Positions 1 through 52,329 of a stretch of DNA of 52,329 nucleotides are shown here, piece by piece (positions within the stretch are counted from its first letter, which is position 1; the number at the start of each line of letters is the position of its first letter). The notes beneath the pieces were generated by a model. The model did no database searches. It was not told the origin of the DNA and was given only the letters and a program-made list of their open reading frames with translations. A program made the translations under genes and the position numbers. Source of the stretch: Eremomyces bilateralis CBS 781.70 (lineage: Eukaryota; Ascomycota; Dothideomycetes; Eremomycetales; Eremomycetaceae); NCBI RefSeq assembly GCF_010015585.1, contig NW_022985111.1, forward strand, positions 1 through 52,329, in the 5' to 3' direction.

Positions 1-610
1 CTTGATGAAATGTAGAAGTCAACGCGTACGATCAATTTCTGAAAACAGATTAGCGATAGCCTTTCCGGATCAAGCACACTTAGCGATGGGAGTTCCCTCA
101 CCTATATCATGATTTGATACTCGACACATCCACACAAACTATGCAGGAGTCTCTCAGACGGCAGTGGTGCCCTCTGCCTTCAAGGCGCATGATTGGTCAA
201 TATTTAGTGGCGTGTGCTAAAGAAGAGGCTGGGCTTCATTGGGTATAGCGGAGCCCCATAATGGCCAGGGGGCACCATTGCCGCCTGAGTCCCAACTGAG
301 ATAAGGCCAGCCACTGTAAGAGCACTTGCCCACGAGAATTTGGTTGTAGGCCATCGCAGGTCAATTAATCAAGGCCTAAGCCAGACGCTGTTAGATTATC
401 ATCTAATTAGTTTACAACTAGAATCTGAGGTCCTGTGAATTTGCCGCTGAAAAGTGCGGTTTGTGACGCGGTTTTGTGTGGCATTTCCACACGACCGGCC
501 ATGAAAATCTTCCCTTCCCCCCCCAACACCCTGTAATGCCAAGCGCACGTGACTCCCTTAGTCACGGCCAATCCCGCAATTTGTTCCTTTCGACATTGTT
601 ATCACTACCT
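1..610. other. gene-free left edge
   Basis: I see no convincing coding frame, RNA gene or repeat here. The stretch near 560-610 is probably the 3' flank of the minus-strand gene that ends at 611. Confidence 0.4.
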
Positions 611-1633
611 TCAGCTATCTCTCTGCTTAAGGCTTGCCCAGAAACTATGCGCCCAGTCCGAAAGATCCGCTGCAGTAAAGACGACGTCATCTTCTGGCAG
701 TACAGGGGGTCGGAGAATGAGATCCTGAAATTCTAGAATCAGAGGCGATCCATTCACGGCATATGATGAGGCGCCTTGCTGGATGGTGATGGTTGGTTGA
801 GCAGTAGGAGCTGATTGTCCAGTGGGATTTGGCGAAGCGGCCTGATTTTGGGTAATCGTAATCGTTTGCATATTTGTCGGAACTGGGGGGTTGGGATTTG
901 GGTGTGCTCTGGTAACCGGATGTGCAGGAGCCGGAGAAAGGCACCACTTTTCAATATATAGCCTCTTCTGCGGTGGCATTATTGAGATGATGATAACAAT
1001 CCTCACATCGCCTCTAGAGTTGCTTAGCCACCATTGTGCGTCAATTCTCAGACGATCAAGCCCTTCAGAAAGTCCAGACTCGATAACAATAGTTGGCCAA
1101 TCATCTTTCCAGTCTCGGGAGGCTGGTTTATATGCTGAATCGCCCTCCTTCGAGGAGTTAGGACGATTGAATTTGGTTCCGCCAATAGGAATAAAGGTTC
1201 TTTTCCGTAGGCCCATTCTATTCAGCTCCAATATAAGGTCCTCGGCTAGTGAGAGGTGCGCAATTTCGTGTTCCGCCGAGGGCATTAGTTTAATAATCAA
1301 TAGGTCGATATCCGTGTGATGAGTTATCCGAGTATGCTTCCCTATCATGGCGCGCTTATTGTCTATCTCCGCAAGATCATCTTTTGTGACACCCCGAAAA
1401 ACAAGGTACTGCTGATTCGAGCGACCGGCCATTAACTGAGTAGACTGTGACTTGATACGCCACTGTAGATTTCGGAGTCCTTTGTATTGATAGATTAGGA
1501 CGTCTTTTAGTCCATCCATGGACGAAGTCTCTGCCAGCGATGTCTCTTTCGATGATGCACCCGTACCGGAGGATGACCGTGACATGGGTGCAGATGCATA
1601 TAGGCCATCAGTAGGTCCGGCAAATGTAGCCAT
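611..1633 (-). CDS. lineage-specific fungal protein, possible restriction-endonuclease-like core
   Basis: Intronless, 340 residues, starting at MATFAG; the frame is open a little further upstream but has no other ATG. The N-terminus is Ser/Thr-rich and probably disordered (about residues 1-40). A folded core follows at about 40-235. It contains WPTIVIESGLSE (about 180-191), then DAQWWLSNS and a beta strand of the IVIIISI type. This ESG plus D..WWL pattern recurs in a family expanded in Aspergillus/Penicillium-type genomes and resembles the strand layout of Uma2/PD-(D/E)XK nucleases; that link is my inference. A Pro/Thr/Gln-rich linker (about 245-290) precedes a conserved tail with LILEFQDLILRPP and a final Trp-rich helix. 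I see no signal peptide or membrane segment. The real gene call is fairly firm; the function is unknown. Confidence 0.7.
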   Translation of the reverse strand: MATFAGPTDGLYASAPMSRSSSGTGASSKETSLAETSSMDGLKDVLIYQYKGLRNLQWRIKSQSTQLMAGRSNQQYLVFRGVTKDDLAEIDNKRAMIGKHTRITHHTDIDLLIIKLMPSAEHEIAHLSLAEDLILELNRMGLRKRTFIPIGGTKFNRPNSSKEGDSAYKPASRDWKDDWPTIVIESGLSEGLDRLRIDAQWWLSNSRGDVRIVIIISIMPPQKRLYIEKWCLSPAPAHPVTRAHPNPNPPVPTNMQTITITQNQAASPNPTGQSAPTAQPTITIQQGASSYAVNGSPLILEFQDLILRPPVLPEDDVVFTAADLSDWAHSFWASLKQRDS

Positions 1634-2472
1634 GTTGAGGTTCAAGGGCCAGAGCAGGCCGGAACGAATAATGAAGGAGCAGTGAGAGATGATGAACGCT
1701 TAATTAGAGTAGCCCTTCAGTGGAGAGGTAATGTGTGGATGCGGACGAGGATTGGCTTCCTGAGAGAAATAGCTTTAATTAGCGTAAGTTTTCAAAGGTG
1801 TGAGTGAAGTTCGAGCTAAGGGGCTATGCTTGAAAGGGAATGCCCCGGAAACTAGGACTAAAAATGGCAAAGCACGCTGAATTAGAAACGGCGCGCTAAA
1901 TCCAAAGAGGTAGTCCCAGGTTCTCAAATTACAATCACAAAGAAAATTTACTTGGGATATCCAGCTGGTTACCATGTCTTGGCATGAACATTCCTCCCAA
2001 GGCATGGTAAGCGAGGCTTAGCCTAGTTAAGGCGAGGTGGTGGGTGGGTCCAAGGGCACGGATACATGGCTTCAAACGTATTCGCACATCGAAACGGCAA
2101 TGAAGTGCATCATTGAAAGATCCCATTAAAGGTGAATTTGTTAAAGCACATGATTGAAATTCTATTAAATCGGCCAGCTCAATGACGGTACCTCGATTTT
2201 GGCGTGGAATACAGTAGCAGAGCAGCTAAAAATTAGGCAGCAGTGCTACCCGTGACAGTGGACTATCACTAATTACGGTCTACTGCAATAACCCATCTAG
2301 CAAAGGCGTAAGAAACCGACCCTATTCCATCCTTTGGAAAGAGAAATCCAGCACACTTTTGATGCTCATCATCTTCACGCGCGTCCGATATCATTCCATC
2401 CTTCCGATCCAGAACACACATGCGACAGGCGGATCCATAGCGGTCCGCTCAACCCAGTAATTTGCCCAAGTG
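1634..2472. other. intergenic, AT-rich
   Basis: Nothing codes convincingly here. It holds the divergent upstream regions of the genes on either side. Base composition is low in GC (about one third in the row 2101-2160 by direct count), in sharp contrast to the gene starting at 2473. Confidence 0.4.
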
Positions 2473-2955
2473 ATGGCACAAAGCGAGCCAGTGGCAGAGT
2501 CAATGGGCATATCCAGACGCCCGCTCACCCCTGAATGGAGCATAGAACTCGATGATTCTTTCGTCGCGCGGGTGATCGATGGCGAACTGCGGATGCTCTC
2601 CATGGGGCCGCCCGTCCGGACGATCTGGTTCATTGTGTGGTGTACACCGGAGGAACCGCATACCGACACCCTCAACCGGATCATGGATAACGCGCACCCG
2701 TCGCCGAAAGAGCGGTTCATTGAAGTTGGTGCCGACGAGGACGAGGTGCGGTACGGCTCGTGGTACCCCTCCACAGTCAGCGGCCACCACCAGTGGGGCC
2801 TATACGGGTACACGATGCGCCACGGTTCCTACGTCCAAGCGGCCTTCCTAACCGATGAGGAGTCCGACCGTGACTGGGCGCTGGCTGCCTGGCGGTCTCT
2901 ACGTTATGCGGGGCCGGTCGGAGGAAATCGGTCTGCTGGGGGTGGACTGGGATAG
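2473..2955 (+). CDS. GC-rich intronless gene of bacterial character, unknown function
   Basis: 160 residues from the ATG at 2473 (a GTG lies just before it in frame). It is a compact single domain rich in Trp and acidic residues. Landmarks are FIVWCTPEEPHTDTL, a GSWYPSTVSGHHQWGLYGYT stretch and a tail reading DWALAAWRSLRY. That style, with aromatic strands ending in a WALAAWRSLRY helix, reminds me of short hypothetical proteins of actinobacteria; this is recollection, not a search result. Direct counts give about 62-65% GC in rows 2581-2640 and 2701-2760, against about one third in nearby non-coding DNA. There is no intron, signal peptide or membrane segment. The last dozen residues are Gly-rich and may be extra to the domain. 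It could be a horizontally acquired gene; its role is unknown. Confidence 0.5.
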   Translation: MAQSEPVAESMGISRRPLTPEWSIELDDSFVARVIDGELRMLSMGPPVRTIWFIVWCTPEEPHTDTLNRIMDNAHPSPKERFIEVGADEDEVRYGSWYPSTVSGHHQWGLYGYTMRHGSYVQAAFLTDEESDRDWALAAWRSLRYAGPVGGNRSAGGGLG

Positions 2956-3699
2956 AAAGATTCTCGTAACCAGGTCGTGCGGAAATGCCGCCAAAAACGG
3001 CGTTACAAACCACCGAAAATGGAGGTCACACTGCCGTCAGATTGTTTAAAAGAGTATTATCTAGAATTATTATGTAGAATGCCTTCTGAGATCTAAGATC
3101 CTCGAATGAGCGGTGAAGCTGAGGGCATCTCAGGAGATGCCTGGACTCAAATGATAAATATATCTCCACCCAACCTCCACAATTACAGGGAGATGCCGCA
3201 GAGGTGCGATGGCTGTTCCGTGTTCGCAGCACAGCATTGGATCGGAACAATTCATCTTCATGCAATTTGATATCTAGCAATTCCGGGTGCCTACCCTTTT
3301 CCGCACTCTTTCCCAGTATTTCCCACTATATACATACAATACGACTCTAGTTAGAGCGTGGGATATCCGATTCTGAAACAGTATAAAGTAATCAAAACGC
3401 CGTCGCTGTGCTTGCTTGAACCCAACCTGTTCATGACATTCGTTCCTTCCTTTTTCCAAGCATTCCTAGCCTGGAATATGTGCAAATCGGAGGTGCATTT
3501 CACACAATGCGTCTGTCATGAGGACGTCAACGAACCATGAGACATGCGTCTCGACCGCTCCAATGCGGCCTCCATACCGTATACGACTCATCCGCGCAGG
3601 CGGAAGAGCCGTTATATCCAAAAGGGCATGTCCAAGAAGAAGAAGAGACATGATTAACAACAATCCAACCACAACCCAGGACTCCGCGCGACGGCCATG
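2956..3699. other. intergenic, no clear gene
   Basis: Only short unsupported frames occur. One on the minus strand at about 3466-3672 begins with a hydrophobic stretch, but it overlaps the likely 3' region of the small membrane gene and shows no family features. Confidence 0.3.
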
Positions 3700-3843
3700 T
3701 TAAGCCGAGACTTCACTTTCTGTTGTGTCTCTTCTTGCTGAAATGCCCAACCGATCCGAGAGGAGGTAGATGCTAAACCCGACGGCGGCTATCACGATGA
3801 AAAGGACGAGAACGATGATAAATATGACAATGTTCTGCTTCAT
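3700..3843 (-). CDS. 47-residue single-pass membrane peptide
   Basis: A short open frame of 47 residues. It starts MKQNIVIF, continues as an almost unbroken hydrophobic helix (about residues 5-28) and ends in a charged tail (DRLGISARRDTTESEVSA). This layout, with few polar residues outside, a membrane anchor, then Arg-Arg and an acidic Ser/Thr tail, suggests a tail exposed to the cytosol or lumen of an endomembrane. Small single-pass proteins of this kind are common and poorly annotated in filamentous fungi. The frame is too short for length alone to be evidence. The support is its hydrophobic pattern, clean start and stop, and a GC level above the flanks. No family is recognised. Confidence 0.4.
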   Translation of the reverse strand: MKQNIVIFIIVLVLFIVIAAVGFSIYLLSDRLGISARRDTTESEVSA

Positions 3844-4691
3844 GGCTGCGAGAGGGTCCGGAGAAGGACCTGGCTGACTTGTGGGGGAATCGCGGAGTGG
3901 GATGTGTTGGATACGAGATCTTTGGCGAGAAATATCGGTCGTATATCGGTCGTTAAATGGGTATTAGATGTTCAGGAGGCAACCGGTGTGTTGGAGTGGA
4001 GGTCAAGAAGCCTGACATGCAGTTAGTTCCTGCATCCTTGTGGAACCAGATAAGAGTTTAACTCACCAAGAGGAAATATAGCTTCGGATATCAGCCTTGA
4101 GGAACAGTACGGATATTCTGTTCGGAATTTGGGACCGCTGTGAGGGAATATGGGGAATATGGACAATACGACCGGAGGTGGTCGTTTCTGTGCGGTGACT
4201 GTGCTGCGAGGTTGGCAGGAGAGGATTGGATGGCTCAAACGCTGTGTCAAACAATAACTGTACAGAGTGGTGGTATGGTATGCGAGTGAAATATACAAAA
4301 GTCACAGCAGCAGCAACCTGCCGCCCGCGGGGAGGACTGAACAGTTAAAGGCTGAAAGTAGGAGGCAGATTAACAGTGAGGTTGGGCAAACAGATCAACA
4401 TTTGGCTGGGCGACGTGTGGGGCGGGGGCTGGGGCCAGGGGTTGGGGGCCCAGCCACCAGATGTGTGGCTGGTGATGCGGGGTGCCATGTCACGTGCATA
4501 TTGCTGACAGGGCCCCTCAGGCAAATGAGGCAATTAATTCAATATTGTTTGTTTACATAATCGTCACGATTAAATCGATCAAAAACCAGACATCCCTCCC
4601 TTTATTATCGTGAACCAAATAACTATAGAAAGTTACAAATAGGAAGTAAGTCTTTCTTCAGTTCGTATTCTCTTATGCTCTACTATATACT
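3844..4691. other. intergenic
   Basis: It holds the upstream region of the small membrane gene and the 3' flank of the biotin carboxylase gene. A GC-rich patch near 4410-4470 and an AT-rich patch near 4540-4680 are visible, but no gene. Confidence 0.4.
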
Positions 4692-6805
4692 CTATAGCTT
4701 GGCCTCTACTCTCGGCCCTTCACCTTCGACTTCAGCAGCCAGCGTCCCTTCCGCTACTTCTTCGCCGTCCTCCGCTTCAGTTACCCAAGTGATTCGCCCT
4801 GTCCGATGTGCTCTCACCTCCAACTCCATCTTCATCTGCTGCACGACGCAGACGACATCGCCTTCCTTCACAATGTCTCCTTCGTCCACAAGCACCTCCA
4901 CAAGCTTGCCCGGGAACGGGATGATGATGTGGGCCGGATTCTTGGGATTCCCCTTGCGCTGCGTGCTGGTCGTGGACCCGGCACTGGCCGTGGTGCTTTG
5001 AAGAGCCAGCTTATATGGCGTTGGCTTCGTCGCGCCGCTGGGTGTGTACATGATCTCTGCCGTCATTGCCGTCGGGAATTCATTTCGCAACACCTTGATG
5101 AGCTGGAGATGATTCGTCACGCTTGCGTTCGGATCATCGCGAGGGGCCAGGGTGAGGGACCAAGCATCGCCTTTGCGGAAGAGAACGCTCGTTTGGCCAA
5201 AAGATGCGCCCTGGGAGGATGAGTCGGCCAGAACTTGAAAGGTGCGAGGTGCGCGTGCGGTGATCGACTCTCCAGTCTGTAGAAGTTCCACCTGCGTGGC
5301 CTCCAGCCATCGAGTATCACACTTCCCAGCTAGGAAACTAGGGTGGGAGACGATACCCTTGAGTACATCAAGATTGGTTTTCACTCCTTCGATCCTCGTG
5401 TCGACGAGCGCCCTCTTGGCCTTGGCCACCACATCTTCCCATGACAGAGCTGTCACAATGATCTTCGCCAGCAGACTATCGAAATCGGTGCTGACCATTG
5501 CTGAATGGCCAGAAATCAGGTTGGTGTCGACTCGAATGCCATTTCCACTGGGGAAGTGGAACGACGAGATCTTCCCTATGCTGAGGGACCAATCGTTTTG
5601 AACGTTCTCCGCCGTGATGCGGAGCTGCACTGACCGAAGGGCAGGAGGTTCAGCCGGATTCTGCGTGGTTTGTGACATGAGCTCGGAAATTCTCGCTCCA
5701 TGAGCCAACCGCAGCTGCAGCTTGACAATGTCATGGCTTGTGATCGACTCGGTTATGGTGTGTTCAACCTGCAACCTCGGATTGACTTCGAGGAAAAAGA
5801 ACTCCTTCGTTTGAGGGTTCGCGAGGAATTCGAACGTCCCCAGTGACCGGTAGTTGATCTGAATCAACTAGTCAGCATTCAAGTGACCTACGAGGTATGT
5901 TTTCAAACTTACGCTTCTCGCCATGCTCACAGCAGACTCGATAACTCTCGCAACGAGTGCCCGGTCTGTTATCGAACTAGGCGCAATCTCCACTACCTTC
6001 TGATACCTCCTTTGTATGCTGCATTCCCGCTCCCAGAGATGTCGTACGTCCCCATTGCCATCGCCAACGATCTGAATCTCGATATGTCGGTATCCGTCAA
6101 CTGCAGCTCGCTCAGCAAAGACTTGCTTCGAAGGGCTCTCTTCAATGGCTCGTCTAGCGGAACTCTCCAGCTCTTCTTCCGACCGAATCAGACGAATCCC
6201 TCGTCCACCGCCACCGTCCACGGCCTTGACCATGATGGGATAGCCACATTGGCTTGCGAATTTCTGGAGAACTTGTATGGAGTTTGTTGGGGTGGTCAAT
6301 GCCGGTAGAGTTGGCACGTTGCCTATTTAAAATCAGCAATCGGATAGCAAAAGACATGGACAAGTCTCGCACATGCTGCTGCCAATTTCTTCGCTTCAAG
6401 CTTGTCGCCGGTGCGAAGCAAAATCTGGGCACCTGGCCCGATAACAAAAGCTCCTGTTTCCTGCTCGACTCGCCGTGCAAATTCCGCCGACTCCGACAAG
6501 AACCCGTATCCCGGGTGCACGGCTTCGATTCCATGGCTTTTGACAATTCCAATAATTTCCGCGATGTCCAGGTAGGATGCGGGAGAAGCGAGCTTTAAGG
6601 CATGGTCGGCCCCAACAGTGTGGGAGTTGTCCTCGCCGGAATATATCGCGAACGTTTCAAGTTCCAGTTCCCGTGCGCTGGATATGATTCTCGTAGCAAT
6701 CTCGCCTCTAGGATATATCTCAGTCTCGTTTCATTTGTTTCATTCATGAGATGAGTCGACAGACCTGTTGGCAACAAGGAGGTTCTTAAATGGCCTCGAA
6801 CTCAT
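4692..6805 (-). CDS. acyl-CoA carboxylase, biotin carboxylase plus biotin-carrier subunit, PTS1 end (-AKL)
   Basis: Exons on the minus strand: 6805-6765, 6707-6373, 6322-5913, 5858-4692; 650 residues. All phases agree. The donor at 6372 (GTGCGA) is the weakest site. It carboxylates enzyme-bound biotin with ATP and bicarbonate. The N-terminal lobe has NLLVANRGEIATRI and HPGYGFLSE; the ATP-grasp part has the GGGGRG loop and a CSIQRRYQKVVEIAP segment; the active-site motif EVNPRLQVEHTITE follows. The C-terminal carrier domain has QQMKMELEV, with biotin Lys at about 605; the family usually reads EAMKM. There is no mitochondrial presequence. The last three residues, AKL, fit the peroxisomal PTS1 pattern. 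It lies head to head with the carboxyltransferase gene, so the two are surely partners. A methylcrotonyl-, geranyl- or propionyl-CoA-type substrate is possible; which one is not shown. Confidence 0.9.
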
Positions 6806-7062
6806 CTTCAAGGATTCGATATACGCGGGTTTACTTCTGGTTTTGGTAGAGGCACGTTACTTGGTGTCAGATATCACGTCTTAGCTTACCAGTCAACAGC
6901 TGTTAAAGGGAACTGTTCACTAAAATGGACGATATCCGAACTATGTATATCTTTAAGTATATTTGTAAACGCCGAATATCCTATGCTACTCTCCGAGCAA
7001 AACAATCCATGGTGGCTTGGTCCGGTTGAAAACGTGGGGTCATCGTGGGGCAGGAAGGGGCA

Positions 7063-7068
7063 CCGAGG
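7063..7068 (-). promoter_or_regulatory. CCTCGG core, FarA/FarB-like site 1
   Basis: An exact CCGAGG on the plus strand. A six-base match alone is weak. Its position in a promoter for CoA-ester metabolism, with a second copy 45 bases away, raises the chance that it works. Confidence 0.4.
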
Positions 7069-7107
7069 CATTGACGATTGATCTCCATAATACCCCAGCT
7101 TTACTCC

Positions 7108-7113
7108 CCGAGG
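7108..7113 (-). promoter_or_regulatory. CCTCGG core, FarA/FarB-like site 2
   Basis: The second exact CCGAGG, in the same orientation as the first and closer to the carboxyltransferase start. Confidence 0.4.
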
Positions 7114-7240
7114 TCCCCATACGTAGGTGACGGACAGTCGCCGCTAATACACAGCGAAATGTAAATGTTGTGATGGTGCTGTTCCTTGCAGCAGGTTTAG
7201 TATCTGAACGACTCTTGGGTTATCCGGGTTGCAATTGAAG

Positions 7241-9150
7241 ATGGGTGCAGACGACAACTCCTCCAACGCGACAGCGCGTCTGTCGCAACTTTCTTCGCAT
7301 ATCTCTCCAAAGAACGCGGACGAGAGAGGTGCTGAACAACAGACGAAGACACGATCTCGACGAAAGAAGAATGTCGACAATACCCTCCCTCCCGACTACT
7401 CGGACATCCTGGGCCAGATCACCTCGCTCCAGAAGATGGCCCTCACGCCTGATCCCACGAATCGAGGGTACAGCCGACAAAAGCAAGCGGGCAAGCTCTG
7501 GGTGCGTGAGCGGGTGGAGCAATTGCTCGACGAAGGGTCATTCCGAGAGGTCGGGAGCGTGAGTGGGACGGTGGAGTGGAAGAAAATCGCCGCGGCGCGA
7601 GAGAAGCCGGTGTCATATGTCCCTTCGAACAACGTGCAAGGGTTTGGGAAGTTGAGAGGTCGGACGATCGTGTTCACTGCGGATGATTTCTCGATAAGAG
7701 CCGGGCATGCAGATGGAGCGTTGATGGATAAGACCGTGAGTATGATCCAACATTGACCGTCATATGGCCGCTGACAGTCAATAGTTGTACATGGAGAAGC
7801 TGGCCGTCGCCTTAAGACTGCCGATGGTCAAGCTTGTGGATGGATCGTCTGGTGGTGGATCCGTCACCACGATTCGCACGAACGGGTTCTCATATATTCC
7901 CCCGATGTCCGCCTTCCCCCCAGTAATCGAGCAATTGAACATGGGCATACCCAATCTGGGCGCCGTCCTAGGTCCTGCGATCGGTCTAGGCGCGGCTCGC
8001 GTCGTCGCATGCCACTTCTCCGTCATGGCGGCAGATATCGGCAGTTTATTCAACGCTGGGCCGAATGTCGTTGCGGGTAATTCCCCCGGTGCGTGAGTTT
8101 GCGATCACGATAGCTAACGAATCCAGGCGCCACATTCGAGGAAGGTCTCAGCTTCACGGAGTTGGGCGGCCCCGCGATGCACTGCACTAACGGGACCATC
8201 GACAACCTCGCTGCGAACGAAGCGGAATGTTTTGAGCAGATTCGAACCGTTCTGGAATACCTTCCAAACTCCGGCTTCAGCGCACCGCCATCGGTGCCCG
8301 TGGAGGACCCGGTAAATCGAAGCTGCCCAGACCTCCGGACCATCATCCCGAGAAAGCGGGAGCGAATGTATAATGCTCGAAAGATCATTACGTCTGTGGT
8401 CGATCAAGGCTCCTGGTTCGAGATTGGTTCTTTGTGGGGAACGACCGCGATATGCGGCTTAGCCAGGTTGGGAGGCTATCCGGTTGGGATCATCTCACTG
8501 AATTGCGAAGGTGAGTGTCGACGGCCGGCAAGGGGTTTTCATTTTGCTGATCAGTCACAGTGAACGCCGGCGCGCTGGATGCACTTGGCTCCCAGAAGCT
8601 CAATCGACACCTGAAGTTCCTTGATATTTTCAATATTCCTCTACTTCAGTTCGTGGACGTCCCGGGGTATGCGATCGGGACATCCGCCGAACGCACCGCG
8701 ACCATGAGACACGGCGTAAACCTGGCCGTAACTTACTACTCCACGACGATCCCGATCTTCAACGTCGTGACGCGAAGAGCGTATGGCGTCGCGGGCGGGA
8801 TCATGCTCGACTCCCGCGACCCTCGGCAAAGAGTCTGCTGGCCCAGCGGTGAATGGGGTAGCCTTCCGCTGCAGGGCGGCATCGACGTCGGCCATTCATT
8901 TGAGCTGAAGGAGATCGAGCGGAAGGAGGGCCTGGCGAAACGAAAGGAGCGGTACGATGAGCTGGACGAGGAATATCGGCGGCTGATGAATCCGGTGCGG
9001 ACGGCGAACCATTTCGGGGCGGAGGAGATTATCGACCCGGCCGATACGCGCTATGTAGTGTGTACGTGGGCAAAGCACTACTACGATGAATTGCTCCCGA
9101 TTCGTCTTATGGAACGGACTGGGGGGAAGATTCATCCTTCATTTGCATGA
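7241..9150 (+). CDS. acyl-CoA carboxylase carboxyltransferase subunit, PTS2-like N-terminus
   Basis: Exons 7241-7735, 7785-8076, 8127-8510, 8561-9150; 586 residues. All junction phases agree and the introns are 49-50 bases. It transfers CO2 from the biotin carrier to an acyl-CoA. The N-terminal crotonase-like half has GKLWVRERVEQLLDEGSF, VTTIRTNGF and GPAIGLGAARVVACHFSVM. The C-terminal half has FLDIFNIPLLQFVDVPGY, TRRAYGVAGGIM and the tail FGAEEIIDPADTR. The layout is that of the PccB/MccB family. The second oxyanion loop reads GVAGGIM where GGAY..M is usual. Residues 13-21, RLSQLSSHI, fit the PTS2 pattern R-L-X5-H-[LAF] except for the final Ile. There is no mitochondrial presequence. The biotin carboxylase gene on the other strand is its partner. 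Confidence 0.9.
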
Positions 9151-9354
9151 GCCGTCGGAATACTGTGATTAGATGATACCATGCCACCAATCGTATTCTG
9201 CAAGACTCATATTTGAATTTCATAAGCGTCGTCGTATTTATCGTTGGTTGTGTTGCCAGTATATTGCTGCTCAAAACCAGTCCCACCAGTTTCGTATGGC
9301 CTCTCAAAATCTGTAATTGTCCCACTCTGCATGCTTGAAACCATCAGGGATCCT

Positions 9355-11814
9355 TCAGAGCTGCTTTTCTTCACGACCATCCATATTTGCGGGAGATGGG
9401 GACGATGGAAAAGGTGGACTTTCTGCAGCGCTAGACTCATGCAGCCGCGTTCTTCCATTCGTACTCCTAAGCCACGGGCGGGCTTTATTCGGGGCTACGC
9501 CTGGAATTTGGCTGCTTCTCTTGGGAATGCTCTGCCTCAATGCAGATGGACTAGAGGGGGCAGGCCGATCTGGAGTGGAGGTTCTTTGCCAATATGAAGA
9601 TACGAGTTCCCCCTCCTCCTTTGGAGTGGCATTTCGACTTTCCCAGTTAGCCGACCCAACTGACTGCTCGCGATCATCCAGCTCTCTCTGAGCGATGTCG
9701 TCCTCCGTCCGCCATTTGACTGGGCTTTCATCATAAGGGTCGAAGCCAACGCGACGTCTTGCCTCTGCACGGACACGTTGGCGATAAGCCGAGTCGTTCC
9801 CTGCGCCTACAGTGCTACTCTCACTGAGGAAGAAATTCAACAGTTCGTCGGTGATGGAGAGATGCGAAGTCTGTTGAAACTGCTGCAACGATGTGAGACG
9901 GATTAACAGCTCAAGAAGAGAAAGCGACGTGCGCAATGGGGGGAGGGATGGTGCACGAGCGAGAGTCTCGGGTGTAAGGGGAGCTGGTGTCATCGGAGTA
10001 GGGCTTCGTTGCCATCGCTCCATCTGACCTGAACCTGGTGTGGAATTCTCTAGGTGCAGATGAGAAAGAGCAGATGCCAGGGAGGGGTCTAATGACTGAG
10101 AACGAGATGTTGACCGAGTCCCGGGCTTGCGCCGCGTTTTAGCATTTTCGGTCAGTGGGGGGGATGACGGTATTGGGCTAGTTGAGGTGGCATCCTCGTT
10201 CGAGGGCTCTTCGTCGTCATCAGACCCAGAACTCTCGACAAACACCTCAAAAGCCATCCATTCTGGGTCAAGATTTGGGGGTAGGGACCATGGATCACCA
10301 CTTCGGGGCAATTGTTGATGCCTCTCCTGGTCGTATTGATCAGACGTGCCCTCTAGATTTTGCGACTCGGGCTCGTAATCCTCCTCTTCAGACGAATAGG
10401 ATTCCTGGGTGAGATTCAGGGGTAAGGCCAGTTCTTCCCCACCCTCTCCAGATGTCTGCCTATCCACCATACGTCGAGGCAATGCCGCATTAACATCCCG
10501 CTTTAGTAGCAGAACGGGGTTGTTGGCTTCTCCTTGTGAGCCGATATTCAGAATCTTGCCAGTGTCAGCGTAGAAAATCTTCGAGATCTCATGAATTGGC
10601 AGGAGGGTTCGAATGCCTGCCATAGCGACATCGCCAAATGGACCAGGTTGCGGCTGATCGTCTTCAAAGGTGTGAACTCGGTCATCGTCAAGGTCCTCGA
10701 CTATTAGAAGCTGGTATGCGAACTCATGTGCTTGTTGTTCCGCAGGGATGGTATCTACACTCCTGTACGGGTGGCCGGTCGCTAATTCCGAGGACAGAAC
10801 GCCGATATCACGGAGCGGAACCCGAAGCAGCCTCACCTTGGCTTTGTGTATGACTTCTTTCCACGTGGTTTCGCGAATGTTCTCCCTGTCCTGGGGTCGA
10901 TTGGCATGGCCCGAGAAAAGCATGTACATGGAAAGGTGAAATGACGGTCCCACTTGGATCGCGTGTCCTGGAGTTATTGAATATTGAGTGTCTGCTGCCG
11001 TTAGGAAGGTGCTGGCTTGGAGTAACCGAGACGCTGAGACTGTGCGAGGCAAATCTGTTGAGAGGCTAGCGCCTGAGGTTGTGATAGCCAAGTTGATTAA
11101 GGGGACAGCATCCTCAATACGAGCCAACAGTCTCTTCATGTCATTGATGACCATTTTAATCTCCAGCTCGGCCTGCGTACGAGCGGAACTTCTCAACTTG
11201 CCGTCGCTCACGGCCTCCCCGTCGCTTGCAGCTTTCGAAAGTCTGATGCCCAGTGACTGAATGTCAAAACGCAATGATTTGGTCAATGAAACTGCGGATT
11301 CCAGTGACGTGTTTCCTCTTGCTGCGCTTGGTGTAGTTTTAGCATTGCTTAACAAATCCGAGGGTTTGCGGTCACATACATCAACTCAATCATGTCGATA
11401 GCGGGTGACAGGATCCGGATTTTGCTCTCCAAGCGGAGTTGGAGATCAGTGATTTCATCCTTGGTCGATCCTTCAACTGTCTTCAAAAGGCGAGAACATT
11501 GTTTGATTGCAAACCCGCTCGTGATGGTTATACCAGAGCTTCAACGGAGTCAGCCTGGGGTCCTCAAAGTGCTGACCTGAGTGAAGGCCGTCTCAAAAGC
11601 TTACCGAATGGCATAGTTCATCGCCTGCTGAGTGATCTGTAAGGGTCAGCACATGATTATCTTCGTACGTACACATGTTAGATGGGGGCCATTTTCAACA
11701 GCGGCTAGACAGTGAAGTAGAACCATCCATCGAACTGGGCGTCAGGGGTTGAAAGTGACTTTCTGGACAGAGGAGCACTCTGGGACTGCTCACCTTTGAA
11801 AGGAAGACTTCCAT
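9355..11814 (-). CDS. RanGTP-binding protein, Yrb30-like
   Basis: Exons on the minus strand: 11814-11794, 11636-11605, 11538-11380, 11326-9355; 727 residues. The first exon has only seven codons (MEVFLSK). Splice choices are backed by the family pattern MNYAIRSGITITSGFAIKQC, then DLQLRLESKIRILSPAIDMI and ARGNTSLESAVSLTKSLR. This N-terminal helical region belongs to the fungal RanGTP-binding family (yeast Yrb30), which binds Ran-GTP and influences nucleocytoplasmic transport. Residues of about 130-290 form the rest of the conserved part. After about residue 330 it is acidic, Ser/Pro-rich and probably disordered, with basic patches near the end. It is divergent from the eRF3 gene, with about 520 bases between start codons. 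I am confident of the family, less so of the exact role. Confidence 0.78.
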
Positions 11815-12187
11815 GATGTCACCAATCTCCGCATAGCGTAATAGGCTCGTCTAGTCTATGAGAAAATCGAGCGACAGGTACACATGAGGCCCGACAAGGG
11901 AATTATTCTATGGGTTTCAGGAGCCAGTGGAGAGAAGTGCTATGGTTTCGTGGAGTTGATATCATCAGTTTGTTGGATAGCAAACGCGAATCGCGTCTCG
12001 TCCCGCGAGTCATGACACATGCAAGTCGTCTTATTCAGGCAATAAGAATACAAGGCATCAAGGGCACTCATAGCACGTGACCAGATCCAATTAGTCATAA
12101 TTATTGTCGCCTTACTGCCCTACTGCCTTAATGCCTTATACCCTCTTCCCTAGTTCTGCCTAACGTCTGCCCCACCAAATCGCAACG

Positions 12188-12193
12188 ATGTAG
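12188..12193 (+). promoter_or_regulatory. start-stop upstream ORF (ATG TAG) before eRF3
   Basis: ATG is followed at once by TAG, with A at -3. If it lies in the mature leader, a ribosome would initiate and terminate here without elongating. It is not in frame with the main start codon. Confidence 0.4.
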
Positions 12194-12213
12194 AAAAGCC
12201 GTCGCAGAAGGCG

Positions 12214-12228
12214 ATGGTCTCTCATTGA
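12214..12228 (+). promoter_or_regulatory. second short upstream ORF before eRF3
   Basis: A four-residue frame (Met-Val-Ser-His, then TGA), out of frame with the main start and 107 bases before it. Whether it stays in the mature mRNA depends on the transcription start and any leader intron. Confidence 0.35.
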
Positions 12229-12335
12229 ATTTTCCCCTGGCCGACGAAGAATCCATCGAGTCACTCCTGGCTATCTCTTCGTCCTTTCACCACCTCCGCT
12301 ACCTGTCTTCGAATCCCCTTACGACCGAACCGACC

Positions 12336-14616
12336 ATGGCGGACCTTAATTCTTGGGAAGACGATAAAGACGCCCAGGATGATGCCAACCTTGCTCAGAG
12401 GACAGCGCAACAGCTCCAGATGAACGCTGGTCCTGGAGGGGCATATACGCCGAATGTTGGTGCAAATTCCTTTCAGCCAGGCGCCTCGTCTTTCCAGCCC
12501 CAAAATTATGGCCAATATGGTGGATACGCTGGTGGGCAATATCAGCAATCCTACGATCAAACCGGATATAGTGGGCAACAGCAACAATATGGACAATACC
12601 AACAGTACAATCAACAAGGCTATGGCGGCTATGGTGGGCAACCCCAAGCTGGGGTTTACGGCAACTACCAGGCGCCACCACCGCAGCAGGTCTCACAGCA
12701 AAGACAGACTCCGGTCATTGCAAAGAGACCAGCTGGCGAATCCGATCCCTCTGCCGCACCGAAATCACAAGAGAAACCTGCCTCGGGTGCACCCCCTAAG
12801 GCCAAGGTGTTGTCTGTGACTGGAGACACTTCCGCCCCTCCTAAAGCTAAGGTTCTCTCTATTACCGGTGATACCAAGACTCCAAAGGTTGAAAAGGCTG
12901 GACAAACGAAAGTTTTGACTTTGGGAACCACTGTCCCGCCAGCGTCTCAGTCATCGGCGAAGGAGAATGTCGACAAATCCGAACCTGCAGCCGGATCCAA
13001 AGTCACGGCGGCGAAGGCTCTGGAGAAGGCCGGCGAGGGTTCCTCCTCATCGCCAACTGCTGGCTCCGGGAAGTCTTCTCCCACGGGACGAAGCAGCCCA
13101 GGACGCAGCAGTCCTCAACGAGCAGAGGCCCGTCAAGCGGCTCGGGTAGCCGATGCAGTCCAGAAAGAGCAGGAGGACTTGATCGACGAAAATACCCTCA
13201 AAGAAATCTACGGAAAGGAGCACGTCAACGTGATTTTCCTGGGTCATGTCGATGCGGGGAAGAGCACTTTGGGCGGAAGCATCCTTGTCGCGACGGGAAT
13301 GGTTGATGAGCGAACCCTGGACAAGTACCGAAGAGAGGCGAAAGAAGCAGGCCGAGAAACCTGGTACCTTTCGTGGGCCTTGGATCTGACCAAAGAGGAG
13401 CGCTTGAAGGGCAAAACGGTCGAGGTTGGGCGAGGGTTCTTCGAAACCGACAGGCGGCGCTATAGTATCCTCGATGCTCCTGGCCACAAAACCTTTGTTC
13501 CCAACATGATCGGAGGTGCTAGTCAGGCTGATGTAGGCGTACTGGTCATTTCGGCACGAAAGGGCGAATACGAGACCGGCTTTGAAAAGGGTGGGCAAAC
13601 AAGAGAGCATGCCATGCTTGCGAAAACGCAGGGTGTCAACAAGCTCATCGTGGTTGTGAACAAGATGGACGATATTACCGTGGAGTGGAGTGAGGAAAGA
13701 TATAAAAACATCCAATCGAAGCTCACGCCTTTCTTGAAAGGCGTCGGATACAATCCAAAAGGTGAGGATCGAACCGGCAATTATGTGAAACGTACTGACA
13801 GACGCAGATCTTATCTTCATGCCGGTCTCCGCACAAACAGGGTTGGGAGTGAAGCAACGCGTTACCAATGACAAATGCTCATGGTACGATGGGCCTTCAT
13901 TGCTTGAAACGCTGGACAACATGAAAACCCTGGAACGCAAGCTCAACGCCCCATTCATGATGCCCATCGCCGCCAAGTATAAGGACATGGGCACCATGAT
14001 TGAAGGCAAGATTGAGTCGGGAGTCATCAACAAATCCGGGAATTACCTGATGATGCCGAATCGAGAGAGTATCTCGATTTCCGCACTCTACGGTGAGACC
14101 GAAGAGGAGATTCCGCGATCCGCCTGCGGTGACCAGGTCCGGCTCCGGATTCGCGGCGCTGAAGAGGAAGACATCCTGCCCGGATTTGTCCTGTGCTCTC
14201 CGAAGCGACCGGTCCATTGCGTCAACGCGTTCGAGGCGCAGATCGTCCTGCTGGATCTGAAGTCGATCTTGTCCGCCGGGTACAACTGCGTCATGCACGT
14301 GCACGCGGCGACGGAAGAGGTCACGTTCACCGCCCTCCTGCACAAATTGGAGAAAGGCACGGGACGCAAGAGCCGAAAGGCGCCCGGGTTCGCCACGAAG
14401 GGAATGAGCATCATCGCCCGATTGCAGATCACCGGCGCATCGGGCAATGTGTGCGTGGAGCGATTCGAGGATTATCCTCAGCTTGGACGGTTCACATTGA
14501 GGGATCAGGTTCGTGATTCGTGTTCTTCGTATCGGGTGTTTACTGACAATATCCAGGGACAAACCATCGCCATCGGGAAGATCACCAAGCTTATTACTGA
14601 TGAGACCCCTGCGTAA
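12336..14616 (+). CDS. sup35: translation termination factor eRF3 GTPase (Sup35)
   Basis: Exons 12336-13761, 13808-14508, 14557-14616; 728 residues. The second intron (48 bases) is open in frame, so it is easily missed; family alignment (FTLRDQ joined to GQTIAIGKITKL) shows it must be removed. With eRF1 the protein releases finished peptides at stop codons. The start MADLNSWEDD matches fungal orthologs and has an ACCATGG context. Residues of about 50-125 are Gln/Gly/Tyr/Asn-rich with NYGQYGGY-type repeats, like the prion-forming domain of yeast Sup35. The charged middle has a tandem 15-residue repeat around PPKAKVLSVTGDT. The GTPase has GHVDAGKST (about 303), DAPGH and NKMD. Beta-barrel domains 2 and 3 follow and end FTLRDQ..GKITKL. 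Confidence 0.95.
12789..12875 (+). repeat. tandem repeat in the eRF3 middle domain
   Basis: Two diverged copies of a 45-base unit encode PPKAKVLSVTGDTSA and PPKAKVLSITGDT. It is in frame and part of the coding sequence. Confidence 0.7.
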
Positions 14617-14956
14617 ATGACCGCTCATGTCCATGCATCAGAACCCCTCAATCCTTGAGATCAGGGGGACCTAAAACTCCTGGATAGGCGTTTGATCGAG
14701 GAATACACACCTCAAGAAAATGATAAGATGTTACAATTGATCCGATCCCTACATGTGATGCTAGTAGACATTTTAGAGAGATCGATGCAGCTAAGCAACC
14801 GCAAGTTATCTATTTGATATTGCAGATAGAAGACCGTCTGATGAGTATGTCTATGCACTTGCCCGTATCGAGAAATGTAGCTGTCCCTTTTCTCGTCAAT
14901 GAGGCTTTTCCTGCCCAAGTGGCCACCAGGGCTAGAGGAGGCGTGGCAAGAAATGA

Positions 14957-16867
14957 TCAACAGCAAAAGTACCTCGAACGCCGCGAGCTCTTCCGTCCGT
15001 CTCTGCTTGTTAACTCTCGTTGCCGGGATTTATACATGCAAAACCCACCAGGAGGGACCATTACCTGCACAGCCGCACCGGCCGCTTTCTTCTCAACTGT
15101 TAGGGACGCCTTTCCCTTTGGATATAACGGTTCAAACGTTACTCCCGGCGGCTTGCTACCTCCATTGACACGAACCCAGGCCGACTGCTCTGAGTCTCCG
15201 TCCGTGTTGATCGCACAGAGGATCTCCACATCGTCGAAAATCCGCGACCACGCTACGACCGATCGCATGGGGCCACGGGGGTATTTGACCGGGTAGCCGA
15301 ACGCAGCCCCGTCTCTCGAGATCTTACGCAGATACTGCCGCCCCCGTCTCAACGCCAGCTCCGTTTTCCGAATCTCAGCAATTTCCGCGATCGCCCGATA
15401 CACCGCGAACTCCTCGTTGAAGAAGTGCCGATCCCTCGACCGGAACGCGCCGAAACCGCCGCCGAACATGGCCTCGCGAATATAGCGGTCGTCGCTGCCG
15501 GTCCCGTCGAAGCACTGCTCGCTACCGTAGTAGATGCAGGGAATGCCCACAGTGCACAGGTTCATGGCTTCGGCGGCGAGGATGGTCTTCTTGCCGTCGC
15601 CGCAACAGTAGCGGGATTTTTGGGACGGGTTCCAGACTTGGTCGTGGTCGTCCACCATGCAGACGATCGTGTCGCGGAACCAGGCGTGCGCGCCTCGATT
15701 CATATAGGCGGAGTTGGTGAACATGCCGAAGTACCCTTTAGGGGATACCAATCCCCGTGGTAGCTTCCAGAGCTGCTCTTGGATACCGCCGACGCCTAAC
15801 GCTGCGTCGATGCCGGTAGTTTCAACGGTCTCAAATACCCGGTCTCCGAGGATTTCACCTATCAGGATAAAGTTGTCTTTGCCTAGACTTTGTGCGAACT
15901 CGTGGATTCGAGTGGCGAAGTACCGTGTTGGTCCATCGCCCATATGCTTGACGGTATCAATTCGGAATCCGTCCACATCCGCATATGCCATCCAGAACTG
16001 GTACACTTCGACCAATGCCAGCAACGCCGGCGTGGGAGCGAATCCTTCCAGTTGGTGTTGTCCAAGGTTGATGTCCTTTAAATCGAAGAAATCGCCATCG
16101 ACACATTGTGGATATTCATCCCAACCATCCGAGCGAATGGAGCCCTTTCTCGTGAAGCAGTTCTTCGATTGCAGCTCGGATGGCCACACCGCACCGTCGG
16201 GATACGCTGACAGATGTGCAGCAACGGCATCCGGATCCATGTCGATGTTCGGGACTCTCTGAGCGTCGAAGAACCCTTCCACAGGGAACTCTTCCCCGGT
16301 GTATTCTTTCGCGCCACCTTGATATTCCCACACATTCCCCGCGTGATTCAAGATGATGTCTAACAGCACATATATTCCCATCTCATGCGCTTCCCGGACC
16401 AGCTCCCGCAGATCTTCACGAGTGCCGAATCGAGGGTCGATGTTGAGAAAGTCTTGCACGCCATATCCGTGATACGTCTCTAAACCGGCAACCTGCTTGA
16501 AAATGGGTCCGACCCAAATGGCCCCGATCCCTAACCGTTTCAAGTAGCCGAGTTTGGTTCTCATACCGGTGATAGTGCCGCCAGCGAAGCGAACACCGGC
16601 CTCCTGCCACAGTGCCTCGTCTTGGGGGTTTCGGACCGCATTCCCGGCATCCGAAGGTTGAAACAGAGGAGTTTGACTGGTGGATTCAAATTGGCTAGAT
16701 GAGGAGTGATATCCTCGCTCATTGCCATCGGAGAATCGATCTGGGAGAAGGAAATAAAGAACCTGGTCCTCCCAGTTGGACGGCGAAGGATGGTATATTC
16801 TATCGTTGCGTCGGCTTGAAAGAAAGGCTTGGATTCTTGGGTCTGATAATGATCGAATAGAATCCAT
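14957..16867 (-). CDS. GH13 alpha-amylase-family enzyme, predicted cytosolic
   Basis: Intronless, 636 residues. The GH13 regions are clear: region I DIILNHAG, region II GFRIDTVKH with the Asp nucleophile, region III LIGEILGD with the acid/base Glu, and region IV MVDDHD (the family usually has V-D-N-H-D). The barrel begins near residue 100 (GGTITGMRTKLGYLKRLGI) and a beta-rich C-domain follows from about 530. There is no signal peptide, so it should act inside the cell, perhaps on glycogen-like or maltodextrin substrates; substrate use is inferred. An N-terminal region of about 95 residues includes NWEDQVLYFLLPDRFSDGN, typical of bacterial-type GH13 enzymes. The protein ends in two cysteines after a basic stretch. 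It is convergent with eRF3. The lack of introns and bacterial flavour leave room for an old transfer. Confidence 0.88.
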   Translation of the reverse strand: MDSIRSLSDPRIQAFLSSRRNDRIYHPSPSNWEDQVLYFLLPDRFSDGNERGYHSSSSQFESTSQTPLFQPSDAGNAVRNPQDEALWQEAGVRFAGGTITGMRTKLGYLKRLGIGAIWVGPIFKQVAGLETYHGYGVQDFLNIDPRFGTREDLRELVREAHEMGIYVLLDIILNHAGNVWEYQGGAKEYTGEEFPVEGFFDAQRVPNIDMDPDAVAAHLSAYPDGAVWPSELQSKNCFTRKGSIRSDGWDEYPQCVDGDFFDLKDINLGQHQLEGFAPTPALLALVEVYQFWMAYADVDGFRIDTVKHMGDGPTRYFATRIHEFAQSLGKDNFILIGEILGDRVFETVETTGIDAALGVGGIQEQLWKLPRGLVSPKGYFGMFTNSAYMNRGAHAWFRDTIVCMVDDHDQVWNPSQKSRYCCGDGKKTILAAEAMNLCTVGIPCIYYGSEQCFDGTGSDDRYIREAMFGGGFGAFRSRDRHFFNEEFAVYRAIAEIAEIRKTELALRRGRQYLRKISRDGAAFGYPVKYPRGPMRSVVAWSRIFDDVEILCAINTDGDSEQSAWVRVNGGSKPPGVTFEPLYPKGKASLTVEKKAAGAAVQVMVPPGGFCMYKSRQRELTSRDGRKSSRRSRYFCC

Positions 16868-18131
16868 TCGTCCTTATTCAACAATAACAATCGTTCCGCC
16901 AGGTAGGAAAGTCGAACGAAACGCGGTTGTAAGGACGGTTAGAAACGGAGATCAAATCGCACATGCATGCCACTGAGCGATATGGGCCGGTCGAGAATAT
17001 TAAAAATTGACGATGAATGAGAACGTGGAAAGAGACAAGACATTTTTATTAAAAGGACGATGGTTTATTTGTTTTCTTTCATTGTTAACTAATGATAATA
17101 GGACATGTTAGCTGAGACATGACAGAGGGTGATCACTTGGCCCTCTCCGGTCAGCTCTCAGCTGGCGTTCGTTAGCCCGTGTCTGAGCTTCATCCCAAGA
17201 AACGAACGTTTAAAAATTGTATTTAATTTACCACTGGGCACGAGAACGCATCTTCGGCACCTTGAAGACCAGTTCGGCTCATGCCATCTGTCAGGTTCCT
17301 CGAAAGTCTGAAGCACGAGGACATCGAGCATCATGCGTGATGCTTGGGAATTCTGATACTCGGATGTCAAAGGACCTGGTGCTGCAACCATGATCTCCGC
17401 CATGGATCTGGGCACAGGGAGCCCGACTTACCGTCCCTCCGCAAAAGTTTCCGTTAAACTGGCATTTCGACCGCCAAGGTTGTAGAGATAGAGGGTTTGT
17501 TATTTGTAAAACCATCAGTCTTGGAGAGAAAGGCCGGTTTAACGGAGATTTTTGCGGAGGATTCTAAAGGCAATCATGCTTACAACTTCACAGGTGCGTA
17601 CCTAATCCATATTATGTTATGTTCGATGAATTCCTCCAGAGTCCAGACATGGAGCTTCGAAAGGTCAGGATATGTCACCCTGATGAGAACAATCAACCCG
17701 ATCTAGACTCGTTGCAGCGGACGGAATAATTAGGGCGTCCCTTGCTGTGGATGCTCCAAACCCCCATCCAAGGTCAAGGCATTTGGCAATCAGCTCTTTG
17801 ATGATATTATTAAACACCCTCTGTGGCTGCATCACGACCACCATGATTCGTCGAACGCTCCGGTCCACAGAGGAGACCTCGTATTTCAAGGCTCAGCCCG
17901 GTCCAAACTTCGCATTCGGTCATAGCTTTTCGTATTTCATACTTCCAAGTCGTTCATTCTGCATATCATGGACAGAGTTTTGTATTGAGAACTTGAACGG
18001 GACATTCAACCCCTCATTTGACATAATTATGCCAGTCCGAAAAAGCAGAACCGGAATGGCCCCAGCGGACTAACGCATGAAAATGTCAACCAAAGCCCAT
18101 CTCTAATACGAGTTCTCGAAGGAAATGCAAG
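16868..18131. other. intergenic, no clear gene
   Basis: About 1.26 kb with AT-rich parts (17030-17110) and only short frames with no family features. It contains the divergent upstream regions of the amylase-family gene and the membrane protein gene. Confidence 0.4.
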
Positions 18132-19949
18132 ATGGGAAGTATCCAGTTCCCTGACGCCCAACCGCCGTACGGTTTTGATGGCGACCCCGACATTTATGGT
18201 CTCGGGATCCGCGTCGGCTACTACACCCAGATCCTCTCCGTCTGGGTCGCCAACTACTGGGTGCCGCAAGAGGCCTCGTTCCTCCACTCGATCAACGTGA
18301 TGTTCCTCGCCGCGATGCTGCTCGCGGTGGGTTTCCTGGCCAGCCGCATCCCCGATGTCTTCGCGGTGGAGGTGTTCCTGCTGATCAACATTAGCTTTTC
18401 CATGGCAATTTTCGGGACGGATGCGCGGTTCGTGCGGGGGGCGCTGCCGTGGGAAACGCGGGTGACGCATAAGGTCGTCGCGCAGTTGGTTGGTCTCGGA
18501 CTTGGAGGCTACAATTTGTGGTTTTGGAATGTCGGCCTGCATCGGATGAAAGCGACGAATTCTATCTACGGGACCCAAGTGTTTTGGTACGCACAGGGCG
18601 ACCTGTTCGGGGCGATCAAGATCGCGAACCAAGTCGTGGGCCCGCTCTACGCGCTTCTGACAATCTCTATCCTTATGATCACCGTCGTCAGCGGGTATCA
18701 CAACTTCAGGCTCGACCGTTGTTGCACGGAAGAAGCGTTTACCGCGCTAGAAGAGAAGATGCTTGCTGAGCTATCAAACTACGGCGATTTCGTGGACGTG
18801 TCGATGAAGAGGAAAAAGCACGCACCTTCGATCCGCTCCTGTCTAAACTCTATCAAACACAGTTCGTCTGCCTGGGATGCCAAGGAACCAGAAGGGAACA
18901 AAGCCCAGTTCAGACACAGAGGGTCCCATTTGGAAGTCCATGGCGCATGCTGCCAGGGATCCACTCACTCAAAGGGGCTTTCCCGCGTGTCAATTGAAAT
19001 CTCTAAGCCCGTTGATGGCATAAATCCTGACGAGATGGTATCAAAGCACCTTGCTGTCGACGCGAGCAAACCCGCGTCGTCCCTTTCCACGCCGAATCAC
19101 AAATGTAAGCTCGACCATTCCAGGAAAGAATCATCGCACGTCTCAACGCAGTCTCCCACATCCGCCGTTCCAACGATTTACAGTCCTCAGGGGCTTTCCG
19201 CGCAAAGTCTGGCCGTCAACCAGCCGCCCCCTCATCCCGATGGAATCCCAACACTCCATGACATCCTCATCACAGATGTCTATCTCAGCGAGCAATTAGG
19301 TCCAGACAGACCGCTCCCACCGATGCTATACCGCGCCTTCCTCTCGCCCGCCTACTTCTTCTACCTCATCTTCCTCCTCCTCCTCCACCCAACCCACCTC
19401 CCCACCTTCCTCCACCTCCTCCTCTACCTCTACAACACGTCTCCCCCCACCCCCACCCTCCACAGGCAACAAATACTCATCCACCACCTTCTCACCCCCC
19501 TCCGCCTCCTTCCCCCCTCATCTGCCCTCCAATTCGCCACCCGCCTCCGCATGTCCGCCCAGCCGCCCCCACCACCTTGCCCTGCCGACTGGATCTACGA
19601 CGCCGCCTCCACCATAGCCGTCTGCATCGTGCTGACCATCGGCACCGAGTTGACGCTGCAGTGGAATGAAATCCGGGGTGTGCATTCGATGGGGTCGGCG
19701 GGGCAGCTGGTGCCGTTTGTGTTGGGGGTAGGGGGGTTGGTAAAGGTGGTGTGGGCAGCGGTGACGAGGGGAAGGGGGCCGGGGGGGAGAAGGGGTGACG
19801 GGGGGTGTGAGTGGACCTGTGCGGAGGAGGGGAGGAGGGAGAGGTGGGTGGGTTGCGCGGAAGTGTATTTTCGGTGGAGGGCGGCAGTGGAGAATGGGAG
19901 ACAGGGAGGGGCGGCGATGGAGAAGGTGGGGGATCCAGCTGCTGTTTGA
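18132..19949 (+). CDS. fungal multi-pass membrane protein, unknown function
   Basis: A single open frame of 605 residues. It begins with a short cytosolic piece and the motif YGLGIRVGYYTQILSVWVAN, common at the start of a fungal family of integral membrane proteins. Likely membrane segments lie near residues 22-42, 50-70, 76-95, 110-133 and 170-190. A long polar loop follows (about 195-395), rich in Ser, Lys and His. Three more segments lie in the C-terminal part, including one in a Leu-rich stretch near 405-435. The ending ELTLQWNEIRGV, then GQLVPFVLGVGGLVKVVW, is conserved in the family. The DNA for about 410-480 is almost all C and T, and that for the last 85 residues is G-rich, so the exact C-terminus is less sure. 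No enzyme motif is seen. Confidence 0.72.
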   Translation: MGSIQFPDAQPPYGFDGDPDIYGLGIRVGYYTQILSVWVANYWVPQEASFLHSINVMFLAAMLLAVGFLASRIPDVFAVEVFLLINISFSMAIFGTDARFVRGALPWETRVTHKVVAQLVGLGLGGYNLWFWNVGLHRMKATNSIYGTQVFWYAQGDLFGAIKIANQVVGPLYALLTISILMITVVSGYHNFRLDRCCTEEAFTALEEKMLAELSNYGDFVDVSMKRKKHAPSIRSCLNSIKHSSSAWDAKEPEGNKAQFRHRGSHLEVHGACCQGSTHSKGLSRVSIEISKPVDGINPDEMVSKHLAVDASKPASSLSTPNHKCKLDHSRKESSHVSTQSPTSAVPTIYSPQGLSAQSLAVNQPPPHPDGIPTLHDILITDVYLSEQLGPDRPLPPMLYRAFLSPAYFFYLIFLLLLHPTHLPTFLHLLLYLYNTSPPTPTLHRQQILIHHLLTPLRLLPPSSALQFATRLRMSAQPPPPPCPADWIYDAASTIAVCIVLTIGTELTLQWNEIRGVHSMGSAGQLVPFVLGVGGLVKVVWAAVTRGRGPGGRRGDGGCEWTCAEEGRRERWVGCAEVYFRWRAAVENGRQGGAAMEKVGDPAAV

Positions 19950-20895
19950 GATGACTGAGTACAGTTGCAGCGGAAGGGTGTCCGACTGCCGCTTGGGGTA
20001 ATGTTCAAATAATGAATGGGTCCAAGCGTTGAAGTGCCGAATGCACGATTATCAGGGCCACACTCCAAAAACTGGTTTAGTAGCCCTTTTTCACCACCTA
20101 CAGCTTTCGGGCACTGGACGATCTGACTACGACTCTCACTTTCGGCCTAAAGTCAGGAATATGGATGAAAGAGATCGCATTTCAATTGCCTAAGAACAAC
20201 TACATGCCAATAACGGGCGTACGATACCTGGGAGAACGACGACTATCGCGGTCTGGGTGGTCTCGCCTGGTCTCGCCTGGTCATATGGAGGATCAGCAGA
20301 TCAGTCGACATACGCTAAGATGGCGGAGTTGCGATGCCTGCTGGGTGTGTAGGTTGTATCACTTGTGTGAGAACGCACTTGGGCATTGGGCCGTTGTAAA
20401 GCGCGGATAGGATATCCCTCTTTCGTCAACAATAATATGGGGTTCAAACAGGTACGGCTCCTTGGGCGGCGATAAATATGCGTAGACGTACGACGACGGG
20501 GTATTCCAGCACAATGATAATTCTGAAACGGCGCCCGACGACCGACGACCAGGAGAGTATTGAACGTAGCATGGCAAAGTATGATAAATTTAGCAATTTG
20601 TGGTACGCTCGCTGTATTCGGAATGAATGCTCACCTCCAGTCCACGACTGACAAGCCATCCCTCGTCAATTTCATCGGACGAAAATAAGCCCGTTTTTCG
20701 TGATTATGCCATGCCATGCCATGCCATGTGTGCCGTGTTAGACGATTCTGAAATATCCCAGCTATTAGCCTCTTCTCTTTGATGAGAATGAAAGAGACGA
20801 AGGGAGGTATGGAGATTCGCCCTGAAACTCGGTACGGCCAACTCGATACTCGGACTGCCATTAATAGACGGAACCGCCGTGTTGATGTGACGGGT
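19950..20895. other. intergenic with small simple repeats
   Basis: No coding frame has support. A direct repeat of TGGTCTCGCC sits near 20259-20280 and an ATGCC microsatellite near 20706. The right part is probably the 3' flank of the SPF30 gene. Confidence 0.4.
20706..20728. repeat. ATGCC microsatellite, about 4.6 units
   Basis: Uninterrupted ATGCC pentamers ending in ATG, in non-coding DNA. Confidence 0.85.
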
Positions 20896-21855
20896 TTAGT
20901 ATTCGTCTTCGCCGTATTCGTGGATATGCCGACTCCTCGACGGATCCTTCCGCATCGCCTGTCCCGAGCCTGTGAATCCAACTATGCGGTCGTCAGCATC
21001 TCGTCCCCCGAAGTCAAAAGAACCACCACCACCTACCTCTCGCATTAACCCCCTCCCCCGTCCGAAACATACTCTCCTTCCTCTTCCCCTTCCCAAACTT
21101 CCCCTTCGCATTGAAATCCTGCCACTTCGACTTCGACGCCTCCAGCTCCTTCCGCGCCTTTACCTTCCTCGGCACCTTCGCCACCTTCTCCACCTCCTCC
21201 CCCCGTCCCCCCTCCCGCCTCGCCTCCTTCGCCAACTCCGGATCAATCGCCGCCGCCGCTGAGATGACGTTCGCGTTGTCCGCTGGTAGCGCCGCCTCCT
21301 CCGCCTTGCGCTTCCGTCCGGCGTGGGCCGTCGGTAGGGGTTTTAGCTCGTGTGCGCGCGCCGTTTCAGTGTTGTTGTAGGATTTGAAGACGACGGTGTA
21401 CACGGGAGCGGCGGCGGAGCCGGTGATGGAGGTGATGCGCGCGGGGTAGAATTTGCGGTCGCCGGAGGTCCATTGGGCGAGGACGGGGTCGTTGACGGCG
21501 TAGGTGATGGCGGGAGAGGGCTGGTCGGTGGGGTGGGGGGTGTCTGGTTTTCGGTGGCTGACATCAGGGCCGGGGTCGCGGGTCCATTTGTCTTTGGAGG
21601 AGGGGGGTTTGGCGGGTTCGGAGGCGGCGGTGGCTTTTAGTTCGGCGACTTCGTCGCGTTGGAGGGCGAGGATTTGGTTGAGTTCGTCTTTTAGGGTATT
21701 GAGTTCGGCGCTTTCGGAGTCGCCTTGTAAGGCGGAGAGGACGGTTTCGAGCTGGGGTTTCAGAGGTCAGCGAGGGAGAGGGTGGATGGAGGGGGACCTA
21801 CCTGTTCTTCATATTCTTTGATTTCGGCTTCACGGGTGGCGATTTGGGAAGCCAT
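20896..21855 (-). CDS. Tudor-domain splicing factor SPF30/SMNDC1-like
   Basis: Exons on the minus strand: 21855-21802, 21751-21037, 20981-20896; 284 residues, phases consistent. It begins MASQIATREAEIKEYEEQ and a coiled-coil-like helix up to about residue 60. A Tudor domain lies near 100-155, with VNDPVLAQWTSGDRKFYPAR and a Y-T-V-V-F strand followed by HELKPL. A basic linker (GRKRK..) and a helical KWQDFNAKGKFGKGKRKESM segment follow. The C-terminus VGFTGSGQAMRKDPSRSRH matches the end of SPF30 proteins. In the family the Tudor domain reads symmetric dimethyl-arginine on Sm proteins and the factor helps join the tri-snRNP to the early spliceosome, in the nucleus. The coding strand is rich in C, especially at 21040-21250. 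Confidence 0.85.
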
Positions 21856-22081
21856 GTTTGTCGATAGGTTGATGGGGGTAGCTGAGGGGTGATTTCGTGC
21901 TTGAAGGGATTTGGATTGAACAGGGGGCAATGCGAAAGGGATTCACGGGTGGATGGTTGAGGTAAGATATCAGATGGACATGGAAGGACGAGTTGACGTC
22001 GTGAGTTTGGGATGGGGAGAATCAGGTGTTGCTGCCTTACAGTGCATTACAGCGCCTTGCAGCCTAACACGGTGTTTCCTC

Positions 22082-22285
22082 GGGGTACGAAATTGAGTTA
22101 CGTTCCTTGGCATTCCTCCAACCATCAGCACCATCAGCGCCATTGCAGGCAGGCCCAATTCGCTCGAAAACAGCATAATATCAGAGTATACTCTTTTCAT
22201 AATTAGGCGTGTTCGAGTCAAGGTTGTGGGAGCTGTACTTGGGGGGAATGCCAAGAAACGTAATTAACCCAATTTCGTCCCCCCC
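22082..22285. repeat. MITE-like element with about 40-base inverted ends
   Basis: The left end (22082-22121) and the reverse complement of the right end (22241-22285) share ACGAAATTG.GTT and TTGGCATTCC, joined by similar bases, with G-runs at the outer edges. The interior of about 120 bases has no coding frame. A third copy of the end motif lies at 51451-51491. This is the structure of a non-autonomous DNA transposon; target duplications are not clear. Confidence 0.65.
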
Positions 22286-23699
22286 TCCTGAGATTTCATT
22301 TCAGTGTCAACACGAAGACATGACAGAATATTCCCACCACAAGCAATGGAATCGGAGATCGTTCATACACTCACACGTCACAGTTGCTACTCGTATGTAT
22401 GATAAGAGGAATACAATACACCTGAAATCGTTTAAACCAGATGGATTCTGTACTCTCGCAAACTCCACTTACCTCAATACCTAAAGATCATGTCCCAACT
22501 GCTCACCATGGGCAGCGTCTTTGTTGTAGGGTCCTCTGTACTCCAGAGTCTAATCTGGTGGAGATGTCCAATCCAGGCAAATCGAAATATATATCAACTG
22601 GGAGGAAGATCAAGATACCACCGCTCGATGGAAAAGCCGGGTTCTGTCAAAGCTCATGGTCCGGGCTCTGGATAACTCTATACCACTCTACTGTCGTCTG
22701 TCGTCGCTCCGTGGGGGCTGAAAATGGTCCGCCTTGATCGCTAGCATTGCCCACTGTTGACTCTTTCACAGACGAAGGCGATCCCATTGCCTACGTTTTG
22801 TTGCGCATTGTCAACCCAAAAGACCGGTCGCGAAGCGTGGAATGAACGCAGAATGGAGTGTCGCTATGGAAGTGTAGGGTCGTTTGCCGCAAACTCGTGC
22901 GATAGGTCGGACGCGTTATCGCCGATATGGTCCGCGGAAGGGTCCAACGCCTTATATCCGGCGAAGGACGCAACATCTCTCATGAAACCTCTTCCTCACG
23001 GTTTTCAGCCGCTTTGAAACACCTGCAGATCTGAAGGTGAGAATAATGTTAATTCAAATGGTATGCAAAATCATAATCGAGTGGCAAAGAGGGTGAGATG
23101 AATATTAAGAAACCAAGAGTTCTCATCATGAGCGCAGCGAGTTACTTAATACGTAGTAGTAGTTAGTACATTGACTCCCGGACTTAACTTAAAACCGGCT
23201 CACAGGGCTGCACCAAGGCCGACCAAGACAGGCAAGAATAGCATGTCTCCCCACCGTTTTTCGCCACGGTGAGTCAAAACGACAACCTAAGGCTTTAAGC
23301 CTCACAGGGCGTGACATTGTGATTAGTTAGGCCCATCCGGCCATGGCATCGGCGTAACATGGGAGGGGTAGGATCCAATATAAAGAGAGCCAGAACATTC
23401 ACGGGGGGACGATCGTCCGGCGGCGGCAGGCGCAACTCTCGCTGCTTCGACGAGAATTCGCTCATTTGCCAAACGGCTTATAAATCCCACCCCCTGGCCT
23501 CCAACCAATCATTACCCTAGAAAACACCTCTAGGACTCGGCACGTGCGGCATTCGCGGCCTTTGCGGCCTTTGCGCCTGAACTGGCCCTCCCATCCATCC
23601 ATCCCACCACACCACCGCATCTCCATCTCCTCCAGTCCGTCCTCCTCACTCCTCCCTCATCGTCTCTCACCGAATCCCCCCAATCCGGAAGAAGAGTCT
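22286..23699. other. intergenic, upstream of Yap1
   Basis: About 1.4 kb without a supported gene. Short frames show no family features. A CACGTG box lies near 23541 and a C/T-rich tract starts near 23580, consistent with a fungal core promoter for the Yap1 gene. Confidence 0.4.
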
Positions 23700-24393
23700 A
23701 CGAGTTTCCATAGCTTTTCCTCATAAGCCCTAGTTTATGCACGACGGTCATCCACCTTCCTCAATTCTCCCACGATCCTTCATTTCTGCTGGAAGGACAC
23801 CTTCCCAGCCCTGATCCACTCATTTTCTTCCCCCAAGTGCCAACCCAGCCCCCCTCTCGTCCATCGTCATCCGAATTTCAGTGATTTCACCCATCGCAAT
23901 TCAGTCAAGTTGTTCATCCTCGACGCTGTCGTCTATCGCGATCTTCACTTTTCGGACGAGGTATGTAATTATCTAGATCTTCTTAGCTTCTCAATTTCGC
24001 CGCTGGTGTCCAGTCTCCTACAGATTCCCCGCTTTTGAACAGATAACGATCATTGCACCAGCCATCCCGATCTCTAATTCTCAACAATCCCACCGCTCCG
24101 CCTGTATCAATTCTCTTAAGCTTTCCGTCCAACCTCGTCTTGAATTTGCTTCCTGTGTCATAATTTTGCTTTGCTCCAGCAAAGTCATAAAAAGGCGTGT
24201 CGCCATCGGGACCAATACCCCTCCCATATTCGCCACCTGGAATCGGCGTCATCGGTCGACACCACTAACCCTACAATAGAACATAAAACACCAGCCCTAC
24301 CGTTAGTGGTGAAGTTCATCATCGAACCCAACGATCGATATCCACCGTCAACCGGTGAGCAACATCGTTAGACCTGACCAAGAAACATCCGTC
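23700..24393 (+). promoter_or_regulatory. probable Yap1 5' leader with possible leader intron
   Basis: The leader is long and pyrimidine-rich. A good donor (GAG followed by GTATGT, at 23961) and an acceptor (CTACAG near 24019-24024) suggest a leader intron of about 64 bases. That donor also contains a start-stop ATG TAA, which splicing would remove. Confidence 0.4.
23737..23814 (+). promoter_or_regulatory. 25-codon upstream ORF in the Yap1 leader
   Basis: ATG to TGA, 25 residues beginning MHDGHPPSS. It lies upstream of the suggested leader intron, so it could be present in the mature mRNA. Upstream ORFs are known in yeast YAP1 and YAP2 leaders. Confidence 0.35.
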
Positions 24394-26368
24394 ATGGCCC
24401 GTAACGCCAACGACCGTACCTCATTCCAACCTCCAATGTACCTCTCACCGAACCAGCAAGATGCATTTCTTGCCTCCCTCGCCTCAAACCAGAAGAGTGC
24501 GGGACTTGGCCTTCAGAACCAGAATCAGCGCCTGGACCCCATGCAATTCAATTTCGATGGAGGGTTCGATCAACCACTCTTTCCGACCGATGCCTTGGAC
24601 CAGACTACTTCATTTGGAGGAGATCAAGTAAACGACTTCGATGCCTTCGAGGATAGCCCGTATCTCGACGTTATCGATGGAACAGAGGGAAGCTACGATT
24701 TCGATATCCCCGAAGGGGGTCCGGCAATGTTCGGCGCCCTCCCGGGAGATGACTCTCCAACTACGGGACTGTCTAATTCGGAAAGTCCTCAACCGGAGGG
24801 CCACTACTCGGATAAGAGGAAGAATAGCGAGGACGCGGAAGAACCTGACGAAGCGAAGCGACGAGAAAGCGACGACAAGGTATCCAAGAAACCGGGAAGG
24901 AAGCCGCTGACTACAGAACCCACAACGGTATGTAGAGCGTTCAACCAGCTCGAATGCGTACTGATGATTGGAATAGAAGCGCAAAGCCCAGAATCGAGCC
25001 GCGCAACGAGCGTTCCGTGAACGGAAGGAAAAGCATCTTCGAGACCTGGAAACCAAGGTGAACGAGCTAGAGCAGGTGTCCGAATCCACCAACCACGAGA
25101 ACGGTTTGCTCCGTGCCCAAGTTACCCGCTTACAGACTGAGTTGCGAGAATACCGAAAGCGGCTCTCTCTCAATGCCAGCGGGCTGGGTGCATCGCCTCC
25201 GCTCCGTGGTGGACTAACCGCCTTGTCTACTAGCAATGGTGCGTCATCCGACAACACCTTCAGCTTCGACTTCCCCAGGTTCGGTGCCTTGCCGGCCGGT
25301 CCGCAGCTCTTCCTCAAAGACAATGAAAAAGCGAGATCGACGTCATCTTCCTTGAATGGACGTCGCGTTTCGGATCATGCATCGGGCGCGCCGTCGCGGT
25401 CCGGCAGTACTGGAAGTATGAGCCCCGAGAGCCAAACATCTCCGGCTCAAAATAGCACAAGCACCAAGGGGACGAGCCGAACCAGCGCCGATAGCGTTGC
25501 CGATCCATCCCGCGTCTTCCAATTCAACAGCTCGGGATCCAACTCGGCGTCCCCTTCTTCTTCTTCACTCTCTCAATTCGGCCCCAACTCCTCCTGCGGC
25601 ACCTCCCCGGAACCAAGCCACAACTCCCCGGAAAAGAACTTAGACAAGGTCAACGGCCAAGGGTACATCTGCCACGGCGGCTCCGAAGGTGAGGTCACCT
25701 TCTGCGAGCAACTCAACATGGCCTGCGGCAACCCACGCAACCCTGTTCCCCGATCGATGTCCCAATCTAACGCGTCCGCAAAACCCACAGACCTCTCACC
25801 CAACCCCACCTCCTCCGCCCGCACCACCCACGTCAACGTCAACGGCATCGACTGGCTCGCCGACCAGAACGGCGGCCAATTCGACCCCCTCCTCTTTGGC
25901 GAGTACCGCGAGAGCCAGGCCGCCGTCGTCGGCGACGGTGACTTCACCGGCGGCTTCTTCAACGATGCCTTCCCCATCGATCTCAGCAGTCCTTTCGGCA
26001 CCACCGGCATCACCCCCGGCCTCCAGTCCGCCACCAAACGCAACCCCATGGAGGAAATCGACGCCCTCAACAACGCCGACGACGACGACGAGGTCGTCCC
26101 CGGCGAGGACAGGAGCAAGATGCTCAGCTGCCACTCCATCTGGTGCGTCCCCTCCCATCTCCCCCCTCTCCTCATCATTCATACTAACCCACCTCCCAGG
26201 GACAAATTGCAAGACCGCCCCGACTTCAAGGAGGGCAGCTTCGACATCGACGGGCTGTGCACAGAGCTCCGCGCCAAGGCGCGCTGTTCGGAGAGCGGGG
26301 TCGTGGTCGATCAGAAGGATGTGGATGCGGCGTTGCAGCGGTTTCCAGCAAAGAGTCCGGAGCCGTGA
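24394..26368 (+). CDS. yap1: Yap1/AP-1-like bZIP oxidative stress regulator
   Basis: Exons 24394-24927, 24977-26142, 26200-26368; 622 residues, phases agree. It is the main redox sensor for peroxide response genes and moves from cytosol to nucleus when oxidised. The bZIP starts at about residue 179, with QNRAAQRAFRERK (Pap1-type basic region) and a leucine zipper to about 225. The first intron splits just before the basic region, as in orthologs. The n-terminal cysteine domain holds SSCGTSP, YICHGG and VTFCEQLNMACG. The c-terminal domain holds LSCHSIW, GLCTELRAKARCSE and the nuclear export signal within it. Disulphides between these domains hide the export signal from Crm1 in the family. The middle is Ser-rich and disordered. 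It is convergent with the Zn2Cys6 gene. Confidence 0.95.
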
Positions 26369-26866
26369 TGTGTTGGCTAGCGGGATGATATTTTCGAAAA
26401 GTAATTTGGCGACGTCGTGATCATGAGATATCTTCACTTATCCAGGACAGGCTATAATGGAGGAGGCGCTAGGACCGGCGTTGAGGGACATCTGATTGAC
26501 ACCCACGGATTTTTATGTACACGTAAACGCACCGGGTGCAAGATAACACATATATGAGGGATCGAGAATTCATATGATTGGATGATAGGATTGGATGGAT
26601 TTGGAGTAGATGCTGGCGTTGATAGAATGGCAGATCTCCCCTCTGTTTTTTATTGGGCTCCCATCGTCCTGGGAACGCCATGGAGAATTCCAGACTACGA
26701 TCATCCACTCGCCTCGTCCTAGTCCTAGACGCCGCCATTAGACATTGAAAACCACGAAATCACACTGTTGCTGTTAGGAGGCCGCTCTCTCTGTGCGCAT
26801 GAACCATAGATCAACATATTACAGCCGCGTCGTAGATGCGTTGTAAATACTCAACCCGCCCAGTTC

Positions 26867-27294
26867 TCAAACCGCACCATTCCCTTCCCCCTCCCCGCTC
26901 CCCCGATCCAAATACCGCAAATACCCAAACACCACCACCTCCTTCGCATCCCAACCACCCCCCAACTGCCCTTCCGCCGCCACCGCCGCCGCCCGCGCCG
27001 CCTCCACACCCCCACCCTCACCACTAAACACCCGATGCTTCCGCCGACACAGCTCGCGCGTCGCGGTGTTCCAGTCGTTCCCGTCGGCGCGCACGGGGAT
27101 GGCGCCGCTGTCGAAGAGGGCGAGAAGGTCGGCGAGGAGGGCGGTCGCGTCAGTGGCGGTGGCGGAGACGGAGCAGAGTTCGTCGATGGTGAGTGCGGCG
27201 TGGGCGATGCAGTGGTGGTGGAGGGGGGAAGATGGGGTTGGTACGGACGGATCGGACGGGGTGAGGATTTCGACGATGCGGCGGGCGGAGGCGA

Positions 27295-27332
<38 letters not shown>

Positions 27333-29195
27333 GGGGCGCGGGGGCGAAGCGGAGGAGGAGGAGTTGGAGGTGGTGATAGAGGAGTTCGAGGTGGGGGATG
27401 GTGGGGAGGAGGTCGGCAGCGAGGTCGCGGAAGAGGGAGAGGGTGGCGTTGGTGAAGCCGGTGAGGATGAGGGTGGCGGGGCTGGAGGGGTCAAGGTGCG
27501 CGAGGAGGGGGTCGCGGGGGAGGAGGCTGCATGCTTTGACTGTTTTGACGAGGTCGCCGAGGATGAGCGCTGATCCTAATGTCGGGTTAATACAGTTCGC
27601 CGGTATAATCATGATGGGACGTACTTTTCAGGAAGTGGAGCTCTGGGCCCAAGATGGCTGCATCCTCGTGCATAGTAGACATCCCATAGTCCGGTAGAAG
27701 AGCCGACTGGCAGAGCGAGATCGCATGCCATTGATCGAGAACGTAGATGGTGTAAAAAATGCGTCGAGCCAGCCGTTCGTCCGTATCCTGCGACAAATCC
27801 CCATCGAGAATCGTAGCCCTCCCACGCGGCTCTTCAAGACGCAAGTGCTTCGACTGCCCAATCGCCCTCGCGAGCCACTCGCTGCGCGACGTCACGGTAT
27901 GTTTATCATGCAGCGTCTGGTTCTCCGACGCGAGGTGCATCAGCACCAGCGCCTGCACGTAGACCAAACTGTTGTGGAACGCGGCGTTGATCGGGTCCTC
28001 GTAGTGCCAGAACTGGAGGAGCTTGCTGACGGTTTGGAATTGCTCGCGGAACTCGGCGTCTTGCGGGAGTTTCGAGCCGGGGCACGAGCGGATGAAGCAT
28101 TCAAGGGCGAGGGTGAATGCGCGGCGGAGGGTTGGGCGGCAGAGGGTTAGGCGTTGGCGAAGTTGGACGATGGATTTCGGGAGGAAGGGAAGCTGCTGGT
28201 GCATGCGCTCATAGTAGCTGTAGGGTGTTAGCACTATAGCACGAGTCTCCATGATCAACTTACTCGGAAACAATGGTGTAGTTCCATTCCGGCAGTCCCA
28301 AATCCTGAGTAAGGTCCATATTGAACCAATCATCGTCATCATCTTGCTGCGGTTGGGCGTCCCGCGCCCCATCCTGGGGACCTGCCGATGGCAATCGGAA
28401 GCCATCTTGCTGAGCCAAAGCAAGGTCATGGATCCCTTGGGAAGCCGAGTACGTGCGCTTGCGAGGGTTCGTCGGGGTCGATTCCGTCCCGCTTTCTCCA
28501 TTGAAGTTTGCCAAGTTCTGGACGTACGAGAAGTCGGTATCGTGTGCGTTCGGTTGGCTGTTGAAAGGATTCAAGGATTGCTCAAGGCTTTGTACTCGGT
28601 CGGCGAGTTCTTTGATATATCTAATGATTTGTTAGATAGTGCTAACAACTCATGCTCCGGGAACTTACCCTTTGCTTGGTCCCCGTTTGAGTTGCTGTCT
28701 TGTAAACTGGCATCGAATCCCAGCTTTCTTGCAGTTCCTACACGCGTCCTGCTGATCCGGCGCAAGATCGCATTTGATCTAAATGATATCCATCAGCATC
28801 AACATCTCCTACCACATCATCACTCTTACCTTCTTCTGCCGACACCCATCACAGGCCCTCGACGCCTTCTGCCGCTTCCCCGGCCCCGACCCGATATCCG
28901 ATACATCCGCCAACGAGTAATGATGCTGATGCTGATACGGCGGCAGCGGCTCTGTAAGTACATCGCTCTGATTCGGCGGCTGCGTTGGCGTTTGCACGCG
29001 CGGGACGTGGTGCGCCTGGTCTTCCTGGTTCCGGGCGATCAGCGGCGCGGTCGCGCGCTGCAGTTCGGCGGAGAGTTCCATGTCGGCGCGGATCTCATTC
29101 GCGGCGGCAGAGGCGCCATTGTGGCTGTAGAACGGCGCGGCGCCGGTGGTGACTTGGGCGGCGTCGGGGGATGGGTAGGATTGAGGGTTGGACAT
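26867..29195 (-). CDS. Zn2Cys6 transcription factor, Rgt1-like cluster, frame broken at a poly-C tract
   Basis: Exons on the minus strand: 29195-28830, 28778-28669, 28620-28264, 28217-27625, 27575-26867. About 711 residues if the tract is in frame. The zinc cluster is SRACDGCRQKK, split by an intron, then IKCDLAPDQQDACRNCKKAG and RCQFTRQQLKRGPSKG. The LKRGPSKG linker resembles Rgt1-type glucose regulators, but the target is unknown. A coiled-coil-like KELADRVQSLEQSL follows, then a fungal-TF middle domain (about 280-560) with FWHYEDPINAAFHNSLVYV and RRIFYTIYVLDQWHAI. In the last exon, good coding (HLELLYHHLQLLLLRFAP) runs into a C34 tract on the coding strand. Good coding (LASARRIVEILTPSD, then RADGNDWNTATRELCRRK) resumes in a different frame, needing one more or two fewer bases. 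Confidence 0.8.
27298..27331. repeat. 34-base G homopolymer inside a coding exon
   Basis: An uninterrupted run of 34 G on the plus strand (poly-C, proline codons, on the coding strand). The frame that fits upstream and the frame that fits downstream differ by one base across it. Confidence 0.9.
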
Positions 29196-30501
29196 GGTCG
29201 TGAATTCTGGGTTAACTGCGCTTATTCCAGAACGCGCATGTTACCGCGCAGCTGTCTGGAGATTGAGCTCTTGGGTTAACGAGGGAGAGAGTACGGAATA
29301 GATATTAGTAAGGAAACCGCAAGCGTTCCTCGTCGAAGAGGTGGAGGATTGTGGCGAGCGTGGTAGGTATGATGTGTATGATTGAGCTGATCGCACAGTA
29401 GAAGTAGACGTCAATACCGAAAACAGAAGAGAACAGTAGAACCGTGCGCATATGTTTCACTGTCCACTGGATTTACGTGTAAATAGAAGCGATGGTAGGG
29501 AATGCGCTAGCAACAGAAGACTCGATAAGGAAGAGCAAGAAGTGAAGAAGTTGCGCGACGGTGGGATTCGCTGAGGTCCCCTCACTCGTCTATAGATCAC
29601 CCACCTCATGACCGTGACCGAATTACGCGGCCCGCACATTTTCATTCCCAATGGCCGAATTTGCTTCAATCCGGGATTGGAGATCGTCTGGGACGACGGA
29701 GAGGAAGTCTTTCCAGTTTACGGGTCACAGGCCATTGATTTCTTGAGATGTCGTTGTTTTCGGAGGAGTCGCGCCGAAGGCTCCGAAGTCTGGAAGAAAG
29801 GTAAATGCGAGATGCGAAGAGAGTGAGACGCCCCTTCAGAAAATCTCTCTGGTTGTTGTAGTATGCATGTGGTTCATGAGATCTCGCTTTCATTCTATAT
29901 TAATCCATAAATGATTTGTCTAAAGTCCTCCGCGGATGTAGAATTTAGTGGTTCTATGACTCGATGTCTTTGAACTATGCCAATATGCAATATATCGCCG
30001 CGAAGTCGGCAAAAGATGTGGTAAACAGTCCTATACCTCGTTGTACAATCATGTCTAATAAAGTAACTATTAGGCGTCTCTAAGACATCTATATGTGATG
30101 ATTTAACCTCATCGATGAATGGAAACACGTCCGGAGAGGTACCTGCCTCGAATGACATGAGCGAATAGCAAAAATCCATCAAAAAATATATCAAAAGCAG
30201 TGTCCGGGATTAATGTAGCTGACCTCTGTGTTCTTCTACGGAACCTATGCTATGCTACAGAGAAAATTTTGATCCCTGAAAGACAAGATGGGCCAGTACG
30301 AGTCTCTTGATGATGTGTAATTCAAGAGCTCAAACTGAATGTTGGATTGGGGCTGCTCTGCTCCAATGTGTGACTATACAGCCACATCCGAGTGAGGAGC
30401 TTGCAGAACGTTATGAAATCAAACAGGTGTTGGGAATAGATGAACTCCCAGGCATTCCGCCCCAAATAGGAGGTGAGGATCGCGAGGAAATGTGCGCTGG
30501 A
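29196..30501. other. intergenic
   Basis: Upstream region of the Zn2Cys6 gene, then the 3' flank of the CnjB-like gene. No supported gene is seen; 29890-30210 is AT-rich. Confidence 0.4.
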
Positions 30502-32603
30502 CTAGTCCCACTCATCTCCTCCAGACGCAGCAAGCACGCCTCCTCCAGACGCAGCAAGCACGCCGCCTCCAGACGCAGCACCAAAGTCATCTCCAGATAT
30601 GGCAGCTGCACCAGCTCCAAACGCAGCACCTGTACCACTGGTCATGTCGAAGCCATTACCCGTCACCTCTGGAGCAGGTTGAGGGCAACGCCGATCGGTA
30701 TGGCCGAACTCCTGGCAGCGACGGCACTGAACCTTGGACCAGTCGGTCGGCTTAGGGCATTGCCTCGAGTAGTGCCCAACTAACAGCAAGTCAGACATCA
30801 ATCACAAAGGTTTGTCCAGCGGCGTCACTTACGTTCGTCACAGTTGCGACACTTCACGCGCTCCATGTTGACGGACTCGGGGCATTCCTTCGCCATATGG
30901 TCCTCGGAGCTAGTGCGGTCAGCATCAATTCGATGAAGGAGAAGGACGATACTCACTCGCAGTTGCGGCAACCCTTGGGGCCGCCTCCGCTAGGGCAGTC
31001 CTTGGCGAAATGCCCCATCGTGTTGCAGCGGCGGCACTCGACGTTTGCGGCAGAGCGTTCTTCGGTGCAGTCGGCGGCACGGTGACCTTCCTTATTGCAA
31101 TTGCGGCAGACGTTTGGGTTGACGCGCGGCTTCTTGCAGTCTGGAGCCGACTGGTAAGAGTTTGCTTCAGAATGGTGGAAGCCGGAACAAACCTCGTGCA
31201 CGGTGACCCTCCTCCTCGCAGATATAGCAAAATACCTTGGCCTGCTGGTGTTCGGGCTCCTCCCGCTCCTTCTTGCAGTACTTCGCCGGGTGGCCGAGTT
31301 CTTCTGCGGGTTAGCCGTTGGCTCCTCGGGGAGAGAGCGATGCCATACCTCCGCAATTGTGGCACTTGGTCACGCCGCGATCGACCACAAATCCGGAGTT
31401 CGGGAGCCGCTCGAGGTTCTCCTCGGGGGTCTTTGGCCAGACCTTCTTCGACTTCGGTCGGACGCAGTCGGCGCTGCGCTGGAACGTGAGGAGGTATTTG
31501 AGGTTGGAGCGACCGTCGGGACCGACGATGATGTTGGTGTCGCGAGTATTGAGCGTCCACATTCCCTTAGTAATGAGGAATGGTGGAATAGTGGATAGAA
31601 CTCACGAGCGCGATCATGTAGATCTTTTTGTCCTTATTGCGAAGCTCCTTCTCGAACTCAACAAGGTCGAAGGGTTTACCCTCCTTCTTGAGAGCCACGG
31701 CGTACGACTTGAAGTACTAGATGCCAGTTAGTGCTAGGGGTCGTTAACGAAAGCGCCCACACTTGCCATCGAGAAGTCAGTGATGTCCGGGATATCCGCA
31801 GCCGTCATCATAAGCTCCCAAGCTTCAGAGCAGGTCTTCTCCGGTGCGTCATAGTCCAGGGGCCTATCCGCGGTGCAGTTGGTAGCCATATGCTCGCCCT
31901 TGCAGATGCGGCATTCTATCGGAGGCTTATCCGGGCAGTCCCTGGCCATATGGCCTTCCTGCTTGCAGCTAGATAACGATAATTCAGCGTAAACTTTCAA
32001 CTTTGGTTGGAGTTGGACAGGACTAACACATGGCATTCCATGGGAGGCTTGGTAGGACATTCCTTAGCAATATGACCTTCCTCCTTGCAGCTAGGTAGTA
32101 AGTTATGTCAGTATAACCGTTCAATCTATTAAGATTTAGAGTAGCGCTCACAAGTGGCAAGACATGGCAGGCTTGTCGGGACAGTCGCGAGCGAAGTGGC
32201 CGGGTGCATGGCAGCTAGAAGATGTCAGTGATCAACGATGCTCTCAATTGATAACCGCCCAGTCATCACTCACTAGCGACAGCCCTCATCACCACCTTGG
32301 TCTCCGCCAGCACCACCGGCGAATCCGAAATCTACACCACCGCCAGTCATCCCGAAACCGCTACCTATAGTGTGTGAGTGAGTGAGTTCAAGAGTGATGG
32401 TGATAGGAGTGAGTGGGCGTCATCGGATGAAACGAACCATCCAAACCGCCGGTGGTGGGCTTGAAGCCACCGGCATTGCCATTGCCATTCCAGTTTTCTG
32501 CAGCGTCGCTAAGTTAGTAAACGTGCTGAAGTGAGGTGATGAGTTATGATATGAAGGTGTGTCGCCACAACGACAGGGATAACTCACCGGTACCGAATTC
32601 CAT
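30502..32603 (-). CDS. multi-zinc-knuckle protein, CnjB-like, twelve exons
   Basis: Exons on the minus strand: 32603-32588, 32497-32438, 32364-32274, 32214-32152, 32090-32028, 31968-31761, 31716-31606, 31565-31349, 31303-31193, 31140-30957, 30909-30833, 30779-30502; 492 residues. Every phase agrees. The donor at 31760 (GTGGGC) is unusual and the intron at 31566-31605 is only 40 bases. I count eleven CCHC-type knuckles. Four are in the N-terminal half (CRYCHAPGHFARDC, CHFCKEEGHIAKEC, CHVCKQEGHMARDC and a shorter CRICKGEHMATNC). Seven are in the C-terminal half, from CHNCGEELGHPAKYC to CRRCQEFGHTDRRC. A helical domain of about 130 residues separates the arrays. Such proteins bind single-stranded RNA or DNA. 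Fungal relatives are annotated as CnjB zinc-knuckle factors. The tail is Ala/Gly/Ser-rich and carries a 24-base tandem repeat. Confidence 0.85.
30517..30580. repeat. 24-base tandem repeat in the CnjB-like tail
   Basis: Two perfect 24-base copies and a third partial one encode repeated GGGVLAAS in the C-terminal tail, in frame. Confidence 0.85.
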
Positions 32604-33074
32604 GCTGACTGAAGCGTGTCACGAAACTATTGTAGTAGAAAGCCGGAGGATGACGATGATATTTGGCTGCGCGGAACAATGCAAGTTTGCGAGGATCATT
32701 GGCAAACGAAGGGAAGAAGGATCGGATGGAGGGTGAGAGAGTGGAAGAAGTGGGAAGTTCATTTGTTGTTCTTTAAACTGAGGCGCGACTGGTATAGGAG
32801 AAGTGATAAACCACTAGGGAAAATAAGTGAATTCACTTCACATGCACAATCGTGGTGAGCTACATGAAAGAAACAAGGGCGTGAAGATGTGGAACGTCAT
32901 AGAACGTGAAGTCAACACAAACGCCTTACCCCTAATAAGGCTATAGCATAGAAGCAAACCACTGGATCTAGGCAGGGAAGGTGATATTGCCGCTGCTCTG
33001 CTAAGTGAGAGAAAGACAACATCGTAACTGCGGATACAACATGAAGCATAAGCACTCAGTCATTGTATAGAGGA
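32604..33074. other. promoter region of the CnjB-like gene
   Basis: Both flanking genes are on the minus strand, so this holds the CnjB-like promoter and the 3' flank of the methyltransferase. No gene is seen. Confidence 0.4.
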
Positions 33075-33958
33075 TTATATGGCCTTTCCCCCCAAACACG
33101 CCAGAAACGGAAACTCTCCCGTCCCCGCACCCTCGTCTATTGGCTTCTTCAGCGTATGCGGCCGCTCCACCCGGACGTTCGAGAACCCCGCCGCCCGCAT
33201 CAGTTCCTCAATCTCCTCTTTCACAATCCCATGCCGCTCCACCCCTTCCATCTTCGACTCCGGATGGAACTTGCGGGCCGCGGGTCCGAAATTCTCGAAG
33301 TCTAGGAAGATCGCCACGCCGCCGGGGGCGAGCACGCCGAACATCGTTTTCAAAAACGGCTGGAGTTCGGGGATGTGGTGAAGGAGGAGGTTCGAGATCA
33401 GCAGATCGAACCGCTTAGGCGCGCCGCCGTTTGAGTCGTCCTGGAGGGCGGGATCGTCTGGGTCGGTGATCAACGCGCAGACCGGTCGGATATTGCTCGA
33501 CGCTTCCGGATTGGCGACGGACAGTTTCAGCTTCAGCGCTTCCACCATGCCGTGTGATAGGTCCACGGCGACCAGAGATTCCACATGGCGGGAAAAGGGG
33601 AGGGATAGCAGGCCGGTCCCGCACCCGAATTCGATGGCGGAGAGCTCTGACGATGGTCAGCGAGCTGGCGGTCAAGGGAAAGCACCAATGTAAAATCTAC
33701 AGGCTCAGAAATCAAGGAGCGGGAGGGCATAAAGGCATCGTGGAAGTAGCGTGGTTGAACGATAAGCAGAACCAAACGCCCACCCGCCGAACAGGAACAT
33801 CCGCAAGAAGTCAAGAAGCAACGTCGCTCACCTCGTCGATCGTCCTGTAACTGCGGACAATATTTTAAAATGGCCTCCAGCGCACGCTCGCTGGCCTCTT
33901 TGACCGTGGGATTCGTATCCCACTCCGCCGCCTCCTTATCAAACCGACTTTCGGCCAT
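33075..33958 (-). CDS. class I SAM-dependent methyltransferase
   Basis: Exons on the minus strand: 33958-33832 and 33646-33075; 232 residues, intron 185 bases. The start chosen is MAESRFDKEAAEWD (a GTG precedes it in frame). The SAM-binding fold is clear: motif I IEFGCGTGLLSLPF just after the junction, acidic strand-2 residue in LVAVDLSHGM, motif III-like FDLLISNLLLHHI and the strand GGVAIFLDF. Proteins with this FDKEAAEWD start are small-molecule methyltransferases of the UbiE/Tam-like type; the substrate cannot be told. No targeting signal is visible. The intron is longer than its neighbours, but both splice sites and the motif I continuity support it. Confidence 0.85.
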
Positions 33959-35330
33959 CACAGCATATATTGTCCGATTGCGGGGATGCGGGAAGCGTGG
34001 GGACGAGGCCTGCGCGTCGATGTTCGTTACCGTGTCGTCGGCGCCGGTGAAGGTCGATGCCGATGAAGATCGATGGAGCCTGAGGTTGATGGAGAACTGG
34101 TGAGGAATGCAGGATTTTGTGATATTACCGGCAATTACCGACCTACCGGGTGGAATGTCGTTCGGTCGTTCACGAATCCGCCCATCACATCGTCATCGCG
34201 AAGCTAAGGACTAAGTTTACGCGGCTAAAAATCTTCCGGGTGGCGGTCCAAAGGTGAAACTAGACAGCACAGCCTGGTGCGACTCGAAGTCGAGAACTCT
34301 CAACTAAAGAATCAGGAATTCGGAGTCGAGATGCAGGGACATCGATGCACCACAGGTGTGGCTGGTACAACTGTCAAGAAATCTGGCAGCGCAACCATGA
34401 ACCATGATTTATTGTCCATCGACCAACCCCTCTGTGGACCATTCCGGAGAATTGATGCGTGAATCGGTCCGGCTCACTGGGCGGGAGTTAGCCAAGCTTC
34501 AAGTTCTAAGTTCCAAGGTATCCGATGCGCCGGCCAAGGGGCCAAGGGGGCCAAATAAGTTCCTTGGATAAAAAAGGCGGGGATACTTCGTAGGGCAGGA
34601 CTATGCGTAGATCAGTCGAGTTTGACTGAGCCTCCAGCTGACGACGTTTCTCTGACATGAGGGGTTGAAGACAAAGCTCCTGCATTCTAGGTCGACCATG
34701 TGGCTAATAGGATCGTACTGCAGCTACTATTATTGAGGGGCACGATAGTCACGACTCGCAAGGTAAGGCTCATTTACGCGGTACTCATGGTATACAAGAT
34801 CTTGCTCCGCCTCGACGCGATGATGATGATTTAGAGGAGAAGAAGGGCGGACAGGATGCTGAGCCATCATTAGCGGACGGCATTCAGGTTCAGGACGCCT
34901 CTTTATGCATCCCCCTGGTATCTCGTAGTGCAGTACAGGTGTGTGTCAACAGGTCCGAAACTCCAGCTGCCTCCTTGACTCGAAGTAGCCGCCTTCAGCC
35001 ACGTCTCCTTCCAGCCTCTGAGGCTTGGGTTGTTGTCCATGCTGACTGTTGACCGGCCTGATATTCCATAAACACTTGTTGACCACTCCCAACTCCCATC
35101 GAGACGCAGCTTGCTTCAACACCCTCTTTTTGATCCGTGGCCTGTTTATTCGTCGTCCTTCAAGAGTAGAGAGTGATCCATTACTGGATCAGGTATACGC
35201 GGCGCCTAAACGTGAAACAACCCGACGTAATCACTAGGACTCTACAGTCTACTCCTGTCGGAAGCCAAACCGGTTCGAGTTCGCATAGAGAGCACATGAG
35301 ATATCGTCACGTTCAACCTTGCTCAACGTC
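33959..35330. other. intergenic, chitin synthase upstream region
   Basis: About 1.37 kb between divergent genes with no supported coding frame, repeat or RNA gene that I can see. Confidence 0.4.
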
Positions 35331-38300
35331 ATGTCCTATAACCGCCTCGGTGAGTAACGCTGTCATTTCTATTCCTCCTCTCGGTCCCATGGTTCGGGGA
35401 ATTCGATGCTCCAGTTTGTTAGAAGTTGGACCCTCGACCCATTTGTTTGTCTGTGGATCCTTCAAAGTTCAAACCTTTAAACATTAGTGCCTTACCGTCG
35501 CCCTTACATACAATATCCGCCCCCCCCGCATTCCTCCCCTAATCTACGCCAAGGGATGCGCAATTTCCTTTGGCTCCTCATACATTTTCATACACTCGTT
35601 TCATCGTTCGACGTTTCTGATTATTTCCGCTAACATCTTTCGCTGTCGCTCAAGGCTCTGTTGGCGGCCACACTGACGACGATTACGACGACCGATACCA
35701 CGCCTCCCAGGAACAGGTCCCGATGAACAACCTCCCACAGAATCGAATCGCCTCACCTGGGCACCCGAATCAGGGTTACCAGCTGGAAGAACGCTATGGC
35801 TCGCCGTTAGAAATACCTGTCGGTCCTGGTCCCGGTCCAGGCACGCCATCGGATCGATTACAAGGGCAGCCGACCGTAAGTCGACGCGACGCGATCATGG
35901 TTCAAAGCGCATAGCTGACGTGTCTTTATCAGTATTCGGTCGAGGGAATGCACAATTCATTCGGCCATAACGAACAATACGACACCACCTATCCCCCTCA
36001 ACACCAGCCCCGTCCAGGCGACTATGCCCTCAACCCCGACGACCACCATGACGCATACTTCTCGCAACCGTACAACCCTTCGCCGCAAGAGGGCCGGCCG
36101 CAAGAGGGCCGGCCGCTCAATCAATATTCCTCTCAGGAAGGAGGATGGCACGACTATGATGACGATAGGCCAATTCTCCAACCCGACAATGTCTACGGTC
36201 CGGATCCCCACAGCCCTGCCAGTCCACATGCGCAGGATCCCTTCCAAGGTGCATATACGGACGCGGCTCCTCAACCGACCCCGAGCCCTGCGCCGGTGCC
36301 GATTCGGAGATGGAAGACCGTCAAAGAGGTGCAATTGTTCCAGGGCAACCTCGTCCTCGATTGTCCCATCCCTCCCCGACTCCTGAATCAAGTCCCGCAT
36401 GCGCAAGCTCCGGAACGCGATGAATTCACCCACATGCGCTACTCCGCCGCGACGTGCGACCCGTCGAACTTTTTCGAGGAGCGCTTCACGCTGCGCCAGC
36501 GGCTGTTCGCCAAACCGCGTCATACGGAGCTGTTCATCGTCATCACCATGTACAACGAGGAGGACGAGCTGTTCGCGCGGACGATGATCGGCGTGATCAA
36601 GAACATCGAGTACATGAATTCGCGCACAAGCAGTAAGACGTGGGGAAAGGATGCCTGGAAGAAGATCGTCGTGTGTGTGGTCAGTGACGGTCGTGCGAAG
36701 ATCAATCCGCGAACGAGAGCCGTCCTAGCTGCCATGGGGGTTTACCAGGACGGCATCGCGAAGCAGCAGGTCAATGGGAAGGACGTGACGGCGCATATCT
36801 ACGAGGTACGTCAACCCTATCCAAAATCATTCGACGCATATTGACACAGCACAGTATACGTCGCAGATGGCGCTCGAGATCAAGCGTGGCGTGGTCCAGG
36901 TGAAACGAGGAAGCACCCCGATTCAGATGCTCTTCTGTCTTAAAGAGAAGAACCAAAAGAAGATCAATTCGCATCGATGGTTCTTCCAGGCGTTCGGTAC
37001 CGTGCTCGACCCGAACATTTGCGTGTTGATCGACGCCGGCACGCGTCCCGGGAAGGATTCCATTTACCATCTGTGGAAGGCCTTCGACCTGGAGCCGATG
37101 TGCGCCGGGGCGTGCGGTGAGATTAAGGCCATGTTGAATAAAGGCAGGAACCTTATCAATCCCCTGGTCGCGACGCAGAATTTCGAGTACAAGATGAGCA
37201 ATATCCTCGATAAGCCGTTCGAATCCGCCTTTGGCTTCATCTCCGTGTTGCCCGGCGCCTTCTCCGCCTACCGATGGATGGCGTTGCAGAACGACAAGAC
37301 CGGACAGGGACCGCTCGAGAAGTACTTCCTTGGGGAGAAGCTCCACGGCGCCAACGCCGGCGTTTTCCAGGCGAACATGTACCTGGCCGAGGATCGAATC
37401 CTCTGCTTCGAACTGGTCTCCAAACGCAACTGCTCGTGGATCCTGCAGTACGTCAAGTCCGCTAACGGCGAGACGGACGTGCCCACGGAGATGTCCGACT
37501 TCATCCTACAGCGTCGTCGATGGTTGAACGGCTCCTTCTTCGCCGCGGTGTACGCCCTCGCGCACGCGTTTACCATCTTCCGCAGCGACCACTCGTTCCT
37601 GCGAAAGGTCATGTTCCTGTTCGAGTTCCTCTACCAAACCATCAGCATGATCTTCGCCTGGTTCGCCATCGGAAACTTCTTCCTGGTGTTCCGTATTCTG
37701 ACCGACTCGTTGCGCGACCCGCTGCTGCTGGGGACTGCGGGGAGGATTTTGGCGATCGTGTTTCAGTGGCTGTATGTGGCGGTGCTGGTCACTTGTTTCG
37801 TGCTCGCGCTGGGGAACCGGCCGCAGGGCTCGAATAAGTTTTACATGAGCATGGTGTACTTCTGGTGTCTCATCATGGGGTACGTTCCCTTTCTTCGTGA
37901 TGCGTCGACAAGCTAACGGCTCATAGGTATCTGATGTTCGCATCGATCTACATTACGGTGCGGGGCATTCAAGAGGAGACCAAGGATGGCGATTTCAGCG
38001 TCTCGGAACTCTACAAGAACCCGCTCTTCTTTACGCTTATTGTGTCTCTTCTCTCCACCTACGTCATGTACTTCATTGCATCCTTCCTCTTCTTTGACCC
38101 ATGGCACATGTTCACTTCGGTAAGTCCCCTGAACATTCTCAAAATGACCTGAAGTTGACGTCTCTTCAGTTCATCCAATACCTCCTCCTAACCCCGACGT
38201 ACATCAACATCCTCAACGTCTACGCCTTCTGCAACACCCACGACATCTCCTGGGGTACCAAAGGCGACGACAAAGCCGAGAAGCTCCCCTCCGCTAACAC

Positions 38301-38739
38301 CAAGCCCGGCGGTAAAGTCGCCGTCGACATCCCCACCGACGACGCCGACCTCAATACCCAATACGAGACTGAATGCCGCGTCTTCGCCTCCAAGTACGAG
38401 GTCCCCAAGAAGATCCCCTCCCCCTCTGACAAGCAGGAGGACTACTACAAGGGCTTCCGCAGCGCCGTCGTGCTGCTGTGGATGTTCACCAACCTCGCCC
38501 TGTGCGCCGTCGTGCTGGCCACGGGGGGGCTACAGGTCTCCGTCGATCCGGAGAAGCGGGATGAGGACTCGAATAATCGGGCGAAGATCTACATGGCGGT
38601 TATCCTGTGGAGCGTGGCGGGACTGAGTATGGTGCGGTTTATCGGCGCGCTTTGGTTTTTGATTGTGCGCATGGTGAGTCTGCCCTCTTCCCACACTTCT
38701 TCGATCCCAACTAACCTCCGCTAGTTCCGCGGTGTCTAA
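35331..38739 (+). CDS. chitin synthase (class I-III type)
   Basis: Exons 35331-35349, 35655-35875, 35933-36805, 36855-37879, 37927-38119, 38170-38673, 38725-38739; 949 residues. The first exon has only six codons plus one base (MSYNRL), before a 305-base intron; the last has five codons (FRGV and stop). All phases agree. It polymerises N-acetylglucosamine from UDP-GlcNAc into chitin at the plasma membrane. The first 200 residues are disordered and rich in Pro, Gln and Asp. The catalytic domain has [39 protein letters not shown] and the QRRRW signature. About seven membrane segments follow, with [19 protein letters not shown] between two of them. The core fits classes I to III; I cannot fix the class from memory alone. 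Confidence 0.95.
36083..36112 (+). repeat. 15-base perfect tandem duplication in the chitin synthase gene
   Basis: Two identical 15-base units encode PQEGR twice in the disordered N-terminal region. Confidence 0.85.
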
Positions 38740-39793
38740 ACGCCGCTCGATACGTTTGGTTTCGGTGTCCGGTTCTCACGAAACGGATTTTGTCTATCTA
38801 CCATGTTTCTACCATCTTTGTTCCCGTCCCGTGTTTTGGGTCGAAGATCGCATCGAAACCCATCATGAAAACTGCTGTTATGTATATCAACCGAGCTGGT
38901 CTTGCAGCCGTTTGTTTTCTCCATCTCATGTCAAACTATATTGGGGGCACCCGGCTCGTTGTATAAAATTATCGGTTCTTGGTTTCTGTGTGCAGTATGA
39001 GAGAATGTCGCTACGGATTTGACTTTGATACATAAAGTCCCTTACTGACCGGTCCCGGTGACTGGGCTCAAACTCGAGTGAATAAACCTAGCCGCATGGA
39101 ACAGTCGGCCGTCTCTGAGTCGGCGGATATATACTCAATTTGGATCCTTAGTATATTCCGCTCGTGAGTTCGTGACATTAGGCTGGAAATCACTCTTTGC
39201 TGTGTTATCACTTATGCTCAGCCAGTGGGCGAGAACAAATATGCCTCAGACAATGAGGCCTGAATTGGCCCAGCCATGTCATCCAATCAGAGCTAGCCAT
39301 CGCCGTTGGTTGTGGCTGGGGTCCTCGCCCCTGACGCCACCGAAGACGGCAGAGACGGGAGCCTCCACGTCGTCACAGTTATCTTTGCTGCGGTCACTAC
39401 CAACTGGTGTTCATCGCCTCTATCTGCGGGGTGTTCGGATGGCTGGGATATCATGTCGACGTCGTAGGCATCCCTTTTTGTGCCCAATCGGTCAGTCACT
39501 TGGAGCGATGTGGAATAAGCTGATTTGTTGATAGGCTTGTTGAGTTTCGCTTGTATCTTTCGTTGTGCCCCTGTTGACAACTGACATTCACATCGACCAC
39601 CTCTCTGCTTTTATCCTCCTCGTTTCTTAAATATCTTAAGCAATGCGCTGCTAATTCAGGCGCATGATATACAATACCTTGGCCGGGAGGGGTTCTGTCC
39701 CTTGCTTCATTAGAGTCGATGTTTCTCTAGTCTGATCATGATACATCTGAAATCCCCGCGTTTCCCTAACCTTTCACGAGTCCGACACTGAAA
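38740..39793. other. intergenic
   Basis: 3' flank of the chitin synthase gene and promoter of the next gene. No supported gene; 39000-39180 is AT-rich. Confidence 0.4.
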
Positions 39794-41129
39794 ATGGTAT
39801 TCGGGTTACAACGTCGCGGTAGCGTGCCAGCAACCCCCGCCTCCCACCGCTCCGACGAAGACTCGCGGGAAACCCCCCTCCAGGTCCGTCGACTTGTCGC
39901 GCTCAACGCTCCGCTACACAAACTACAGATCAGTCAACGGACCATCTACGAGCGGTTCCTTCCAGGAGGGACCTACATCTCCGCCCACGTCGCCCGCCAA
40001 CAGCCTGGATACTTCAGCAACGATCGCATCGGTGTGCATATCCCGCGCATGCATTTCGTAGCGATCTCCTTCACGTTCCACGCGTCGCATAGCTCCAAGC
40101 AGCGGTTCAAAGCCGCTGAGATCTCCGTTGGCGTCACATGTCCGTCGCGGCGTGGCACCAGTAGCGGAATTTCTGGTGTCCCCGGGGAATATCCGCGGAT
40201 CATCAAGTACGCACCGCATCTCGTCTATGGCGCAATCTCTCCCGAGAACATGAAATGGCAGTTCAACTTAACCGGATCCCTAGGCATCAGCCAGACGCCG
40301 TTGAACGCCTCTCTGCGACCCAGCCGCGGCTACACCAGTTCGGCGACCGTGTACCGATCCATGCGAATCCAAGGCTCCAGCCGCACCGCCTACGTTCATC
40401 GAAACGGTCCCGCGTCCAGCAAAGCTCGAAAGGAGTCGGACTGGGACGCCGTACCCGACGGCGAGGTCGTCTGGACCGTCGAAGAAAACCCCCTCCAAAA
40501 ATCTGGCCTCCCCACCGAATTCACCTTCGTGATGCTCATCTCCCGCCCGGAGAGTCTCTCCGACCGCGACGTCCAAGTCCACGTCCGCGTGAACCCCACG
40601 ATTACGTACAGCGCGGCGCATTACTGGCGCTGGATGCTCGACCGATGGTATCCGCCGGCGAACATCGATCAAACGTCTCCTTTGACGCTGGCGTATCGGA
40701 CGGGGCAGCCGTTCGATGAAGATCCGACGGATGGGGAAGAGTTCAACTTTTCCCAGATTTTGGAGGACTTTGATGAGCAGGTGGAGTTGCCGGGGACGAC
40801 GTATACGCTAAAGGTAGGGTCGTTCTTACGTCTCTGGAGTAGTGGCTTACCTATTACAGGATCCGATCAAGACTGTCCTTGATCCTCGGGGACAAACTCA
40901 TAGGCATCAGGATTGGGGCGCTGAAAGATCGGATGGAAGGATTGGAGACATCGAGTCCCAATCGGCGACCTTGGTTCCGACGCCCAATATCGCAAAGCCT
41001 CGAGTTGCTCAACCGGCCCAAGGCCAGAGCACTCAAACCACTGTGCCGACCGTCGCCCGGCAGCTTGACTCCAATGAGACATCGATGAAATCGGTTCAGA
41101 TTACGGATGTTCCGCAGCAGGAGGTATGA
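39794..41129 (+). CDS. conserved-looking fungal protein of unknown function
   Basis: Exons 39794-40813 and 40860-41129; 429 residues, intron 46 bases, phase 0. I do not recognise the family. A folded core spans about residues 33-330, with alternating beta strands (FVAISFTFHASH, EISVGVTCP) and a C-terminal half containing VVWTVEENPLQKSGLPTEF, then FTFVMLISRPESLSDRDVQV and VHVRVNPTITY. The strand-rich pattern suggests a beta-sandwich such as an arrestin- or lectin-like fold; this is inference. An acidic region (DEDPTDGEEFNFSQILEDF) follows and the last 90 residues are polar, Gln/Thr-rich and probably disordered. There is no signal peptide or membrane segment, so it is probably cytosolic or nuclear. 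Confidence 0.7.
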
Positions 41130-41430
41130 GATTGAAGCGCCTGCGTACATTCCCGCGAGATAAATCCGTTAGAGGTACCGTGCTTCTTATGAACAAGAGG
41201 TTGAAGCTGAATAGAATCACTGCATGACACTTCTACAAGCCCCATGCGCCAGTATTTCTTGGTTAATGGTTCTTCCTTAGCCAACGCCCTATCATCGGCA
41301 AAGATTTTGGCATGGAGAATTATCAATCACAAGAATCGTTCCCCAAGTCATGTCCCTGGTTCGCCATGCCGACTCCATTAAATCTAGAATAGCAACTGTG
41401 AACGGTGAGTCCCAAGCAAGTTATCACCGC
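41130..41430. other. intergenic between convergent genes
   Basis: About 300 bases of shared 3' flank; nothing else seen. Confidence 0.4.
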
Positions 41431-42356
41431 CTAGCGTTCCATCCTGTCCTCGTCCTCCTCCTCCTTGGCCTTCCCTAATCCATGCTCCTTGAGCAGAGCA
41501 TCAATCTCCTCCGCACCCCACAAGTGATGGTAGACCTTGCCCTCTTTCGTCTTGCCCACGGTAGCAAATTCAACTGTTCATGGATTAGTCGGGTATTTTG
41601 CGACGGGGTGACAGACGTACTCTTCTCGCTGCTCAAATTGGTCGAGTCCATGGTCTTGCTCAGCACCTTCACCGCCAGTCCGCACGCTTCCTTCAGATTA
41701 CAGTCCCCATTATAATCCTGCTTCAGCAAGCTCTGCGCGCTTGCATTGTTCGCGCCCACGCTCGTGGCCTTCCATCCGCCGTAGTTACCGCTCGGGTTAC
41801 TCTGGTACAGCTGGAAGTGGGTCTGCGGGTCGTAGCCGGCGTAGATGAAGGACACGCCGAACGGACGCAGACCGCCGTGTTGCGTGTACCCTTGCTTCAG
41901 ATCGCACAGCCGACGGACGAGCTGCTCGCAGGGGATGTCTTCGTTGTATGTGAGGAGGTAGCGTTGGGCGGCTTGTCGGGCGTAGTTGATGAGGATGTTG
42001 GCGTCAGCCGTCATTCCAGCCACGGCGCAGATCATGTTGCTAGAGGGAAAGGGTTTAGCATGGTCGGTCGGAAGATTGTCAGGACCTCTACGCACTCGTT
42101 GAGGATGTAAAGCTTCTCGGCGGAAGTGTCCTGCTCCAACAGCTTGCTCGTGACCTTCCTCTCCGCGGCCAGGACGATTCCATCCTGGGCGAGAATCCCC
42201 AGGGCCGTTCCTGCGTGTGAGATGGCTTCCAGGGCGTATTCCACCTGGTACAGGCGACCCTCTGGGGAGAAGATAGTAGTCTACGATTAGCTGTCAGCAA
42301 GGCGTCGTGAACCCTTCACGGTAGGCACCTACTCTTGAATCGTATCTTCGCGACAT
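41431..42356 (-). CDS. pre9: 20S proteasome subunit alpha type-4 (Pre9/PSMA4)
   Basis: Exons on the minus strand: 42356-42333, 42280-42096, 42039-41621, 41573-41431; 256 residues, all phases consistent. It is one of the seven alpha subunits that form the outer rings of the 20S core and gate substrate entry. The start [20 protein letters not shown] is the alpha-type signature, followed by [30 protein letters not shown] and [13 protein letters not shown] are typical of the alpha-4 subunit. The end is charged ([13 protein letters not shown]), as in fungal Pre9. It is divergent from the Urn1-like gene with about 460 bases between starts. Confidence 0.95.
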
Positions 42357-42816
42357 GCTGGCGGGTTACGGTGTTTGACCGAAGGGAAACAAGTGAATAA
42401 CGGGACAGTGTCGAAACGGCAATATATGCGACCGAATAGGGCTGGAGGTCAACAGGAGCAGGGAAGTAGTGCAGGGAAATGGAGAGTTCAGTGTTAGTGA
42501 AGCTCTCGTTGACTTCCGATAGTTATGTCAAGCTGCTGGAGGTCCCAAGGCAGGAGCTCGAACGCGTGCAGCGCCAAGACTAGCCGTTTGTGCCTTACGG
42601 CCTTAGGCTGTCAGGCTGAAACAACATGCGCCACATGCGCCACACTTAATCTGCAGAGCCGCAATTGACATCACAGCCACATGGTTTGAGATATCTCAAT
42701 GGAAGTCGACAAGGTCAACTTGCTGATCACTCTCAACATACCAGTGGTTACTGGTGTCTTCATGCTTGACTACATCGTGTCTGATACCTCTATCTAATAT
42801 CCGCGACTAGAACACA
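42357..42816. promoter_or_regulatory. divergent promoter of proteasome alpha-4 and Urn1-like genes
   Basis: The intergenic region of 460 bases serves both genes. I looked for the Rpn4-type GGTGGCAAA element on both strands and saw no exact copy. Confidence 0.45.
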
Positions 42817-44466
42817 ATGCTCAAGTCCACCCATCACGTAGTTAATCGACCGCCTCCTCCACCTCCGCAATCCATCGCGGCGCTGCAAGAAGGATGGACC
42901 GAACACACTGCACCATCAGGCCATAACTACTACTACCATGCTGCGACTAAGAAATCAACATATACCCGCCCGGCCCAGGACCCTCCCCCATCGATACCGC
43001 AAAACGAGCCGGCCCACTGGCATCAACAGAGCAGCTTTCCGCCTTCACAATACCCTAGAGCTCCACTCGGCTCACCACAAGCCTATCCACAAGGCGCACA
43101 ACACACACCACACCATGATTTTCCTCGGCGAAGTCATGATGGACGCCGACAACCCCCAGCCGACCGACCCAAGCATCTACATACGATCCCCAACTGCGAC
43201 CCATGGGTGCTGGTGATAACGAAGCTGGGGCGAAGATTTGTTCACAATGTCGAGTCGGGAGAGAGTTTCTGGAAGTTCCCGCCGGATATCCTGTTGGCCG
43301 TAATCAAGTTCGACCATGCACAGCGGGAAGGGAAGAAGATCGAGGAGGGTCCAAAGACGGCCACGACGGAGGCCGGCGCGGCGCCACGGCCTGAGACTGA
43401 ACATGACGCGAAAGAGAAAGAAAACCGCGATGCCGAGGAGCAAAGCGAGTACGAAGAAGTTGAGGTTGAGGTGACGGATAGCGAAGACGAGGAGATGGCC
43501 ACGAAACGACTAAAGCTAGACGGGGAGGAGCAAGCTTTCGAGTTCAACGAAGACGATATGGCATATCAATTAGAGGGCATGGGGGAGGATGACTTTGATG
43601 CCCAAGGTGAATTTGACGACATGATCGCCGAAGAGGATGCAGAAGCGGACGAACTCAGCCCAGAAGATGCGGAACTCCTATTTCAGGATCTGTTGGATGA
43701 TCATCACGTAAATCCCTATACGCCATGGGAGTCGGTCATCGAAAACGATGCGATAATCGATGACTCCCGATATACCGTCCTGCCGAACATGAAATCCCGA
43801 TTGGACGTGTTCAACCGATGGAGCCGACAACGCATTGAGGCGCTGAAGGAAGCCAAAGCGAAGCAGGAGAAGCGAGATCCGCGCATTGCGTACCTCGCCT
43901 TGCTCGACAAGAAGGGGTCTACCAAGCTATATTGGCCGGAGTTTAAGAGGAAGTACCGGGCCGAACCAACGATGAAAGACGGCAAGCTTCTCGACCGCGA
44001 CCGCGAGAAACTGTATCGAGAGCACGTCAAACGACTACAACAAAGCCAGTCTTCGCTAAAAGCCGATTTGACGAAGCTGCTACAATCTCTCCCTTTATCC
44101 TCGTTGAACCGCTCGACGTCTCTCAACGCTCTCCCATCCAGCCTTGCCACCGATATTCGCCTCATCTCCCTCCCCGAGAAAGTCCGCAACCCCATCATCG
44201 AAAGCCACATCTCCAACCTTCCAGAAGCACCCGATCAGGCTGATCGCTCCGAATCGGAGCGGTTCCAAGACGACCAGAAGAAGGCAGAACGAGATCGTAG
44301 AGAACGCGCACTAACCGAGAGGGAACAATTCGCTCGGGAGCAGGCAACCAGAAACTCAAAGTCGCTTATGCACAGCCGAAGGATACTGGAACAGGAACAG
44401 AGGGAGGTGCAAGATGCCATGCGACCGGGGATGAAGGGCCTCAAGAGTCAGTTAGAAGGGTTATAA
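42817..44466 (+). CDS. WW/FF-domain pre-mRNA splicing factor, Urn1/Dre4-like
   Basis: Intronless, 549 residues. A WW domain lies at about 22-52 (LQEGWTEHTAPSGHNYYYHA, then STYTRP). A Pro/Gln/His-rich linker follows. Next comes a short conserved segment, WVLVITKLGRRFVHNVESGE with FWKFPPDI, reading like a second, degenerate WW-like strand pair. A strongly acidic region (about 190-290) precedes an FF domain at about 285-345 (ELLFQDLLDDHHVNPYTPWE to VFNRWSRQ) and a more diverged one after it (DPRIAYLALLDKKG). The C-terminal third is helical and charged, ending GMKGLKSQLEGL. In yeast and fission yeast, Urn1/Dre4 proteins join the spliceosome in the nucleus. Confidence 0.85.
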   Translation: MLKSTHHVVNRPPPPPPQSIAALQEGWTEHTAPSGHNYYYHAATKKSTYTRPAQDPPPSIPQNEPAHWHQQSSFPPSQYPRAPLGSPQAYPQGAQHTPHHDFPRRSHDGRRQPPADRPKHLHTIPNCDPWVLVITKLGRRFVHNVESGESFWKFPPDILLAVIKFDHAQREGKKIEEGPKTATTEAGAAPRPETEHDAKEKENRDAEEQSEYEEVEVEVTDSEDEEMATKRLKLDGEEQAFEFNEDDMAYQLEGMGEDDFDAQGEFDDMIAEEDAEADELSPEDAELLFQDLLDDHHVNPYTPWESVIENDAIIDDSRYTVLPNMKSRLDVFNRWSRQRIEALKEAKAKQEKRDPRIAYLALLDKKGSTKLYWPEFKRKYRAEPTMKDGKLLDRDREKLYREHVKRLQQSQSSLKADLTKLLQSLPLSSLNRSTSLNALPSSLATDIRLISLPEKVRNPIIESHISNLPEAPDQADRSESERFQDDQKKAERDRRERALTEREQFAREQATRNSKSLMHSRRILEQEQREVQDAMRPGMKGLKSQLEGL

Positions 44467-45718
44467 CGGACGACCATAGCCGGTTTTATGTCCGCTCGTG
44501 TTGGCGAAGAATGGAAGCCTCGATTCCATGCAATGTGCATAGCACATAGCCTCTTCATCAATATGATAAGAGAGAGGCACCATATTCTGATGCCAGAATC
44601 AGTTCTGGTACCCTCGCAATTATGCGGTTGAACAACTCCCCGTTCGTTAATTAAGCTAACAGATGCGACACGTCCTCTAAAGTCGAGGAGCAATATGAAA
44701 ATCATATCATAGAGACATACGACAGCATTACTGTATCGGTATGCAATCGTACTTCGAACCACGGCACCTCACCGCGGTATCGGCCAAGCGAATACATGGT
44801 CATTTTTGCGACCACTTTCAGACGGAACGAAGCAAGTGTACCATTGCATAGAGATAGAGCTCACAGATAACTTCGCTAGATCGGAATCCAGCAACCATTC
44901 CGAGGGGTGTCGAAGATGCATTCAGTGAGTGATAGTATTGCATGAAGTCCATGAAGTTGAAATCTGATTTAAACGGACGGGATTTGTTGGTCTCTCAATC
45001 GACCACGCACAACTCTATGTTCAGAAGAAGAGTAGTTTATGTATCCTGTTATCTCAACTGGCCTTGGTAGAAGACATGTTCCAATATTTCTAAGTCCATA
45101 TCCCGGACAACATGGGGAAGAACGCAGTGTTTCAGTGTCGAGGATCTACGACTGGAACGACTGAAATACACATCAGTACGCACACCATGACGATATTTAA
45201 TGTCCGTGTTTGCTTTTACCTCATTATGCAGTCCAATCCCAGCAATTTTCCACGGCTTTGGATTAGTATATTGAATGCGTTTACCCGGACTGCGGTACTT
45301 ATTTACTGGCGGAATCGTTGACGCGGATTGATTCTATGGAACGACGACGGTTATCTTTCATCATTGTGGCTAAGCGCATCCAAACTATATATCCGAAATT
45401 ATACCGCATATTCTTGTCTATCGCATTTTCGGGGTTGATTTTCCAGGCAAAATGACACCTTCGGAGATTAGCCCTTCCCAGTACCGTTTGTCGGAAAGGT
45501 TATGACGGTGTAGAGTGCAGCTGCTGAAGGTTTGGATGACCTAAATCCAAGTACTAGGTCGCATTTAGGGGCTATATATACCGCGGGAGGCCACTTCACG
45601 TAGGAAACCAAGTTCGTTGGCTGAGTGTCTTGTTCTTCTGGAAGAATAATATCCTTATCTTTTTCAACACTCGGCCGGGACCCAGAAAAAATTGTCAGCG
45701 GAAGAAGGTCGAAGAGCA
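44467..45718. other. intergenic
   Basis: About 1.25 kb with no supported gene; mostly AT-rich. It includes the flank of the decayed transporter. Confidence 0.4.
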
Positions 45719-47404
45719 ATGTTTCCAGTCAACGTCATTTGGAGTCCTCCAGATATCAACCCAATCAACAGCAGAGCAAGGGGCATCCCGGTCTTCAACC
45801 CCATCGACAGGTATGGACGGTATGGTGGTTTTTGTGGATGGGGTTCTTGATTGCATTCTGGTCCTGGTACGCGCCCTTGCCTTAATCTCGCTATAACATT
45901 CGAACGTCTGACAGCTTCAGGTATGCCTTTCCACCCCTCCTGACTCGGACGATCCGACAAGACCTCAATCTCTCGCAGGCAGAAGTCGCCAACTCTAACA
46001 TCGTCGCATTGACAGCGACCATGATCGTCCGTGTGTTTCGGGGCCGCTTTGTGATAGGTTTGGGCCGCGTAACGTGTTCGCGGGATTAATCTTCTGCGGA
46101 GCTATTCCGACGGCACTCACCAGTACAGTCAAATATACAGCTGGACTCATGACACTCCGGTTCTTTGTGGGTATCCTCGGTGGAACTTTTGTGCCTTATC
46201 AGGTCTAGAGCACTAGGTTCTTTAATCTGAATGTCGTTGGGACTGCCAATACGCTGACGGGTGGTCTGGGTAACTCTGGCGGAGGAATCACCTAGTATGT
46301 GGACGCGTGTGCGATAAATCTGATAGTGATGTAGCTAACGTGCTGGCTAGCTTCGCCATGCCGGCGATTTTCGATTCTCTCGTTCATCACCGTGGCCTTA
46401 CTCCGCATATCGCCTGGCGTGTGGCCTTCATCGTTCCATTTATCTTTATCACCACCATTGCCGTTGGCATGCTCCTTCTCTGTGATGACACTCCGACTGG
46501 GAAGTGGTCAGATCGGATGAAGAAGCTCGATGAAAATCATAATAAGTCTCGCCAAGATGGCCTCATCGTGAGTAGCAGAGGCGGTCGACTCCACCCTACT
46601 TCAGAGGTCCCTGAAAAGAATACTCTTGTGACAGCCGAAGAAGGAAAAGGATGTTTCTGAATTGGAAATGGCCGTCGAAGGCGAAACAGAGGTGATCAGC
46701 GAGTACCATCACGAAGCGATCCGGAGCCCGACTCTAAAAGAGACCCTGGAAGTTTTCCTCTCCCCCCAAACCCAAGTCCTAGACTAGTGCTATTTCTGCA
46801 CCTTCGGTAGCGAGTTGGCCATCAACAGCTATCTAGGCTCGTACTACTTGACGAACGTCTCACCGCTTGGACAGCCGGGGAGTGGCCGGTGGGCGGCGAT
46901 GTTTGGACTCCTGAACGTTGCCTTCCGCCCGGCAGGAGGCGTAGTAGCCGATTTGCTATATAAATACACAGACGGAAATCTCTGGGCGAAGAAGATGTGG
47001 GTTCATTTGTGGGAATAATGACGGGCGTGTTCTGCATCATCGTCGGCCTGGTCGACTCCCACCACCTGCCGACGTTCGTGGGCCTCATTGCCGGATTGGC
47101 ATTTTTCATAGATGCAGGAAATGGCGCGATTTTCGGACTGGTGCCACACGTTCATCCCTACGCAGACGGTAAGCTCGGTTACCATCTCCTTGCTGATAGC
47201 CGCTAGCTGAGTTGGAATAGGGGTTGTGTCGGGTTCACGGGCGCTTGGGGGAATCTCGGGGGCATCGTCTTCGCCGTCATCTTCCGCTACCATGGCACGG
47301 ACTACGCGAAGACACATTGGATCATTGACATCGTGATCATCGGGATAAATCTGGCCGGGTGCTGGATCTGTCCTGTGTCGATAGACCAAATTGGGGCAAG
47401 ATAA
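45719..47404 (+). pseudogene. decayed nitrate/nitrite transporter (CrnA/NrtA-like, NNP family)
   Basis: All along this stretch, pieces in three frames match the fungal nitrate transporter in order: INPINSRARGIPVFNPIDRY, then [20 protein letters not shown], then [50 protein letters not shown] and [11 protein letters not shown] follow, then [18 protein letters not shown] and GLVPHVHPYADG. At least two introns still look functional (45866-45919; 46294-46350). I count at least six lesions. These are frameshifts near 45815, 46034, 46650 and 47010, a TAG where a Trp codon is expected after VPYQV (about 46206), and another TAG near 46786. The Trp-to-stop change fits a CpA to TpA mutation as made by RIP. 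The rest of the nitrate cluster (nitrate and nitrite reductase) is not here, so this is probably a dead extra copy. Confidence 0.85.
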
Positions 47405-48003
47405 TTAGGGACTTCGTAAGGGTGGCGGACTGGCTTGGTGTCTTGTTAGAAAGTTTCTCCTAATGAACAAACGGTAGGACTGTGATACGATGGAAAATAG
47501 ATATTGCGCAAATGGGCAGTATCGTAATTGAATCGCTGATATAGACCACCATTTCCCGCCTCGTTTTGACCTATTCGGGATTCCGGTGAGAATCGATCTC
47601 TCCATAGCATCTAGTCTCATCACCCCTATCCCATCCTAAGGTTTCATCATGGCCTCGTGATAGGTCGGTGACGCTGAAAGGGACTGAACTTTCACTCTTG
47701 GAACCGTGGAGCGTCGGTATGGGCCATTACGATAGTTGGCTAGACCACCCTGACGCGGACTGGGAGGTATGTTAGGAGACCAATAGGTCTCATAGCGCGG
47801 CTCCATGCTTCTTGCCCTTCGAGATCGTGTTGGTAGGGGATTATGATGGCAAGGGACAAGACCTTCCCAGGCGCATCTCTATCATGAATTCGTCCACTCG
47901 TGAGTCGCTGTTCTCGTTCCCGCTCGAGAGTCGCTGCCCTCGTTCCCGCTCGATACAAACCCGCCCCTCATGGCAAACTCGGGTATCACCTTCCTCATCC
48001 CAT
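47405..48003. other. intergenic
   Basis: 3' flank of the decayed transporter and of the GCP3 gene; nothing further seen. Confidence 0.4.
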
Positions 48004-50948
48004 TCAAGTCGCACCGCCAACCGCCGGTGTCTCAACGTGAACCCGTTCGCGCTCCCTCCCCGCACCCCTCCCCTCCCTCTCTTTCCCCCGCTCCACATTC
48101 CTCTTCCTCCTCCGCACCGGCTGATACACATCATTGAAATTCATCACCATCGCCAACCACCGCATGTCCGCGTCCGGCTGGTGCAGGAGATCGCCCAGCA
48201 AGACGTTCACGCGCACGCGGAAGTCGCCCGCCAGGCTCGAGAGTCGGGATCGGAGGGCCGGGAGGAGGTCGTCCTCGCTCGTGCTGCCGAGACCGTTCAG
48301 GCCGAGGAGGGTGGGGATGGGGGAGTCGGTGGAGCGCTCGGCTCGGTGGGCGCGGCGTTTGGAACCGGCGGACGTGTCGTCCTGGGTGTCTTTTTCGGAT
48401 AGGCCCCATTTACCGGATGCGGTGCGGGTTTCGATCCGGCTGTTTCGTTCTTGTCGTCGTGTGAACTCGGCAACGCTGAACGAGTATAATCCATCCATTG
48501 CATCTTTATATGCGAGCATGATTTTAAAGAGTTCGTGCAGTTGTGCCGTGAAGTCGGTGGATGCGCCAGAGCTTCCAAGCAGACCTTTCCGAGTAATGGC
48601 GGTGAGATATTTCGCATGTGCCTCGATCAAGTCGTCAAGGGTGCTTTCTGGCTTGCTCAGGGCGGATTGTAGCTCGTTCCAGCTCGATTCGATCACCTCG
48701 AACAGGATATAGTACTGGAGCTGGTTCACGAAATGAATCATTTCCGCAACCGTGCATCGGACCCGTTTCCAATCCCCTCCGAGCTTGTCGGACACAGCCC
48801 CAAGCACCCCTCGAGCACCGGTCATGCATCGATGCCAAGTGGACCCTAAGGCAAATTCGACTCGTTTGACCCTCCAGAGGAAATTGAAGACTTTAAGGTA
48901 TTGTTTCGCGCCAAACGGGGTAACAATCACATCCACAGGGGAGTCGATCTTATACTCGAGAGTGAAGACGTCCCAGCCGATCTCCCCATGGCTTAGCTCC
49001 AACATGCGCGAATCCAGGCGGCGCAACACATCGGCAGGCTCGTACTGCGCATTGCTACTTCGAACGGCGTGTTCAAGTTGAGCGGTGAGGGTATGTCGAT
49101 ATTGGGAGTTTGCAGGCCGATCGAGGTTTGGTGCCAGGCTTTCCATTAATATTGCGATGAAATCTCCTGCCCCAAGGAGAATGTACTTTTTCAATGCTTG
49201 GAGGTGCGTGAGAAGATGGAACTTGGTGATCATTAAATGAGTCAGTCTGGCCATAGTTGTCTTGTACGCCTCGCCAATGGAGGCCTCCAGATTTGCAGTA
49301 TCGCCGTAGCCGAGGTCGCGGGAGGATGTCTTAGAATATGTCTCGACCCAGGAAGAATCGAGACAGCCATAACGGATGAAATTGAGAGACTTTCCAATGA
49401 GGAAAACCTTGTTCGCGAAGTCATTGCTCACAATGCTTGGGACCATCCGCTCGTTGACAATGTATTTTTCTTCCCAGACAGAGGTAGCACCAGGTTTTCG
49501 GTCTGCAGTGGAGTCGTTGAATTCGACGCCGCTTTGCTCGGAGACGAAGAACTCCAGGTATGGATCATTGAGCTCGCCGTCGTATATCCACAGCTTTAGC
49601 ATGTTGTAGAACGGTTTGGTGATATGGCCAAGCATACGCTCAGCAAAGCTACTGACGAATGGATCGCCGTGTGAGAGTGAGTATGAGTGGACAAGAGAAA
49701 TAAGCTCCCCGCCCTTTTTACCTAGAAATTGTCAGATCAAGGTACCTCTACCAGATTTATGTCGCGTTACCTCGAGATTTCTCCACCATGACGCTCATTA
49801 AACGAAGACCCATCGTCGCTTCTCGAGTCCAAACAACGCATCTTTTAAGAGACACACCGGCTTTGCCAATTGCATCCTGAGAGACAGAGCCTTCCAAAGT
49901 CTTCAAAGCCCTTTTGATCTGCCCTTCTAGGGCCGCTACGAGGCTAAGATACGAGCGTAGCTCAATGCTAAGCGCGGAACGGAAGCTCTGGCCCACCAAA
50001 CCCCCTTCAGCGGATTCAATGAAGGCAGATAGGGTCCGATACAGCAATGAAGGCTCGGCAAGCGTATGCAGAAGGGCGATGATTGGAACTGGAAGAGTCC
50101 GGGGAAGCTTAAGGACGGAATTGGGTGCGGTTGCGAACTGCAGATTTGTTGACGAGAGTCCTTGGAGTGTGAATGGTAGGTCTCGCAGAAGTACGCATTC
50201 AGAAGGCTCAATCGGATCTCGATCTAAACGTGTGACTGCGCGTCCATCTTGAGGATCTGATTGCTCGTCCGAAGGCTGTCGTTCAGGAGGCTGTCGTTCG
50301 GGGGCTTGACGTTCAGGAAGCTGCCGTTCAGGGGGTCGTTCAAGGGGCTGCCGTTCAAGAGGCTGTCGTCCAGGATGCTGTCGTTCAGAACGTTGCCGTC
50401 CAGGAGGCGTGTTCGGTGATTCTGGGCTGCTTGACTGTACGGGGGAGGGGGAACGTTCTGACTCGTGGAGGGTGTTCGCGGGTCGCAGGTGGGCAGGAGG
50501 TTGGGGATCGTTCCCGAGTTTGAAGAGGAAGTACAGCATTGCCCATTTTTGGTTCAAGACTCGCTGGGTCAGAAGTCTTGAGTAAAGGTTCGCGAAGCGG
50601 AGGGCTTTCTCGGGAGTGTTGTTTTCGCGGATCACTGTCCAACTATGTCAGATTCGGCGCGCGATGCAATCGATATCTCGGGGCAGTTACACTTCTTCTT
50701 TATGAGGTCGGCCGCATGGTTCACATCCGGTGGAAGCGAACCATCGGAACTCCTGGACTAGACTTTAGCAGATGAATTGCAGTACAGGCGTCCGAGAAAT
50801 ACCGTGCTATGGTCTCACCAGCCCATTCTAAGGCTTCTTCGAGCCGTTCATCCGCCACGGCTTCATCCTCATCCGGATAAACGGGTATAATCCTCGTGAG
50901 CAGTTGGGACAGAGCGTGTCGGACACGCTCCTCGGAAGGTTGGGACAT
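48004..50948 (-). CDS. alp6: gamma-tubulin complex component 3 (GCP3/Alp6)
   Basis: Exons on the minus strand: 50948-50803, 50752-50693, 50642-49771, 49721-48004; 931 residues. Phases agree; the second exon (60 bases, RSSDGSLPPDVNHAADLIKK) is set by similarity and splice sites. It is a core part of the gamma-tubulin complex that nucleates microtubules at the spindle pole body. The N-terminal helical region runs into NNTPEKALRFANLYSRLLTQ. The GRIP1 part includes LHTLAEPSLLYRTLSAFIES and MLGHITKPFYNMLKLWIYDG, then ELNDPYLEFF. GRIP2 includes DFIAILMESLAPNL and GWDVFTLEYKIDSPVDVIVT, then YLKVFNFLWRVKRVEFAL. Between about residues 120 and 175 is a repeat of the PERQP type. The C-terminal tail is basic and not conserved-looking. 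Confidence 0.92.
50276..50408. repeat. 15-base minisatellite in the GCP3 gene
   Basis: About nine imperfect 15-base units, one lacking three bases, encode ERQPP-like pentapeptides in frame. All length changes seen are multiples of three. Confidence 0.8.
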
Positions 50949-51450
50949 GGCGCAATTGATATCGGTATCGTTACCACCGAGTGGGGGTGAAGTTTCGACT
51001 TGGGTGTGATCGTGCTAAGGGTTGGTTGCGCATACCGCCGAAGCCGAACCCCACTCCAAAAGAGATGTCTAGATCAAGACAGAGCGCAATCGGAGGAGCA
51101 TATATTCCTGCGTACTATATAGGTCCATGTATGGGCGTAGTGGATACACAAGGACCAGTTGGAGGAACCATGAGGGGACAATGCAGGTACGGACGCGATC
51201 CAGTCAAGGGTTCAGATGTTGATTTTAGTCTTTAGGACTTGAATGTCGAGGTGGTATGTCAACATAAAGCGCCACGAAACTGAATACTGAAATCAACCAC
51301 AGCTCAACAAACATACACGGAAGAGTCCAATATTATTGAGCCATATTATTATCTCTCCTCTAATAGAACCCTCCGCGTCCACGCGTTGGAAAGTGTGGGG
51401 ATGCTGGACCCTTGCCCCATGGTGCCTTGGTGCCTTAATTTTCATCACCT
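50949..51450. other. intergenic, GCP3 upstream region
   Basis: No supported gene. It contains the GCP3 promoter. Confidence 0.4.
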
Positions 51451-51491
51451 TCGGGGGGAAGAAATTGAGTTACCTTTCTTGGCATTCCCCT
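51451..51491 (+). repeat. single end of the MITE-like family
   Basis: About 40 bases match the inverted ends at 22082-22121 and 22241-22285 (GAAATTGAGTTAC, then TTGGCATTCCCC). I could not find a matching inverted end nearby, so it may be a remnant or part of a larger element. Confidence 0.55.
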
Positions 51492-51574
51492 AAGCACAGT
51501 TCCCATGATCTTAACAGAACGCGGCGGAGAATTCACCAAAACAGACCTCTAGTAGTTGCTTAGTTAACTTAGGG

Positions 51575-52329
51575 TAGGGCTGGACACGAATAAGGATTTT
51601 GGCTATTCGTATTCGACTTTTCCCTGGGAACGATTATTCGTATTCGACTAAATTTCGAGACGTTTTATTCGTATTATTCGCGAATATTCGTAAATAATGC
51701 CAAGACTTATTCGGCAAAAGCCGAGCCAATGAATGAATGCCCAGCAGTCGCGACTTTTGTTTACCCAACATGCTCCAACTAGAGGATTTGAGCTCTAAGA
51801 GATACAAAGCATATCAATATGTTGCAACTTCTTTCTTAATATGGATGACTTATCCATGTCTCTTGGGAAGCGCCGTCTTCGCTCCGAGAGAGTTGATTAT
51901 CATCTTCTTAATGATGGCAGTGACGAGGAAGCCTCCCTAGAGAATAGCACCAGCAAAAGGCGTTGTTCAAGTGGAGCCCGCAATAGTCTCGAATTGATCT
52001 CTCCTGACGATTCAGCAAGCCAAGTAACCCCAGCTCAAGGCTCTCTATCGACCGTCTCTCCAGAGCAGGAGTTAAATGGAGACGAATTGCCGCCGTCCTC
52101 TACCGTCTCATATGAATCCGGACATCGGCGAATACGAGCACAGAATCAATCTCTATGGGAGCAATTCAAGGTTACCGTACTTCGAGACAAGCTATGGTGG
52201 CCAAAGAGGGGGACTGGGCCAGTACAAGATCGAGAGATTCGATGTATTCGGTGCGAGTGGAAGACAACGGATTCCGCGAGAGCTACCTCGACGTCGAACA
52301 TGACCCTCCACCTCTCTAAGCATAGGAAG
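51575..52329 (+). mobile_element. hAT-type DNA transposon, left part, runs off the window
   Basis: The likely terminal repeat begins TAGGGCTGGACACGAATA, in the style of hAT ends. Behind it are subterminal repeats of ATTCGTATTCG (about 51604-51705) in an AT-rich stretch, as hAT transposases bind. An open frame with a BED-type zinc finger follows. The right end and target duplication are outside the window. Confidence 0.7.
51841..52329 (+). CDS. hAT transposase N-terminus with BED zinc finger (partial)
   Basis: Open from the ATG at 51841 to the window edge (163 codons), with no stop. The first 90 residues are polar and acidic. Then come a helical NQSLWEQFKVTVLRDKLWWP and the finger: C-x2-C in IRCIRCEW, followed by HLSKH, giving the C2H2 spacing of BED fingers that bind the transposon ends. 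The catalytic RNase-H-like part and the dimerisation domain would lie beyond the window. An earlier start through an intron is possible. No damage is visible in this part. Confidence 0.65.
   Translation, partial: MDDLSMSLGKRRLRSERVDYHLLNDGSDEEASLENSTSKRRCSSGARNSLELISPDDSASQVTPAQGSLSTVSPEQELNGDELPPSSTVSYESGHRRIRAQNQSLWEQFKVTVLRDKLWWPKRGTGPVQDREIRCIRCEWKTTDSARATSTSNMTLHLSKHRK

Follow-up and report, generated by a model that had tools for sequence, protein, structure and literature searches.

The window, a 52,329-nucleotide stretch of Eremomyces bilateralis CBS 781.70 (contig NW_022985111.1), carries at 4692–9150 two divergent genes, one on the minus strand for a biotin carboxylase plus biotin-carrier subunit (BC) and one on the plus strand for a carboxyltransferase (CT), with the following features.

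4692..6805, minus strand: BC gene, biotin carboxylase and biotin-carrier subunit, 650 aa (spliced model, Pfam, PDB relatives)
6765–6805, 6373–6707, 5913–6322 and 4692–5858, minus strand: BC exons (spliced model)
4695..4703, minus strand: BC C-terminal tripeptide AKL, PTS1 candidate (spliced model; a preferred Pex5 C-terminus in Histoplasma, PMC13343957)
4830..4832, minus strand: BC Lys605 in QMKM, predicted biotinylation site (model and Biotin_lipoyl match)
6806..7240, no strand: divergent intergenic region common to both start codons, 435 bp from model coordinates
7241..9150, plus strand: CT gene, carboxyltransferase, 586 aa (spliced model, Pfam, PDB relatives)
7241–7735, 7785–8076, 8127–8510 and 8561–9150, plus strand: CT exons (spliced model)
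7277..7303, plus strand: CT RLSQLSSHI, residues 13–21, PTS2-like nonapeptide (model; same element in a paralogous CT on contig C13 and a thiolase on contig C10)

The outer coordinates given by the sequence-only reading are exact, with the BC stop codon at 4692–4694 (minus strand) and CT ending at 9150 (plus strand) in the spliced models, and the introns of both models are of the GT..AG type, 49–57 bp long, and leave the frames intact. CT matches Carboxyl_trans at 266.9 bits over profile positions 2–476 of 493, i.e. full length, while BC matches Biotin_carb_N (105.6 bits), CPSase_L_D2 (195.7 bits) and Biotin_carb_C (104.6 bits), all above cut-off, as well as Biotin_lipoyl (49.6 bits). The MKM lysine is present as Lys605, in an atypical context in that Q precedes MKM. 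The domains of a two-subunit acyl-CoA carboxylase, as had been proposed for this locus, are thus all present on two separate genes, and the pair is not a single-chain carboxylase.

Among solved structures, the best 15 matches of CT score 224–200 bits and are acetyl-, propionyl- and acyl-CoA carboxylase beta chains or like-named carboxyltransferases, versus 133 bits for the best methylcrotonyl-CoA carboxylase (MCC) and 115 bits for geranyl-CoA carboxylase. This placement is a lean rather than proof, since some acetyl/propionyl-CoA carboxylase chains (ACC/PCC) in the same list score 117–120 bits; the branched or isoprenoid acyl substrate suggested by the sequence-only reading is not favored by these scores. 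In NCBIfam, CT matches best to mmdA (methylmalonyl-CoA decarboxylase alpha) at 242.9 bits, far below the cut-off of 998.8. A propionyl-CoA to succinyl-CoA pathway was considered and rejected because methylmalonyl-CoA mutase had no match in the genome, in a search with controls positive in 8 of 14. BC alone is closest to pyruvate carboxylase, both among solved structures (379.6 bits) and in NCBIfam (554.4 bits, below the cut-off of 965).

BLAST tracing of BC returned similar scores to several families, with no clear lineage signal linking it to CT, and the pairing of the two is therefore proposed on gene arrangement and on the window BC being the sole free BC partner recognized in the genome. 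The other biotin-carboxylase-like genes recognized by eye are PYC, MCC-alpha, urea amidolyase, a purine-pathway ligase and a single-chain protein; ACC and the carbamoyl-phosphate synthases on contigs C17 and C18 were assigned tentatively from match pattern. No separate BC partner could be recognized in the genome for the second CT (contig C13, 54% identical to the window CT), so this CT probably shares the window BC, which would widen the substrate range. The single-chain protein (contig C1) scores 719.6 bits to long-chain acyl-CoA carboxylase (LCC), ends in -AKI and matches the window BC at 44%; judged from sequence it, rather than the window pair, is the true LCC homologue. HMG-CoA lyase-like genes were also located in this genome.

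Both subunits carry candidate peroxisomal signals. BC ends in GPRVEAKL, in which AKL satisfies [SAC][KRH][LM] and the preceding E counts against peroxisomal import; in Histoplasma, AKL, SKL and ARL are preferred Pex5-dependent C-termini, and -AKI is sufficient (PMC13343957). Based on residue frequencies in five proteins of the genome, the chance rate per protein is about 0.004 for the loose pattern [SAC][KRH][LMI] and about 0.00035 for exact AKL. In CT, RLSQLSSHI fits the PTS2 definition [RK][LVI]x5[HQ] within the first 40 residues with a hydrophobic fifth residue, and falls outside the stringent form, which asks for L, A or F at position 9 (PMC7710942), by having I there. V or M at this position occurs in signals judged likely functional, though not validated (PMC7710942). 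The paralogous CT has RLSQITSHI at the same place and the thiolase of this genome has RLSQVSNHV, with V at position 9, which softens the weakness of the isoleucine. The R-L-x5-H-[LIVAFM] pattern has a chance rate of about 0.0016 per protein in the first 40 residues (same five proteins). The two CT paralogues, when aligned, agree at 9 of 11 positions across RLSQxxSHISP, at 14 of 51 in the tail after it and at 287 of 505 in the core; conservation of the motif within the tail is borderline, 5,635 of 100,000 shuffles reaching it. Genome-wide, a coarse DNA pattern matched 32 places versus 51 in the reversed control. Seven of the 32 read RLSQxxxH followed by an aliphatic residue or F, and three of these seven are N-termini of recognizable genes, namely the thiolase and both CTs. 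Two Pex14_N matches are present in the genome. The first 30 residues hold three K/R and four D/E in CT and five and three in BC, compared to six K/R and no D/E in the genome's own MCC-beta (start set by eye). Both signals described by the sequence-only reading, including the position 9 mismatch, are borne out by the spliced models; the charge count speaks against an obvious mitochondrial presequence on either subunit, in line with its remark that there is none.

CT belongs to a bacterial-type clade. When four candidates per genome were scored, 37 of 296 genomes had a relative at E ≤ 1e-95, with identities of up to 45% (class of G001, Acidimicrobiia; e.g., G076, G251 and G241). Of the 35 rows of this clade, the fungal pair included, 32 have a GGGS[VI] insertion and 33 have WPSxxWGS. 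Inspection of the starts of three bacterial relatives showed that all three lack the N-terminal extension that holds the PTS2-like element. In the 12 bacterial neighborhoods fetched, in 11 of which a simple gene caller picked CT, no BC adjoins CT and no other gene family is common to three or more, so that no pathway is indicated. One near relative (G001 C2) is a fused BC-biotin-CT, and when 15 bacterial genomes were searched with the window BC, the best match (45%) was a 1182-aa frame of G001 in which a CT match lies as well. Scanning genome contigs with two short peptide patterns confirmed five loci among 76 stretches; the viral-contig scan matched 25 stretches and contained no relatives.

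We consider it likely, from these sequence features, that the pair forms the alpha and beta subunits of a biotin-dependent acyl-CoA carboxylase working in the peroxisome. BC would be biotinylated in the cytosol and then imported by Pex5 through -AKL, which is conceivable because peroxisomes import folded, cofactor-bound and oligomeric cargo (PMC3781343). CT would enter through Pex7 by means of its N-terminal RLSQLSSHI; alternatively, the assembled BC-CT enzyme could enter with either signal. Once inside, BC would carboxylate biotin using ATP and bicarbonate, and CT would transfer this CO2 to an acyl-CoA, at the alpha carbon, to give a malonyl-CoA type product, alpha-carboxylation being the favored reading.

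A mitochondrial enzyme of the MCC or geranyl-CoA type, acting by gamma-carboxylation in leucine or isoprenoid breakdown, would have the same two-subunit architecture, and MCC exists in fungi. This genome, however, already has a separate MCC-beta (contig C2, with its charged N-terminus) and an MCC-alpha-like gene, and in the tree the former groups with L069/L070 at 100/100 whereas the window CT lies in a clade (100/98) separate from the MCC rows and from the PCC-like ones. The tree was built on 45 of the 46 aligned rows, L079 being omitted because it duplicates the L068 protein; the candidates L080, L111 and L072_1 had been excluded earlier, as no more than 430 of their residues aligned. The program flagged the window CT for residue composition and marked several rows as long branches, most of all the single-chain CT. 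With separate MCC-like genes present and CT in the bacterial-type clade, CT is not a methylcrotonyl-CoA carboxylase: on structure-match scores and tree we reject an MCC or geranyl-CoA carboxylase identity for it, the position in the MCC clade that the sequence-only reading had named as refuting its proposal is not where CT falls, and the mitochondrial enzyme is most improbable.

A cytosolic acyl-CoA carboxylase making a malonyl-type extender, with both signals due to chance or vestigial, is unlikely but has more in its favor. The cytosol is the default location because an obvious mitochondrial presequence is lacking as well, position 9 of the CT nonapeptide is I, and PTS2 regular expressions over-predict: in Magnaporthe, some proteins so predicted turned out cytosolic or mitochondrial (PMC3237427). 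Against this, the paralogous CT and the genome's own thiolase carry the nonapeptide as well, and it nearly matches a tested Histoplasma signal (PMC13343957). Multiplying the per-protein rates puts the probability that one pair has the two signals by chance at about 7e-6. Also weighed was a peroxisomal enzyme running in reverse, or as a transcarboxylase, that removes the malonyl-CoA type products left when odd-chain dicarboxylic acids undergo beta-oxidation. In animals, such products are disposed of by a peroxisomal malonyl-CoA decarboxylase. Its absence from the matches in this genome says little, because the control matched nowhere either, and the mmdA match, which would suit this role, is the sub-threshold one given above. 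The three biotin carboxylase domains of BC, being above their cut-offs, indicate the forward, ATP-using direction, and make the reverse role quite improbable.

Biotin-dependent carboxylases are enzymes of the cytosol, mitochondria and plastids. In a limited search of open PMC papers, no peroxisomal acyl-CoA carboxylase was found described in fungi, in keeping with the novelty suspected from the sequence. Histoplasma peroxisomal proteomics counts against a peroxisomal carboxylase, PYC and MCC being the only endogenous biotin proteins named in the available part of that report (PMC13343957). Extending the proposal, there may be an even chance of a larger peroxisomal system, with a Pex5-imported alpha subunit common to two alternative Pex7-imported beta subunits and a separate single-chain long-chain carboxylase brought in by -AKI, in which the organelle makes its own malonyl- or alkylmalonyl-CoA. 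If a peroxisomal carboxylase exists, malonyl-type CoA esters would arise alongside beta-oxidation and the secondary metabolism of fungi, and a bacterial-type carboxyltransferase clade would be at work within a eukaryotic organelle. Subunits brought in by two receptors would make assembly settable by both import routes, and the pair would be a natural test case for subunits with different import signals entering apart or together.

Compared to known systems, the pair resembles the bacterial two-subunit acetyl/propionyl-CoA carboxylases, which likewise have separate alpha and beta subunits and whose beta chains (PDB 7w5u, 1vrg, 1xnv) are homologous over most of CT. The window CT differs from these in its clade, in a two-residue insertion (GGGSV region), in the fungal PTS2-like N-terminal extension and in reading YGVAGGIM where PCC-like rows have YGGAYVVM or YGGAYLAM. 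Single-chain LCC (PDB 4rcn) reaches only 123 bits with the window CT and has one chain where there are two here. Mitochondrial MCC shares the two biotin-dependent subunits and differs in the clade and N-terminal charge set out above. For targeting, the closest comparison is the thiolase Pot1 of Histoplasma capsulatum, with RLSQVTSHL; the 40 N-terminal residues of Pot1 directed TurboID import in a Pex7-dependent manner (PMC13343957). The window CT differs from this nonapeptide at three of nine positions and the C13 CT at two, all conservative, with I rather than L at position 9 and a carboxyltransferase as the cargo.

The divergent gene pair that the sequence-only reading had placed at 4692-9150 is borne out by intact spliced models on opposite strands, comprising a biotin carboxylase with biotin-carrier domain (BC; 650 aa, 4 exons) and a carboxyltransferase (CT; 586 aa, 4 exons), with every intron GT..AG and 49–57 bp long. 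The features relevant to its interpretation are as follows.

Window 4692 (BC stop codon, minus strand) to 9150 (CT stop, plus strand): exact span of the BC/CT pair
Window 4824–4841, minus strand: predicted BC biotinylation motif QQMKME, unlike the usual A/S-MKM
L003:1261–3203, contig C13 of the same genome (G000): paralogous carboxyltransferase (C13 CT), 596 aa, RLSQITSHI near its N-terminus
L032/L051, G000 C10:559577–560478: thiolase with PTS2-like RLSQVSNHV
L022:1625–5029, minus strand, within G000 C1:1607500–1614500: C1 protein, 1135 aa, ending RRSAKI
L076 and L124, contig C2 of bacterial genome G001: fused BC–biotin–CT open frame, 1190 aa

By Pfam, BC contains the BC N, ATP-grasp and C domains plus a biotin domain, its catalytic domain beginning right at the protein start, and CT contains a nearly full carboxyltransferase domain. 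The CT start was taken as the first methionine of a frame that opens just 11 codons upstream. The corresponding biotin motifs in the same genome are EAMKME (C1 protein) and ESMKME (methylcrotonyl-CoA carboxylase (MCC)-alpha). Ordinary fungal neighbours, assigned by eye, are an eRF3/Hbs1-like GTPase (12225–14616) and a chitin synthase (35948–38724).

Both proposed peroxisomal signals are present in the spliced models: BC ends in -AKL and CT carries RLSQLSSHI at residues 13–21. Localization was judged by motifs and by charge counts. Residue composition predicts that ~0.16% of proteins would have R-L-x5-H-[LIVAFM] within their first 40 residues and that ~0.4% would end in a loose PTS1. Recurrence within the genome is better evidence than these rates for a nonchance CT signal. 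A coarse pattern occurs at 32 places genome-wide versus 51 in a reversed control, and 7 of the 32 read RLSQxxxH followed by an aliphatic residue or F, three of these being N-termini of recognizable genes, namely the C10 thiolase, CT and C13 CT. The thiolase starts, in open frame, QPPTAQE-RLSQVSNHV, and this fungus thus apparently uses valine at PTS2 position 9. The N-terminus of C13 CT is MTNKDVPPPPSTATSRLSQITSHISP. The two CTs are 54% identical overall (core 287/505), with 9 of 11 positions identical in RLSQxxSHISP and 14/51 in the tail that follows. Shuffling the tail columns equals a conserved block of this kind in 5,635 of 100,000 trials, so conservation of the signal block between the two CTs is, taken alone, only borderline.

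In a Histoplasma study (PMC13343957), TurboID reached peroxisomes in a Pex7-dependent manner when it carried the N-terminal 40 residues of Pot1 thiolase (PTS2 RLSQVTSHL). Among Pex5-dependent C-termini there, -AKL, -SKL and -ARL were the most frequent; -AKI was sufficient, and the residues preceding the tripeptide had no visible preference. The stringent PTS2 motif is described as [RK][LVI]x5[HQ][LAF], its central residue being hydrophobic; position-9 V and M occur in signals termed likely functional, not yet validated, and one canonical PTS2 protein remained cytosolic in one expression system (PMC7710942). Against a peroxisomal reading, some regex-predicted PTS2 proteins are reported as cytosolic or mitochondrial (PMC3237427).

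G000 (26.6 Mb, 62 contigs) contains at least five carboxyltransferase genes: acetyl-CoA carboxylase (ACC) and MCC-beta (both by eye), the C1 protein, CT and C13 CT. Close to the MCC-beta gene (L021, C2:202877–208000), and in the opposite orientation, is an acyl-CoA dehydrogenase gene, isovaleryl-CoA dehydrogenase by eye, an arrangement resembling a leucine-degradation cluster. Other biotin-carboxylase-like genes are, by eye, pyruvate carboxylase, MCC-alpha, urea amidolyase, a purine-pathway ligase and the C1 protein; ACC and two carbamoyl-phosphate synthases were inferred from match pattern. No further free biotin carboxylase for C13 CT was recognized among these genes, which makes BC the likely partner of both CTs. 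Taken alone, BC has as its best match pyruvate carboxylase among solved structures (379.6 bits) and in NCBIfam; in 15 bacterial genomes the best match is an 1182-aa G001 frame that also contains a CT match (45%), nearly equaled by an 1155-aa frame, type not read, in bacterial genome G076 (42%). BC is 44% identical to the C1 protein.

Among solved structures, the 15 best CT matches (224–200 bits) comprise beta chains of acetyl-, propionyl- or acyl-CoA carboxylases together with similarly named carboxyltransferases, versus at best 133 bits for MCC-beta, 123 for single-chain long-chain acyl-CoA carboxylase (LCC) and 115 for geranyl-CoA carboxylase, a few ACC/propionyl-CoA carboxylase (PCC) chains scoring as low as 117–120. 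Bacterial relatives were traced by a genome-contig scan to a MAG titled Acidimicrobiia and then through 296 genomes of its class, 37 of which contain relatives at E ≤ 1e-95 (best 517 bits, 45% identity). In a 45-row tree, midpoint-rooted for drawing, the two fungal CTs group together (100/100) within a 35-row clade (100/98) separate from PCC-like rows. The tree also separates CT from the fungus's own MCC-beta; for CT, placement in the MCC clade, which for both proteins would have spoken against the earlier proposal, is not seen. GGGS[VI] with a two-residue insertion marks 32 of the 35 clade rows and WPSxxWGS 33. Three bacterial relatives with inspected starts begin close to the fungal core start, and the ~50-residue signal-bearing extension is therefore, on this comparison, apparently a fungal-side feature; elsewhere among the bacterial rows, called frames extend farther upstream, which leaves their starts uncertain. 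No conserved partner was found in the bacterial clade neighborhoods searched. The nearest bacterial branch, a long one, is the 1190-aa G001 frame, whose fused BC–biotin–CT layout is consistent with this CT type working together with a biotin carboxylase.

We propose that the window pair forms a two-subunit acyl-CoA carboxylase with predicted import via two receptors, since peroxisomes are described as importing cargo that is already folded, oligomeric and loaded with cofactor (PMC3781343). The C1 protein is a whole-length LCC homologue (719.6 bits to 4rcn) with its BC domain directly at its start; if all signals work, this fungus would have two kinds of peroxisomal acyl-CoA carboxylase. For the window enzyme, the ACC/PCC affinity of CT favors alpha-carboxylation. 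A route to succinate is unlikely, since no methylmalonyl-CoA mutase match was found in G000; possible roles are to supply synthesis with malonyl- or alkylmalonyl-CoA or to regulate how acyl-CoA is used. At the site that sets substrate choice in PCC (Asp422 in Streptomyces), CT has YGVAGGIM in place of the YGGAYVVM or YGGAYLAM of PCC-like rows, and its smaller residues there could make room for a longer acyl chain.
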